NCBI RefSeq assembly: GCF_002160865.1
Contig: NZ_NFLJ01000017.1
Span: 1 to 56,318 of the forward strand
Direction: 5' to 3'
From: Massiliimicrobium timonense
GTDB lineage: Bacteria > Bacillota_I > Bacilli_A > Erysipelotrichales > Coprobacillaceae
DNA length: 56,318 nt
Positions 1 through 56,318 of the stretch are shown here, piece after piece. Made by a program: the position numbers and the translations under genes. The notes below the pieces were generated by a model, which made no database searches, was not told the DNA's origin, and worked only from the letters and a program-made list of their open reading frames with translations. Numbering within the stretch: the stretch's first letter is position 1; every line of letters starts with the position of its first letter.

Positions 1-24
1 CAAATCATATTATAAGCAAAATAA

Positions 25-114
25 AAGACCCTGTAAAACAGAGTCGGTTAAATATTCAGCATCACATTTTAGAGTGATACCTTTTTATTTAACTGTCCAT
101 TTTACAGGGTACAG
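25..114 (-). terminator. Nested palindrome acting as gdhA terminator, possibly a miniature IS-end element
   Basis: Three nested inverted repeats are visible: CCCTGTAAAA (29-38) with TTTTACAGGG (100-109), GTTAAATA with TATTTAAC inside it, and ATCAC with GTGAT at the centre. Read on the minus strand the outer stem ends in a T-rich stretch, so it can terminate the gdhA transcript. The arms resemble terminal repeats of IS3-family elements in style (TGTACCCTGT...), which suggests a miniature element, but no transposase or target duplication is visible. The terminator role is the safer call. Confidence 0.6.
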
Positions 115-139
115 TTTATATCTTGACAATCTTTTTTTA

Positions 140-1483
140 TTAATAGATTCCTTGAGAAATCATAGCAGCTACAACCTTTTCAAATCCAGCAATATTTGCT
201 CCTTTAATTAAGTCATATCCTAAACCATATTTTTGAGCAGCTTTGACTGAAGAGTCATGAATATCAACCATGATATCATGTAATTTCTGATCAACTTCTT
301 CAGCACTCCAGCTATAACGCATAGAGTTTTGAGCCATTTCTAATGCAGATACAGCAACTCCACCAGCATTTGCTGCTTTTGCAGGTCCTAAAGTTCCACC
401 ATTTTCTAAGAAGTAAGTAATGGCTTCAGGTGTTGTAGGCATGTTAGCACCTTCAATAATATATTTCACTCCATTAGCAACTAATTGTTTCGCTTCTTCT
501 AAACCAATTTCATTTTGTGTCGCACATGGGAAAGCCATATCCACTTTTAATCCCCATGGTTTTTCACCAGCATGGAATTCACATCCAAACTTTTCAGCGT
601 AATCTTTAAGTTTGACATCATTTGAACTTCTGATTTTTAATAAGAAATCAATTTTTTCATCAGTAGTAATACCGTCAGGATCATAAACATATCCATCTCT
701 ACCAGAAATAGAAACAACTTTTGCTCCATATTCTCTTGCTTTTAAACATACACCCCAGGCAACATTTCCATAACCTGAACATGCAATTGTTTTACCTTCA
801 TAAGAATCATTGAAGTGTTTTAAAACTTCTTTACCATAATAAACAGCACCAAATCCAGTTGCTTCAGGTCGAATTAAAGATCCACCATATGGTAATGGTT
901 TACCAGTTAAGACACCATTTTCATAGGCTCCTCTGATTCTTTTATATTGTCCATACATATATCCAATTTCTCTGGCACCTGTTCCAATATCCCCAGCAGG
1001 TACGTCAACGTCTGGTCCAATATGACGATATAATTCAGTCATAAATGATTGACAGAAACGCATGATTTCATTGTCTGATTTTCCTTGTGGATCGAAATCA
1101 GAACCACCTTTACCTCCACCAATTGGTAAAGTTGTTAATGAATTTTTAAAGATTTGTTCAAAACCTAAGAATTTAATAATTCCTAAATTGACAGATGGAT
1201 GTAATCTTAAACCACCTTTATATGGTCCAATCGCATTTGAGAATTGAACACGATATCCTCTATTGACATGAACTTTTCCCTGATCATCTTGCCAAGGAAC
1301 TTTGAACATAATGGCTCTATCAGGTTCTACCAATCTTTCTAAAATAGCCATATCCTCGTATTCAGGATGAGCTTCAATAACAGGTTCTAAACTTTCTAAA
1401 ACTTCTTCGACAGCTTGAATAAATTCTGGCTGATCAGTATTTTTTGCTTTTACATCTTCTAATACTCTCTCAATATATTTCAT
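140..1483 (-). CDS. gdhA: NADP-type glutamate dehydrogenase
   Basis: This is a hexameric glutamate dehydrogenase that interconverts 2-oxoglutarate plus ammonia and glutamate in the cytoplasm. The N-terminal catalytic domain carries the family signature with the catalytic lysine in LPIGGGKGGSDFDP, and the C-terminal Rossmann domain has a GYGNVAWG nucleotide-binding turn. The start is placed at 1483 (MKYIERVLEDV) because CAAGGAGGAT lies nine bases upstream; an upstream ATG at 1537 would add 18 residues with no ribosome site and lies upstream of the promoter. The resulting 447 residues match the usual size. It is monocistronic and divergent from the next genes. NADP preference is inferred from family resemblance. 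Confidence 0.95.
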   Translation of the reverse strand: MKYIERVLEDVKAKNTDQPEFIQAVEEVLESLEPVIEAHPEYEDMAILERLVEPDRAIMFKVPWQDDQGKVHVNRGYRVQFSNAIGPYKGGLRLHPSVNLGIIKFLGFEQIFKNSLTTLPIGGGKGGSDFDPQGKSDNEIMRFCQSFMTELYRHIGPDVDVPAGDIGTGAREIGYMYGQYKRIRGAYENGVLTGKPLPYGGSLIRPEATGFGAVYYGKEVLKHFNDSYEGKTIACSGYGNVAWGVCLKAREYGAKVVSISGRDGYVYDPDGITTDEKIDFLLKIRSSNDVKLKDYAEKFGCEFHAGEKPWGLKVDMAFPCATQNEIGLEEAKQLVANGVKYIIEGANMPTTPEAITYFLENGGTLGPAKAANAGGVAVSALEMAQNSMRYSWSAEEVDQKLHDIMVDIHDSSVKAAQKYGLGYDLIKGANIAGFEKVVAAMISQGIY

Positions 1484-1505
1484 TGTTTGAATCCTCCTTG
1501 AATTT

Positions 1506-1533
1506 ATTATATACAATGATAAATAAAAAACAA
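1506..1533 (-). promoter_or_regulatory. gdhA promoter
   Basis: On the minus strand TTGTTT (1528-1533) is separated by 16 bases from a perfect TATAAT (1506-1511). It lies about 25 bases upstream of the gdhA start codon and only a few bases from the ribosome site, so the 5' leader is very short and no riboswitch fits. Confidence 0.7.
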
Positions 1534-1707
1534 GCATTTTAATAAAAAATTATTATAATTTTTGAAATTTAGATAAAAATAATGTTTATTTTTCGCTAAA
1601 ATAGAATTCAAAAGTCTTATTTCTTCATAAATGATAAATTTTTATAATATAGGGAATAAAGTTTTCATTCTTCCTTAAATATGATAAACTACAATAGGTG
1701 ATAAAAA

Positions 1708-2100
1708 ATGATGAAAAAATTTAAAGAATATAGAACATTTCTATTATGTCTGATTTTATTTGTTTTCTTTATGATCTTTGGTATCTATGCTTATATGCAA
1801 AAGAATGTTCCACAGTCTATCGGTAGCTTTTTACTGGGATTGATTGCATTCGTGTTAATGAGTGCCAGATATAAGATTGTTTTATTTGAAAATGAAATGA
1901 TGATTTATGAATGGAAGATTGCTGCATTTTTACCTGTTTTGATTCCTTATCAAAATATTCAATCTATTCAAAGGAAATCAAAACATCATGTTATGATTCA
2001 ACATCAAAAAACAAGTCATGTTTATGTATTGAATAGTGATCAATTTATAAATGCTTATCAAAAAATATCAAAGGAGATTTCAACTCATGAAAATCAATAA
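1708..2100 (+). CDS. Small membrane protein with PH-like C-terminus, unknown function
   Basis: The 130-residue product has two predicted membrane segments near residues 10-28 and 35-52, followed by a soluble tail of about 75 residues. The tail (RYKIVLFENEMMIYEW..., IPYQNIQSIQRK) has the look of a bacterial PH-like domain often placed after two helices, but this is a pattern judgement. Two adjacent ATG codons are possible starts; AGGTGA precedes them. The gene overlaps the start of the following DUF89 gene by 14 bases, so the two are probably co-translated. No function is assigned. Confidence 0.7.
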   Translation: MMKKFKEYRTFLLCLILFVFFMIFGIYAYMQKNVPQSIGSFLLGLIAFVLMSARYKIVLFENEMMIYEWKIAAFLPVLIPYQNIQSIQRKSKHHVMIQHQKTSHVYVLNSDQFINAYQKISKEISTHENQ

Positions 2101-2941
2101 ACAATGTTTACCATGTTTGATGAATCAAGTTGTTAAAATTGCAAAAATGACAGATTGTTTAGAACAAGATGAATTATTTCATCAAGTCTTTCATTATATG
2201 AGTCAAATGGATTTTCATAAAACGAATCCTGAAATTATCGGTGAAGTCTTTGCCTTAGTTAAAGATTATTTACATTGTGAAGATCCTTATTATCAGATTC
2301 GATATGATTATAATCAGTTATTTTTAAAACAATTATCTCAAATTGAGCAACAGATTGATTCGTTTGAACAAGCTGTTTTATATGCTATTGTGGGAAATGT
2401 CATAGATTTTAGTCCTATCCATCAAAATGTACAAAAAGATATGATGACTTATTTTCAAAATATGGATCAATTATCTTTAACTATTAATCATGTTGAAAGA
2501 TTAAAAGAAGATTTAATGAGTGCTTCTTCTTTAGTCTATCTGGGAGATAATTGTGGTGAAATATGTCTTGATTTATTGTTGATTAAAAGAATAAAAGCAA
2601 TGAATCCTCAACTCAAAATTTATTTTGTGACAAGAGGGAAACCGGTTGTTAATGATTCTATATTAGAAGATGCTTATGAAGTTGGTATGGATCAATATGC
2701 AACAATTATTTCTAATGGGGATGGATCACTGGGCACGATTCTTTCTCGTGCCAGTCAAGAGTTTTTAGATGTTTATCATCAGGCCGATCTCATCATTGCG
2801 AAAGGTCAAGCTAATTTTGAAAGTTTAAGTGAGGAAGATAAGAATATTTATTTCTTATTGATGGTCAAATGTGATGTCATCAGTCGATATATAGGTGTAA
2901 AGCAAAAATCATTTGTCTGTCTATCTCAGAAAATGAGGTGA
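2087..2941 (+). CDS. DUF89/ARMT1-like damage-control phosphatase
   Basis: The protein starts with a CLPC pair (MKINKQCLPCLMNQ) and later shows LVYLGDNCGEICLDLLLIKRI, a VTRGKPVVND segment and a terminal IAKGQANFESL motif. These are hallmarks of the prokaryotic DUF89 family, metal-dependent phosphatases thought to remove damaged sugar-phosphate metabolites. The conserved Asp and Asn in GDNCGE are the expected metal and phosphate ligands. The start at 2087 is chosen because AAGGAG sits ten bases upstream; an in-frame ATG at 2051 has no such site. 284 residues is normal for the family. The natural substrate cannot be deduced. Confidence 0.85.
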   Translation: MKINKQCLPCLMNQVVKIAKMTDCLEQDELFHQVFHYMSQMDFHKTNPEIIGEVFALVKDYLHCEDPYYQIRYDYNQLFLKQLSQIEQQIDSFEQAVLYAIVGNVIDFSPIHQNVQKDMMTYFQNMDQLSLTINHVERLKEDLMSASSLVYLGDNCGEICLDLLLIKRIKAMNPQLKIYFVTRGKPVVNDSILEDAYEVGMDQYATIISNGDGSLGTILSRASQEFLDVYHQADLIIAKGQANFESLSEEDKNIYFLLMVKCDVISRYIGVKQKSFVCLSQKMR

Positions 2942-2945
2942 GAAA

Positions 2946-4667
2946 GTGGAATTACATATTCAAAGAATGCAAGATCGTATAAGTTATAAAAGACAGAATA
3001 GACTCACTATTATGATTTTCCTTATTATTTTGATAGGATGTTCTATTGGTTTAGTATGTATAGACTTTCATTGGAGTTCTATAGGAATTATGATAGCATT
3101 GGGGATTTTATGTTTAGAATTTATTGTTATTGCAAAAAAGAAAAAAATGAATAAGCTTCAACAAACGATTAGTAGTGACTTAGTTATTATTGATGAAAAT
3201 CATCGTTTCTTTTATCAAAATCGTATTTTTGATTTAACATCTCTTAAAAAGGTACAATATGATTCAAAAGTTATTATCGCTTTTTTTGAAGATTTTATTT
3301 TATATATTGAATATGATAGAGATGTTGTCAATTATTTTCAATCTTTGTGTACAAAGGTAATAGATTCAACAATGACACCAAAAAGAAAAATGTCTATGCT
3401 TTTACTTATATTACTTGTTGTAGCTTTTTGCTCAGTTGTGATGAAGCTTATCACAGGTGTTGGTTATTGTTTATTAATGAATACTTATCTTATTGATTGG
3501 ACTGGATTATGGATAGAGCTTATCATTATACTTGTTGTGATAATAAGTATTGGACTTGTTTTGATAATGAAAAAACACTCTTTTCCTATATATTTAATAG
3601 GATGTATAATCATTGGTTTATTTATAGTATTACCATTTGGAAAACTTAATTATTTCAATTATCATGATCAATATTTAGCTTATCGTATAGATGATAAACA
3701 GTTGACTCTTTATGATAACGTACGTTATTTATTTGGACAAAAAGTTTTTGAAATAGATACCAATTTTGTTCAAAGAGTAGGTCAATTTGAAGATGTTTTT
3801 TATATTGCCTACGATGATACTTATAAATTTTATGCAATGAATAAAATCACACAGGATCAAGATAGCTTCATAGATGAATATGAAGGGTGTATATATGGAA
3901 ATGAGTGGATGAACTTAGTTATTAAACAACATCAAGTTGTTATGAATCAAGATGTATGTGAGGTTTCTCTTGTAGGTAATCAAATTTTATATATATCAGA
4001 TGAACTACATGATTATCTTATTCAATTGGATAATGATGAATGTAAAATTTATCAATTGGATAGACAATATAATAATACTCTTAGAATAAATCCGGATTTA
4101 TTTGAAGAAGATTTAAATAAACAAGAAACAGAAAAATCTATATCAACCAATGAATCAACAGATTCCTCACAAGAAGAATCTAAGCAAGAATCATATGAAA
4201 TAGCAGAGGAAGAAAAAGATCAGCAACGTTATGCAAGTTATACTCAACTACTGGAAGTTGATGATATTTCAACTATAAAATCGGATGAAAATCTTATTAA
4301 AGTGCAAGATGAAGATGATATTTATCAAGCTGTAAAAAGTATTGATCAAGAAATCACACGAATAGATAATAGTGAGGGTGTTATTTTAGATGTGCAAATA
4401 TTGGATATGACTATCTATTCACAAAATGATGATCAATATGGTGTTTATATAACACGACGTATTGATTCCTCGGTAGCAGAATCTCAAACAGTGCAGGATA
4501 TTATTCTAATGAGGAAACAGGACCAAAACTACGTTGGAACAAGATTTTATAGTGTTCGTTTTATGCCATCTACGCATCAAACGCATAATGAGCCTTATGA
4601 CACAAGCTGGACAACTGATTATCTTTATCGTGTGGATGGACATAACATTGTAGATAATGCATGGTAA
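2946..4667 (+). CDS. Large multi-pass membrane protein with acidic linker, unknown
   Basis: Starts with GTG at 2946, four bases after the previous stop, with GAGGTGA as ribosome site, so it is translationally linked to the DUF89 gene. Hydrophobic segments are visible near residues 22-40, 45-62, 147-170, 185-207 and 213-233. Residues about 385-430 form a Glu/Gln/Ser-rich low-complexity linker, and the last 150 residues are hydrophilic. The ends are not similar to any enzyme I recognise. The gene is followed at once by a strong terminator, so it closes a three-gene unit. Function unknown; a cell-envelope role is a guess from topology only. Confidence 0.75.
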   Translation: MELHIQRMQDRISYKRQNRLTIMIFLIILIGCSIGLVCIDFHWSSIGIMIALGILCLEFIVIAKKKKMNKLQQTISSDLVIIDENHRFFYQNRIFDLTSLKKVQYDSKVIIAFFEDFILYIEYDRDVVNYFQSLCTKVIDSTMTPKRKMSMLLLILLVVAFCSVVMKLITGVGYCLLMNTYLIDWTGLWIELIIILVVIISIGLVLIMKKHSFPIYLIGCIIIGLFIVLPFGKLNYFNYHDQYLAYRIDDKQLTLYDNVRYLFGQKVFEIDTNFVQRVGQFEDVFYIAYDDTYKFYAMNKITQDQDSFIDEYEGCIYGNEWMNLVIKQHQVVMNQDVCEVSLVGNQILYISDELHDYLIQLDNDECKIYQLDRQYNNTLRINPDLFEEDLNKQETEKSISTNESTDSSQEESKQESYEIAEEEKDQQRYASYTQLLEVDDISTIKSDENLIKVQDEDDIYQAVKSIDQEITRIDNSEGVILDVQILDMTIYSQNDDQYGVYITRRIDSSVAESQTVQDIILMRKQDQNYVGTRFYSVRFMPSTHQTHNEPYDTSWTTDYLYRVDGHNIVDNAW

Positions 4668-4675
4668 AGTTTGAT

Positions 4676-4704
4676 AGAAAGGTTTTACTGACCTTTCTTT
4701 TTTT
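4676..4704 (+). terminator. Rho-independent terminator
   Basis: AGAAAGG (4676-4682) pairs with CCTTTCT (4692-4698) and is followed by a run of T. It lies directly after the 573-residue membrane protein gene and isolates it from the his leader. Confidence 0.85.
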
Positions 4705-4782
4705 ATATAAGTCTTTAAAAGTTGATTTTTAAGTTATGAATATGATAGATGAGAATACTTATAAAGTTTTTATAAAAAATTC

Positions 4783-4811
4783 TTTTTTTTGTCTTTTAAA
4801 TGTGTTAGAAT
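4783..4811 (+). promoter_or_regulatory. his operon promoter, extended -10
   Basis: TGTTAGAAT (TG-n-TAGAAT, hexamer at 4806-4811) is an extended -10 element with a T-rich, weak -35 region 17 bases upstream. Transcription would begin near 4818, about 16 bases before the leader peptide start codon. Confidence 0.55.
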
Positions 4812-4833
4812 GATAAAAAATGAGGTGATATTT

Positions 4834-4890
4834 ATGAAAAAGACAATTTTAAATCAACAATTTCATCACCATCATCATTGGAACACTTAG
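4834..4890 (+). CDS. hisL: his operon leader peptide
   Basis: An 18-codon open frame reads MKKTILNQQFHHHHHWNT and stops with TAG. Five consecutive histidine codons (4864-4878) are the sensor: ribosomes stall there when charged His-tRNA is scarce. GAGGTGAT lies a few bases upstream of the ATG as ribosome site. It sits between the his promoter and a terminator hairpin just before hisZ, exactly the arrangement of the enterobacterial hisL. The peptide is the regulatory device rather than a functional product. The symbol is used by analogy. Confidence 0.88.
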   Translation: MKKTILNQQFHHHHHWNT

Positions 4891-4893
4891 GGT

Positions 4894-4991
4894 TATATCT
4901 TAGAAAGATACAGCCCGTTTTGCATATATTTATAAATGGGTGTATCTAATGACTTAGAAAGAATGGACGAGTCATTATGGCTCGTCTTTTT
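4894..4991 (+). promoter_or_regulatory. Histidine attenuator (alternative hairpins plus terminator)
   Basis: Right after the leader peptide stop, competing pairings can be drawn. TATCT (4896-4900) pairs with AGATA (4906-4910). The same AGATACA(g)CCC strand (4906-4916) pairs better with GGGTGTATCT (4938-4947). TCTAA (4945-4949) pairs with TTAGA (4954-4958), and AATGAC (4948-4953) with GTCATT (4971-4976), which overlaps the terminator. The terminator is GACGAG (4966-4971) with CTCGTC (4981-4986) followed by five T. A ribosome stalled on His codons would cover the first strands and shift the fold. The precise antiterminator needs folding software. Confidence 0.8.
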
Positions 4992-5007
4992 AGTTAAGGA
5001 GGACTTT

Positions 5008-5970
5008 ATGGAAGAATTTAAATATTTGATACCAGAAGAAAGTATTGATGCCATTATGGATAATGTTTCTGTACTCAGAGACATTGAAAAGGATTTAAGA
5101 CATCTCTTTGTTGAACGTGGGTACTTGGAAGTTTTAATGCCTTCTTTTGAATATGTTGATCTTTATAATGATATGGATATTGGAATTGATGAAGAAAAGA
5201 TGTTTCAATATGTCAATTATGAAGGAAAAAGAGTCGCTTTAAGAGTGGATTTTACAGTTCCACTTGCAAGATTATATTGTTCACAAAATGAAAATGGTGA
5301 AAAAAGATATTGTTATTTTGGAAAGGTTTATCGAAAAGAAAAAAGGCATAAAGGAAGAAGCAGTGAGTTTTTTCAGGCAGGAGTTGAACTGATTGGGAAG
5401 GGAGGATTTGCTGGTGATTTGGAATGTCTGGAACTTGTTTTAAAGACAATGACATGTTTAAAATTGAAACATATACGTATTGAGATGGGATCAGCTAAGT
5501 TTTATCATCGTTTGGTCGAGATTGTTGATGATGAACGATTTATAGATATTTTGAAACGACGTGATTTAAGTGCTATGAAATCATTTGTGGAAAGTCATCA
5601 CTTTGATCAAAGTATACAGACATTATTAATGACTTTACCTCAGGCATTTGGGGATGTTCAAGTGTTATATGATATGAAAAATAGAGTGGAAGATACATTG
5701 TTGAAGGAAGCGATTGAAGAATTGATTGAACTGTATGAAAAGATTCCTCATAGAGAACTTCTGACTTTTGATTTAGCGATGACACCCATGATGAAATATT
5801 ATACGGGAATCATGTTGAAAGGCTATTCTCCTTATAGCGCACAACCAATTATGAATGGGGGACGTTATGATCATTTGATGAATCATTTTGATCGAGAGGT
5901 TCCAGCCATTGGCTTTAGTTATGAGTTAAGTCATATTTTAAAGGCCTTAGAAAAGGAGGAGGAAGCATGA
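5008..5970 (+). CDS. hisZ: ATP phosphoribosyltransferase regulatory subunit HisZ
   Basis: A class II histidyl-tRNA synthetase-like protein without the tRNA-binding domain; it activates short HisG and confers histidine feedback. Synthetase-like motifs include FTVPLARLY and the [17 protein letters not shown] segment. The start at 5008 ([12 protein letters not shown]) has AAGGAGG seven to eight bases upstream; an upstream in-frame ATG at 4936 lies inside the attenuator and is rejected. 320 residues is slightly short for HisZ. It overlaps hisG by four bases, and the pairing with a 205-residue HisG confirms identity. It is the first structural gene under the attenuator. Confidence 0.93.
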
Positions 5971-6584
5971 TTAAAATAGCAATAACGAAAGGTCGTATTG
6001 AAAAACAGGTTTGTCAGTTGTTGGCTGAAAAGGGCTTTGATATGGAGCCTATTATTCATAAAGATCGTGAATTGATGATTGAAACAAGTGATGGTTTATC
6101 TATGATTTTTGCAAAGGCAAATGATGTTTTAACCTTTTTAGAACATGGTATTGTGGATATTGGTTTTGTTGGTAAAGATACTTTGGAAGATAGTGATTTT
6201 CAAGATTATTATGAGATGTTGGATTTAAATATTGGAAAATGTTATTTTGCTTTAGCGGCATATCCAGAATATCGTGATAAGATTTTTAAACGTCGTCAGC
6301 GTATTGCTTCCAAATATACGAAGGTAGCTAAAGATTACTTTCATCAAAAACAACAGGATGTTGAAATTATTAAATTAGAAGGTTCGGTAGAATTAGGGCC
6401 GGTTGTGGGATTAAGTGATGCGATTGTGGATATTGTAGAAACTGGTTCAACTTTGAAGGCAAATGGTTTAGAAATTATTGAAAAAATTAGTGATGTATCA
6501 ACAAAGATGATTGTAAATAAAGTGAGTTTGAAGTTTAAAAAAGATGAAATCTTTGATTTGATAGAAAAATTAAAGGGGGAATAA
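5967..6584 (+). CDS. hisG: ATP phosphoribosyltransferase, short form
   Basis: Catalyses the first histidine step, condensing ATP with PRPP. At 205 residues it is the short HisG form, which lacks the C-terminal ACT-like regulatory domain and needs HisZ, encoded immediately upstream with an ATGA overlap. Typical segments are [11 protein letters not shown] at the N-terminus, [13 protein letters not shown], and the PRPP-binding stretch [28 protein letters not shown]. Expression should follow the upstream attenuator. Confidence 0.96.
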
Positions 6585-6586
6585 AG

Positions 6587-7915
6587 ATGTTGAAGACATA
6601 TGATTTACAAGGACAATTCAAAGATGTGGTGAAGAAGTTTTCTTCACGTAAAACAGAAATTTCGCAACAGGTTAATGAAACTGTGATGCAAATGATTGAA
6701 GATATCGAAAAAAATGGTGATCAGGCCATCATGAAATATTGTTATGAATTGGATGGATATAGGATGGAAGGACCACAAGATTTTATTGTTTCTAAACAAG
6801 AAATTTTAGATGGTGTGACAAGTGTTGGGAAAGATTTTATGCGTATATTGGAACGTACAAAAGAACAACTGATTGATTTTCATCAACATCAAGTTGATCG
6901 TTCATGGTCTATTTATAAGGAAAATGGAGTGATGATGGGACAGATTGTACGTGGCTTAGAAAAAGTTGCTTTATACGTACCAGGTGGAACTGCCACATAT
7001 CCTTCAACGGTCATGATGAATGCGATTCCTGCCAAACTGGCTGGTGTCAAAGAATTGATAATCATCACACCTGTGAAGGCTGATGGAAAAGTGAATCCTT
7101 CTATTTTAGCAGCTGCTTATGTCTGTGGCATTGAACGTATTTATAAAGTAGGAGGAGCACATGGTGTTGCCGGTGTAGCTATCGGAACAAATATGTTACC
7201 AAAGGTAGATAAGATTGTTGGTCCCGGAAATATTTATGTTGCGACAGCTAAAAAATGTTGTTATGGGCGTGTGGATATTGATATGATTGCGGGTCCTAGT
7301 GAAGTCTTGATTGTTGCTGATGAAAAAGCCAATCCACAATACATTGCAGCTGATTTAATGAGTCAGGCAGAACATGATAAATTGGCGAGTGCTATTTTGG
7401 TGACAACATCTCAATCATTGATTGAACAGGTAAATGTCGAGCTTCAAAAACAGATGCCATTTTTATCAAGAGCTGATATTATTGAATCATCATTGACAAA
7501 TTATGGTGGTGCCTTTTTGGTGGATTCTATTGAGGAAGCTTTTCAGGTATCTAATGAATTTGCGCCAGAACATTTAGAAGTTTTAGTAGAAAATCCAATG
7601 AATACTTTACCTTTGATTCATAATGCTGGTTCTATCTTTTTAGGAGAATATACACCAGAACCATTAGGGGATTATATGTCTGGAACAAATCATGTCTTAC
7701 CAACAGGAGGAACAGCTAAATTCTATAGTGCTTTAGGTGTTTATGATTTCGTGAAGTATTCATCTTATAGTTATTATCCAAAACAAGTTTTACAGACTTT
7801 TAAAGATGATGTGATGACTTTTGCAAACAAAGAAGGATTGGATGGACATGCAAATAGTATTGCAGTGAGATTTAAGGAGGATGAATCATGCGACAAAGTC
7901 AAATCAAAAGAATAA
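6587..7915 (+). CDS. hisD: Histidinol dehydrogenase
   Basis: Oxidises L-histidinol to L-histidine in two NAD-dependent steps using zinc. Visible signatures are VPGGTATYPSTVMMNAIPA, the DIDMIAGPSEVLIVAD stretch, and the catalytic Glu-His pair in NEFAPEHLEVLVENP. 442 residues is slightly longer than usual, with the extra length at the C-terminus that overlaps hisB by 28 bases. GGGGGAATAAAG precedes the ATG two bases after the hisG stop. Confidence 0.96.
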   Translation: MLKTYDLQGQFKDVVKKFSSRKTEISQQVNETVMQMIEDIEKNGDQAIMKYCYELDGYRMEGPQDFIVSKQEILDGVTSVGKDFMRILERTKEQLIDFHQHQVDRSWSIYKENGVMMGQIVRGLEKVALYVPGGTATYPSTVMMNAIPAKLAGVKELIIITPVKADGKVNPSILAAAYVCGIERIYKVGGAHGVAGVAIGTNMLPKVDKIVGPGNIYVATAKKCCYGRVDIDMIAGPSEVLIVADEKANPQYIAADLMSQAEHDKLASAILVTTSQSLIEQVNVELQKQMPFLSRADIIESSLTNYGGAFLVDSIEEAFQVSNEFAPEHLEVLVENPMNTLPLIHNAGSIFLGEYTPEPLGDYMSGTNHVLPTGGTAKFYSALGVYDFVKYSSYSYYPKQVLQTFKDDVMTFANKEGLDGHANSIAVRFKEDESCDKVKSKE

Positions 7916-8475
7916 CAAAGGAAACATCTATTGAAATGTCCCTTTGCTTAGAAGGAACAGGTCAAGCTCAAGTAGATACGGGCATTGGATTTATGGATCA
8001 TATGTTTGAGTTATTAGCTTTTCATAGTGGAATAGATTGTATTGTCAAATGTCAGGGTGATTTAAAAGTAGATAGTCATCATACAGTAGAAGATTTAGGA
8101 ATTGTTTTTGGTGAATGTTTAAAAGAAGCATTGGGAGATAAAAAAGGAATTTATCGTTATGGTCAAATGGCTATTCCTATGGATGAAGCTCTAGTCACAA
8201 CGACACTGGATTTAAGTGGACGCCCTTATCTTGTTTATCAAGCTCAATTACCTTGCCAGCATTTAGGAAATTATGAAACAGAAATGACAAAAGAATTTTT
8301 TAAAGCTGTCAGTGATCATGCTTTGATGACATTACATATTGTAGAGAACTATGGAGAAAATACACATCATATTATTGAAGCTATGTTTAAGAGTTTTGCC
8401 AGAGCTTTAAAACAAGCTATTTGTATTGATGAAAAGAATAGGGAACAAATTGTTTCTTCTAAAGGAGTCTTGTAA
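7888..8475 (+). CDS. hisB: Imidazoleglycerol-phosphate dehydratase
   Basis: Dehydrates imidazole glycerol phosphate to imidazole acetol phosphate. The metal-binding motifs HHTVEDLGI and ENTHHIIEAMFKSFARALK are both present, as is the N-terminal TGIGFMDHM. 195 residues is the monofunctional form, so no histidinol-phosphatase domain is fused. GGAGGATGAATC just before the ATG at 7888 lies inside the end of hisD, indicating translational coupling. Confidence 0.96.
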   Translation: MRQSQIKRITKETSIEMSLCLEGTGQAQVDTGIGFMDHMFELLAFHSGIDCIVKCQGDLKVDSHHTVEDLGIVFGECLKEALGDKKGIYRYGQMAIPMDEALVTTTLDLSGRPYLVYQAQLPCQHLGNYETEMTKEFFKAVSDHALMTLHIVENYGENTHHIIEAMFKSFARALKQAICIDEKNREQIVSSKGVL

Positions 8476-8476
8476 G

Positions 8477-9082
8477 ATGATTGTGATTATTGATTATCAT
8501 GTAGGTAATCTCATGAGTGTTCAAAATGCTTTTTTAAAACTAGGTATGGATGTTGTTGTGAGTCGTGACCATGATGTCATTCGTCAGGCCAAAGGGATTG
8601 TTTTGCCGGGAGTCGGAACTTTTCCAGTGGCGATGGAACATTTAAAACAATATGATTTGATTGATATTTTAAATGAAAGACAACAGGCCGGTATTCCCAT
8701 TTTAGGGATTTGTTTAGGAATGCAAGTCTTATTTGAAAAAGGATATGAAGTTTGTCCAACACAAGGTTTAGGCTTTTTAAAGGGAGAAGTTCGACGCATG
8801 GAAGTTCAGGCAAAGATTCCTCATATGGGATGGAATGATTTAATAATGCAACAAAAACATCCTCTCATGCAATATGTTCATCAAGGAGATTATGTCTATT
8901 TTGTTCATTCTTATATGGCATATCCTACTGATGATGAGTTGATTGCTTATTGTGAGTATGGGCAAGAAAAGATTACAGCTGTTGTTGCTAAAGACAATGT
9001 TATGGGATGTCAGTTTCATCCTGAAAAAAGTGGAAAAGTTGGTCAAAAAATATTATTAGCGTTTAAGGAGATGGTAAAATGA
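8477..9082 (+). CDS. hisH: Imidazole glycerol phosphate synthase, glutaminase subunit
   Basis: A class I glutamine amidotransferase that feeds ammonia to HisF. The nucleophile is Cys79 in GICLGMQ, and the His-Glu dyad is in QFHPEKS near the C-terminus. The start at 8477 (MIVIIDYHVGN) is favoured by AAAGGAG upstream; the in-frame ATG at 8426 lies within hisB and would add 17 unrelated residues. 201 residues is standard. It is separated from hisB by one base and overlaps hisA. Confidence 0.96.
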   Translation: MIVIIDYHVGNLMSVQNAFLKLGMDVVVSRDHDVIRQAKGIVLPGVGTFPVAMEHLKQYDLIDILNERQQAGIPILGICLGMQVLFEKGYEVCPTQGLGFLKGEVRRMEVQAKIPHMGWNDLIMQQKHPLMQYVHQGDYVYFVHSYMAYPTDDELIAYCEYGQEKITAVVAKDNVMGCQFHPEKSGKVGQKILLAFKEMVK

Positions 9083-9816
9083 TAATCATTCCAGCAATTG
9101 ATTTAAAAAATGGGGAAGCTGTTCGTTTATATAAGGGCGATTATCAACAAAAAACAGTCTATTCTTCTTCACCAGAAATGCTGGCTCAAGCCTTTGAAAA
9201 CATGGGAGCAATGTATCTTCATGTTGTGGATTTGGACGGGGCTAAAGATGGCATGACAACCAATATAGAAACAATTAAAAAAATACGTAATACGATCTCT
9301 ATCCCTATTGAAGTGGGTGGAGGTATACGTGATGCCAGAACGGTTTCTTTATATTTAGATAAAATTGGTATCAATCGTGTTATTCTTGGGACTGCAGCTA
9401 TTCAGAATCCAGATTTTCTAAAAGCAATGTTAAAACAATATGGGGCACAAAAGATTGTTGTAGGGGTAGATATTAAAGATGGGTATGTTTCGACTTCAGG
9501 ATGGCTAGTACAAACCCAAGTCCATTATTTAGATTTTTTAAAAACATTAGAGAAGATGGGTGTTCAATACGTTATTTGTACAGATATATCGAAAGATGGA
9601 ACTTTACAAGGGCCTTCATTTGATATTTATCAACAAATCAAAGATACAACATCTTTACGCTGTATTGTATCAGGTGGTGTCAAAGATAGAAATGATGTTT
9701 TAGAAGCTTATCGTCAAGGTTATGAAGGCTGCATTGTAGGTAAGGCTTATTATGAAGGAAAAATTGATTTAAAAGAGGTGATAGAATGCTTGCCAAAAGA
9801 ATCATCCCCTGTTTAG
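9079..9816 (+). CDS. hisA: ProFAR isomerase HisA
   Basis: A (beta/alpha)8-barrel isomerase of the aminoaldose ProFAR intermediate. The two catalytic aspartates are in IPAIDLKNG near the N-terminus and TDISKDGTLQGP in the second half, and both half-barrels end in phosphate-binding loops (VGGGIRD, VSGGVKD). 245 residues is normal. Its end overlaps hisF by 31 bases, an unusually long overlap for these two genes. Confidence 0.96.
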   Translation: MIIIPAIDLKNGEAVRLYKGDYQQKTVYSSSPEMLAQAFENMGAMYLHVVDLDGAKDGMTTNIETIKKIRNTISIPIEVGGGIRDARTVSLYLDKIGINRVILGTAAIQNPDFLKAMLKQYGAQKIVVGVDIKDGYVSTSGWLVQTQVHYLDFLKTLEKMGVQYVICTDISKDGTLQGPSFDIYQQIKDTTSLRCIVSGGVKDRNDVLEAYRQGYEGCIVGKAYYEGKIDLKEVIECLPKESSPV

Positions 9817-10553
9817 ATATTAAAGATGGAAAAGTTGTAAAAGGTGTCAATTTTGTTGGCTTAAAAGATATTGGTGATCCAGTAGAGATTGCCAAACGCT
9901 ATGATGAACAATGTGCAGATGAAGTTGTTTTTCTTGATATTACAGCGACTTATGAAAATCGAGATATTCTTAAAGATGTCATTCAAAGAGCTGCCTGTGA
10001 ACTTTCCATTCCTTTAACTGTTGGTGGGGGTATTCGTACATTGGATGACTTTCGTATGATTTTATCCAGTGGAGCAGATAAAGTCTCTATTAATTCAGCA
10101 GCTATCTTAAATCCTCAACTTATCAAACAGGCATCCGATGAATTTGGTGTGCAATGTGTTGTTGTGGCTATTGATGCGAAAAAACGAGAAGATCAATCGG
10201 GTTATGATGTCTATATAGCCGGTGGTAGAAAAAACACAGGTTTAGATTTATTAACATGGGCCAAACAATGTGAAGATTTAGGAGCTGGTGAAATCTTATT
10301 AACATCAATGGATCGTGATGGAACAAGAGATGGTTTTGATATTGATATGTTGAATGCACTGATGCGTGTTGTGTCGATTCCTGTGATTGCCAGTGGTGGC
10401 TGTGGAGGACAGGAAGATATTGTAGAAGTATTTGAAAAAACAAATTGTGATGGGGCTTTGGCGGCTTCTTTGTTTCATTATCAGGAAGCAACCATTGAAG
10501 ATGTTAAGGCATTGTGTGCCAAACATCATATCCCCGTAAGGAGGGAATTATGA
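9786..10553 (+). CDS. hisF: Imidazole glycerol phosphate synthase, cyclase subunit
   Basis: The barrel partner of HisH; it uses ammonia to form imidazole glycerol phosphate and AICAR. Catalytic aspartates are visible in [13 protein letters not shown] and [15 protein letters not shown], and phosphate loops in VGGGIRT and ASGGCGG. 255 residues matches the family. The start lies inside hisA and the TGA stop overlaps the hisIE start as ATGA. Confidence 0.97.
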
Positions 10554-11194
10554 AACCAGATTTTGAAAAAGGGAATGGCTTAGTACCAGCCATTGTACAA
10601 GATGCAAAAACAAAGTCCGTTTTAATGTTGGCTTATGTTAATGAAGAAGCATATGATAAAATGTTAGAAACAGGTGAAACTTATTTTTATTCACGCTCAC
10701 GTCAGGAACTGTGGCATAAGGGTGAAACATCAGGACATTTCCAATATATTCAAGGCATGTATCTGGATTGTGATGATGATACTTTACTGATTATTGTTGA
10801 TCAAGTAGGAGCAGCTTGTCATACTGGTTCCTATTCATGTTTCTTTCAAGAGATAATTCCTTATGTTTTTGAAAAAACAATCTTTCATGAAGTTTATGAT
10901 GTGATTGCTGATCGTCATATTCACCCTGTTGAAAAATCTTATACAAATTATCTATTGGATCAAGGTGTTGATAAGATTTGTAAAAAGGTTGGAGAAGAAG
11001 CGAGTGAAACCATTATTGCTGCAAAAAACAATAATAAAGAGGAATTAATTGGAGAAATCAGTGATTTATTTTATCATGTGCTTGTTTTGATGTATCAACA
11101 AGGTATTCAAGTGGAAGATATCGAAAAGAAACTTCAGGAAAGACATCAAATCAGTGGAAATAAAAAAGAATTTCATCAAAGAGGAGATTATTGA
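10550..11194 (+). CDS. hisIE: Bifunctional PRA-CH hydrolase / PRA-PH pyrophosphohydrolase
   Basis: The N-terminal HisI half (to about residue 105) opens the adenine ring; it has the [15 protein letters not shown] motif and the metal site DCDDDTLL with [10 protein letters not shown]. The C-terminal HisE half (from about residue 120) hydrolyses the pyrophosphate and shows [18 protein letters not shown]. The start at 10550 has GGAGGG upstream and overlaps the hisF stop. 214 residues is the normal fused length. It is the last gene; no hisC or phosphatase gene follows. Confidence 0.96.
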
Positions 11195-11255
11195 TTCATT
11201 CATTTAAAACCTGCCTATATAGATAAAACACAATAAAAATGTGATACTATATACA

Positions 11256-11511
11256 ATGAAAGGACTGATTGATAAATCTGTTGCTTTAAAAAGATTGAAA
11301 TATAAAAGACCTAATATGCAAGAATTGTCTTATTGCTTATGAATAGAAATCATTGGGATATAAAAAAGCAATGAATATCTTTTATATATCACAAATCTAT
11401 CAATTGATGAGAAATGGAATTTCTGATATGCATTGTCGAAGTGATTTGTATTTAGCTAAAGAAATAGAAGATGAAAAAAAGTTAAATCTTTGTAAGGGAA
11501 ATCAAGAATGA
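11256..11511 (+). pseudogene. Decayed small gene, unknown family
   Basis: A frame starting MKGLIDKSVALKRLKYKRPN continues through QELSYCL, is interrupted by TGA, then needs a one-base shift to continue as YKKAMNIFYISQIYQLM and on to LYLAKEIEDEKKL before a stop and a terminator. The restored product would be about 84 residues. It has the look of small accessory proteins of gut Firmicutes. The family is not recognised. This fills most of the 437-base gap between hisIE and the hydrogenase operon. Confidence 0.55.
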
Positions 11512-11525
11512 GATTTCTCTTTTTT
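11495..11525 (+). terminator. Terminator of the decayed small gene
   Basis: AGGGAAATC (11495-11503) pairs with GATTTCTCT (11512-11520) with one G-U pair, followed by a T run. It shields the hydrogenase promoter from upstream readthrough. Confidence 0.8.
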
Positions 11526-11573
11526 ATATATTGAAAGGATATATTAAAAGTCTTTTTGTTTACTGAAAATAAA

Positions 11574-11602
11574 TTTAAAGCGTTTACAAACTATGATATA
11601 AT
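11574..11602 (+). promoter_or_regulatory. Hydrogenase operon promoter, extended -10
   Basis: TGATATAAT is a perfect TATAAT (11597-11602) with an extended TG. The -35 position holds only TTTAAA, so the extended -10 probably carries most of the recognition. Transcription would start near 11609. Confidence 0.7.
11575..11588 (+). promoter_or_regulatory. CcpA cre-like operator
   Basis: TTAAAGCGTTTACA matches the cre consensus TGWAANCGNTNWCA at 13 of 14 positions, the only miss being T for G at position 2. It covers the -35 region of the hydrogenase promoter, where CcpA binding would repress. No ccpA gene is in the window. Confidence 0.65.
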
Positions 11603-11631
11603 GAATTTATAAATAGGAAAGGAGTATGTTT

Positions 11632-12123
11632 ATGGGAGGTTTGAAACAAGAGTATTTAGATAAGATTGATGCGATTGTTGATCAGCATAAGGATCAAAAA
11701 GGACCTATGAAATTAATGCTTCATGATATTCAAGATGAGCTTGGCTATATCCCTTTTGAGGCAATGGTAAAAATAGCTGATGCTTTGAATGTTCCTGTTT
11801 CTAAGGTTTATGGTGTTGTGACTTTTTATTCACAGTTTACAACCGAACCAAAGGGAAAGCATGTCATTTCAGTTTGTCTTGGAACAGCCTGTTATGTCAA
11901 TGGAGCACAGACGATTTTAGATTTGCTTTGTGAAATGACGGAATGTGAAGTGAATTCTACCAGTGAAAATGGATTGTTTTCAATTGATGCCACGCGTTGT
12001 GTGGGAGCTTGTGGATTGGCTCCAGTTGTCAGTGTGGATGGGACAGTTTTTGGATGTCAGAAACAACTGGAAGATCTGAAAATGCTTATTCTTGATTATT
12101 TGAAGGAAGAAGAACCATGTTAG
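11632..12123 (+). CDS. NuoE/HndA-like [2Fe-2S] hydrogenase subunit
   Basis: A thioredoxin-fold [2Fe-2S] protein equivalent to the 24-kDa subunit of complex I and HndA of NADP-reducing hydrogenases. The cluster ligands are Cys82 and Cys87 (CLGTAC) and Cys123 and Cys127 (CVGAC). It transfers electrons between NAD(P)H at the flavin subunit and the hydrogenase. ATG at 11632 is preferred because GGAG lies seven bases upstream; the ATG at 11626 is only two bases from it. First gene of the hydrogenase operon, overlapping the next by seven bases. Confidence 0.92.
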   Translation: MGGLKQEYLDKIDAIVDQHKDQKGPMKLMLHDIQDELGYIPFEAMVKIADALNVPVSKVYGVVTFYSQFTTEPKGKHVISVCLGTACYVNGAQTILDLLCEMTECEVNSTSENGLFSIDATRCVGACGLAPVVSVDGTVFGCQKQLEDLKMLILDYLKEEEPC

Positions 12124-12467
12124 TTCAAGATATCGTGGCTCTTTTAAAAGCAAGAGAAATCTATATTGCACAAGATAATATTTATCAAAAAAATTATGAT
12201 AAAGGTTTTGCGACTGATTTAATGTCGGATGCTTTAGCTTTGTTGAAGGATGAAACAGAAGATGTTTTATTTTTAACAGGATTAGCCAATGTACAATCTT
12301 TACGTACAGCAGAGGTTTTGGATTTAGATACAGTGATTTTGGTGAGAGGAAAACCATTGGATCAACAGATGATAGAAACAGCGAAAGATTTACACATTAA
12401 TCTTTTTCAAACTGATCAAACGATGTTTGAAGCCTGTGGGCTTTTATATGGAAAAGGAATGAGATAA
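12117..12467 (+). CDS. DRTGG-domain protein (first copy)
   Basis: A 116-residue protein consisting of one DRTGG domain, recognised by the LFLTGLANVQSLRTAEVLDLDTVILVRG segment and the terminal MFEACGLLYGKGM. DRTGG domains occur between CBS and other domains in phosphotransacetylase-like and regulatory proteins and are thought to bind a ligand, but their role in hydrogenase operons is not established. It overlaps both neighbours, so it is tightly coupled to them. A second, diverged copy lies at 14036. Confidence 0.8.
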   Translation: MLVQDIVALLKAREIYIAQDNIYQKNYDKGFATDLMSDALALLKDETEDVLFLTGLANVQSLRTAEVLDLDTVILVRGKPLDQQMIETAKDLHINLFQTDQTMFEACGLLYGKGMR

Positions 12468-12874
12468 TGAAATATGTTTATCAAGTAGAAAAAGAAAATT
12501 ATGAGGATGCAGGGAAAGCCTCTACAGATATTAAAAGAACTTTAAAAACAATTGGCATTGATCGTCGTGTTCTTAAGGCTGTAGCGATAGCATGTTATGA
12601 AGCTGAAATAAATATTGTGATTCATTCCAATGGTGGAACTGTGACTTTTGAAATGGATGATGATGGTGTTATCACATTATCTTTTGACGATGTTGGACCG
12701 GGTATAGAAGATCTGGAATTAGCACAAACACCGGGTTATTCGACTGCCTCTACAAAAGCACGTTCTTTAGGTTTTGGAGCTGGAATGGGATTGTCTAATA
12801 TGAAAAGTGTTGCGTCTTCATTTCAGATTACATCTTCGCCAGAGGGAACACATATTCAAATGACATTTCAATGA
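12467..12874 (+). CDS. Anti-sigma-factor-like GHKL ATPase (RsbW-type)
   Basis: A 135-residue stand-alone GHKL ATPase domain like RsbW/SpoIIAB serine kinases. The N-box is in CYEAEINIVIHS, the G1 box is DDVGPGI, and the G2 box is GFGAGMGLSNM. No sensor or dimerisation domain is present. Proteins of this kind phosphorylate anti-anti-sigma factors, but no such partner is encoded nearby, so the target in this operon is unknown. Start and stop overlap the flanking genes. Confidence 0.82.
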   Translation: MKYVYQVEKENYEDAGKASTDIKRTLKTIGIDRRVLKAVAIACYEAEINIVIHSNGGTVTFEMDDDGVITLSFDDVGPGIEDLELAQTPGYSTASTKARSLGFGAGMGLSNMKSVASSFQITSSPEGTHIQMTFQ

Positions 12875-14031
12875 AACCAGTTATTCATTTTTTAGGGGAT
12901 CACTGCAAAAACTGTATTAAGTGTGTCAAATCTTGTCCTACAGAAGCGATTTCTATTATGCATGGTCAAGTGATGATCGATGATTCAAGCTGTATCAATT
13001 GCCATGTCTGTGTGCAATCCTGTGATTATAAACAATTAAAAATTAAAGAAGTGAATCTTACAAAAGCCTTTGAAAAACATGAATATAATATTGCTTTGAT
13101 TCCAACATCTTTATTATCTGATTTTAAAAGTTTTGATGAATTAAAAGCTTTTATTCATGCTATTAAAGCTTTTCATTTTGATGAGGTTGTGCAATATAGT
13201 GATATTGAAGGATATCTTTACCAACAGGCTATTGAAACCAGTTTTCAATCAGATCGTGTGATGTTGACATCTTTTTGTCCAAGTATTAATCGTTTGATTA
13301 AACAGGAATATCCTACATTAATAGATCATCTATTACCTTATGATTATCCTGTAGAAATTGCAGCCAGACGTTTAAGAAAGAAATATCAAGGTAAAGATAT
13401 TGGTATTTTTTCACTCTGTGAATGTGTTGGAAAACTCACTTTAGCGAAAGAACCTTTAGGTAAAGACAATTCACAGATTGATTATGCTTTAAGTATTTCA
13501 CGTATGTTTCCACATTTTAATAAACGAAAAAGCCAACAAAAAGATGATATTGATATATACCGTGATGGTGTGAAAAGTATTGTCAGTGATTTATTTGGTA
13601 AAGATCATTTACAAGTGATGAGTGTGGAAGGTTTACCACAAATTCGCATGGTTTTAGATTTGATTGAATTTGATCGTTTAAAGGATATTCGTTTGATTGC
13701 TTTGTATCATTGTTATCAGGGATGTATTGGTGGTTATTATTTATGGAATAATCCCTTTGAAGGACGTTTTCATATTGAAAGTATGTTGAATGATTGTTTA
13801 GACAATCATCTGATATTAAGTGAAGATGAATATCTTAAAAAACGTCAGATCAATGTTCAAAAACAATCCATTCAAGAGCGTATGAAATGGTTTCAAAAAG
13901 TGAATGCGATTTTGGATACTTTACCTCAATATGATTGTGGAAGTTGTGGTTTTGCCAATTGTCGTGGTCTGGCTATGAAAATAGCGAGTGGTGAAGTAGA
14001 TGATTCACTTTGTCGAATCAAAAGAAGGTGA
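12871..14031 (+). CDS. Hydrogenase-like Fe-S protein with degenerate H-cluster motifs
   Basis: Residues 1-60 hold two [4Fe-4S] motifs (CKNCIKCVKSCP, CINCHVCVQSC). Residues about 70-300 resemble the large C-terminal domain of [FeFe] hydrogenase. The expected TSCxP motif is TSFCPS, the MPCxxK motif is SLCECVGK, and the third retains only YQGCIGG. A C-terminal Fe-S domain reads CGSCGFANCRGLAMKIASGE. Loss of the key cysteines argues against H2 catalysis and for an electron-transfer, scaffold or sensing role. 386 residues; overlaps the ATPase gene upstream. Confidence 0.8.
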   Translation: MKPVIHFLGDHCKNCIKCVKSCPTEAISIMHGQVMIDDSSCINCHVCVQSCDYKQLKIKEVNLTKAFEKHEYNIALIPTSLLSDFKSFDELKAFIHAIKAFHFDEVVQYSDIEGYLYQQAIETSFQSDRVMLTSFCPSINRLIKQEYPTLIDHLLPYDYPVEIAARRLRKKYQGKDIGIFSLCECVGKLTLAKEPLGKDNSQIDYALSISRMFPHFNKRKSQQKDDIDIYRDGVKSIVSDLFGKDHLQVMSVEGLPQIRMVLDLIEFDRLKDIRLIALYHCYQGCIGGYYLWNNPFEGRFHIESMLNDCLDNHLILSEDEYLKKRQINVQKQSIQERMKWFQKVNAILDTLPQYDCGSCGFANCRGLAMKIASGEVDDSLCRIKRR

Positions 14032-14035
14032 GAAT

Positions 14036-14362
14036 ATGCAGGTCAAACAAATATTACAGTTACCTTTGGAACTCATCAATGATGTCAGTTGTAAGCAGGA
14101 AATCAAAGATGTTTATATAGGTGACTTATTGAGTGTTGTGATGGCACATGGAAAAGAAGGAACGTTATGGTTGACAGTTCAAAAACATTTAAATGTGGTG
14201 GCCGTTGCACAGTTGCTTGATTTTGCAGGGATTGTCTTTGTACAGGGATCGTATCCTGATGAGGAAACGATTCAAAAGGCAACAGAGTTGCAGATTCCTT
14301 TGCTGGTCAGCCCTAAAGATGCTTTTGCACTTGTCAAAGATTTGATAACGTTAGGTTTATAA
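14036..14362 (+). CDS. DRTGG-domain protein (second copy)
   Basis: A 108-residue DRTGG-type domain, with IGDLLSVVMAHGKEGTLWLT, DFAGIVFVQGSYPDEETI and a C-terminal PLLVSPKDAFALV. It is diverged from the copy at 12117 and both are single-domain. ATG at 14036 follows AAGGTGAGA; the ATG at 14000 lies within the upstream gene and lacks a ribosome site. It may pair with the first copy as a heteromeric ligand-binding unit, which is inference only. Confidence 0.75.
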   Translation: MQVKQILQLPLELINDVSCKQEIKDVYIGDLLSVVMAHGKEGTLWLTVQKHLNVVAVAQLLDFAGIVFVQGSYPDEETIQKATELQIPLLVSPKDAFALVKDLITLGL

Positions 14363-14363
14363 T

Positions 14364-15068
14364 ATGTATTATGATTTACACATTCATTCTGCTTTATCAC
14401 CTTGCAGTGATGATACCATGACCATTTATAATATCTTTCATATGGCTTATATCAAAGGTTTAGATTTGATTGCGATTACTGATCATAATTCTTTAAAACA
14501 ACAACATCATTTAGAAAAAGTCATTCAAAGCCCTATTTTAAAAGGAAAGATTGATTTTATATATGGAGTAGAGTTACAAAGTTGTGAAAATATTCATGTT
14601 TTGGCTTATTTTCAAAGAGGAACACATTTACAGCCTATTCAACAATGGATAGATCAGCATCTTATGAAAACAATTAATCAAAAAGATTACTATGGAAATC
14701 AATATATATTCGATGAAAATGATCAAATTATAGATGAAGAAGTTTATCTTCTTTTAAATGCATTAGATTTAACATTAAATCAAATCATTACCAAGATTCA
14801 TCAGTTTCAAGGAATAGCTGTTTTAGCTCATGTTTTCCAAAAAAAATATGGTGTTTATGAATTGTATCAAGATATACCAGAATCTTTGGATTATGATGGT
14901 ATTGAAGTGAGCAGTTTAAAACAGTTAGCTGATTTAAAGAAACTTTGTCCTCATTGTAGGGATAATCTTGTTTTGATCAATAGTGATGCTCATCAATTAG
15001 AAGATATCCAAGAACCACTTTATCAGATTGATTTTCAACAGTTAGAAAAGATATGGAGAAAAAGATAA
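14364..15068 (+). CDS. PHP-domain phosphoesterase
   Basis: A 234-residue PHP-fold protein. Metal-binding residues are seen in MYYDLHIHSALSPCSDD, AITDHNS, YGVELQS, LAHVFQKK and the closing NSDAHQLEDI. PHP proteins hydrolyse phosphate esters, and some are histidinol-phosphatases. The position here, inside a hydrogenase operon between a DRTGG protein and an ATPase, argues against a histidine role although the his operon lacks that enzyme. Its substrate is not known. TAATG overlaps the following gene. Confidence 0.85.
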   Translation: MYYDLHIHSALSPCSDDTMTIYNIFHMAYIKGLDLIAITDHNSLKQQHHLEKVIQSPILKGKIDFIYGVELQSCENIHVLAYFQRGTHLQPIQQWIDQHLMKTINQKDYYGNQYIFDENDQIIDEEVYLLLNALDLTLNQIITKIHQFQGIAVLAHVFQKKYGVYELYQDIPESLDYDGIEVSSLKQLADLKKLCPHCRDNLVLINSDAHQLEDIQEPLYQIDFQQLEKIWRKR

Positions 15069-15601
15069 TGCAGGAAATAGCAATGACAATTTTGGATATG
15101 ATTCAAAATTCTTTACGTGCTCAAGCTTTACAGATCCATTTATGGATTAAAGATAGTATCAAGGATAATATGATTCATATTGAAATATGTGATAATGGTT
15201 GTGGTATGAGTTTAGAAACTTTACAACAAGTCACGAATCCCTTTTTTACGACACGTACCACACGTTCTATTGGTTTAGGTATTCCTTTGTTTAAAGAAAG
15301 TGTAGAAGCGACGGGCGGTTATTTTCAAATAGATTCTCATTTACAAAAAGGAACAAAAATCATAGGTGAATATGTAAAAAATCATATTGATACACCTCCA
15401 ATGGGAAATTTAGTTGATACTATGATCACTTGTATTCAATATGATGAAAAAGTGAATTATTGTTTTCATTATCAAAATGATGATTGGGCATTTGATATGA
15501 ATACAGAAGATATAAAAGCTCTTTTGGGTGATGTGCCAATCAATCAGCCAGAAATCATACTATGGTTAAAAGATTATATAAAGGAGGGTATGCATCAATG
15601 A
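15068..15601 (+). CDS. Histidine-kinase-like GHKL ATPase
   Basis: A stand-alone ATPase domain (about 177 residues) with N-box LDMIQNSLRA, G1 DNGCGM, an F-box NPFFTTRTTRS and G2 IGLGIPLF. No phosphoacceptor histidine domain or membrane segment is visible, so it is not a conventional sensor kinase. The start at 15068 overlaps the PHP stop as TAATG; an ATG at 15053 is possible. It overlaps the next gene by four bases. It is the second GHKL protein of the operon. Confidence 0.8.
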   Translation: MQEIAMTILDMIQNSLRAQALQIHLWIKDSIKDNMIHIEICDNGCGMSLETLQQVTNPFFTTRTTRSIGLGIPLFKESVEATGGYFQIDSHLQKGTKIIGEYVKNHIDTPPMGNLVDTMITCIQYDEKVNYCFHYQNDDWAFDMNTEDIKALLGDVPINQPEIILWLKDYIKEGMHQ

Positions 15602-15966
15602 AGTCATTGGATGAATTGAAGAAAATTAGGTATCAGGCAAAAGAAAGAATGGCCATGCGTGGCCAAGATGGACAGGATTATCGTGTTGTGGTAGGAATGG
15701 CAACCTGTGGTATTGCAGCAGGAGCTCGTCCTGTATTGAACACCTTTGTCGAAGAAGTGGCTAAAGCTCATTTACCTGTTGCAGTCATGCAAACAGGATG
15801 TATTGGTATGTGTGCTTTAGAACCCATTGTAGAAATTTTTGATAAAGATAATCAAAAAACCACATATGTATTGGTTGATGAAAAGAAAGCGAAAGATATT
15901 GTTTTACGTCATTTGATACATGGTGAAGTGATTGATGAATATACTGTCGGACATTATTCAAAATAG
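15598..15966 (+). CDS. HndB-like thioredoxin-fold ferredoxin
   Basis: A 122-residue protein with GMATCGIAAGARPVL and TGCIGMCALEP, matching the [2Fe-2S] thioredoxin-like HndB subunit of NADP-reducing hydrogenases. It probably relays electrons between the flavin and hydrogenase subunits. ATG at 15598 is chosen because AAGGAGGG precedes it; the upstream ATG at 15562 is within the ATPase gene. Eleven bases separate it from the flavoprotein gene. Confidence 0.85.
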   Translation: MKSLDELKKIRYQAKERMAMRGQDGQDYRVVVGMATCGIAAGARPVLNTFVEEVAKAHLPVAVMQTGCIGMCALEPIVEIFDKDNQKTTYVLVDEKKAKDIVLRHLIHGEVIDEYTVGHYSK

Positions 15967-15977
15967 GAGGTGCAAAG

Positions 15978-17777
15978 ATGCCATATAAGAGAACGCAAGT
16001 CTTAGTTTGTGCTGGAACAGGATGTACAATTGGAAATTCTGGAGCATTAATAGAAGAATTTGAAAAAGAAATCAAGTCGATGGGGCTTGATAAAGAAATT
16101 GAGGTTTTAAGAACAGGTTGTTTAGGGTTATGTGGGGCTGGACCTAATATTTCTATTTATCCTGATAATATTATTTACAAAGGTGTCAAAAAAGAAGATG
16201 TGAAAGAAATTGTGCAGGAACATCTTTATAAAGGACGTCCTGTTGAACGTTTGATGTTGAATGAATCTGATCAAGAAACAAAGGAAATTCATGATATTAG
16301 TCATACACGTTTTTATCAAAAGCAAAAGCGTGTGGCTTTGCATAACTGTGGAATCATTGATCCTGAAAACATTGAAGAATATATTGGACAGGATGGGTAT
16401 TTTGCTTTAGGTCAGGTTCTATCACAGATGACCCCTCAAGAAGTTATTGATATCATTAAAGAGAGTGGTTTAAGAGGTCGTGGTGGAGGAGGTTTTCCAA
16501 CTGGACTAAAATGGCAGTTTGCCTATAATGAACCGGGTGATGAAAAATATGTGATTTGTAATGCTGATGAGGGAGATCCAGGCGCATTTATGGATCGTTC
16601 CATTCTCGAAGGAAATCCTCATAGTGTCATTGAAGCAATGGTTATTGCTGGTTATGCGATTGGGGCTCATTATGGATATATTTATATTCGTGCTGAATAT
16701 CCTATTGCGGTGGAACGTTTAAAAACAGCGATTGCTCAAGCAAAAGAATTGGGATTATTAGGAACAAATATTTTTGATTCTGGCTTTGATTTTGATTTGG
16801 AAATTCGTTTAGGCGCTGGTGCTTTTGTCTGTGGAGAGGAAACAGCGTTGATTCAATCTATTGAAGGTGAACGAGGAATGCCTGTTTCAAAACCACCATT
16901 TCCAGCTTATAAAGGCGTATGGGGAAAACCAACGATTATTAATAATGTTGAAACCTATGCCAATATTGCTCAAATTATTTTAAATGGTGCAGACTGGTTT
17001 AGATCTATTGGAACAGAGTCGTCACCAGGAACAAAAGTTTTTGCTTTAGGTGGTAAAATTACCAATACAGGACTTGTTGAAGTCCCAATGGGAACAACGC
17101 TGCGTGAAGTCATTTATGAAATTGGTGGTGGTTGTCCAAATCATAAACAATTCAAAGCTGTTCAGACAGGTGGACCATCAGGTGGATGTTTGACAGAAGA
17201 ACAATTAGATACGCCTATTGGTTTTGATGAACTGGTGAAATTAGGTTCAATGATGGGGTCAGGTGGTATGATTGTTTTAGATGAAGATAATTGTATGGTT
17301 GATGTGGCTAGATTTTATATGGATTTTATCGTTGATGAATCTTGTGGAAAATGTACACCATGCCGTGTTGGAACAAAGCGTATGCTGGAATTGTTGGAAC
17401 AGATTTGTGACGGACAAGGGACAATGGAAACATTGGATGAACTGGAAACATTGGCTATGACAATTAAAGATACAGCTTTGTGTGGATTAGGTCAATCTGC
17501 GCCAAATCCTGTTCTTTCAACAATTCATCAATTTAGAGATGAATATCTGGCACATATCATTGATAAAAGATGTCCAGCGGGAGTCTGTAAAAAATTATTA
17601 CGTTATGAAATCAATAAAGATGAATGTCGTAAATGTGGTCTTTGTGCAAGACAATGTCCTGTGGGAGCCATTAGTGGAAAGATTGGAAAAGAAGCCTTTC
17701 AGATTGATCCTGACAAATGTATTCGCTGTGGTTTATGTATGAAAGCATGTCACTTTAAAGTGGTAGAAAGAAAGTAG
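15978..17777 (+). CDS. HndC/NuoF-like NAD(P)H- and FMN-binding hydrogenase subunit
   Basis: The diaphorase subunit. An N-terminal [2Fe-2S] thioredoxin-like domain is followed by the complex-I 51-kDa fold: NAD(H)-binding GRGGGGFPTGLKW near residue 163, an FMN segment NADEGDPGAFMDR near 195, an SLBB region, and the [4Fe-4S] site Cys456, 459, 462 and 502. Two ferredoxin-type motifs (CRKCGLCARQCP, CIRCGLCMKAC) close the protein. 599 residues is the usual length. AGGAGGTG precedes the ATG. It should couple NAD(P)H, and possibly ferredoxin, to the HydA subunit; electron bifurcation is plausible but unproven. Confidence 0.93.
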   Translation: MPYKRTQVLVCAGTGCTIGNSGALIEEFEKEIKSMGLDKEIEVLRTGCLGLCGAGPNISIYPDNIIYKGVKKEDVKEIVQEHLYKGRPVERLMLNESDQETKEIHDISHTRFYQKQKRVALHNCGIIDPENIEEYIGQDGYFALGQVLSQMTPQEVIDIIKESGLRGRGGGGFPTGLKWQFAYNEPGDEKYVICNADEGDPGAFMDRSILEGNPHSVIEAMVIAGYAIGAHYGYIYIRAEYPIAVERLKTAIAQAKELGLLGTNIFDSGFDFDLEIRLGAGAFVCGEETALIQSIEGERGMPVSKPPFPAYKGVWGKPTIINNVETYANIAQIILNGADWFRSIGTESSPGTKVFALGGKITNTGLVEVPMGTTLREVIYEIGGGCPNHKQFKAVQTGGPSGGCLTEEQLDTPIGFDELVKLGSMMGSGGMIVLDEDNCMVDVARFYMDFIVDESCGKCTPCRVGTKRMLELLEQICDGQGTMETLDELETLAMTIKDTALCGLGQSAPNPVLSTIHQFRDEYLAHIIDKRCPAGVCKKLLRYEINKDECRKCGLCARQCPVGAISGKIGKEAFQIDPDKCIRCGLCMKACHFKVVERK

Positions 17778-17786
17778 GTGTAGAAG

Positions 17787-19535
17787 ATGTCAAAAATAAA
17801 AATTACCATTAATAATCGAGAAGTGGAAGCCTATGAAGGACAGACTGTTCTAGAAGCTGCCAAGAATAATGGCATTCATATTCCTACTTTATGTTATCTA
17901 AAAGATGTCACTGGAACGGGTGCCTGTCGTGTCTGTCAAGTCGAAGTTGAAGGTGCTAAGACTTTATGTGCAGCGTGTGTTTATCCAGTCAGAGAAGGCA
18001 TGGTTATTAAGACCAATTCACAAAGAGCATTGGATGCCAGACGTAGAGTGGTGGAATTGATTGTTTCCAATCATTCTAAAGATTGTTTATCTTGTATTCG
18101 TAATACGAATTGTGAATTACAGCGTTTATGTCAGGAATTAGGTGTTCGTGAAGATGCTTTTGCTGGTGAAAAGAGTGAACCAACATTTGACACAGTTTCA
18201 CCAGGTATTGTGCGTAATACATCAAAATGCGTTTTATGTGGACGTTGTGTGGAAACATGCCAAAAAGTTCAAGGATTAGGAATTTTAGGTTATATGAATC
18301 GTGGCTATAAAACGAAGGTTGGACCGATTTATGATAAAAGCTTTGATGATGTCAATTGTATGCAATGTGGGCAATGTATTAACGTTTGTCCAGTGGGTGC
18401 TTTACATGAAAAAGAAGAAATACATTATGTGATTGAGGCTTTAAATGATCCAACGAAGCATGTTGTTGTGCAAACAGCACCAGCTGTTCGTGGGGCTTTA
18501 GGTGAAGAATTTGGTATGCCTATTGGCACAAGAGTTACAGGAAAGATGGTTCATGCTTTAAAGCTGGTTGGTTTTGATAAGGTTTATGATACCAATTTTG
18601 GGGCTGATTTAACAATTATGGAAGAAGGTTATGAGTTTTTAGGACGTTTGAAAAATCAGGGGACTTTGCCAATGATTACATCATGTAGTCCGGGCTGGGT
18701 GAATTATATTGAACATGAATATCCTGATTTATTAGATCATCTGTCTACTTGTAAATCCCCTCATATGATGTTAGGGGCGATGGTGAAATCTGTCTATGCA
18801 CAATCTAAAGGGATTGATCCAAAAGATATTTATGTTGTTTCGATTATGCCTTGTGTCGCTAAAAAGGGTGAAAAAATACGTCCTGAAAATAAAACAACAC
18901 ATTATCAGGATGTTGATGCTGTTTTAACAACACGAGAATTAGCAAAACTGATTAAGATGTTTGGAATTAATTTTAGAGATTTAAAAGATGATGATTTCGA
19001 TCAAGATTTATTTGGTGAATATAGTGGAGCTGGTGTTATTTTTGGTGCCAGTGGTGGTGTGATGGAAGCAGCCTTAAGAACAGTCGCTGATGTTTTGGCT
19101 CATGAAGACTTGACGATGATTGATTATCATGCGATTAGAGGTGTTGAAGGGGTGAAAGAGTCAACCATTAAAATTGGTGATCAGACATTAAAGGTTGCGG
19201 TTGCTCAAAGTATGTCACTGGCCAAACCATTGTTAGATGATATTCGTCAAGGTATTTCGCCTTATCATTTTATTGAAATCATGGGATGTCCGGGTGGATG
19301 CATTAATGGTGGTGGACAGCCATATGTTAATGCAACTATAAGAAATAGTGGATTTAATTTTAAAGCTGCCCGAGCCAAAGCTTTGTATGATGAGGATGTG
19401 TCTTTACCAGTACGTAAATCTCATAAAAATTCTCAAATACAGGATCTCTATCGCAATTATTTAGATCATCCTAATAGTGAAAAAGCACATCAGTTGTTGC
19501 ATACACACTATAATCAAAAAGCAAAGTTTAAGTGA
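17787..19535 (+). CDS. [FeFe] hydrogenase catalytic subunit HndD/HydA-like
   Basis: The H2-evolving or oxidising subunit. It has an N-terminal [2Fe-2S] domain (cysteines near 36, 47, 50 and 64), a His-ligated [4Fe-4S] site (HSKDCLSC near residue 96), two ferredoxin motifs, and an intact H-cluster domain: TSCSPGW (Cys300), MPCVAKKGE (Cys356), and MGCPGGCINGGGQP (Cys501, Cys505). The C-terminus keeps the small-subunit-like segment. 582 residues is typical. Maturases HydE, HydF and HydG are not in this window. Confidence 0.95.
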   Translation: MSKIKITINNREVEAYEGQTVLEAAKNNGIHIPTLCYLKDVTGTGACRVCQVEVEGAKTLCAACVYPVREGMVIKTNSQRALDARRRVVELIVSNHSKDCLSCIRNTNCELQRLCQELGVREDAFAGEKSEPTFDTVSPGIVRNTSKCVLCGRCVETCQKVQGLGILGYMNRGYKTKVGPIYDKSFDDVNCMQCGQCINVCPVGALHEKEEIHYVIEALNDPTKHVVVQTAPAVRGALGEEFGMPIGTRVTGKMVHALKLVGFDKVYDTNFGADLTIMEEGYEFLGRLKNQGTLPMITSCSPGWVNYIEHEYPDLLDHLSTCKSPHMMLGAMVKSVYAQSKGIDPKDIYVVSIMPCVAKKGEKIRPENKTTHYQDVDAVLTTRELAKLIKMFGINFRDLKDDDFDQDLFGEYSGAGVIFGASGGVMEAALRTVADVLAHEDLTMIDYHAIRGVEGVKESTIKIGDQTLKVAVAQSMSLAKPLLDDIRQGISPYHFIEIMGCPGGCINGGGQPYVNATIRNSGFNFKAARAKALYDEDVSLPVRKSHKNSQIQDLYRNYLDHPNSEKAHQLLHTHYNQKAKFK

Positions 19536-19549
19536 TTTGGGAGGTTTTT

Positions 19550-20425
19550 ATGAAGAAGTTTATACAAATAGGTTTATGTTGTTTGATGATGGGTCTTCTC
19601 ATGGGGTGTCAAAAAGAAGAAACTGTGCGTATTTTATGTCCAACGGGTGCTCCTGCATTAGCTTTAGTTGGAGAATATGATAACATTAGTAAAAATGGTG
19701 AAATTCAATTCGTTGATGGGACAGATCAGCTGATTGCTCAGCTATCAAAAGCCGATAGTGAGTATGATATTATCATTGCACCTATTAATATTGGTGCCCA
19801 ACTGATCGCAAAAAATCAGACATCATATCGTTTAAAAAGTATTTTAACATGGGGAAATCTTTACCTTGTTGGAACATCACAGGATGCTTTGAATGAAACA
19901 GGTGAACTGGCTTTGTTTGGTGAAGGGGCTGTTCCTCAAAAGATTATAGAAACTGTTGATTTGTCTATACGTCTTGAACCGCATTATTATTCTTCAGCAA
20001 CACTCGTTCAACAAAGATTATTATCTGGGCAGGTAGATGTCGGTATGCTTGCAGAACCACTTGCCAGTGCAACGATTGCTAAAGCGAAACAATCCAATGT
20101 GGATTTGTCCATTGTGGCGGATTTACAAAAAGAATATGGTGGGTCTGGTTATCCACAGGCAGCCATGTTTGTAAGGGAAGATTATCAAAATGATGATCTA
20201 TTTGAATCTATTGCACATTTTACTGAAAATGGTTATCCAGATTTAAAAGAAAAACTAGAAAATATTGGTATTGAGCAGTTAGGACTACCAAGTGTAGATA
20301 TGACTGTTGCTTCGATAGAACGTCAAAATGTTCATTATGTAGAGGCTAGTCAATGTGAAGATGATATCAAACAATTTCTTCAGCTTTTCAACATCACTTA
20401 TGATTCAGATATGATTTTATCATGA
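19550..20425 (+). CDS. ABC transporter substrate-binding lipoprotein (NMT1/SsuA-like)
   Basis: A lipobox LLMGC places the lipid-anchored cysteine around residue 19, after a short hydrophobic signal. The mature part resembles the NMT1/SsuA-like family of periplasmic-type binding proteins (FVDGTDQLIAQLSKADSEYDIIIAP, GQVDVGMLAEPLASA). ATG at 19550 follows GGGAGG; the in-frame start at 19532 is rejected. It follows hydA by 14 bases, so it probably shares the hydrogenase transcript. The ligand is unknown: aliphatic sulfonates and thiamine precursors are typical for the family. Confidence 0.82.
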   Translation: MKKFIQIGLCCLMMGLLMGCQKEETVRILCPTGAPALALVGEYDNISKNGEIQFVDGTDQLIAQLSKADSEYDIIIAPINIGAQLIAKNQTSYRLKSILTWGNLYLVGTSQDALNETGELALFGEGAVPQKIIETVDLSIRLEPHYYSSATLVQQRLLSGQVDVGMLAEPLASATIAKAKQSNVDLSIVADLQKEYGGSGYPQAAMFVREDYQNDDLFESIAHFTENGYPDLKEKLENIGIEQLGLPSVDMTVASIERQNVHYVEASQCEDDIKQFLQLFNITYDSDMILS

Positions 20426-21159
20426 AAAGAAAACTGATTCTTATTTTTGCTATTTTGGTTTTATGGCAGATGGCTTCTGGAATGATTCAAAAAGAAGTCA
20501 TCTTGCCTTATCCCGGTGATGTTTTACAGCAAATGGTTGCACATTTGTTTCAACAGAGTTTTTATATTGCGGTCATATCTACAATCATACGGGTGATGAT
20601 CGGTTTCTTTTTGGCTTTGAGTATAGGTGTATTTTTAGGAATCCTGAGTGGTCTTTTTTCAGACTTTCGTCAATATATACAACCACTGATGACATTTTTT
20701 CAAACGATTCCACAAATTGGATATATTTTAATATTACTTGTCTGGTTTTCCAGTCACATAGCCTTGTTGATTATTATTTTTTTGATGCTGGTACCTACCT
20801 TCTATTTCAATACATTACAAGGAATGTTACATATTGATTCAGATTTGCAGGATATTATTCAACTCTATCATCATTCTTTTCTTTATAATTTACGTTATGC
20901 CTATTTACCTTTGATTCAAGGCTATATACTTTCAGCTATTCAAACAACATTACCGTTAGGTTTAAAAGTTGGAGTGATGACAGAAATCTTTGTGTCTACA
21001 CAATATGGAATAGGGAAACAATTATATTTAGCAAGAGTTCAGATTGATATGACAAGTATTTTTGCATGGGTTTTATGGATGGTGCTGATGGCTTTTTTGA
21101 TGATCAAGTTATCAGATATTTTGATTCAATTTATTCAAAAGAAAAATCATTCTCTTTAA
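20422..21159 (+). CDS. ABC transporter permease (SsuC/BPD type)
   Basis: A 245-residue inner-membrane permease with about six hydrophobic helices and a binding-protein-dependent EAA-like loop near residues 160-190. It overlaps the lipoprotein gene by four bases, forming an importer pair. No ATP-binding subunit is encoded next to it, although both neighbours of the pair are readable, so the ATPase must be elsewhere or shared. A terminator begins within its last codons. Confidence 0.85.
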   Translation: MKRKLILIFAILVLWQMASGMIQKEVILPYPGDVLQQMVAHLFQQSFYIAVISTIIRVMIGFFLALSIGVFLGILSGLFSDFRQYIQPLMTFFQTIPQIGYILILLVWFSSHIALLIIIFLMLVPTFYFNTLQGMLHIDSDLQDIIQLYHHSFLYNLRYAYLPLIQGYILSAIQTTLPLGLKVGVMTEIFVSTQYGIGKQLYLARVQIDMTSIFAWVLWMVLMAFLMIKLSDILIQFIQKKNHSL

Positions 21160-21177
21160 AAAAGACGAATGATTTTT
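21142..21177 (+). terminator. Terminator overlapping the permease stop
   Basis: AAAAATCATTC (21142-21152) pairs with GAATGATTTTT (21167-21177). The stop codon lies in the loop. The A-rich left arm and T-rich right arm allow termination of the hydrogenase operon. Confidence 0.75.
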
Positions 21178-21211
21178 AAAAATAAGTCCATACTCTTAAC
21201 GAGGTGAGAAT

Positions 21212-21817
21212 ATGGATTTTCAAAATAGTCAAACAAAAGATAATTTAATGCGTGCTTTTGCAGGTGAATCACAGGCGAGAAATCGTTATACATTTGCAGG
21301 TGCTATAGCAGCCAAAAAAGGACATCATATGCTGGCAGATGTTTTCTATTTTACAGCTAATCAGGAAAAAGAACATGCTGAGATTTTTTATAACCATTTA
21401 AAAGAGCTGACAGGAAAAAGTATTATGGTTGATGGGAGTTATCCGGTGGATACCTATGATGATGTCTTATCACTTTTAAAGAGTGCCAGATATAATGAAT
21501 ATGAAGAATATGAAGATGTCTATCCACATTTTGGTACAATTGCCAGAGAAGAGGGTTTTCATAAGATTGCACAGGATTTTTTCAATATTGCTGAAATTGA
21601 AAAAACACATGGTCGTCGTTTTGAAAAGATGGCAACACTCTTGGAAAACGGACAGCTTTATGCATCTCAACAACCTTGTTGCTGGATATGCTTAAATTGT
21701 GGTTTTGTTTTTGAAGGAACACAGGCACCTCAGCAATGCCCTGTCTGTTTACATGATCAAGGTTATTTTATACGTCTAAAAGACGCTCCATTTAGTTGTG
21801 AAAATGATAATTTGTAG
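21212..21817 (+). CDS. rbr: Rubrerythrin
   Basis: A non-haem di-iron peroxidase that detoxifies H2O2 in anaerobes. The N-terminal ferritin-like domain has E-x2-H style iron ligands (AGESQARNRY, EKEHAEIFY, EIEKTHGRRF) and the C-terminal rubredoxin-like domain binds iron with CLNCGFVFEG and CPVC. 201 residues is slightly above the usual length. GAGGTGAG precedes the ATG. It follows the hydrogenase/ABC unit by about 50 bases; a separate promoter was not clear. Confidence 0.93.
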   Translation: MDFQNSQTKDNLMRAFAGESQARNRYTFAGAIAAKKGHHMLADVFYFTANQEKEHAEIFYNHLKELTGKSIMVDGSYPVDTYDDVLSLLKSARYNEYEEYEDVYPHFGTIAREEGFHKIAQDFFNIAEIEKTHGRRFEKMATLLENGQLYASQQPCCWICLNCGFVFEGTQAPQQCPVCLHDQGYFIRLKDAPFSCENDNL

Positions 21818-21822
21818 CGTTT

Positions 21823-21850
21823 AAGAATATCTGATTAGGATATTCTTTTT
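21823..21850 (+). terminator. Rubrerythrin terminator
   Basis: AAGAATATC (21823-21831) pairs with GATATTCTT (21839-21847) followed by T. Confidence 0.85.
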
Positions 21851-21922
21851 ATTTAACATGTCTATACGCTTGTCAAAATTTAGTGTATAATAAGATTTAT
21901 ACTGTATGAAGGGAGGACCTAT

Positions 21923-23659
21923 ATGAAGCTAATATTACATTATCTGAAAAGATATAAAAAATTAGTATTATTAAATATTGTATCTGTTTTTGGTTTTGCA
22001 CTAGTTGAACTAGGTCTACCAACAATTATTGCAGATATGATTGATCATGGGGTGACTTATCAAAATGAAAGTTATCTTTATTCGATGTGGTTTTTAGCTA
22101 TTGTGATTTCGGTGATTGGGGTAGCTGGAACGATTGTGCTAGGTTATTGTTGTGCGAGAATTTCTACTTCTATTACAAGAGATATGCGTAACGATATTTT
22201 TACACACATTCAAACATTTTCACCCCATGAATTTAACCGTTTTGGTATTTCATCATTAATTACACGAACAAACAATGATGCTTTTCAAATTCAATTATTT
22301 GTAAATGTCTTATTAAGAACAGCTTTATTGACACCAGTTATGGTCATTATTAGTGTTTTTATGACAATGCGTACATCACTTGAATTATCTCTTATTATTG
22401 CAGCGACATTACCGGTGATTGTTGTAGGGGTTATTATTATCGCAAAGGTTTCTGAGCCTTTATCACAAAAACAACAATTATCATTGGATGTATTAAATCG
22501 TATTACAAGAGAAAATCTTTCAGGGTTAAAGGTGATTAGAGCTTTTAATAATGATGCTTATGAACAAGCTCGTTTTAATAAGACAAATGAAGAATTTACG
22601 GGTTATACAAGAAAAATCTTTAAATTAATGCTTTTAACACAACCTGTCTTTTATTTTTTCTTGAATTTAGTGACATTGGTTATTTTTTATGTAGCCAGTC
22701 ATATGATTGATGCTGGAACTTTACAGGTAGGAAAACTGATCGCCTTTCAGGAATATCTTTTTCATGCTATGTTTTCTATGATGCTATTTTGTAATGTCTT
22801 TGTCATGTATCCTCGTGCAGCCGTTTCTGCAAGACGTATTAATGATGTTTTATCTACCAAATGTGATATTCAAGATCATGTGACACAAACAAAGATGTCT
22901 AGAGTTAATAAACATCATTTATCATTTCAAAATGTCACTTTTGCCTATCCTGATGGTGAGGAAGCTGTTTTAAAAAATATCTCTTTTGAAGCGACTGAGG
23001 GAGAAACAATTGCCTTTATTGGAAGTACAGGTTCTGGTAAGAGTACATTAATTAATTTGATTCCACGTTTTTATGATGTCAGCAATGGGAAAATTGAAAT
23101 TGATGGTGTTGATATTCAAGATTATCGTATTGATGATTTAAGAAATAAAATTGGTTTTATTCCTCAAAAGGCGATGTTGTTTACGGGTACCATTGCAGAA
23201 AATCTCAGATATGGAAAAGTTGATGCAACTTTAGAAGAATTGGAACACGCTGCTAAAGTTTCACAAAGCTATGATTTTATTATGGAAAAACCTCTAGGTT
23301 TTGATGAAATGATTACAGAAAGTGCGACGAATGTATCAGGAGGACAAAGACAGCGTTTAAGCATTGCCAGAGCGTTGATTAGAAAACCAGAAATTTATAT
23401 TTTTGATGATTCTTTTTCAGCTTTGGATTATAAAACAGATGCGATTTTAAGACATGCTTTGAAAGATGAAACAAAACATTCTATTGTTTTGATTGTTGCT
23501 CAAAGAATTTCAACGATTAAAGATGCTGATCAAATTATTGTCTTAGATGAAGGACGTATTGTTGGACATGGAAAGCATCGAGACCTTTTAAAGAATTGTC
23601 CTATATATCATGAGATTGCTTCATCTCAGCTCAGTGAGGAGGAGTTAGATTATGAATAA
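21923..23659 (+). CDS. ABC exporter half, degenerate-site subunit
   Basis: An exporter-type half-transporter of 578 residues with six membrane helices and one ATPase domain: Walker A GSTGSGKST, signature VSGGQRQR, Walker B IYIFDDSFSALD. The residue after the Walker B aspartate is Asp where catalytic Glu is expected, as in the degenerate-site subunit of heterodimeric exporters. It overlaps the partner gene by eight bases. Substrate unknown; family members export drugs or lipids. GGGAGG precedes the ATG. Confidence 0.9.
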   Translation: MKLILHYLKRYKKLVLLNIVSVFGFALVELGLPTIIADMIDHGVTYQNESYLYSMWFLAIVISVIGVAGTIVLGYCCARISTSITRDMRNDIFTHIQTFSPHEFNRFGISSLITRTNNDAFQIQLFVNVLLRTALLTPVMVIISVFMTMRTSLELSLIIAATLPVIVVGVIIIAKVSEPLSQKQQLSLDVLNRITRENLSGLKVIRAFNNDAYEQARFNKTNEEFTGYTRKIFKLMLLTQPVFYFFLNLVTLVIFYVASHMIDAGTLQVGKLIAFQEYLFHAMFSMMLFCNVFVMYPRAAVSARRINDVLSTKCDIQDHVTQTKMSRVNKHHLSFQNVTFAYPDGEEAVLKNISFEATEGETIAFIGSTGSGKSTLINLIPRFYDVSNGKIEIDGVDIQDYRIDDLRNKIGFIPQKAMLFTGTIAENLRYGKVDATLEELEHAAKVSQSYDFIMEKPLGFDEMITESATNVSGGQRQRLSIARALIRKPEIYIFDDSFSALDYKTDAILRHALKDETKHSIVLIVAQRISTIKDADQIIVLDEGRIVGHGKHRDLLKNCPIYHEIASSQLSEEELDYE

Positions 23660-25433
23660 AAAATGGCAGGTATTAAAAAACTCTTTACAACAGATGGCTC
23701 CTTTTTTCTTGCCTTATAAATGGGGATTTGTGATTGCTTTATTAATGATTGTTGTGACATGTTTTTCATTATCTATTTCTCCAATGATTGAAGGTATGAT
23801 GACATCATTGTTAATGGAAAATGCTATGGATATGTTACATCATATTCCTGGTGCACATGTTGAATATGATCGTGTCATGGAAATTATTGTGATGTTGTTA
23901 GGCATTTATTTATTAAAAACTGTATCACAGTCCATAACGATTGTTACATTAACAAATTCAATTCAAAAGATGATGCATGATTTAAGAAATGCTTTGCAGG
24001 AAAAGATCAGAAAGTTACCAGTCAGCTATTTTGATCAGCACCAATATGGGGACATATTAAGTCGTATTACAAATGATGTTGATACATTGTCCAATGCTTT
24101 ACAGCAGACATTAACAGAAATGATGAGAGGTCTTTTAATGTTAATGTTGGCTATTTTCATGATGTTTCGTATTCATGTCTTGATGACATGTATTGTTTTG
24201 CTGATTATTCCTGCTGCTTTACTGATTACACGATTTATTGTGAAACGTTCACAAAAAAAGTTTCAGGCACAACAGGATGCATTAGGAAACTTAAATGGTG
24301 CAATTACTGAAATCTATGGTGGATATCGTGAAATTTTACTTTTTAATAAACAAAAAGATGCTATTGAAAAGTTTAAGAATATTAACCAGACACTTTATCA
24401 TAATGCTTTTCAGGCACAGTTTATGTCATCCATTATTTCACCATGTGTTTCACTTGTGACTTATATGATTATTGGAACAATCGGCTTTATAGGAAGTCTT
24501 TCTGTTTTAAATGGAACACTACTAGTTGGTGAATTACAGGCTTTTGTTCGTTATATCTGGCAGGTCAATGATCCGGTTTCTCAAGTAAGCAATTTATCTT
24601 CTCAAATTCAAGCAGCTTTTGCAGCTTTACATAGAATATCAGATATTTTAAATGAATCTGAAGAAAAACCAGTTGAAAACCCACGAGTTTTAACAAATGC
24701 AAAAGGCCATGTTGAATTTAAACATCTATGTTTTGGTTATCATGAAAAAGAAGTTCTTCATGATATTGATGTGAATATTCAAAGTGGTCAAATGGTTGCA
24801 ATTGTTGGTCCAACCGGTTCAGGAAAAACAACTTTGATTAGTCTATTGTTACGTTTTTATGATGTGACTTCTGGAAGTATTTGTATAGATGGTGTAGACA
24901 TTAGACAAATTCCACGTGAACAATTACGTTCTATGTTTGGTATGGTTTTACAAGATACATGGTTGTTTCATGGAAGTATCTATGAAAATATTCATTATGG
25001 ACGTTTAGATGCAAGAAAAGATGAAGTCATTGAGGCAGCTAGACAGGCTAATGTTGATCATTTTATTCGTACATTACCAGATGGGTATGATATGATTGTC
25101 AATGAAGAAGCCAATAATATTTCACAAGGTGAAAAGCAATTATTAACAATTGCCAGAGCTATGTTGAAAGACCCTCAGATTATGATTTTGGATGAAGCAA
25201 CATCTTCTGTGGATACACGATTAGAAAAGAGATTACAGGATGCTATGCAAAGAGTCATGAAAGGACGTACAAATTTTGTTATAGCGCATCGTTTATCAAC
25301 AATCAAGAATGCTGACTTGATACTTGTTATTAAAGATGGTTATCTTGTTGAACAGGGAACACATGAAGAATTATTAGAAAAGAATGGTTTTTACAGTCAG
25401 CTCTATAATGCACAGTTTCAAGAAATGTCATAA
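23652..25433 (+). CDS. ABC exporter half, catalytic-site subunit
   Basis: The 593-residue partner of the preceding half-transporter, with six membrane helices and a canonical ATPase domain: Walker A GPTGSGKTT and Walker B IMILDEATSSVD with the catalytic Glu intact. Its signature motif reads ISQGEKQ rather than LSGGQ, which is typical of this partner in asymmetric pairs. The two presumably form one export pump with a single active ATP site. No local regulator is encoded. Confidence 0.9.
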   Translation: MNKKWQVLKNSLQQMAPFFLPYKWGFVIALLMIVVTCFSLSISPMIEGMMTSLLMENAMDMLHHIPGAHVEYDRVMEIIVMLLGIYLLKTVSQSITIVTLTNSIQKMMHDLRNALQEKIRKLPVSYFDQHQYGDILSRITNDVDTLSNALQQTLTEMMRGLLMLMLAIFMMFRIHVLMTCIVLLIIPAALLITRFIVKRSQKKFQAQQDALGNLNGAITEIYGGYREILLFNKQKDAIEKFKNINQTLYHNAFQAQFMSSIISPCVSLVTYMIIGTIGFIGSLSVLNGTLLVGELQAFVRYIWQVNDPVSQVSNLSSQIQAAFAALHRISDILNESEEKPVENPRVLTNAKGHVEFKHLCFGYHEKEVLHDIDVNIQSGQMVAIVGPTGSGKTTLISLLLRFYDVTSGSICIDGVDIRQIPREQLRSMFGMVLQDTWLFHGSIYENIHYGRLDARKDEVIEAARQANVDHFIRTLPDGYDMIVNEEANNISQGEKQLLTIARAMLKDPQIMILDEATSSVDTRLEKRLQDAMQRVMKGRTNFVIAHRLSTIKNADLILVIKDGYLVEQGTHEELLEKNGFYSQLYNAQFQEMS

Positions 25434-25471
25434 TATGTGATATTATGTGAAATAACAGTAAAAAAAGAAAA

Positions 25472-25513
25472 ATGCCCTCAAACTTTCGTATAGAAAAGTA
25501 GGAGGGCATATTT
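25472..25513 (+). promoter_or_regulatory. Hairpin burying the nuclease RBS; also a terminator-like stem
   Basis: ATGCCCTC (25472-25479) pairs perfectly with GAGGGCAT (25502-25509), and ACTTTC with GAAAAGT extends the stem inside. The right arm contains the only Shine-Dalgarno-like AGGAGG of the downstream Rpn gene, which starts at 25515. Readthrough RNA from the exporter would therefore hide that site. A T-rich tail (ATTTTA) follows, so it could also terminate the exporter transcript. Confidence 0.7.
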
Positions 25514-25514
25514 T

Positions 25515-26489
25515 ATGAAAAAAAGAAGAACAAAAATTGTAGATTTTAAAAATGATGTTTTGTTTAAATTTACTTTAAGAGATGACCAAGATCCCGATTG
25601 TTTGTATCTTTTAAAGCTGATTATTGAAAATATTGCAGGTATTGAATGTCATTCTTTAAAGGTTCAAAATCCTGAATTGAATCCCCAGCATGTAGAAGAT
25701 AAGGATATGATTCTTGATATTAGAGTCATAAATGAAAATGGTGAAATTTGTGATGTAGAAATGCAAAATTCATCATTAGATAGAGAACAATATCAAAGAT
25801 TTCAAATCTATGGTGCGAAATTGCTTTCTGAACAACAAAAAAGAGGTGATGATTATATTGAACATATTCACCCTGTGTTTCAATTGATTTTCATTGATGA
25901 TTTAGATACTGATAATTTGATGTTAATAGATAAGTATATGACGAGAAATGATTTGGGTAAAGTAGAAAGATATTGTTTAATAACGAGAATTTATATATAT
26001 TTACCGTACATAAACATTTTGAAAAAAGAAAAACAAATAGGTAACTTTGATGAACTGGAAACAGCTATCTATATATTTAAAAATGGGTTGGATGATGATA
26101 TAATAAAAACAGGTAAAAAGGTGGTGAAGATCATGGAAAAGAAAGTTGAAAAGTTTAATGAAGATATGATTTTACAGGATATGGCATTTCATCGTGACTT
26201 AAACAAATGGGCAAGTCATGCAAGAATTCAGAGAGTACGTGAAGAAAGTTTAAGAGAAGGGAAGCAAGAAGGTTTAAGAGAGGGGAAACAAGAAGGTTTA
26301 AGAGAAGGAAAACAAGAAGGTTTAAAATATTCTGTATTGAAATTATTTCAAAAAAGATTTTCTGAAGTTGAAACAGCTTTTCTGGATGATTTATCAGCTG
26401 AACAGTATGAAAAAATTCTTGATCTTCTCCTGGAAGGAGCTACTCTTGAGGATATTTATCGTGCTGTTGCAATAGTCAATCATGAGTGA
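25515..26489 (+). CDS. Rpn-family PD-(D/E)XK nuclease / putative transposase
   Basis: Residues 1-200 are the PD-(D/E)XK domain of the recombination-promoting nuclease family. The active-site strand pair is KDMILDIRVINENGEICDVEMQ (Asp and ExQ). The C-terminal part carries three perfect 8-residue units LREGKQEG (26250-26321), a common hypervariable coiled region of this family, then a helical tail. 324 residues is typical. The family mediates RecA-independent DNA recombination in E. coli; the function in this host is not known. The start is in the RBS hairpin context at 25472-25513. Confidence 0.85.
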   Translation: MKKRRTKIVDFKNDVLFKFTLRDDQDPDCLYLLKLIIENIAGIECHSLKVQNPELNPQHVEDKDMILDIRVINENGEICDVEMQNSSLDREQYQRFQIYGAKLLSEQQKRGDDYIEHIHPVFQLIFIDDLDTDNLMLIDKYMTRNDLGKVERYCLITRIYIYLPYINILKKEKQIGNFDELETAIYIFKNGLDDDIIKTGKKVVKIMEKKVEKFNEDMILQDMAFHRDLNKWASHARIQRVREESLREGKQEGLREGKQEGLREGKQEGLKYSVLKLFQKRFSEVETAFLDDLSAEQYEKILDLLLEGATLEDIYRAVAIVNHE

Positions 26490-26830
26490 TTAAAAAAGAA
26501 GTTCATATTGTAAATTTAAATGGAGATGGCAATTATGGAAAAGTTTAATGAAGATATGATTTTACAGGATATGGCATTTCATCGCGACTTAAACAAATGG
26601 GCAAGGCATGCAAGAATTCAGAGAGTACGTGAAGAAGGCTTAAGACAAGGGAAACAAGAAGGTTTGAGAGAAGGAAAACAAGAAGGTTTAAAATATTCTG
26701 TATTGAAATTATTTCAAAAGAGATTTTCTGAAGTTGAAATAGCTTTTTTGGATGATTTATTAGTTGAACAGTATGAAAAAATTCTTGATCTTCTCCTGGA
26801 AGGAGCTACTCTTGAGGATATTTATCGTTT
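26148..26830 (+). repeat. Direct duplication of Rpn C-terminal region
   Basis: Copy 1 covers about 26148-26465 and copy 2 about 26538-26830. Both contain 24-base units encoding LREGKQEG, three in copy 1 and two in copy 2, so the units have expanded or contracted after duplication. Outside the units the copies differ at only scattered bases. Confidence 0.85.
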
Positions 26831-26855
26831 TGTTAATAAAGAAGTAAGTGGTTGA
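26535..26855 (+). pseudogene. Partial duplicate of the Rpn gene 3' end
   Basis: A 106-codon frame repeats the final third of the preceding gene from EKFNEDMILQDMAFHRDLNKWA through the repeat region to EGATLEDIYR. It lacks the whole nuclease domain. Two LREGKQEG-type units are present (one is LRQGKQEG) instead of three, and a handful of substitutions have accumulated. ATG at 26535 has GGAG upstream. It could be translated as a small protein, or be a duplication remnant; the absence of the catalytic domain argues for the latter. Confidence 0.75.
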
Positions 26856-26870
26856 TTTTGAGGAAGTTTG

Positions 26871-26898
26871 ACCTGATTCTTGAAGGAATCAGGTTTTT
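26871..26898 (+). terminator. Rho-independent terminator
   Basis: ACCTGATTC (26871-26879) pairs with GAATCAGGT (26886-26894), followed by T. It separates the Rpn duplicate from the next operon. Confidence 0.85.
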
Positions 26899-26920
26899 AT
26901 ATCTTGAAAATTGTTTGCCT

Positions 26921-26949
26921 TTTACTTTTAAGAATAAGTTGTGTATAAT
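26921..26949 (+). promoter_or_regulatory. Promoter of the proBA operon
   Basis: TTTACT and a perfect TATAAT (26944-26949) are separated by 17 bases, about 27 bases upstream of the GTG start of the membrane gene. No proline T-box leader is present, because the untranslated leader is too short. Confidence 0.6.
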
Positions 26950-26975
26950 AGTAAAAACAAAGAGGGGCTGAAATC

Positions 26976-27806
26976 GTGAATATCAAAGACATTAAAAATC
27001 ATGCAAATAAAATTTATATACAATATCGAAAACAGATTATACCTGAATTTTTTTACGTGGGTTATGTTGGTGTCTTGGCTCAATATTTAAGAAGTGGTAT
27101 CTTTTCTTTTTTTGTATCACTGTTTTTATGCTCTATTAGTCATGGCTATGTGAAATGTGCAATGAAGTTAGTTGATTTTCCTAAACCGGTATTGGATTAT
27201 CATGATTCACTGAATGGAATCATCTGTTTTCCAAAAGTAGCTCCTGCTTATTTAATGAGAAAAGCAGTACTTGTTGTGTGCACACTTATCTGTTTGCTTC
27301 CTTCTTTTTTTACCATTCAAAGTTTAATACCTGAATTTTCAATAGAATGGTTTTCATCATTAGGCAATACGCTGATTCAAACAGAATATTTTATTCCTAA
27401 ATTTCAATACTTATCATTGATTATGGAAAATACATTTTTAGTAGGAAATATTATACTATGTATCCTAGTTTATCTTTTTTTGACAGCATTATTTATGCCA
27501 GTGCCTTATGTGATGGAATTAGAAGAATTTTCTTGGAGTGAATGTTTAAGTTATTCCATGCGTTTAATGAAGAAAAAACTCTTTTCATTTGTTTGTCTTT
27601 ATTGTTTTTATATGTTTAGACATGCTTTATATTGGATTGTGACAGGATGTGTTGTTTTATGGATTGGTCGTTTAAATGAAATTTTGATGTTGTTTTGTAT
27701 GATTACATCATTGTTTTTATATATTGAGGTCTTCAAAGGGAGATTTGAAATTGCCAAATATTTATTTTATAAAGAAATGAGTGAAGAATATCATGAGAAA
27801 AATTGA
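26976..27806 (+). CDS. Membrane protein of unknown function, head of the proBA operon
   Basis: A 276-residue protein starting with GTG at 26976, preceded by GAGGGG. Five or so hydrophobic segments are visible (around residues 30-60, 90-115, 150-175, 215-235 and 240-260). No recognisable motif. The 3' end overlaps proB by 14 bases, so it is co-transcribed. A link to proline metabolism is not shown. Confidence 0.65.
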   Translation: MNIKDIKNHANKIYIQYRKQIIPEFFYVGYVGVLAQYLRSGIFSFFVSLFLCSISHGYVKCAMKLVDFPKPVLDYHDSLNGIICFPKVAPAYLMRKAVLVVCTLICLLPSFFTIQSLIPEFSIEWFSSLGNTLIQTEYFIPKFQYLSLIMENTFLVGNIILCILVYLFLTALFMPVPYVMELEEFSWSECLSYSMRLMKKKLFSFVCLYCFYMFRHALYWIVTGCVVLWIGRLNEILMLFCMITSLFLYIEVFKGRFEIAKYLFYKEMSEEYHEKN

Positions 27807-28926
27807 AAATATAAAACGAGTTATTATTAAAATAGGATCTTCCTCATTGTGTCATTCAAATGGTTATATTGATCAACAGAAAGTATTATATTTTGTTATG
27901 CAGATAGCACAATTTATTGAACAAGGAAAAACAGTTGTCATTGTTTCTTCAGGGGCGATTAGTGCAGGGATGGGTGCTATGGAACTTTCATGTAAGCCAG
28001 AAACATTGCCTCAAAAACAGGCACTTGCAGCCATTGGACAGGCAAAACTTATGCAAATTTATGAAGAAATCTTTCAACTTTTTCATTTGAAATGTGCACA
28101 AGTTTTACTGAATCATGGGGATTTTGATGATCGTCAACGTTTGATGAATCTTTCTCATACTATGAATGCTTTGATTGATTATGGCGTGATACCTATTGTC
28201 AATGAAAATGATGCTTTGGCTGTAGAAGAAATTAAGGTTGGGGATAATGATACACTTTCAGCTTTGCTGGTTCCTGTGATTGATGCGGATTTGCTTATTT
28301 TAGTTAGTGATATTGATGGACTTTATACAGATAATCCTCATGTCAATCCTCAAGCGCAACTTTTAAAATATGTAGAAAGAATTGATGAAAGAATTGAAAA
28401 GATGGCATCAGGATCTTCATCAAAGTTAGGAACTGGGGGTATGGCAACCAAAATCAAAGCAGCTAAGATTGTCAATGACTATGGAAAAGATATGGTCATT
28501 GTCAGTGGTCAAAAACAAAATGCTCTTTTGCATATTTTTGATGAACATGAAGAAGGAACATGGTTTAATGGACAAAGTGGAAAGAATTTAAATGCAAGAG
28601 ATCACTGGTTGACTTATCGTAGTCATTCTAAAGGAAAAATTATTGTTGATAAGGGAGCTAAACAGGCACTAAAGGAACATAAAAGTTTATTGCCTTCAGG
28701 GATTATGGATGTCAAAGGATCGTTTTTATCAGGACAGGTTGTGGATATTGTAGATCAAGATGAGCAAGTCATTGCAAAAGGGATTGTTCAATATTCAAGT
28801 TTGGAAATTATGTTGGTCAAAGGACATCAAAGTTTTGAAATGAAAAAGATTTTGGGAAATTATGATTATGATGAAATTATTCATGCGAATAATATGGTTA
28901 TATTAGGAGGAAAATCCAATGAATAA
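27793..28926 (+). CDS. proB: Glutamate 5-kinase
   Basis: Phosphorylates glutamate as the first step of proline synthesis. The amino-acid-kinase fold is seen in IKIGSSSL, VIVSSGAISAGMGAM, VNENDALAVEEIKVGDNDTLSA and SSKLGTGGMATKI. A C-terminal PUA domain (from about residue 280) is present, giving 377 residues, the long form. ATG at 27793 is chosen; an in-frame GTG at 27781 is an alternative. It overlaps proA by eight bases. Confidence 0.95.
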   Translation: MRKIENIKRVIIKIGSSSLCHSNGYIDQQKVLYFVMQIAQFIEQGKTVVIVSSGAISAGMGAMELSCKPETLPQKQALAAIGQAKLMQIYEEIFQLFHLKCAQVLLNHGDFDDRQRLMNLSHTMNALIDYGVIPIVNENDALAVEEIKVGDNDTLSALLVPVIDADLLILVSDIDGLYTDNPHVNPQAQLLKYVERIDERIEKMASGSSSKLGTGGMATKIKAAKIVNDYGKDMVIVSGQKQNALLHIFDEHEEGTWFNGQSGKNLNARDHWLTYRSHSKGKIIVDKGAKQALKEHKSLLPSGIMDVKGSFLSGQVVDIVDQDEQVIAKGIVQYSSLEIMLVKGHQSFEMKKILGNYDYDEIIHANNMVILGGKSNE

Positions 28927-30160
28927 AAATCTTCTGGAACAATTGGTTCAAGCCAGACAGGCTCAGCGTCAAATGATGAATGTATCAACAGATAACAAAA
29001 ATAAGGCTTTGCAAAATATTGCGAAAACATTAAAAGAGCATATTCCTGATATTATCGTAGAAAACCAAAAAGACATTGAAAATGCGAAAAAAACAGGGAT
29101 GTCAAAAGCAATGATGGATCGTTTATTCTTAAATGAAGAACGTATTTTGAGTATTTGTGATGATGTTTTAAAGTTAATTCATTTAAAAGATCCTGTTGGA
29201 GAAATTGTAAGAGAAATCAAACGACCTAATGGATTGTTGATTCAACAAGTCCGTATTCCAATTGGTGTCTTTGGTATTGTTTATGAAGCACGACCTAATG
29301 TTACTATTGATATTGCCTGTTTATGTATCAAATCTGGAAATGTCTGCTTGTTAAAGGGTGGTAAAGAGGCCATTCATTCTAATCGTATACTTGTGTATTA
29401 CATGCAAAAAGCTTTGCAAGATTTACTTCCTGTAACATCTGTTCAATTGATAGATTATGGTGGACGTGAAATGGTTGATGAATTGATTCGTGCCTATGGT
29501 TATGTGGATGTTGTGGTTCCACGTGGAGGAGCAGGATTGATTCAACATGTTGTGCAAAATGCAACAGTTCCAGTGATTGAAACAGGAGCAGGAAATTGTC
29601 ATTTATATATCGACAAAGAAGCAGATATGGAAAAAGCAATAGATATTAGTGTGAATGCGAAAATTCAAAGACCATCTGTTTGTAATGCGATCGAAACAAT
29701 TCTTGTTCATCAAGATATTGCAGCTAAATATTTACCATTATTATATGAGCAGTTTCAAAACTGTGTAGAAATACGAGGGGACCAAAGTGTTCAAAAATAT
29801 ATTCCTTGTCAACAGGTGACAAGAGAGGATTATGCAACAGAATATGATGATTATATTGTCGCAATCAAAGTTGTTCAAGATGTCAAAGAAGCTGTGGGAC
29901 ACATTGCTCAATATTCAACGAAACATTCAGAAGCTATTATTACAGAAAATATCCAAACAGCAGACTATTTCTTGAGTCATGTGGATTCAGCCTGTGTTTA
30001 TCATAATGCCTCAACTCGTTTTAGTGATGGTGGTGAATTTGGCTTTGGAGCAGAACTAGGAATTAGTACCCAAAAGCTACATGCTAGAGGACCATTAGGC
30101 TTACAGGAAATGACATCTTATCAATATAAAATATATGGAAATGGACAAGTCCGTGAATAA
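28919..30160 (+). CDS. proA: Glutamate-5-semialdehyde dehydrogenase
   Basis: Reduces glutamyl-5-phosphate to the semialdehyde in proline synthesis. It is an aldehyde-dehydrogenase-fold protein with VIETGAGNCHLYID and the catalytic cysteine in KIQRPSVCNAIETILVH. 413 residues is normal. AGGAGGAAAATCC precedes the ATG. proC is not adjacent. Confidence 0.96.
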   Translation: MNKNLLEQLVQARQAQRQMMNVSTDNKNKALQNIAKTLKEHIPDIIVENQKDIENAKKTGMSKAMMDRLFLNEERILSICDDVLKLIHLKDPVGEIVREIKRPNGLLIQQVRIPIGVFGIVYEARPNVTIDIACLCIKSGNVCLLKGGKEAIHSNRILVYYMQKALQDLLPVTSVQLIDYGGREMVDELIRAYGYVDVVVPRGGAGLIQHVVQNATVPVIETGAGNCHLYIDKEADMEKAIDISVNAKIQRPSVCNAIETILVHQDIAAKYLPLLYEQFQNCVEIRGDQSVQKYIPCQQVTREDYATEYDDYIVAIKVVQDVKEAVGHIAQYSTKHSEAIITENIQTADYFLSHVDSACVYHNASTRFSDGGEFGFGAELGISTQKLHARGPLGLQEMTSYQYKIYGNGQVRE

Positions 30161-30191
30161 GGGATAAAAATTTTATTTTTTGTCCTTTTTG
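30158..30191 (+). terminator. Weak terminator after proA
   Basis: AAGGGATAAAAA can pair imperfectly with TTTTTTGTCCTT, followed by a short T run. The stem has mismatches, so this is a weak call. Confidence 0.4.
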
Positions 30192-30226
30192 TTTATTTAA
30201 TTGAATTATGAGATTCACTTTTTATA

Positions 30227-30255
30227 TTGACATTAATTAGTCGACTAAGTATAAT
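30227..30255 (+). promoter_or_regulatory. marR-exporter promoter, consensus
   Basis: A perfect TTGACA (30227-30232) and TATAAT (30250-30255) are separated by exactly 17 bases. It is the strongest promoter in the window and is overlapped by the operators at 30237-30269. Confidence 0.9.
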
Positions 30256-30269
30256 GATTAGTGCACTAA
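30237..30269 (+). promoter_or_regulatory. Twin MarR operators
   Basis: TTAGTCGACTAA (30237-30248) and TTAGTGCACTAA (30258-30269) are both perfect 12-base palindromes with the same half-site, TTAGT. Their centres are 21 bases apart, two helical turns. The first lies inside the -35/-10 spacer and the second over the transcription start. They should bind the MarR protein encoded just downstream as an autorepressor. Confidence 0.8.
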
Positions 30270-30286
30270 GTAATAGGAGGGAAAGT

Positions 30287-30715
30287 ATGGAATATCAATG
30301 TTTTAGTGAAATGATGGAAGAAATGAGAGAGATTCATAAAATGATTCAAAAATTAACATCTCAAAAATGTCATCATTTAACAATGGAACAACTCAAACTC
30401 ATTTTTTTGATTTCTCATGCACAAATGAATCAAAAGGAGATTGCCCAAAAACTTCGTATTACTGAGGCAACACTTTCAGTAAGAATCAAAAGATTGGTTG
30501 ATATGGGGTTTATTGAAAGGAAATTAAATGAAGATGATAAAAGACATTATTATATTGTTTTGTCTTCTCAAGGTAAAGCAGTCATTGAAGAAATGAAAAG
30601 AGATTTTCATTATGTTCATCAAGTTGTTTGTAAAGATTTAACTGATGAAGATTATCAATCTGTTTTAAAAGTTGTCAAAAAAATAAAAAGGAATTTAAAG
30701 GAGGAGATTGAGTGA
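30287..30715 (+). CDS. MarR-family transcriptional regulator
   Basis: A 142-residue winged-helix protein. The recognition helix region is MNQKEIAQKLRITEATLSVRIKRLVDMGFIERK and the wing is NEDDKRHYYIVLSSQGK. ATG at 30287 follows AGGAGGG; an upstream in-frame start codon would overlap the promoter and is rejected. It is followed with a four-base overlap by two exporter genes, so it probably represses the exporter until a ligand binds. Confidence 0.92.
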   Translation: MEYQCFSEMMEEMREIHKMIQKLTSQKCHHLTMEQLKLIFLISHAQMNQKEIAQKLRITEATLSVRIKRLVDMGFIERKLNEDDKRHYYIVLSSQGKAVIEEMKRDFHYVHQVVCKDLTDEDYQSVLKVVKKIKRNLKEEIE

Positions 30716-32934
30716 CTAAGTTACGTAAATTTGCCTATAAGTTTTGGCTGCCAATTATTTTGTGTATTGGTTTTGTTTTTATTCAATCACAATCAGAATT
30801 GGCATTACCAGACTATATGAGTGATATAGTGACAAATGGGATACAAGCTGGTGGATTTGATACATCAATAGGTGAAGTTTATAGTCAAGATACTTTTGAA
30901 CATCTCTTGATTTTTGCAGATGAAAAGCAAAAAGATATCATTGAATCAAGCTATACGTATGTTTCATATAAAGATTTATCTGATGATATCAAAAAAGAGT
31001 TTCCACATTTGCAAGATGCTTATGTTCATAACAGTATGACTCAAGAACAGAATCAAAAGCTGGAAAATGCATTGATAAAGCCAATGCTTATGGTTTCAGC
31101 CATTGATTCAATGGACCCTAATTCAAAAGAATATCAACAATTATTTCAAAATGTACCAGAAGGTATGGATATTTATCAGGTTTTTTCAATGATGGATGAA
31201 CAGGCCAAAAGTCAAATGACAGCAAAAATTGATGCTCAAATTGAAACAATGGGTGAATCAACGATGTTGGTTGCGGCTGGAAATGGTGTCAAAAATGAGT
31301 ATATGGCACTAGGAGCAGATGTTGATCAAATGCAGACAGAGTATATCTTTATGTCTGGATTGAAGATGTTAGGTATTGCTTTACTTGGTTCGTTAGCTGC
31401 AATGGCATCAGCGTTCCTTTCTTCACGAGTAGGGGCAGGGTTTGCCAGAGATTTAAGGCGTGCTGTTTTTAAGAAAGTCGAAAGTTTTTCTAATAGTGAA
31501 TTTAATAAATTTTCAACAGCATCACTCATCACACGTACAACAAACGATATTACACAAGTCCAAATGTTGATGATTATGTTGCTTCGTATTGTTTTATTTG
31601 CACCTATGATGGGTGTTGGAGCATTAATTAAAGCTTTTACCCATTCATCATCTATGACATGGATTATTTTGATGATTTTATTTGTCATTACACTTGTCAT
31701 TGTGATTTTGATGAAAGTTGTTTTACCAAAATTTAAAATTATTCAATCATTAATTGACAGATTAAACTTAACTATGCGTGAAAATTTAACAGGTGTTCTT
31801 GTGATTAGAGCTTTTGGTAATGAAAAACATAGTGAAGAACGTTTCGATAAGGCCAATAATGATTTAACAACAGTCAACTTATTTGTCAATCGTGCGATGG
31901 CTACATTAATGCCAATCATGATGTTTATTATGAACTTTGCAACTGTTCTGGTTGTTTGGGTTGGTTCACAACAATTAGATTTAGGACATATTGCGATTGG
32001 AGAAATGATGGCTTTTATTCAATATGCTATGCAGATTATTATGTCATTCTTGTTTATTGCGATGATATTTATTATGATTCCTCGTGCCAGTGTAGCTGCT
32101 GATCGTGTTTATGAAGTTTTATCAACAGAATTAACCATTCAAGATCCACAACAACCTGTTGATTTTGATCCAAAACAACAAGGGGTTGTGGAATTTAAAG
32201 ATGTGTCTTTCCAATATTCGGGTGCTCATGAACCTGTTTTAAGTCATATTACTTTTACAGCAAAACCGGGACAAACAACAGCGTTTATTGGTTCGACAGG
32301 TTCTGGAAAGAGTACCTTAATAAATTTGATTCCACGTTTCTATGATGTGAGTGCTGGTGAAGTCATTGTGGATGGTGTCAATGTTAAAGATGTGAAGCAA
32401 CATGATTTAAGAGAACGTATAGGTGTTGTTCCACAAAAAGGTGTTTTATTCTCTGGAACGATTCGTTCTAACTTACAATATGGGGCTCATGATGCCACTG
32501 ATGAAGAATTGAATGAAGTGATTCGTGTAGCACAGGCAAAAGAGTTTGTGGATGCCAAACCGGATGGTTTAGATGAAGCTATTTCACAAGGTGGAACAAA
32601 TGTTTCTGGTGGACAAAAACAACGTTTAGCAATTGCAAGAGCTCTTGCAAAAAATCCAGAGATTTTGATTTTTGATGATAGTTTTTCAGCATTGGACTTT
32701 AAGACAGATGCGATTTTAAGAAAAGAATTAAATCAGTTAATGGAAAAGAATCATAATACTGTATTGATTGTTGGACAAAGAATAGCTTCTATTATGGATG
32801 CTGATCAGATTATTGTTTTAGATGATGGAAAAATTGTTGGAAAAGGAACTCATGAAAAATTGATGAAATCTTGTCAAGTTTATCAGGAGATTGCTTATTC
32901 ACAACTTTCAAAGGAGGAATTAGCCAATGCCTAG
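30712..32934 (+). CDS. ABC exporter half with large extracytoplasmic insert, degenerate site
   Basis: A 740-residue half-transporter starting with GTG at 30712. The first helix (residues about 10-30) is followed by an insert to about residue 200 that is mostly hydrophilic, before the usual membrane domain. The ATPase part has Walker A GSTGSGKST, signature VSGGQKQR and Walker B ILIFDDSFSALD, with Asp in place of catalytic Glu. It overlaps the partner by eight bases. The insert is the feature distinguishing it from the exporter at 21923. Substrate unknown. Confidence 0.9.
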   Translation: MTKLRKFAYKFWLPIILCIGFVFIQSQSELALPDYMSDIVTNGIQAGGFDTSIGEVYSQDTFEHLLIFADEKQKDIIESSYTYVSYKDLSDDIKKEFPHLQDAYVHNSMTQEQNQKLENALIKPMLMVSAIDSMDPNSKEYQQLFQNVPEGMDIYQVFSMMDEQAKSQMTAKIDAQIETMGESTMLVAAGNGVKNEYMALGADVDQMQTEYIFMSGLKMLGIALLGSLAAMASAFLSSRVGAGFARDLRRAVFKKVESFSNSEFNKFSTASLITRTTNDITQVQMLMIMLLRIVLFAPMMGVGALIKAFTHSSSMTWIILMILFVITLVIVILMKVVLPKFKIIQSLIDRLNLTMRENLTGVLVIRAFGNEKHSEERFDKANNDLTTVNLFVNRAMATLMPIMMFIMNFATVLVVWVGSQQLDLGHIAIGEMMAFIQYAMQIIMSFLFIAMIFIMIPRASVAADRVYEVLSTELTIQDPQQPVDFDPKQQGVVEFKDVSFQYSGAHEPVLSHITFTAKPGQTTAFIGSTGSGKSTLINLIPRFYDVSAGEVIVDGVNVKDVKQHDLRERIGVVPQKGVLFSGTIRSNLQYGAHDATDEELNEVIRVAQAKEFVDAKPDGLDEAISQGGTNVSGGQKQRLAIARALAKNPEILIFDDSFSALDFKTDAILRKELNQLMEKNHNTVLIVGQRIASIMDADQIIVLDDGKIVGKGTHEKLMKSCQVYQEIAYSQLSKEELANA

Positions 32935-34750
32935 AGGACACATGGGTGGTAGACAGATGTCTAATGAAAAAGCTAAGGACTTTAAGGGAACGATTCAAAA
33001 ATTATTTGCACATTTACGTCCCTATTATGTGAAATTTATATTTATCTTTATATTTGCTGCAGGATCAACAATCTTTTCTATTTTTGGACCGAAAGTATTG
33101 GCTCAGGCAACAGATAAATTAAGTGAAGGAATAATGGCTAAGGTTTCACATACAGGTGGTATTGATTTTGATGCAATCTTTCAAATTCTTATTTTCCTTG
33201 TCTGTATTTATTTGTTCAGTGCTTTACTAAATTATATTCAAGGATTTTTAACTTCAGGTATATCTCAAAAAGTTGCTTATGATTTTAGAAAAGAAATTTC
33301 AGAAAAAATGGATCGTTTGCCATTGAGTTATTTTGATACACATTCGAGTGGGGATACCTTATCACGTGTAACCAATGATGTTGATTTGATTGCGCAATCA
33401 TTGAATCAGAGTTTAACACAGGTGGTGACATCTTCCGTTACAGTGATTGGAATTTTAATCATGATGCTGACAATCAGTATTCCAATGACATTATTAGCGT
33501 TATGTGTGTTACCTATTTCAATGTTTTTAATGACTAAAATCATGAAAAGAACACAAAAGTACTTTATTTCACAACAAACAAGTTTAGGAAATGTGAATGG
33601 TCACATTGAAGAAATGTATGGTGCTCATCAAGTGGTCAAAGCATTTAATGGCGAAGAAGATTCGGTCGCACGTTTTGAAGACTATAATGATGATTTATAT
33701 AACTCTGCATGGAAATCACAGTTCTTTTCTGGCTTGATGCAACCACTTACAACATTTGTTGGAAATATTGGTTATGTGGGTGTGTGTTTGTTAGGTGGAT
33801 TTTTAGCTAGTGGACAAATGATTTCGATTGGGGATATTCAGGCATTTATTCAATATGTGCGTCAATTTAACCAACCGATTACTCAACTTGCTCAAATTAT
33901 GAATCAATTACAATCGACTGCAGCTGCTGCAGAACGTGTGTTTGAATTTTTAGATGAACCAGAGATGGAAGAAGAACATGCTTTGGTCACTAGTGACCAA
34001 GTCCATAACATGCAAGGAAGTGTTACATTCAACCATGTTCAATTTGGCTATACGCCAGAAAAAACAATCATTCACGACTTTTCTATGCATGTTCATGCTG
34101 GACAAAGTGTTGCAATTGTTGGACCAACAGGTGCGGGGAAAACAACGATTGTCAAATTGTTAATGCGTTTTTATGAATTGAATGGTGGGCATATCTTAAT
34201 TGATGGAAAAGATATTACACAATTTGCCAGAAGTGATTTAAGAAGTTTGTTTGGTATGGTTTTACAAGATACATGGTTATTTGGTGGAACGATTCGTGAA
34301 AACTTAAAGTATGGAAAATTAGATGCAACAGATGAAGAAATGTATGAAGCCTGTCGATTGGCATATGCTGATCATTTTATTAATACTTTAGAAGATGGTT
34401 ATGATACAATCATTAATGAAGAATCTAATAATATTTCACAGGGACAAAAACAATTATTAACTATAGCCAGAGCTTTTCTTGCGAATCCTAAAATCTTGAT
34501 TTTAGATGAAGCAACTTCATCTGTTGATACAAGAACAGAAGTATTGATACAAAGAGGTATGGATAAATTGATGGAAGGAAGAACAAGCTTTATTATTGCT
34601 CATCGACTTTCTACGATTAAGGATGCTAATACGATTATTGTCATGAAAGATGGCGATATTGTAGAATTAGGAAACCATGAGTCATTACTTGCAAAAAATG
34701 GATTCTATGCCGAATTGTATCAATCACAATTTGAATCAAGTCATGAATAA
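32927..34750 (+). CDS. ABC exporter half, catalytic-site subunit
   Basis: A 607-residue half-transporter with six helices, Walker A GPTGAGKTT, an ISQGQKQ signature and Walker B ILILDEATSSVD with Glu intact. It partners the preceding subunit. MarR control makes it a candidate inducible multidrug or antimicrobial-peptide pump. The start at 32927 overlaps the previous gene; ATG codons at 32942 and 32957 are alternatives. Confidence 0.9.
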   Translation: MPRGHMGGRQMSNEKAKDFKGTIQKLFAHLRPYYVKFIFIFIFAAGSTIFSIFGPKVLAQATDKLSEGIMAKVSHTGGIDFDAIFQILIFLVCIYLFSALLNYIQGFLTSGISQKVAYDFRKEISEKMDRLPLSYFDTHSSGDTLSRVTNDVDLIAQSLNQSLTQVVTSSVTVIGILIMMLTISIPMTLLALCVLPISMFLMTKIMKRTQKYFISQQTSLGNVNGHIEEMYGAHQVVKAFNGEEDSVARFEDYNDDLYNSAWKSQFFSGLMQPLTTFVGNIGYVGVCLLGGFLASGQMISIGDIQAFIQYVRQFNQPITQLAQIMNQLQSTAAAAERVFEFLDEPEMEEEHALVTSDQVHNMQGSVTFNHVQFGYTPEKTIIHDFSMHVHAGQSVAIVGPTGAGKTTIVKLLMRFYELNGGHILIDGKDITQFARSDLRSLFGMVLQDTWLFGGTIRENLKYGKLDATDEEMYEACRLAYADHFINTLEDGYDTIINEESNNISQGQKQLLTIARAFLANPKILILDEATSSVDTRTEVLIQRGMDKLMEGRTSFIIAHRLSTIKDANTIIVMKDGDIVELGNHESLLAKNGFYAELYQSQFESSHE

Positions 34751-34780
34751 CTTACTCATTTTGAGTGAGTTATTTTTATT
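34746..34780 (+). terminator. Exporter operon terminator
   Basis: AATAACTTACTCA (34746-34758) pairs with TGAGTGAGTTATT (34762-34774) with one wobble, followed by T. Confidence 0.85.
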
Positions 34781-34837
34781 TTTTAGATACTTTTAAAAAT
34801 TTATATAAAATTTTTTAAATAAATTAATGAAAATCTA

Positions 34838-34866
34838 TTTACAAATCAAAAAAAGAGGTGTATAGT
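34838..34866 (+). promoter_or_regulatory. fab operon promoter
   Basis: TTTACA (34838-34843) and TATAGT (34861-34866) are separated by 17 bases. The start site would be near 34873, inside the operator palindrome. Confidence 0.75.
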
Positions 34867-34870
34867 AACA

Positions 34871-34892
34871 TTACTTCAAAAATTTGAAGTAA
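34871..34892 (+). promoter_or_regulatory. fab operon operator palindrome
   Basis: TTACTTCAAA (34871-34880), two central A, and TTTGAAGTAA (34883-34892) form a perfect inverted repeat over the transcription start. The core TTCAAA/TTTGAA is similar in style to FabT sites of lactic acid bacteria. It differs from the TTAGT half-site of the nearby MarR operators. No fabT or fapR gene is in the operon. Confidence 0.7.
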
Positions 34893-34932
34893 GAATATAA
34901 AAAATTTTAAGTAAAACATAGGAGGACATATC

Positions 34933-35157
34933 ATGTTTGAACAAGTTAAAGACGCATTAGTAGAATCTTTAAATATTGATGGAGAAGGAATTACACCAGA
35001 ATCAAGATTAAAAGAAGATTTAGAAATTGATTCTTTAGCAGCTGTTGAATTATCTTTAGATTTAGAAACAGAATTTGATGTTGAAATTTCTGATGAAGAA
35101 TTAGCTGCATTAGTAACTGTAGAAGATATTGTGAAATTAATTGAATCTAAACAATAA
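34933..35157 (+). CDS. acpP: Acyl carrier protein
   Basis: A 74-residue acidic protein carrying growing acyl chains. The phosphopantetheine attachment serine is Ser34 in EIDSLAAVEL. AGGAGGAC precedes the ATG. It is the first gene of the fatty-acid operon and is separated from accB by a terminator hairpin, allowing it to be expressed at higher levels. Confidence 0.96.
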   Translation: MFEQVKDALVESLNIDGEGITPESRLKEDLEIDSLAAVELSLDLETEFDVEISDEELAALVTVEDIVKLIESKQ

Positions 35158-35183
35158 GCTAAGGTTTCACTTAGCTTATTTTT
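35156..35183 (+). terminator. Internal terminator between acpP and accB
   Basis: AAGCTAAG (35156-35163) pairs with CTTAGCTT (35170-35177), followed by ATTTTT. Nothing indicates a new promoter after it, so it should act as a partial terminator setting the ratio of ACP to the other enzymes. Confidence 0.75.
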
Positions 35184-35199
35184 CTAAGGAGGAATGGAT

Positions 35200-35610
35200 A
35201 TGGATACTGAAAAAATTAAATCAATTATGCAGATGTTTGAAGAAAGCCAAATATCTAAGATGGATTTAACTGATGGTGATTTGCATATCACATTAGAAAA
35301 AGATGTTGAAGTTAAACAGGTTGTGGCACCAGTTGTGGGACAATCTGTTCAAGAAGAAAAAACTGAAGAAAAAACAGGAACACCTATAAAAAGTCCAATT
35401 GTTGGAACATATTATCAATCAAGTGGTGCTGGAAAAGAACCTTATGTTAAAGTAGGAGATACGATTCAAGAAGGAGATACAATTTGTATTATTGAAGCAA
35501 TGAAAGTCATGAATGAAATTAAAGCAACTGTTTCTGGTAAAGTTTTATCTATTGAAGTTCAAGATGGTGAAACTGTTGAATATGATCAGACTTTAATGAT
35601 GATAGGGTAA
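35200..35610 (+). CDS. accB: Biotin carboxyl carrier protein of acetyl-CoA carboxylase
   Basis: 136 residues with a C-terminal biotinyl domain; the biotinylated lysine is Lys102 in IEAMKVMNEIKA. The N-terminus is followed by a charged linker rich in Glu and Lys (residues 55-65). ATG at 35200 is preferred to 35194 because AAGGAGG ends at 35192, seven bases upstream. Confidence 0.95.
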   Translation: MDTEKIKSIMQMFEESQISKMDLTDGDLHITLEKDVEVKQVVAPVVGQSVQEEKTEEKTGTPIKSPIVGTYYQSSGAGKEPYVKVGDTIQEGDTICIIEAMKVMNEIKATVSGKVLSIEVQDGETVEYDQTLMMIG

Positions 35611-35619
35611 GGTGATTGT

Positions 35620-36987
35620 ATGATTGAAAAATTATTAATCGCTAATCGTGGTGAAATTGCTGTAAGGATTATTCGTACATGTAAAGAAATGGGAATACAG
35701 ACAGTCGCAGTTTATTCAACGGCTGATAGACAATCTTTACATGTGCAACTGGCAGATGAATCCGTATGTATTGGAGGACCTTTAGCTAATGATTCTTATT
35801 TGAATATGAATGCCATTATTCAGGCAGCATGTAATACAGGATGTGATGCTATTCATCCGGGATTTGGTTTTTTAAGTGAAAACAGTCAGTTTGCCAGATT
35901 GGTTATTCAGTGTGGACTCATTTGGGTTGGGCCTTCACCAGATATTATTGATATGCTGGGAAATAAGTCAGCAGCCAGAAAAATGATGAAAGAAGCTGGC
36001 GTTCCCGTTATTCCGGGTTCTAAAGAAGTTGTGGAAACTGTTGAACAAGGAAAAGACATTGCCAGTCGTATTGGTTATCCAGTGATGATTAAGGCAAGTA
36101 ATGGTGGTGGTGGACGTGGTATGCGTGTTGTTTGTAATGAAGAAGAATTTGAAACACAATACACAAATGCAAAAGCAGAAGCCAAAGCCTGTTTTGGAGA
36201 TGATGATGTCTATTTAGAAAAATTGATTGAAAATCCAAAACATATTGAAGTGCAGGTCATTGGAGATCAACATGGAAATGTGATTCATTTATATGAAAGA
36301 GATTGTTCATTTCAAAGACGTCATCAAAAGATGATTGAAGAAGCACCATGTCATATTTTAAAGAAAGATGTTCGTCAACATTTATTTGAAGATGCTTTAA
36401 AAGCTTGTCGTCATGTAGGTTATAACAGTGTGGGAACGATAGAGTTTTTATTAGATAAACATGGAAATTATTATTTTATGGAAATGAATACACGTATTCA
36501 GGTAGAACATCCTATTACAGAGATGATTTGTGGTGTTGATTTGATTAAATTACAGTTAAAAGTCGCAGAAGGATTAAAGCTTCCTTATCGCCAAGAAGAT
36601 ATTCATCAAAATGGTTATGCTTTAGAGTGTCGTATTAATGCCGAAGATATGAATCGTGATTTTGCTCCAACACCTGGAAAAATAACTTTTATGCATTTGC
36701 CGGGTGGACGTGGTGTACGTGTTGATAGTGCGATGTATAGTGGATGTGAAATTTCACCTTATTATGATTCTATGATTTTAAAACTCATTACATTTGCACC
36801 GACACGACTAGAATGTATTAAAAAGATGCGTGCAGCTTTAAGTGAAGTCATTATTGATGGCATTTCAACCAATACAAAATTTCATTACTATGTTCTTCAT
36901 TCTAAAGAATTTATTGAAGGAAGATATGATACAAGTTTTTGTGAAACATTTATAAAGGAGTTGAAAGATAATGGATCAATTGTTTAA
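35620..36987 (+). CDS. accC: Biotin carboxylase subunit of acetyl-CoA carboxylase
   Basis: ATP-grasp enzyme carboxylating biotin. Motifs include IANRGEIAVRIIRTC at the start, KASNGGGGRGMRVV for ATP binding, and EMNTRIQVEHPITEM for metal and active site. 455 residues is the normal size. It overlaps accD by 17 bases. Confidence 0.97.
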   Translation: MIEKLLIANRGEIAVRIIRTCKEMGIQTVAVYSTADRQSLHVQLADESVCIGGPLANDSYLNMNAIIQAACNTGCDAIHPGFGFLSENSQFARLVIQCGLIWVGPSPDIIDMLGNKSAARKMMKEAGVPVIPGSKEVVETVEQGKDIASRIGYPVMIKASNGGGGRGMRVVCNEEEFETQYTNAKAEAKACFGDDDVYLEKLIENPKHIEVQVIGDQHGNVIHLYERDCSFQRRHQKMIEEAPCHILKKDVRQHLFEDALKACRHVGYNSVGTIEFLLDKHGNYYFMEMNTRIQVEHPITEMICGVDLIKLQLKVAEGLKLPYRQEDIHQNGYALECRINAEDMNRDFAPTPGKITFMHLPGGRGVRVDSAMYSGCEISPYYDSMILKLITFAPTRLECIKKMRAALSEVIIDGISTNTKFHYYVLHSKEFIEGRYDTSFCETFIKELKDNGSIV

Positions 36988-37840
36988 AAAGCGAAATGAA
37001 GAATTGAAAGAATTCTCATCATGGCTCAAAAGACATAAGGTCAAAGAAAAAAAAGAAATTCCAGAAAATATTTTTAAACAATGTGATCATTGTCATGAGT
37101 CAATTCCTTATTTTTCTCTTATTGAAAATGATTATGTATGTCCTAAATGTGGTTATCATATGAAAATTAGTGCCAGACAACGTATTCGTGATTTGATTGA
37201 TGATGGTTCATGGCGTGAATATTTTGAAAAAGATCATACAGAAAATATAGAAAACTTTCCGGGTTATGATGCTAAATTAAAAAAGGCACAAATGTCAACA
37301 GGAATGAATGAAGCAGTTATTTGTGGGATTGGCAAAATCAACCAAAATCGTCTTGTTTTATGTGTCATGGATTCTCGTTTTATGATGGGAAGCATGGGAA
37401 AAGTTGTGGGCGAAAAAATCTGCAAAGCTGTTGAATTAGCAACACGTAAAAAACTTCCTTTAGTCATTAGCTGTACAAGTGGAGGAGCCAGAATGCAGGA
37501 AGGAATTGATTCTTTAATGCAGATGGCTAAGATTAGTGCAGCTTTAAAACGCTTTTCCAATCAAGGTGGATTATATATTGCTTTATTGACGCATCCAACA
37601 ACGGGTGGTGTCAGTGCTAGTTTTGCGATGTTAGGTGATATTATTATTGCTGAACCACAAGCCATGATTGGATTTGCTGGAAAACGTGTCATTCAAGATA
37701 CCATTAAACAAGAATTACCAGAAGGTTTTCAAACAGCTGAATTTTTACTTGAAAAAGGTTTTATTGATATGATTGTTCAAAGACATGATTTAAAAAATGT
37801 TATTTCAGATTTATTAAAGTTACATGGAGGAAAATTATGA
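36971..37840 (+). CDS. accD: Acetyl-CoA carboxylase carboxyltransferase beta subunit
   Basis: Carboxyltransferase beta chain of 289 residues with an N-terminal zinc finger (CDHCHES and CPKCGYHM, near residues 37-62) and the crotonase-like core (VISCTSGGARMQEG, PTTGGVSASFAMLGD). It overlaps accC and accA, supporting assembly with AccA into one transferase. Confidence 0.96.
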   Translation: MDQLFKKRNEELKEFSSWLKRHKVKEKKEIPENIFKQCDHCHESIPYFSLIENDYVCPKCGYHMKISARQRIRDLIDDGSWREYFEKDHTENIENFPGYDAKLKKAQMSTGMNEAVICGIGKINQNRLVLCVMDSRFMMGSMGKVVGEKICKAVELATRKKLPLVISCTSGGARMQEGIDSLMQMAKISAALKRFSNQGGLYIALLTHPTTGGVSASFAMLGDIIIAEPQAMIGFAGKRVIQDTIKQELPEGFQTAEFLLEKGFIDMIVQRHDLKNVISDLLKLHGGKL

Positions 37841-38757
37841 GCCTCATAGATAATGAAAATAAAATAAAAGAGTTACAAGCCAAAAGAGCTATGACTCAAG
37901 ATCAAAAAGAATTTGATGAATTATCTTTACAGATAGATCATTTGACTAAAGAAACATATCAGAATTTAACGGCTTGGGATCGTGTGTCTATCGCCAGACA
38001 TCCATCACGACCAAAAGCTAGTGATTTTATTGAAGGATTGTTTGATCATTTTTATGAACTTCATGGGGATAGACGTTTTGGAGATGATCAGGCGATTATT
38101 GGGGGAATTGGTTATTTTCATTCAATGCCGGTGACAGTGATTGCTCAGGCTAAGGGGAAAACTTTACAGGAAAACTTAGATCGACATTTTGGAATGTGTA
38201 ATCCAGAAGGTTATCGTAAGGCCTTAAGACTTGCCAGACAGGCAGAAAAGTTTCATCGTCCCATTATTACTTTTGTGGACACAGCTGGAGCTTATCCGGG
38301 TATTGAAGCTGAAGAAAGGGGACAGGCACAAGCTATTGCTGAATGTTTGTATGTTTTCTCTGATATCAAAACACCTGTCATTTGTGTGGTGTTATCTGAA
38401 GGAGGAAGCGGAGGGGCTTTAGCTTTGAGTGTGGCCGATCGTATTTGTATGTTAGAAAATGCCATTTATTCAGTGTTATCACCAGAAGGTTTTGCAAGTA
38501 TTTTATGGAAAGATGATAGTCGTGTACAAGAAGCAGCTGAAGTCATGAAACTCACATCTTATGATTTATATGAAAAAGGGATTGTGGATTATTTAGTCAA
38601 AGAACCTACTGGTGGTATGCAAAATGATTTAAAACTTGTTTTAGATAATATAGATCAGTACTTACAAAAAGAATTAGATATTTTAATGCATACAAAAGAA
38701 AAAGAATTGTTAGAAAAACGTTATCAGAAATTTCGTAAAATGGGAGTGATGTCATGA
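37837..38757 (+). CDS. accA: Acetyl-CoA carboxylase carboxyltransferase alpha subunit
   Basis: 306-residue partner of AccD, with the ELHGDRRFGDD segment, FVDTAGAYPGIEAEERGQ and VLSEGGSGGALALSVADR. Together they transfer CO2 from biotin to acetyl-CoA, giving malonyl-CoA. Four-base overlaps with accD and fabH. Confidence 0.97.
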   Translation: MSLIDNENKIKELQAKRAMTQDQKEFDELSLQIDHLTKETYQNLTAWDRVSIARHPSRPKASDFIEGLFDHFYELHGDRRFGDDQAIIGGIGYFHSMPVTVIAQAKGKTLQENLDRHFGMCNPEGYRKALRLARQAEKFHRPIITFVDTAGAYPGIEAEERGQAQAIAECLYVFSDIKTPVICVVLSEGGSGGALALSVADRICMLENAIYSVLSPEGFASILWKDDSRVQEAAEVMKLTSYDLYEKGIVDYLVKEPTGGMQNDLKLVLDNIDQYLQKELDILMHTKEKELLEKRYQKFRKMGVMS

Positions 38758-39728
38758 GTTCAATTGAAATCTTAGGAACAGGGTTTGTCAGAGCTCAAAA
38801 GAAAATATCTAATCAGGATTTAGAAAAAAGAGTCGATACAAGTGATGAATGGATTGTTCAAAGAACAGGGATTTCATCACGTTATGTGAGTGAAACTGAA
38901 AATACAAGTGATTTGGCTTGTCAAGCCAGTTTACAGGCGATTGAAGATGCTAAAATCCAAAAAGAAGATATTGAAGTGATTATTGTTGCGACAATGACAC
39001 CGGATTGTATGACACCTTCAACAGCTTGTCTTGTACAGGCAAAACTTGGATTAAATGATTGTCCTGTTTTTGCGTTTGATATTAATGGGGCATGTAGTGG
39101 ATTTTTATATGCGTTTCAGATTGCCAGTGATTTATTGAATAGATATCAGCATATTCTGGTGATTGGCAGTGAAACAATCAGTAAGATGATTGACTGGAAT
39201 GACCGTTCAACTTGTGTCTTATTTGGGGATGGTGCAGGAGCAATGGTTCTCGGTCGTGGTCAAACAAAACTTTATCATTATGCCAATAGTGAAGGTGATG
39301 TAGAAGATGTGTTAAAGGCTCAAGGCTTACCATTAGTGAAAGATTTACAAAACAACGAAGCTACAACACATTATTTAAATATGAAAGGAAACGATGTGTT
39401 TAGATTTGCTGTGAGAGTCTTAAAAGAATCTATTGAAAATGTTTTGGAACAATCACATCTTACAATGGATGATATTGACTTAGTGATTCCACATCAAGCC
39501 AATTATCGTATTATTAGTCATGTCGCTAAAAAAATGAAAGTTGATCTTTCTAAATTTTACATGAATCTTCAAGAGTTTGGAAATACTTCAGCGGCTAGTA
39601 TTCCGATTGCTTATGCAATGGCACAAAGAGAAGGAAAAATACCAGCCAATGGTCGTGTGATTTTAGTTGGCTTTGGTGCAGGACTTACATATGGGGCAAC
39701 TCTTATTGACAATAGAGGAGGACAATAA
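38754..39728 (+). CDS. fabH: 3-oxoacyl-ACP synthase III
   Basis: Initiating condensing enzyme of 324 residues. The catalytic triad is Cys114 in NGACSGFLYAF, His in PHQANYRI, and Asn in FGNTSAASIPIA. It joins acetyl-CoA (or branched starters) with malonyl-ACP; the starter specificity cannot be read. Overlaps accA. Confidence 0.96.
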   Translation: MSSIEILGTGFVRAQKKISNQDLEKRVDTSDEWIVQRTGISSRYVSETENTSDLACQASLQAIEDAKIQKEDIEVIIVATMTPDCMTPSTACLVQAKLGLNDCPVFAFDINGACSGFLYAFQIASDLLNRYQHILVIGSETISKMIDWNDRSTCVLFGDGAGAMVLGRGQTKLYHYANSEGDVEDVLKAQGLPLVKDLQNNEATTHYLNMKGNDVFRFAVRVLKESIENVLEQSHLTMDDIDLVIPHQANYRIISHVAKKMKVDLSKFYMNLQEFGNTSAASIPIAYAMAQREGKIPANGRVILVGFGAGLTYGATLIDNRGGQ

Positions 39729-39729
39729 A

Positions 39730-40674
39730 GTGTTATTAAATCAATTATTAAATATTCAATATCCTATTATTCAAGGAGCAATGGCAAACATTGCAACAGC
39801 ATCTTTTGCTGCATGTGTTTCTAATAGTGGGGGATTAGGTATCATTGCGACAGGATCAATGGATGCCAATCAGACACGCATTGAAATTCAAAAATGTAAA
39901 CAATTAACGACACAGCCATTTGGTGTCAATGTCATGTTGATGAATCCTTATGCCAGTGAAATTATTGATGTTATTGTTGAAGAAGGTGTACATGTTGTGA
40001 CAACTGGTGCAGGAAATCCAGGACCATACATGGCTAAATTAAAAGAAGCTGGCATTAAAGTATTCCCTGTTGTTCCAAGTGTTGGATTAGCCAAACGCAT
40101 GGAAAGAGCAGGAGCCGATGCTTTGATTGTTGAAGGTGGAGAATCAGGTGGGCATGTTGGTGAAATGACAACAATGGCCTTAGTTCCACAAGTTGTAGAT
40201 GCAGTGAATATTCCAGTTATTGCAGCTGGTGGTATTGGTGATGGTCGAGGTATGATGGCAGCATTCAGTTTAGGTGCTATTGGAGTTCAAGTAGGAACAT
40301 GTTTATTAGTTGCTGAGGAATGTCCAATTCATGAAAATTATAAGGATGCAGTCATTAAAGCAAAAGATACAGATACTGTTGTGACAGGAAGAAGTGTCAA
40401 TACGCCTGTACGTATTTTAAAGAATCAAATGGCAAGAGAGTATTTAAAATTAGAAGGACATTTTGAAAGTCGAGAAGAATTAGAAAAATTAACATTGGGT
40501 GCTTTGAGAAAAGCCGTTCAAGAAGGTGACGTGAAAACAGGTTCTGTAATGATGGGACAAATTGCCGGAATGGTCAAAGAACGTAAACCTATGAAACAGA
40601 TTTTAGAAGAAATGATGACTTCAACAAAAGATGTGTATGCCCATTTACAGGAAGTCATGGAGGATATTCAATGA
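39730..40674 (+). CDS. fabK: Enoyl-ACP reductase II (FabK)
   Basis: FMN-dependent enoyl-ACP reductase, the non-FabI type. The barrel shows YPIIQGAMANIATA, VNVMLMNPYA, EGGESGGHVGEMTTM and AAGGIGDGRGMMAAFSLGA. GTG at 39730 with GAGGAC upstream is chosen; the longer frame from an ATG at 39667 lies inside fabH. 314 residues is normal for FabK. FabK-type organisms are typically triclosan-insensitive, which is family knowledge. Confidence 0.93.
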   Translation: MLLNQLLNIQYPIIQGAMANIATASFAACVSNSGGLGIIATGSMDANQTRIEIQKCKQLTTQPFGVNVMLMNPYASEIIDVIVEEGVHVVTTGAGNPGPYMAKLKEAGIKVFPVVPSVGLAKRMERAGADALIVEGGESGGHVGEMTTMALVPQVVDAVNIPVIAAGGIGDGRGMMAAFSLGAIGVQVGTCLLVAEECPIHENYKDAVIKAKDTDTVVTGRSVNTPVRILKNQMAREYLKLEGHFESREELEKLTLGALRKAVQEGDVKTGSVMMGQIAGMVKERKPMKQILEEMMTSTKDVYAHLQEVMEDIQ

Positions 40675-41735
40675 TTCAAATACAAGATCGTATAATGAAA
40701 CTTCCTATCATTCAAGGTGGTATGGGAGTAGGTATCTCGTTATCATCTTTAGCTGGTCATGTGGCTAAATGTGGTGCTATGGGTGTGATTAGTGCAGCAC
40801 ATCCTGGATATAACTATGAAGGATTTAGAAAGAATCCTGTAGCTATTAACTGTCAAGCGATTAAAGATCATATTCAACGTGCCAAAGAGATTGCTAAAGG
40901 AAATGGTTTAATTGGTGTGAATATCATGGTTGCCAGTCGTGATTATGAAAAATTTGTAAAAGCTTCTGTGGATGGTGGCTGTGATGCGATTATTTCAGGA
41001 GCAGGATTACCTCTAGATTTACCAAAATGGGCAAAAGGAAAAACATTATTAGCACCGATTGTATCAAGTGGTAAAGCGGCAAGATTGATTGCCAGAGTTT
41101 GGGATAAACGTTATCAGTATACACCTGATTTTGTTGTGATTGAAGGTAGTGAAGCAGGTGGACATCTTGGTTTTAAAAAAGAAGATTTATTGGCACATAC
41201 ATGCCAGACATTAACTGAGATTTTAAGTGATGTCAAAAAAGAATTAAAAGTCTGGGAAGAAAAATATAAAAAAACAATTCCTGTTTTCGTCGCTGGTGGA
41301 ATTGATTCTGGTAAAAAAATAGCTGAATTAGTGAAACAGGGGGCTGCTGGTGTACAAATTGCAACACCATTTATTGCCACTTATGAATGTGATGCAGCTC
41401 AGGAATTTAAAGATATGGTCATTCAATGTACAGAGGATGATATAGAGCTTGTTACAAGTCCTGCGGGTATGCCGGGTCGTGCGATTGTGAATGATTTTGT
41501 TAAGAAAACAAGACAGACAGGAAATATCTGTATGAAAAAATGTCTTGAATGTATGATTCCTTGTACACCAGAAAATACACCTTATTGTATTAGTGAAGCG
41601 TTGATTCAAAGTGTGAAAGGGAATGTCCAAAATGGTTTGATTTTTGTAGGAAGTCAAGCTGCCAGAATTCATGATATGAAACATGTTGAAGAAGTGATTC
41701 AAGAATATATGGAAGAAATGGAGGAAAATCTATGA
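40671..41735 (+). CDS. FabK-like / nitronate monooxygenase-family flavoprotein
   Basis: A second FMN-barrel paralogue of 354 residues (LPIIQGGMGVGISLSSLAGHVAKCGAMG, EGSEAGGHLG, VAGGIDSGKKIAELVKQGAAGVQIATPF). It differs from FabK by a C-terminal cysteine-rich segment with CMKKCLECMIPC and YCISEAL, about residues 285-310. It overlaps fabK and fabD by four bases each, so it is an integral operon member. Possibly a second reductase for unsaturated chains; function unproven. Confidence 0.82.
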   Translation: MIQIQDRIMKLPIIQGGMGVGISLSSLAGHVAKCGAMGVISAAHPGYNYEGFRKNPVAINCQAIKDHIQRAKEIAKGNGLIGVNIMVASRDYEKFVKASVDGGCDAIISGAGLPLDLPKWAKGKTLLAPIVSSGKAARLIARVWDKRYQYTPDFVVIEGSEAGGHLGFKKEDLLAHTCQTLTEILSDVKKELKVWEEKYKKTIPVFVAGGIDSGKKIAELVKQGAAGVQIATPFIATYECDAAQEFKDMVIQCTEDDIELVTSPAGMPGRAIVNDFVKKTRQTGNICMKKCLECMIPCTPENTPYCISEALIQSVKGNVQNGLIFVGSQAARIHDMKHVEEVIQEYMEEMEENL

Positions 41736-42646
41736 AAATTGGTATGATTTTTGCTGGTCAGGGAAGCCAATATGTTGGTATGGGAAAAGCTTTCTATGAT
41801 GCTTTTCAAGAAGCGAAAGATGTGTATGATCAGGCACATATTGATATTGATGTCAAGAAAGTTTGTTTTGATGGACCAGAAGATGTTCTTAATGAAACAT
41901 CATATGCTCAGCCTTGTATTTTAACAACCTCATTAGCTATTGCGAAAGTGATTGAAGCACATGGTATTCATCCAGACTATGTCGCTGGATTATCTTTAGG
42001 AGAATATTCAGCTTTAGCTTATGCCGGAGCTTTTGATATACAAGATGCGATTACTATTGTTAGACATCGTGGGCAAATCATGAGTGAAGCCCTGCCAGCT
42101 GGAACAACATCTATGGCTGCTGTTTTAGCAATGGATGCAACAAAGATTCAAGAAGTGATTGCTCCTATTGATGGAGTAACGATTGCCAATTACAATTGTC
42201 CAGGACAGATTGTTATTACAGGAGTGAAAGAAGCTGTTGAAACAGCATCACAAAAATTAAAAGAAGCAGGAGCTAAACGTGTCATTCCATTGAAAGTTTC
42301 AGGAGCATTCCATTCTCCATTATTAGAAGAAGCTTCACACCAGTTAAAAGCAGAATTAGAAAAATATGATATTCATCAACCTCGTATACCAGTTGTTTAT
42401 AATGTTTCTGGAAAAGAAGAAGATGGTGATTTGATTGACATTTTAACTCGACAAATCAAATCAAGTGTTTATTTCTATCAATCAATTCAATATATGATTG
42501 CTCAAGGGGTTGAAGCTTTTGTAGAAATTGGACCAGGTAAAGCATTAAGTGCTTTTGTGAAGAAAACAGATAAAACAATTCCAGTTTATAGTGTAGATAG
42601 TATTGAAGGATTAAATCAAATGTTAGGAGCGTTAAAAAATGGGTAA
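41732..42646 (+). CDS. fabD: Malonyl-CoA:ACP transacylase
   Basis: Moves malonyl groups from CoA to ACP. The N-terminal GQGSQYVGMG and the nucleophile Ser88 in GLSLGEYSAL are present, and the catalytic His is in VSGAFHSPLL. 304 residues. Overlaps fabG by eight bases. Confidence 0.96.
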   Translation: MKIGMIFAGQGSQYVGMGKAFYDAFQEAKDVYDQAHIDIDVKKVCFDGPEDVLNETSYAQPCILTTSLAIAKVIEAHGIHPDYVAGLSLGEYSALAYAGAFDIQDAITIVRHRGQIMSEALPAGTTSMAAVLAMDATKIQEVIAPIDGVTIANYNCPGQIVITGVKEAVETASQKLKEAGAKRVIPLKVSGAFHSPLLEEASHQLKAELEKYDIHQPRIPVVYNVSGKEEDGDLIDILTRQIKSSVYFYQSIQYMIAQGVEAFVEIGPGKALSAFVKKTDKTIPVYSVDSIEGLNQMLGALKNG

Positions 42647-43373
42647 AGTAGCGTTAATTACAGGAGCAAGTCGTGGGATTGGAAAAGCGATTGCTTTAAA
42701 ATTTGCAAGTGAAGGTTATGATATTGCGATTAATTATATTGGAAATCAAGAAGAAGCTTTGGAAGTCCAAAAAGAATGTTGTCAATATGGTGTTCAAGCT
42801 ATGATTCATGAAGGTGATGTCACTGATTATGATGCGATGGATCAAATGATGAAAACAGTTTTAGAAAAATTAGGTTCTATTGATGTTCTTGTGAATAATT
42901 CAGGAATTACAAAAGATCAGTTATTATTAAAGATGAACACACAATCATTTATGGATGTCATTGATGTCAATTTAAAAGGGACATTCAATACGATTAAAGC
43001 TGTTTCTCGTATTATGATGAAACAAAGAAATGGTGTTATTATCAATATGGCAAGTGTGATTGGAATTATTGGTAATGTTGGGCAAGCTAACTATGCAGCT
43101 AGTAAAGCAGGAGTGATTGCTTTAACAAAATCAGTAGCGAAAGAATTAGCGCCACGTCATATTCGTGCTAATGCGATTGCACCAGGATTCATTGCAACAA
43201 AGATGACAGAAGTTTTAAGTGATGATACAAAAGACAATATCTTGAAAAATATTCCATTACAAAAAATGGGTGAACCAGAAGATGTTGCGAATGTTGCATA
43301 CTTTTTAGCAAGTGATAGTGCCAAATATATCACTGGTCAAGTGATTAATGTTGATGGCGGAATGGTCATGTAA
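42639..43373 (+). CDS. fabG: 3-oxoacyl-ACP reductase
   Basis: A short-chain dehydrogenase of 244 residues reducing beta-ketoacyl-ACP with NADPH. The cofactor motif TGASRGIGKAIA and the active-site Ser (NMASVIG), Tyr and Lys (NYAASKAG) are intact. It is part of the elongation cycle. Confidence 0.97.
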   Translation: MGKVALITGASRGIGKAIALKFASEGYDIAINYIGNQEEALEVQKECCQYGVQAMIHEGDVTDYDAMDQMMKTVLEKLGSIDVLVNNSGITKDQLLLKMNTQSFMDVIDVNLKGTFNTIKAVSRIMMKQRNGVIINMASVIGIIGNVGQANYAASKAGVIALTKSVAKELAPRHIRANAIAPGFIATKMTEVLSDDTKDNILKNIPLQKMGEPEDVANVAYFLASDSAKYITGQVINVDGGMVM

Positions 43374-43385
43374 GGAGGACAAATG

Positions 43386-44624
43386 ATGAAAAGAAGAGTT
43401 GTCGTTACAGGTATGGGTGCTGTATCACCAATTGGAAATACAGTTGAAGAAACATGGGATGGTATTTTAAATCAAGTCTGTGGAATAGATGAAATTACTC
43501 ATTTTGATACAACAGATTATAAAGTGAAATTAGCTGGTGAAGTAAAAAATCTTGATTTAGAACAATATTTTACAAAAAGAGATTTAAAATTTAATGATCG
43601 TTTTACGCAATTTGCCAGAGTTGTTTCTAAACAGGCTATTGAAAATGCAAAGTTGGATTTAGAAACAATGAATAAAAATCGTTTTGGTGTCATTATTGGT
43701 AGTGGTATTGGTGGTGTTGAATCTATTGAAAAAGCGGAACAAAGTTTATTAAATAGAGGACCATCAAAAGTTTCACCATATTTTATTCCTATGACTTTAA
43801 TTAATTTAGCAGCAGGAAGTGTTGCGATTGATTTAGGTGCAAAAGGTTATGTATCTTCTGTTGTAACCGCATGTGCAGCTGGAACAAATGCAATTGGTGA
43901 AGCCTTCCATAAAATCAGAGATGGATATGAAGATGTTATGATTGCTGGAGGAAGTGAAGCTTCTATTACACCATTATCAGTTGCAGGATTTGCTTCTATG
44001 AAAGCTTTGCATACTGGTGAGGATAAAAATCGTGCTTCTATTCCTTTCGATAAAGATCGTAGTGGCTTTGTCATGGGTGAAGGAGCAGCTGTTTTAGTGT
44101 TAGAAGAATTACAACATGCCTTAGATAGAAATGCGACAATCTATGGTGAAATTGTTGGTTATGGAGCAACTTGCGATGCTTATCATATTACAGCACCATT
44201 ATCTGATGGAAGCGGTGGTGGAGAAGCGATGAAACAGGCTTTAGAAGATGCTGCTTTACAACCATCTGATATTGATTATATCAATGCTCATGGGACATCT
44301 ACACCATTAAATGATAAGACAGAAACAATGGCTGTGAAATATGCTTTTGGTGACGATGCATATCATTTGGCTATGTCATCTACAAAATCTTATACAGGAC
44401 ATTTATTAGGAGCGAGTGGTGCATTAGAATCTGTTATCTGTGTCAAAGCATTACAAGATGGATATATTCCAGCTACAATTCATTATCAAAATAAAGATGA
44501 AGAATGTGATTTGGATATTGTTGCAAATGTTGGTAGAAAACAAGATATTCATTATGTTATGAATAACTCTTTAGGTTTTGGTGGACATAATGCATCATTA
44601 ATCTTTAAAAAATGGGAGGATTAG
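43386..44624 (+). CDS. fabF: 3-oxoacyl-ACP synthase II
   Basis: Elongation condensing enzyme of 412 residues with Cys163 in VTACAAGTNAIGEA and two histidines in NAHGTSTPLND and TKSYTGHLLGASGA. GGAGG ends seven bases before the ATG at 43386; ATG at 43383 is an alternative. No fabB is seen. Confidence 0.96.
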   Translation: MKRRVVVTGMGAVSPIGNTVEETWDGILNQVCGIDEITHFDTTDYKVKLAGEVKNLDLEQYFTKRDLKFNDRFTQFARVVSKQAIENAKLDLETMNKNRFGVIIGSGIGGVESIEKAEQSLLNRGPSKVSPYFIPMTLINLAAGSVAIDLGAKGYVSSVVTACAAGTNAIGEAFHKIRDGYEDVMIAGGSEASITPLSVAGFASMKALHTGEDKNRASIPFDKDRSGFVMGEGAAVLVLEELQHALDRNATIYGEIVGYGATCDAYHITAPLSDGSGGGEAMKQALEDAALQPSDIDYINAHGTSTPLNDKTETMAVKYAFGDDAYHLAMSSTKSYTGHLLGASGALESVICVKALQDGYIPATIHYQNKDEECDLDIVANVGRKQDIHYVMNNSLGFGGHNASLIFKKWED

Positions 44625-44626
44625 TC

Positions 44627-45058
44627 ATGTTATATAATTCTAATGATATTCAAAAAATTATTCCCCATCGTTATCCATTTTTACTTGTTGATTGTATTGA
44701 AAGTATTAGTGAAGATGGAAAAACAATTGTTGGGAAAAAATGTGTGACTGCAAATGAAATGCAATTTTTAGGGCATTTCCCTGAAAAACATGTGATGCCA
44801 GGTGTTCTTATTATTGAAGCATTAGCACAAACAGGATGTGTCTTATTACTTTCTAAAGAAGAAAATAAAGGAAAGATTGCTTTCTTTGCTGGAATTAATA
44901 AAGCACGTTTTAGAAAACAGGTTATTCCTGGTGATGTTTTAACAATGACTGTCACTTTGACAAAAGAAAAAGGTGGTATTTACTTTGCATCTATTCAAGC
45001 AAAAGTAGAAGATGAAATTGCAGTGACAGGAGAAATTATGTGTGCTGTAGGTGAATAA
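44627..45058 (+). CDS. fabZ: 3-hydroxyacyl-ACP dehydratase
   Basis: A hot-dog-fold dehydratase of 143 residues with HRYPFLLVD and the catalytic His-Glu region GHFPEKHVMPGVLIIEALAQ. ATG at 44627 follows GGGAGG; the ATG at 44612 is within fabF. Last gene of the fatty-acid operon. Unsaturated fatty acid synthesis by a FabN/FabM type enzyme is not evident here. Confidence 0.96.
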   Translation: MLYNSNDIQKIIPHRYPFLLVDCIESISEDGKTIVGKKCVTANEMQFLGHFPEKHVMPGVLIIEALAQTGCVLLLSKEENKGKIAFFAGINKARFRKQVIPGDVLTMTVTLTKEKGGIYFASIQAKVEDEIAVTGEIMCAVGE

Positions 45059-45067
45059 TAAAAAAAG

Positions 45068-45099
45068 CAGAAAGATTTTGACATCTTTCTGTTTTTTTT
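45068..45099 (+). terminator. fab operon terminator
   Basis: CAGAAAGAT (45068-45076) pairs with ATCTTTCTG (45083-45091), followed by eight T. Confidence 0.9.
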
Positions 45100-45198
45100 A
45101 TGGTTTTATAAAAGTTATTAAGGCTCTGTGTCAAGAGTGATATTTCTATTGATGTATTGTATAAAATAGATGATGACTATGATTCATTTTAGTATTGA

Positions 45199-45414
45199 TT
45201 ACCATGCTGGTTGTCCTGTTTCAATAAGGTTATCAATATCTTTATAAGCATTTTCAATAGCTTCTATATGATATCATTCATACATATTATAAACAAAATC
45301 AGTTAAATTTTTTTCATCCAGTTGTTTTAAAACTTTTCCTGCACTTGTTCTTTTATAGTTTGCATAACTTTCAAGTAAGTAAGCAAAAAATCTCAATTCT
45401 TTATTCAATTTCAT
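45199..45414 (-). pseudogene. Decayed small gene B, gut-Firmicute accessory family
   Basis: The minus-strand frame begins MKLNKELRFFAYLLESYANY and reads through FVYNMYE, is stopped by an in-frame TGA (45274-45276), and continues YHIEAIENAYKDIDNLIETG to a TAA. The family has many intact homologues in gut Firmicutes in my memory of small uncharacterised proteins, but I cannot name it with confidence (DUF3791-like is a guess). It lies beside another decayed gene and together they fill the gap between fabZ and the flippase. Confidence 0.7.
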
Positions 45415-45420
45415 CACTTC

Positions 45421-45651
45421 TTAGATACAGTGAATTTTTGGATTACCAGTTGCTTCTTCATATTCCCACATGTCAAAGATAGCAAGACTACTCAAATACC
45501 ATCATTTCATATCATCATTCAATAACATTGTGTGTTTGGGAATTTAAAAAGATTCTTAGTGCATCCATATCAGTGACTGTTTTTTTGCAATCAGTATTGC
45601 AACTTCACTATCAATATTTTGTAAAATGTTTGGTTTTGTTTTATTGATCAT
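45421..45651 (-). pseudogene. Decayed small gene A, partner of gene B
   Basis: Minus-strand frame from ATG at 45651 (GAGGTGAAGCAG upstream as ribosome site) begins MINKTKPNILQNIDSEVAIL, then requires two frameshifts and crosses an internal TGA before reading SSLAIFDMWEYEEATGNP to a TAA at 45421. It ends a few bases before gene B starts, so the two were an operon. The restored protein would be about 77 residues. No function is assigned; such pairs can be toxin-antitoxin-like, but that is untested here. Confidence 0.7.
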
Positions 45652-45723
45652 ACTGCTTCACCTCGATAGATTTTAAACATTCTCATTAAAAAAGCATATA
45701 GATAGAATGATTACTATGGTTTT

Positions 45724-45758
45724 AAAAACTATTGGTGATTGATTTTCCAATAGTTTTT
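45724..45758 (-). terminator. Terminator of the flippase gene, bidirectional
   Basis: AAAAACTATTGG (45724-45735) pairs perfectly with CCAATAGTTTTT (45747-45758). The stem ends in T-rich DNA on the minus strand just after the flippase stop. Confidence 0.85.
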
Positions 45759-45761
45759 CAT

Positions 45762-47345
45762 TTAATGTTTTTTAAACTTGTAAATAATTTTATTGGCATA
45801 AGGAATAGAAGAAAGTTCTTGAGGATGGTCTGAATAGAAATAGAAGATAATAACAAAGTAAACAATAACTCCTATGATCACGGCAAGTACTAATGGAATA
45901 AGAACTTTTCTTGTTAGGGCAAATAAACCATAGTAAACAATGGCTACAATGATACCCATGAAGATAGAAGAAATAATAGGTAATAAATATGTCTTTTTTA
46001 TTTCTTGTCTATAACGTGTGATTTTACGTAACATTCTTTGATTTAAATAACATACTTGTAAACCATATAAACAATTGGCTATCATCAAAGCATAGAGTCC
46101 TAAAGGTGTAAACATCAATAAAAGGATTGTGATGACTAAATGGTAGATCAAAGCTGTAGCAGCGTTTTTTAAAGGCGTGTTGACTTCTCCAAGAGCCTGT
46201 AAAATTCCATTGGTTAGAGTTGATAAACCAAAGAAAACAATACCTGGACTTCCTAGAGCTAACATTAATGTAGAAGTGGCAACTGTTTCTTCTTGAGGAA
46301 AGAGGATACCAATAATAGGATAAGCCAAGACACTCATACCCACAGCAGCCGGAATAAGTAACAGCATTGTCACACGAATGCCTGAACGAATATGTTCTCT
46401 TGTTTCACGGGCATTTTTTAATGACCATGATGAAGAAATAGCAGGAATGGATGCTGTTGACATAGCAGAAGCTAAAGCCACAGGAACATTTTGTAAAACA
46501 ATATATTGACCAGAATAAACACCCCACATAGAGGCTGAAGTTGGATCAGTTCCAATAATAAAAGAATAAATATATTGGTCAATAACAGTAATAAGATTAT
46601 AAACACATGTTGCAAAGATAATAGGTGTGACTATATGAATAATCATTTTGAAAATATCTTTATAAGAATCTTCATAATCATCAGGAGTATCTTTAATAAT
46701 TAAATGATTACGATTCTTTAAATACATAATCATCATAAAAATTAAACCCACCAGAACACCGATACCAGGTCCAACTGCTCCCCCAGCGGCACCTGCAGCA
46801 GCCATTTCACTGCCACCTGTTTCCATCAATGGCTTAATGAATAAATAAGCACATCCAATGGCGACAATTGCATTAAAAATCTGTTCAATAATTTGTGAAA
46901 CAGATGTATAAAAAGTTGTCTGATGAGCCTGAAAATAACCTCTAAAGACACCCAATAGACCAGATAGGAAAATAGTTGGACAAAGGATTCTCAGTGGTAA
47001 TACAGAATACCCTGTAACAAGTAAAGGGGCTAAAAGATAGGCAATGATCGAAGCACTACCACCAATAATACAAATATAGATAAATGAACATTTTAAAATC
47101 TTTTGTACATTATTATATTGATGAATAGCTAGTTTTTCAGCAATTAACTTTGAAATAGCTGTTGGAATACTATAAGAAGATAAGAGTAATATTAAAGCAT
47201 AAATATTATATGCCATTGAATAATAACCAATACCTTCTGCACTAATTAATGCTGTTAAGGGGCTTTTATATAAAGCTCCAATGATTCGTACGAAAATACC
47301 TGCAATTGCAAGTATAGATGCCTGTTTAACGATTGAACGTGACAT
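45762..47345 (-). CDS. Polysaccharide/lipid II flippase (MurJ/SpoVB-like MOP family)
   Basis: A 527-residue integral membrane protein with around 14 helices of the multidrug/oligosaccharidyl-lipid/polysaccharide flippase type (GALYKSPLTALISAEGIGYYSMAY and PTAISKLIAEK at the N-terminus, VTPIIFATCVYNLITVIDQYI in the middle). Such proteins translocate lipid-linked cell-wall precursors; whether this is MurJ, SpoVB or a wall-polymer flippase is not resolvable. GAGGTTTACCC precedes the ATG at 47345. It stands on the strand opposite to the neighbouring wall genes. Confidence 0.88.
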   Translation of the reverse strand: MSRSIVKQASILAIAGIFVRIIGALYKSPLTALISAEGIGYYSMAYNIYALILLLSSYSIPTAISKLIAEKLAIHQYNNVQKILKCSFIYICIIGGSASIIAYLLAPLLVTGYSVLPLRILCPTIFLSGLLGVFRGYFQAHQTTFYTSVSQIIEQIFNAIVAIGCAYLFIKPLMETGGSEMAAAGAAGGAVGPGIGVLVGLIFMMIMYLKNRNHLIIKDTPDDYEDSYKDIFKMIIHIVTPIIFATCVYNLITVIDQYIYSFIIGTDPTSASMWGVYSGQYIVLQNVPVALASAMSTASIPAISSSWSLKNARETREHIRSGIRVTMLLLIPAAVGMSVLAYPIIGILFPQEETVATSTLMLALGSPGIVFFGLSTLTNGILQALGEVNTPLKNAATALIYHLVITILLLMFTPLGLYALMIANCLYGLQVCYLNQRMLRKITRYRQEIKKTYLLPIISSIFMGIIVAIVYYGLFALTRKVLIPLVLAVIIGVIVYFVIIFYFYSDHPQELSSIPYANKIIYKFKKH

Positions 47346-47378
47346 GGGTAAACCTCACTTTCCAGTAATTCTTTGTTT

Positions 47379-47406
47379 ATTATAACATTAATTCCAATAA
47401 TTGCAA
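47379..47406 (-). promoter_or_regulatory. Flippase promoter
   Basis: On the minus strand TTGCAA (47401-47406) and TATAAT (47379-47384) are 16 bases apart, and a TG one base before the -10 makes it an extended element. Confidence 0.7.
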
Positions 47407-47502
47407 AAAAACTTATATATTTATACATAAAATGATTTTTTTCATAGGTTTTACACATTGATTGTATAATATACTGATAGTGAAAGGAATGGTGAAAAAG
47501 TA

Positions 47503-48462
47503 TTGAAAAAATTTTTAAAGATATTTTTAATATTTATGGTAATGATATCTACGATTTACGGATGTTATCGATTTTATCAAGAAAAAAAAGAAGAAAAACA
47601 ATTACAAAGAATTCAAAATCAAGTCAATGAACAGTCGAAAAGAAAGATTGATGATGAATTATCAGTTATTGCTATTGGAAATAGTAATTTATATAGTGGT
47701 TTTAATCCATTACAATTGTGGCATGAGTATAAAATAACGTCTTTTGTGGCTGCTGAACCAAGTCAAGATCCTAATCGTGCTTATTATATTTTAAAAAATG
47801 TTTTAGAGTTTCAACACCCCCAATTAATTATATGGGAGATGGATGAAATGTTTACAGGAAAGGATTTTAATGATGAAAAAGCTCAAAAATATGCACCGAT
47901 GAATCTATTTCCTATAGCTAGAAATTATACAAATTGGAAGAAATATTCAGCTCAATCATTTAAAAACTATGATAATTATGATTATAACTATCTTTCAAGG
48001 ATGGCTACAAAGGGTTATTTATATAAAACAAAAGTAAAAGCAAGAAAGCAAAATAAAAATTTTATGATCAAAACAATCAAAAGAGCTAATATAAAACCAC
48101 ATAGACAAGAAATATTTTATAAAATTGTGAGTTTATTAAAAGAAAAGCAAATTCCTTTATTATTAATAACGATTCCATCAGCGAGATCATGGACGATGGA
48201 GAAACATAATACAATCATGGATTTATCAAAAGAAGTGGGTGTTCCATTTTTGGATTTGAATTTAAATAATCAGTTAATTAATTGGAAAAAAGACACAAGG
48301 GATGAAGGAATGCATCTTAATGATTATGGGGCACAAAAAGTAACAGCTTATATAGGAGAGTATTTAAAGGAACATAACTTAATAGAGAATCAAACAATAA
48401 GTCAAGAAAGTCAGAAGATGTGGGATCAAGATTATTATGATTATATTGAAATGATCAATTAA
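47503..48462 (+). CDS. Membrane-anchored SGNH/DltD-like protein
   Basis: Starts with TTG at 47503; an ATG at 47489 is out of frame with it. One N-terminal hydrophobic segment (residues about 5-22) is followed by a lysine/glutamine-rich stretch and an extracytoplasmic SGNH-like domain: VIAIGNSNLYSGFNPLQLW near residue 65 supplies the nucleophile-like Ser, and DEGMHLNDYGAQKV near the end supplies the Asp-His pair. This resembles DltD-type and polymer-modifying esterases. No dlt genes are adjacent. 319 residues. Confidence 0.7.
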   Translation: MKKFLKIFLIFMVMISTIYGCYRFYQEKKEEKQLQRIQNQVNEQSKRKIDDELSVIAIGNSNLYSGFNPLQLWHEYKITSFVAAEPSQDPNRAYYILKNVLEFQHPQLIIWEMDEMFTGKDFNDEKAQKYAPMNLFPIARNYTNWKKYSAQSFKNYDNYDYNYLSRMATKGYLYKTKVKARKQNKNFMIKTIKRANIKPHRQEIFYKIVSLLKEKQIPLLLITIPSARSWTMEKHNTIMDLSKEVGVPFLDLNLNNQLINWKKDTRDEGMHLNDYGAQKVTAYIGEYLKEHNLIENQTISQESQKMWDQDYYDYIEMIN

Positions 48463-48487
48463 ACTTCATGAAATGTAAAAAAGTCTA

Positions 48488-48515
48488 TTTTAACATCTAT
48501 ATATTGTGCTATAAT
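48488..48515 (+). promoter_or_regulatory. pyrFE promoter, extended -10
   Basis: TGCTATAAT (TATAAT at 48510-48515) is an extended -10; the -35 position holds only TTTTAA. No PyrR-binding leader or attenuator is apparent in the short leader. Confidence 0.6.
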
Positions 48516-48543
48516 ATATAAAAATATGTCTTGGAGGAGAATT

Positions 48544-49254
48544 ATGAACGATAGTAGAATTTGTATTGCATTAGATTTTCAAACAAAGCAAGATGTTAAA
48601 GATTTCTTAGATAAGTTTGAAGATGAAAAACTGTATGTCAAAATTGGAATGGAATTATTTTATGGCGAAGGAATTGAAATGATTAAAATGATCAAAGAAA
48701 AAGGACATAAAATTTTTCTTGATTTAAAATTACATGATATTCCTAATACTGTAAAAAGTGCCATGAAGCAATTAGCTAAATTAGATGTTGATATGGTTAA
48801 TGTTCATGCTTCAGGAAGTATTGCAATGATGAAAGCCGCTATTGAAGGTTTAAATGAAGGAGCTAATGGAGGAAAACGTCCTTTATGTATTGCTGTAACA
48901 TGTTTAACATCATTAGATCAAAAAGTTTTAGATGATGAATTATTAATTCATGAACCATTAGAAAATGTTGTTTTAAAATGGGCACAAAATGCGAAAGAAG
49001 CTGGATTAGATGGTGTTGTCTGTTCACCTTTAGAATCAAAGATTATTCATGAAAATTTAGGAATGGACTTTTTAACAGTGACACCGGGTATCCGTCTTGC
49101 AAGTGATAGTGTGAATGATCAAAAACGTGTCACAACACCAGCTATGGCAAGAGAATTAACATCAAGTTATATCGTTGTAGGAAGAACAATTACAAACGCT
49201 GCTGATCCAGTAGCAACATATAAAGAAGTTTATAAACAATTTCAAGGAGAGTAG
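48544..49254 (+). CDS. pyrF: Orotidine 5'-phosphate decarboxylase
   Basis: Decarboxylates OMP to UMP. The catalytic Lys-Asp array is in FLDLKLHDIPNTV, and the phosphate loop ends in VVGRTITNA. ATG at 48544 with GGAGGAGAATT upstream is chosen over an earlier one at 48526, which falls before the ribosome site. 236 residues is standard. Confidence 0.97.
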   Translation: MNDSRICIALDFQTKQDVKDFLDKFEDEKLYVKIGMELFYGEGIEMIKMIKEKGHKIFLDLKLHDIPNTVKSAMKQLAKLDVDMVNVHASGSIAMMKAAIEGLNEGANGGKRPLCIAVTCLTSLDQKVLDDELLIHEPLENVVLKWAQNAKEAGLDGVVCSPLESKIIHENLGMDFLTVTPGIRLASDSVNDQKRVTTPAMARELTSSYIVVGRTITNAADPVATYKEVYKQFQGE

Positions 49255-49260
49255 AGAATT

Positions 49261-49893
49261 ATGGAAAAAACTATAGCAAAAGATTTATTAAGTATTCAAG
49301 CAGTCTTTTTAAGACCAAATGAGCCTTTTACTTGGGCATCAGGTATTAAATCACCTATTTATTGTGATAATCGTTTGACATTATCTTATCCTGAAGTCAG
49401 AAAAGATATTGAACAAGGATTAGCAAAACTTATTAAAGAAAACTATCCAGAATGTGAATGTTTAATGGGAACAGCGACTGCCGGAATTGCACATGCGGCT
49501 TTAGCGGCTGACATTTTAGATTTACCAATGGGATATGTTCGTGGTGGAGCCAAATCACATGGAAGAAATAATCGTATTGAAGGATTAGTGAAACCAGGAA
49601 TGAAAGTTGTAGTTGTTGAAGATTTGATTTCAACAGGTGGCTCATCATTAGAATGTGTAGATGCTTTAAGAGAAGCAGGCTGCGAAGTTTTAGGAATGGT
49701 TGCTATCTTTACATATGGATTAGAAGATTCAGCGAAAAACTTTGCTGCTAAGGATTGTAGTTTTTATACACTTACAAACTATGATACTTTAATTCAAGTT
49801 GCAGTTGAACATGAGTATATTGAAGCTGCTGATTTAGAAAAATTGAAAGCATGGAAAAAAGATCCTCATGATGAATCTTGGATGAGCAAGTAA
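49261..49893 (+). CDS. pyrE: Orotate phosphoribosyltransferase
   Basis: Makes OMP from orotate and PRPP. The PRPP-binding motif [13 protein letters not shown] is intact, and the N-terminal [16 protein letters not shown] is typical. 210 residues. Seven bases downstream of pyrF, so the two form the last two steps of UMP synthesis; the earlier pyr genes are not in the window. Confidence 0.97.
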
Positions 49894-49910
49894 AGTTAAA
49901 AAATAGGATG

Positions 49911-49954
49911 AAAAGGGGATGAAATGTAATTAATGTTGCAATTTCTCCCTTTTT
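49911..49954 (+). terminator. pyrE terminator
   Basis: AAAAGGGGATGAAAT (49911-49925) pairs imperfectly, with a one-base bulge, with AATTTCTCCCTTTT, followed by T. It ends the pyrFE unit. Confidence 0.7.
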
Positions 49955-49998
49955 AATGTATAACTATAGAGGTTATGAGAGTCTTAAGGAGGATACAT

Positions 49999-50811
49999 AT
50001 GTTCAAGAGTTTGAGATATGTCTTAAAAGAAAATTTTACAAACTTATTTAGAATATATTCAATTGCTAAATATGAAATATTAGCAGATATGAGGGATTCT
50101 AAATTGGGATTATTCTGGAACTTTGCTAATCCAACTATTCAAGTTTTAACTTATTGGTTAGTATTCGGAGTTATTTTACCAGGACGTTCAGATGAAGATG
50201 GTATTCCATATTTATGTTGGTTACTTGGTGGTATTGTTGTCTGGTTTTTTATCTCTCCATGTATTACAAATGGATGTAATGCTGTGTATGCTAAAAGAGA
50301 TGTTATTACAAAAATGAAATTTCCTGTGAGTATTTTACCTGCAACAGTTGTAATGAAAGAATTGTTTAATCATCTTTGTTTGATGATTATCTTAGTTGTT
50401 TTATTTTTGATATTTGGATTTTATCCAAATATTCACTGGTTTGGATTATTATATTATTTATTCTGTGCAGTTATTTTTTCTATTTCTTTATCAATGACAA
50501 CATCAGTTTTAAATATGTTAGCTAGAGATACACGAAAATTGATTTTAGCTTGTATGCGTTTATTACTCTATTTAACACCAGTTTTATGGAGTCCTCATAA
50601 ACTAGATGGACATAGAATTCTGTCGGTGTTAATGAAGTTTAATCCTATTGATTATATTGTACAGGGATATCGAGATTGCTTTTTCTTTCATCAAGGATTG
50701 TTATCGTTTGGATATCAAGGATTAATTTTCTGGGGTATTACAATCTTGCTTCTTATTGTAGGAAGTTATATGATGTATAAGTTTAAACATAAGTTTATTG
50801 ATTTGATGTAG
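49999..50811 (+). CDS. tagG: Teichoic/wall-polymer ABC exporter permease (TagG-like)
   Basis: A 270-residue ABC-2 type permease with about six helices. N-terminal amphipathic stretch and the SKLGLFWNFANPTIQVLTYWLVFGVI segment match TagG/TarG and related O-antigen exporters. AAGGAGGATACAT precedes ATG 49999; the frame opened at 49975 is upstream of it. It pairs with the ATPase that follows after ten bases. The polymer exported is inferred from the adjacent tarIJ genes. Confidence 0.85.
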   Translation: MFKSLRYVLKENFTNLFRIYSIAKYEILADMRDSKLGLFWNFANPTIQVLTYWLVFGVILPGRSDEDGIPYLCWLLGGIVVWFFISPCITNGCNAVYAKRDVITKMKFPVSILPATVVMKELFNHLCLMIILVVLFLIFGFYPNIHWFGLLYYLFCAVIFSISLSMTTSVLNMLARDTRKLILACMRLLLYLTPVLWSPHKLDGHRILSVLMKFNPIDYIVQGYRDCFFFHQGLLSFGYQGLIFWGITILLLIVGSYMMYKFKHKFIDLM

Positions 50812-50821
50812 AGGTGTTAAG

Positions 50822-51634
50822 ATGAATCAAGAATATGCAATAGAATTTAATCATGTATCTAAAATATACACTTTAAAATCTAAAGATAAAAAACATAAAG
50901 AAGACCAGAGATTTTATGCTTTGAAAGATATTAATTTTAAAATACCGAAAGGGGAAGTTGTAGGCGTTTTGGGAACTAATGGTTCTGGTAAATCAACAAT
51001 GTCAATTATTCTGGCAGGTATTAGTGAAATTGATGAAGGAGAAATGATTGTCAATGGTGAACAATCATTAATTGCTATTAATACAGGCTTAAATATGCAA
51101 TTAACTGGTATGGAAAATATAGAATTAAAAGGAGCTTTATTAGGACTTTCTAAGAAAAGGATTCAAGAGATTAAAGATGGAGTCATAGCATTTGCAGAAA
51201 TTGGTGATTTCTTATATCAGCCTGTAAAAAAATATTCTAGTGGTATGAAGTCTAGATTAGGTTTTTCTATTAATTTATGTTTGGATCCGGATATTTTAAT
51301 TGTTGATGAAGCTTTATCTGTAGGGGATAAAGGATTTGCCCAAAAATGTATTAATCGTATGAATGATTTAAAAGACGAGGGAAAGACTATTATCTTTATA
51401 TCACATACATTGCCACAAGTTCGCTCATTTTGTAATAAAGCAATGTGGATTGAGGGTGGAATGTTAAGAGAGTATGGTGATATTGATGAGGTTTGTGACC
51501 ATTATGCTGAATATGTCGATTACTACAATGCATTGTCAAATGAAGATAAGAAAAAAGAACGTGATGATAAATTTAATAAAAGATTATTAAAAGATTATAA
51601 ACCTAGTCTTTTTGATCGTATTTTTCATTTATAA
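50822..51634 (+). CDS. tagH: Teichoic/wall-polymer ABC exporter ATPase (TagH-like)
   Basis: A 270-residue ATPase with Walker A GTNGSGKST, a YSSGMKSRL signature and Walker B ILIVDEAL, the shape of TagH/TarH and Wzt. The C-terminus after residue 220 is a short charged tail without a polymer-binding domain, as in TagH rather than Wzt. It energises the permease at 49999. Confidence 0.87.
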   Translation: MNQEYAIEFNHVSKIYTLKSKDKKHKEDQRFYALKDINFKIPKGEVVGVLGTNGSGKSTMSIILAGISEIDEGEMIVNGEQSLIAINTGLNMQLTGMENIELKGALLGLSKKRIQEIKDGVIAFAEIGDFLYQPVKKYSSGMKSRLGFSINLCLDPDILIVDEALSVGDKGFAQKCINRMNDLKDEGKTIIFISHTLPQVRSFCNKAMWIEGGMLREYGDIDEVCDHYAEYVDYYNALSNEDKKKERDDKFNKRLLKDYKPSLFDRIFHL

Positions 51635-51665
51635 ACCTTAGTACTGACGTACTGAGGTTTTTTTA
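51634..51665 (+). terminator. tagGH terminator
   Basis: CCTTAGTAC (51636-51644) pairs with GTACTGAGG (51649-51657) with one wobble, followed by T. Confidence 0.9.
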
Positions 51666-51740
51666 ATATTGTATTAACATTTGTTTAATGATAAGTTCAT
51701 ATAGAATATTTATTTTAGATAGTAGGAAAGGAGTATGCAA

Positions 51741-53864
51741 ATGGATGTAAAAATATCAATTATTATTCCAGTCTATAATGTTGAAGATTATTTGAAAGAA
51801 TGTTTAGATAGTTTATTAAGACAAACTTTTACAGAATTTGAAATCATTTGTATTGATGATGGTTCAAGTGACAATTCATTAGATATTTTAAAAAAATATC
51901 AACTTCTTGATACACGAATCACGGTTTTAAATCAGCAACATCAGTTCGCTGGAACTGCTAGAAATAAAGGAATATCTTGTGCGAAAGGAGAATACTTATT
52001 ATTTTTAGACGCTGATGACTTTTTTGAGAAAGATATGTTAGAGAAAATATATGAGCAAGGGAAAAAGACACAAGCACAAATTATTTTGTTTGATGCCAGA
52101 AAATATCATCAATTAACAAAGGAGTATGATGAAGTTACTTATTATTTACGTAATGAAATACTAAAAGATAAAGAAATATTTAATAGACATGATTTTCCAG
52201 ATGATATATTGACTCTATCTAATCCGGCTCCCTGGACAAAATGTTTTTTAAAAAAATTTATCTTAGAAGAAAAATTGCTTTTTCAAAATTTAGCAAATAC
52301 AAATGATGCTTATTTTACAATAAGTGCAATGGCTATTGCTGATAGAATTACATGGATTGATACTAAACTTGTTAATTATCGTATAGGGTTACTTCAAAAT
52401 ACACAAAGCCATAAAGAAAAAAATCCGTTATGTTTTATTGATGCCTATAGAGCTATTTATGATGAATTGAACAAAAGAGGAATTTATCATGAAGTAGAAC
52501 GTTCTTTTGTAAAGGTAGCATTATCATCTACAGTATATTGTATGAATTCAATTCATGATGAGAAGGTCAAAAAAGAAATTATCTATGCATTACAAGACAA
52601 CAAGTTTTCAGATATGAATCTCTTAAATTATCCAGAAGACTTTTACTTAAATAAACGTGATTATAATAGTGTTAGGGGATATAATTGTATATATAAAGAG
52701 TATCAAATTATGGAGAAGAATAAACAGATTTGTGATGAATATGAAGTTACTATTAAAGCAGATTTACATCAACAACCCTTTGTATCAGTTATTATTCCTA
52801 TATATGATGTAGAAAAATATTTACCTGCATGTCTGGAAAGTATTGTTAATCAATCATTGAAGAACATTGAGATTATTTGTGTTATTGATGGTTCACCAGA
52901 TCATTGTCAAAAAATTGTTGAGTCATATGCAACTTATGATGATAGAATAACGATGCTTGTACAAAGAAATATGGGGTTATCTGCATCTAGAAATCACGGA
53001 TTTAAGGAAGCAAAAGGTGAATATGTTTATTTCATGGACAGTGATGATATTCTTGACTATAATGCTTTAAAAGAATTATATGATTTTTCAATGAAAGAAA
53101 ATTTGGATTCTGTGTACTTTGATGCATCTTGCTTTGCTGATGATTTTAAACTAAACGAAAAAATTCTTGACCAATATCATAGAAAGTTCTCATATCCAAA
53201 AGTATGTATGGGTATAGAACTTTTTAGAAAGATGAATGAAAATGATGAATATAGGGTTTCTGCTTGTCTACAATTCAATAAACGACAACATATATTAAAT
53301 CAACATGTTCTTTTCCATGAAGGAGTTCTACATGAAGATAATGCCTTTACAACAATTAATTTAATAACTGCTAAAAAAGTCGGTTATATACATAAGGATT
53401 ATTTTCATCGAAGATATCGTGAAAATTCTATAATGACAAAAAAAGAAAATTTTCAAAATGTTTATGGGTATTATATTGCTTTTAAAGATGTTTATCAATT
53501 TATTCAAGATTTAGATTGGATATATAAAAGTGAAAATCAAATAATATTTGATTGGTTATTACGCATACTAACAAATGCAAGAGATATATTTGCACGTTTA
53601 GATGATGCAGAGAAAAGTTCATATCTTGGATTGGATTTTACTGAAAAAAATGATTTTAGAATTTTAGTAAGTACACCTGGTTATGTGAAAAGTGAACTTA
53701 TATTTAAACAACAAAGATTACAGCAAACATTTGATGAAAAATATGAACGTGGGTTAATCATTAAAGAATTACGAACAGAAAACAAGCAATTAAAAAAATC
53801 AATTAATCGATTAAAACCTTCTACTTGGATTAAATACATTAAAAGGCATATACGTATAAAATGA
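51741..53864 (+). CDS. Tandem family-2 glycosyltransferase
   Basis: A 707-residue protein containing two GT2 domains. The first, residues about 5-230, starts SIIIPVYNVEDYLKECLDSL and has DxD-like FLDADD. The second, from about 345 to 560, starts SVIIPIYDVEKYLPACLESI and has FMDSDD. The C-terminus is a basic, possibly coiled, tail (LKKSINRLKPSTWIKYIKRH) that may tether it to the membrane. ATG at 51741 follows AAAGGAG by seven bases. It likely builds a wall polymer or capsule; sugars and linkages are unknown. Confidence 0.88.
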   Translation: MDVKISIIIPVYNVEDYLKECLDSLLRQTFTEFEIICIDDGSSDNSLDILKKYQLLDTRITVLNQQHQFAGTARNKGISCAKGEYLLFLDADDFFEKDMLEKIYEQGKKTQAQIILFDARKYHQLTKEYDEVTYYLRNEILKDKEIFNRHDFPDDILTLSNPAPWTKCFLKKFILEEKLLFQNLANTNDAYFTISAMAIADRITWIDTKLVNYRIGLLQNTQSHKEKNPLCFIDAYRAIYDELNKRGIYHEVERSFVKVALSSTVYCMNSIHDEKVKKEIIYALQDNKFSDMNLLNYPEDFYLNKRDYNSVRGYNCIYKEYQIMEKNKQICDEYEVTIKADLHQQPFVSVIIPIYDVEKYLPACLESIVNQSLKNIEIICVIDGSPDHCQKIVESYATYDDRITMLVQRNMGLSASRNHGFKEAKGEYVYFMDSDDILDYNALKELYDFSMKENLDSVYFDASCFADDFKLNEKILDQYHRKFSYPKVCMGIELFRKMNENDEYRVSACLQFNKRQHILNQHVLFHEGVLHEDNAFTTINLITAKKVGYIHKDYFHRRYRENSIMTKKENFQNVYGYYIAFKDVYQFIQDLDWIYKSENQIIFDWLLRILTNARDIFARLDDAEKSSYLGLDFTEKNDFRILVSTPGYVKSELIFKQQRLQQTFDEKYERGLIIKELRTENKQLKKSINRLKPSTWIKYIKRHIRIK

Positions 53865-53882
53865 ATATAAATTAATATGTGC

Positions 53883-53943
53883 TTAACCTTAATTTAATAT
53901 ATTTTTAATAGTGATTGACTTTAAATAGTTTAAAGGTTAAAAT
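53883..53943 (+). promoter_or_regulatory. tarI promoter with flanking inverted repeat
   Basis: TTGACT (53915-53920) and TAAAAT (53938-53943) are 17 bases apart. TTAACCTT (53883-53890) is the exact complement of AAGGTTAA (53933-53940), which overlaps the -10. The repeat could bind a regulator; this is untested and it could be chance in AT-rich DNA. Confidence 0.5.
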
Positions 53944-53977
53944 ATGAAATGTGTTGTACTAAATGGAGGAAAAAAAT

Positions 53978-54685
53978 ATGATTTATGCAGAAATTTTAGC
54001 TGGTGGAAAAGGAACAAGAATGGGTAATACAGAATTACCTAAACAGTTTTTAAAATTAGGACATAAGCCTATATTTATCCATACAGTTGAGCAGTTTATT
54101 TTAAATAAAAGAATTGAAAAAATTCTTATTTGTTGTCCTGAACAATGGATGTCTTATACAAAAGATACACTAAAAAAGTATGAAGTCAAATCTGATAAAG
54201 TTATTGTTGTTGCAGGTGGATCTACGCGTAATGATACTATTATGAATGGTATTCGATATATAGAAGAAAACATAGGATTAAATGATGATGATATCATTAT
54301 TACACATGATGCTGTTAGACCATTTTTAACACAGAGAATTATTGATGATAATATTGATGGTGCTTTGGAATATGGTGCTGTAGATACAGTTGTTGAAGCT
54401 TTTGATACGATTGTTCACTCTGTTGATGGAAAAGTGATAACTGATATTCCAATTAGAAGTGAGATGTATCAGGGACAGACACCACAATCATTTAATATCA
54501 AATTATTAAAAGATTTATTCTTATCATTAACAGATGATGAAAAAAACATCTTAACTGATGCATGTAAAGCACTAGTTATTAAGGGTACACCAGTTCATCT
54601 TGTAAGAGGTGAAGTTTACAATATGAAAATCACAACTCAGCATGATTTAAAAGTCGCTAATGGTTTAGTGGAAGGTGACAAATAA
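53978..54685 (+). CDS. tarI: Ribitol-5-phosphate cytidylyltransferase (TarI/IspD-like)
   Basis: A 235-residue nucleotidyltransferase with the IspD/TarI signatures [30 protein letters not shown] and [17 protein letters not shown]. It activates an alditol phosphate with CTP. TarI rather than IspD is chosen because the next gene, overlapping by one base, is TarJ-like. ATG at 53978 follows GGAGG; an ATG at 53963 is before the ribosome site. An IspD activity cannot be excluded. Confidence 0.88.
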
Positions 54686-55701
54686 TGATTAATCAAGCGT
54701 ATAGATTAATAGCTCCTAAACAAATTCGTGCAGATTTTGTTGATTTAAAAATGGATGATGAGAATATTATTGTTAGACCAACTTATCTTTCTATTTGTGC
54801 GGCAGATCAAAGATATTATACTGGAAGTCGTGGACGAGTGATAATGAAGCAAAAATTACCTATGGCATTGATTCATGAGTCAGTTGGTGAAGTTGTTTAT
54901 GATCCAAAGGGTGAATATAAAGTTGGGACTAATGTAGTAATGATACCCAATACACCTATGGAGAAAGATGATATCATTAAGGAAAATTATTTACGTTCTA
55001 GTCAATTTAGAGCCAGTGGTTTTGATGGTTTTATGCAAAATGTTGTAAGTATGCGTAGGGATTTGATTATACCTTTTAAAATGGAACCTAGAGTAGCAGT
55101 TTTGCTTGAATTAACAAGTGTTGTCATGAATGCGGTGGAAAATTTTAAAAAAATTTCTAATGAACGAAAAAATGTTATTGGTATATGGGGAAATGGAAAT
55201 TTAGGATTTATTTCTGCATTAGTTCTAAAGAAAACTTATCCTGACACAAAAATTATTGTATTTGGTGTTGAAGAACATAAGATGGCTTATTTTTCATTTG
55301 TAGATGATACATACTTGATTAATAATATTCCAAGTGACTTAAAAGTTGATCATGCATTTGAGTGTGTTGGTGGACGAGGAAGTGAAGCTGCAATCAATCA
55401 AATCATTGATTATATTCAGCCTCAAGGTACCATTTCACTTATGGGAGTAAGTGAAACACCGGTAGGGATTAATACAAGAATGGTTTTAGAAAAAGGTTTG
55501 ACACTTTTAGGTAATAGTCGCAGCAATTATGATGATTTTAAGAAATCTGTCGAATTAATGGAAACTTATCCAGATGTTTGTGAATATCTTTCTACAATTA
55601 TCTCAGAAGAAGTTGTTGTTCAATCCATAAAAGATATGCATAAAGCTTTTGAAGATGATTTAAATAATGATTTCAAAACAGTTATGAAATGGGACATTTA
55701 A
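54685..55701 (+). CDS. tarJ: Ribitol-5-phosphate dehydrogenase (TarJ-like)
   Basis: A 338-residue zinc-type medium-chain dehydrogenase. The N-terminal segment SICAADQRYYTGSRG carries the catalytic-zinc cysteine, HESVGE has a second ligand, and the Rossmann fold shows GIWGNGNLGFISALV. TarJ reduces ribulose 5-phosphate to ribitol 5-phosphate, the substrate of TarI, so the TAATG overlap with tarI fits a coupled pathway to CDP-ribitol. Confidence 0.88.
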   Translation: MINQAYRLIAPKQIRADFVDLKMDDENIIVRPTYLSICAADQRYYTGSRGRVIMKQKLPMALIHESVGEVVYDPKGEYKVGTNVVMIPNTPMEKDDIIKENYLRSSQFRASGFDGFMQNVVSMRRDLIIPFKMEPRVAVLLELTSVVMNAVENFKKISNERKNVIGIWGNGNLGFISALVLKKTYPDTKIIVFGVEEHKMAYFSFVDDTYLINNIPSDLKVDHAFECVGGRGSEAAINQIIDYIQPQGTISLMGVSETPVGINTRMVLEKGLTLLGNSRSNYDDFKKSVELMETYPDVCEYLSTIISEEVVVQSIKDMHKAFEDDLNNDFKTVMKWDI

Positions 55702-55730
55702 GACAAGATTTTTATCTTGTCTTTATTTTT
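55700..55730 (+). terminator. tarIJ terminator
   Basis: AAGACAAGAT (55700-55709) pairs with ATCTTGTCTT (55714-55723), followed by T. It overlaps the tarJ stop codon. Confidence 0.9.
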
Positions 55731-55761
55731 ATAGAATTATATATCAAATATCATAATTTAA

Positions 55762-55773
55762 GAACATATGTTC
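55762..55773 (+). promoter_or_regulatory. LexA (SOS) box-like palindrome
   Basis: GAACATATGTTC is identical to the core of the Gram-positive LexA/DinR operator. It lies 62 bases upstream of the glycosyltransferase start in the gap that should hold its promoter. No lexA or damage-response gene is nearby. Confidence 0.5.
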
Positions 55774-55834
55774 ATTTTTAAAAAGTATTTATAGATGTAA
55801 ATATGTAATCTCATAACATAAGGAGGATTTAAAA

Positions 55835-56318
55835 GTGAGTGACTTTAAATATCTAGTTACAGTTATTATACCAGTATATAATACACAAGATTATATAGAA
55901 GAATGTGTACTATCAATTGAAAATCAAAAGATGGATGTTTCTAAGATTGAAGTATTATTAATAAATGATGGCTCAAAGGATCAAAGTGGAAATATTTGTG
56001 AAAATCTTTCTAAAAAATATGCAAATATTACTTATATCTGTAAAGATAATTCTGGAGTTTCAGATACACGAAATATTGGTATTCAAAGAGCACGTGGAAA
56101 ATATATAATGCTTCTTGATTCAGATGATTATCTAGATAAGAAAAGTATTAAAAATTTAGTAGATTTCTTTGATAAACATTATAATGAAGTGGATTTAATT
56201 ACATATCCAATTTATTGGGATCGTAATGGTAAAATATCATTACATGGACGTTACAGTTCAAAAAACTATGATAAAGGAACTGGAATATATGATTTAAATC
56301 AATATCCGCATTTAAATC
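55835..56318 (+). CDS. Family-2 glycosyltransferase, partial at window end
   Basis: A frame from GTG at 55835 (AGGAGG eight bases upstream) runs open to the window end, giving 161 codons. It begins VTVIIPVYNTQDYIEECVLSI, with VLLINDGSKDQSG and DxD-like LLDSDD, the N-terminal half of a GT2 domain. Its place after tarIJ suggests a wall-polymer glycosyltransferase, perhaps fused to a polyol-phosphate polymerase, but the rest is missing. No promoter hexamers are clear beyond the LexA-like palindrome. Confidence 0.85.
   Translation, partial: MSDFKYLVTVIIPVYNTQDYIEECVLSIENQKMDVSKIEVLLINDGSKDQSGNICENLSKKYANITYICKDNSGVSDTRNIGIQRARGKYIMLLDSDDYLDKKSIKNLVDFFDKHYNEVDLITYPIYWDRNGKISLHGRYSSKNYDKGTGIYDLNQYPHLN

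Follow-up and report, generated by a model that had tools for sequence, protein, structure and literature searches.

The textbook case of amino-acid attenuation usually comes from enteric bacteria. The gammaproteobacterial His leader (Rfam family RF00514) has a leader ORF rich in His codons, alternative hairpins and a terminator located before the first his gene, all features that recur at the locus described here. Attenuators of this type have already been predicted in Erysipelotrichales, Peptostreptococcaceae, Lutispora and the B. cereus group by Ashniev et al. (2022, PMC9413887), who also named Eubacteriales among the orders concerned and whose Erysipelotrichales genera were Eggerthia, Erysipelatoclostridium, Catenibacterium, Coprobacillus and [Clostridium]. 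Judged by taxon, operon and the leader anatomy given in the main text of that paper, the likeness is close, with the same order and operon, three to five His codons directly upstream of the attenuator, a terminator with an alternative antiterminator, and lineages devoid of HisR or T-box control of his. An earlier note on this DNA had regarded such a leader as unusual for a Firmicute, but it is not without precedent. Neither Massilimicrobiota nor the term anti-antiterminator occurs in the main text of PMC9413887; the attenuator type being already predicted, the sole candidate novelty here is the wiring of a leader segment designated below as S1, which is possibly new. Two other Firmicute systems offer partial parallels. 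The published leucine-rich attenuator peptide of the S. aureus ilv-leu operon (PMC5794164) also places a Firmicute amino-acid operon under leader-peptide control, but with leucine codons and for another operon. In the B. subtilis vmlR leader, stalling of the ribosome on an upstream ORF keeps an anti-antiterminator from forming, and the antiterminator wins over the terminator (PMC9226507), a logic similar to the one proposed here, although the signal in vmlR is antibiotic-bound ribosomes instead of a shortage of His-tRNA and the sequence is unrelated.

The window analysed is a 56,318-nt stretch of a Massiliimicrobium timonense contig (family Coprobacillaceae), in which an operon with a gene order read as hisZ-G-D-B-H-A-F-IE is preceded by a His-rich leader (Table 1). 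The hisD gene was identified by Pfam (PF00815), the other his genes being named from their translations alone, and a longer hisZ frame starting at 4936 was discarded, since it stems from the mechanical way in which the ORF list assigns start codons. The leader ORF reads ATG...CAT CAC CAT CAT CAT TGG AAC ACT TAG, and the positions, the 18 codons and the five His codons followed by Trp were correctly described in the earlier note. Transcription may start near 4818, as suggested by the position of a predicted extended -10 element that a standard -35/-10 promoter scan did not report. In the source sequence, the ribosome-binding site of the leader is complementary to a CACC motif within the His codons (4866-4871), a pairing that could hide this site when the ribosome is absent. 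Downstream of the his operon, positions 11626-19535 carry what reads, from translations only, as an [FeFe] hydrogenase-type cluster, including a PHP-domain-like ORF and an ATPase-like ORF.

Table 1. Features of the his leader region and operon (positions in the window).
Feature	Positions	Strand	Basis
Predicted extended -10 element, TGtTAGAAT	4803-4811	+	TG-n-TAnnAT-like motif recurring in aligned upstream regions, by eye
Ribosome-binding site of the leader ORF, GAGGTG	4822-4827	+	Similar site upstream of nearly all leaders
Leader peptide ORF, MKKTILNQQFHHHHHWNT-stop	4834-4890	+	ORF, stop position and His run kept, with few exceptions, throughout the 39 distinct sequences
Run of five His codons, candidate stall sites	4864-4878	+	Sequence and masking scan
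S1, last His codon, Trp codon and AAC AC; proposed anti-antiterminator arm	4876-4886	+	Predicted pairing with S4/S5
S2, 5' arm of the first hairpin, abutting or overlapping the stop codon	4890-4899	+	S2:S3 pairing
S3, partner of S4 or of S2, forming with the latter the first hairpin, a possible pausing site	4907-4916	+	Alignment
S4, partner of S3 or S1	4938-4946	+	Alignment
S5, 5' strand of the antiterminator, UAAUGACU	4947-4954	+	Alignment
S6-S7, intrinsic terminator	4965-4991	+	Alignment, terminator scan
Ribosome-binding site of hisZ, AGGAGG	4997-5002	+	Sequence
hisZ, first gene of the operon	5008-5970	+	ORF; relatives directly behind a matching leader in L009-L026
hisG, hisD, hisB, hisH, hisA, hisF, hisIE, remaining operon	5967-11194	+	ORFs, translations

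As the earlier note had proposed, the same leader was looked for in related genomes. A HisZ scan using one genome per species yielded 18 close loci (L009-L026), from Massilimicrobiota, Longibaculum, Stoquefichus, Thomasclavelia, Faecalibacillus, Erysipelatoclostridium, Sharpea, Kandleria and others, and every one of these loci carries a His-rich leader in the corresponding position. With a covariance model built from these leaders and the source sequence, and under strict filters that lose weak matches, the element was detected in 39 of the 43 genomes of the family, covering 17 of its 20 genera, with one copy per genome, and in none of 273 genomes from elsewhere in the order. Three of the four family genomes devoid of the element also lack hisD; in the fourth (G039), hisD is found ca. 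1.45 kb from the start of a contig, and hisZ and its leader are probably off that contig. Among the distant hisZ loci listed from outside the family (within L027-L040), no comparable His-run leader was found in the upstream 400 nt. In one locus (L161 in G016), hisZ is separated from the terminator by more than 100 additional bases, which match no Rfam family at gathering score.

A run of at least three consecutive His codons is found in 38 of the 39 distinct leader sequences, and of at least four in 34; in the source genome, it spans the eighth to the fourth codon before the stop. Since runs of four His codons are not rare in this genome (CAYCAYCAYCAY was found 55 times), the run by itself was dropped as evidence, and what goes beyond chance is the conservation of the element. 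Within the last four His codons, variation affects the third position in 31 cells, the second in seven and the first in one, the latter being an alignment gap; as read from this alignment, substitutions in the run are mostly synonymous. In the position of the last His codon, 38 sequences have CAT and one has CGT, while the preceding His codons alternate between CAT and CAC, as the proposed pairing of S1 with S5 would require. The His run is directly followed by TGG in 32 of the 39 sequences, and the earlier note, which had drawn attention to this codon, was right as to its presence. Such conservation could suggest that the leader senses Trp in addition to His, but this involves a single codon, which gives way to an Arg, Ala, His or Gly codon in the remaining seven sequences, five of them retaining the predicted S1 pairing via other bases (p <=0.02 against shuffled arms), and which pairs with S4/S5 in most sequences. 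A second sensed amino acid is thus highly improbable; the Trp codon is more likely maintained because UGG can pair with CUA/CUG than for Trp sensing, being plausibly conserved due to its location in the S1 arm that pairs with the antiterminator strand.

Folding revealed that the 198-nt leader is more stable than its shuffled counterparts (z = -3.46), and the terminator comprises 10 pairs and a T-run, with 0.0 such terminators expected by chance as judged from shuffles. Its helix, S6:S7, is paired in 98.7% of cells, with double changes at six of eight pairs, a level reached by none of 500 shuffles. The competing antiterminator, S5:S6, is paired in 90.7% of cells and has double changes in two pairs (five cells, a count also reached by 0/500 shuffles). 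Its 3' strand (4970-4977) consists of the 5' arm and loop of the terminator, a strand common to both helices, and S5:S6 and S6:S7 are mutually exclusive. The S3:S4 helix is paired in 89% of cells, with double changes in two of nine pairs and a covariation score matched by two of 500 shuffles. In the first hairpin, S2:S3, 90.5% of cells are paired, as compared to about 31-43% for slid registers; this hairpin is mostly invariant and devoid of double changes, and thus carries little information beyond its 90% pairing. These data substantiate the competing hairpins and Rho-independent terminator that the earlier note had placed before hisZ.

The pairing of S1 with S4/S5 is supported in a different manner. 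Taken alone, S1:S5 is paired in 90% of cells, with a weak column covariation that is not clearly above that of shuffles. Across 34 representatives, the cognate S1:S4S5 duplex has an energy of -13.0, versus -11.4 for permuted combinations (sd 0.30), and none of 20,000 permutations was as low, in statistics that ignore relatedness. The duplex outperforms shuffled S1 arms in most species, those no better than shuffles at p 0.05 being L012, L023, L025, L124, L125 and L126, and the pairing is preserved with other bases in several lineages devoid of the Trp codon (AGACACAC, AUCACAG). In L126 (G009), a divergent relative, the S4/S5 segment has a different sequence (CGGACACGAAACAAUGAC), with S2:S3 and the terminator retained; there, the complementarity of S1 is shifted by eye (UCGUG with CACGA), with a duplex p of 0.125 against shuffles.

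Conservation of the helices exceeds that of the peptide in its N-terminal half, and in one genome (G006, L125/L160) the leader is degenerate, reading HRHW with no stop, with the terminator retained and S5:S6 weaker by eye. The his genes of this genome are open over the stretch read (hisZ, hisG and hisD), and its leader looks like a local decay of the attenuator, which is possibly still decaying or fixed in one state. Both observations would fit a protein- or ligand-sensed riboregulator, in which the His-rich ORF would be incidental or a plain translated leader. Hairpins outliving the His run and the stop, which the earlier note had named as evidence against its own reading, are however confined to this single case: elsewhere, the run is kept in 38/39 sequences, mostly with synonymous changes, and the stop position in 37/39. 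Moreover, an Rfam scan of the window returned no riboswitch, T-box or any other family at gathering score, and no T-box (RF00230) was detected upstream of hisZ or elsewhere in the window. Membership in a T-box, riboswitch or RF00514 family was therefore rejected, and we give very little credence to a riboregulator of this kind.

Outside the window, 21 T-box matches were found in the source genome. One of these (L149, contig C20) lies before a gene named hisS from its translation and has a specifier read by eye as CAC (His). This genome thus appears to sense His-tRNA in two ways, by the hisS T-box and by a ribosome-sensed his leader. No match to the TrpR/HisR family (PF01371) was found in the source genome; the only one over the cut-off in the family occurs in G029 (L136), a genome that also carries the His leader.

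The effect of a ribosome was approached by masking the RNA before folding. In full-length leaders at equilibrium, the terminator was always formed, even with masks, and these folds were set aside as uninformative; antitermination must therefore be kinetic. Partial transcripts of the 39 distinct sequences, ending just before S6 or just before S7, were folded instead, and these equilibrium folds, noisy when viewed sequence by sequence, indicate what is possible and not rates. In free RNA before S6, S1:S4S5 forms in 85% of sequences and S2:S3 in 82%. A ribosome on the last His codon abolishes S1:S4S5 (0%), with S3:S4 found in 79% before S6, and, once S6 is made, S5:S6 rises to 62% as compared to 41% in free RNA. 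On the first His codon, the disruption is only partial, S1:S4S5 persisting in 44%. With a leading footprint edge of 12 nt, the effect of masking sets in 6-7 codons before the stop, within the His run, and shifts by about one codon for edges of 9 or 15 nt. A ribosome at the stop codon results in S3:S4 in 97% and S5:S6 in 95% of sequences. The idea that S3:S4 is a switch blocking S5:S6 was rejected, as both helices coexist in these folds. In masked folding, which the earlier note had also suggested, a ribosome over the later His codons removes S1:S4S5 and frees the antiterminator; the terminator does have an alternative, S5:S6, which is conserved and forms in partial folds.

Comparative and folding evidence together support the ribosome-sensed His-codon attenuator of a Firmicute his operon put forward in the earlier note. 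That His attenuation at this locus is mediated by the ribosome is very likely; as a whole, the locus is probably best explained by transcription attenuation of the his operon through the ribosome, and the exact wiring, with S1 as the anti-antiterminator, is held with slightly less assurance. According to this scheme, when His-tRNA is ample, the ribosome would traverse the 18-codon leader and depart, and the freed end of the leader, S1 (CAUUGGAACAC), would pair with S4/S5 around the S2:S3 hairpin, where the polymerase may pause. S6 would then be left free to form the S6:S7 terminator, and transcription would end before hisZ. When charged His-tRNA is scarce, the ribosome would stall within the His run and cover S1, leaving S4/S5 free, so that S5:S6 could form, beside S3:S4 when present, and RNA polymerase would continue into hisZ and the remaining operon.

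The architecture had been described in the earlier note as textbook for enteric bacteria, which holds for the His leader and the terminator, but less so for the rest. The window scores 18 bits against RF00514, with a gathering score of 49 bits, and 0/43 family genomes match this model. If segments A to F of E. coli his are equated, in that order, with S2 to S7, the antiterminated state S3:S4 + S5:S6 is presumably the counterpart of B:C + D:E. E. coli his and RF00514 have a C:D hairpin, whereas the family leader has no hairpin holding the antiterminator strand alone: the partner of S4 is S3, and S5 has no partner other than S6 or S1, so that this strand would be held by the 3' codons of the leader itself. 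An enteric-type wiring would nevertheless be conceivable, in which S2 is masked by a ribosome that has reached the stop codon and S3:S4 alone permits the terminator, while a ribosome stalled at the His codons leaves S2:S3 in place and the antiterminator freed, the S1 pairing being incidental. The stop codon adjoins the S2 arm in 37/39 sequences, as if a ribosome parked there should mask S2, and E. coli his does operate via alternating hairpins. Yet, with the ribosome at the stop, the frequencies given above leave S3:S4 and S5:S6 far from mutually exclusive, no C:D-like hairpin is available to hold S5, and the S1 pairing is kept above permutation level. Such a wiring is therefore considered unlikely, and S1 as anti-antiterminator remains the preferred reading. 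A control fold of E. coli hisL revealed that its free leader also pairs the coding region with a segment before the terminator, which suggests that S1-type pairing may not be unique to the family and that the difference is perhaps one of degree.

If the codons of S1 hold the antiterminator strand, readthrough is predicted from any ribosome on the end of the leader, and the predicted stop-codon state is the opposite of that in RF00514. The predicted promotion of readthrough by a ribosome waiting on the stop codon is possibly a new point, resting on the folding model. Since the folds with a ribosome in this position likewise tend towards the antiterminator, its release must be quick. In its strongest form, by which any ribosome on the 3' end of the leader, stop codon included, leads to readthrough and only ribosome-free RNA terminates, the proposal is tentative and rather doubtful. 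If true, the attenuator would read the time during which the leader is occupied, and the role of the stop codon would be the reverse of that in E. coli his and trp.

The main gain of this analysis is a well-resolved anatomy, with clear predictions, for a kind of switch predicted before. According to PMC9226507, the RNA polymerase of B. subtilis runs ahead of the ribosomes. In gut Bacillota, a leader-peptide attenuator present across a whole family offers a setting in which translation very probably steers transcription at an early stage, and the conserved hairpin before S4/S5 is a specific candidate site for a synchronising pause. With a hisS T-box and a his leader in the same genome, two sensors of one tRNA may be compared within one cell.
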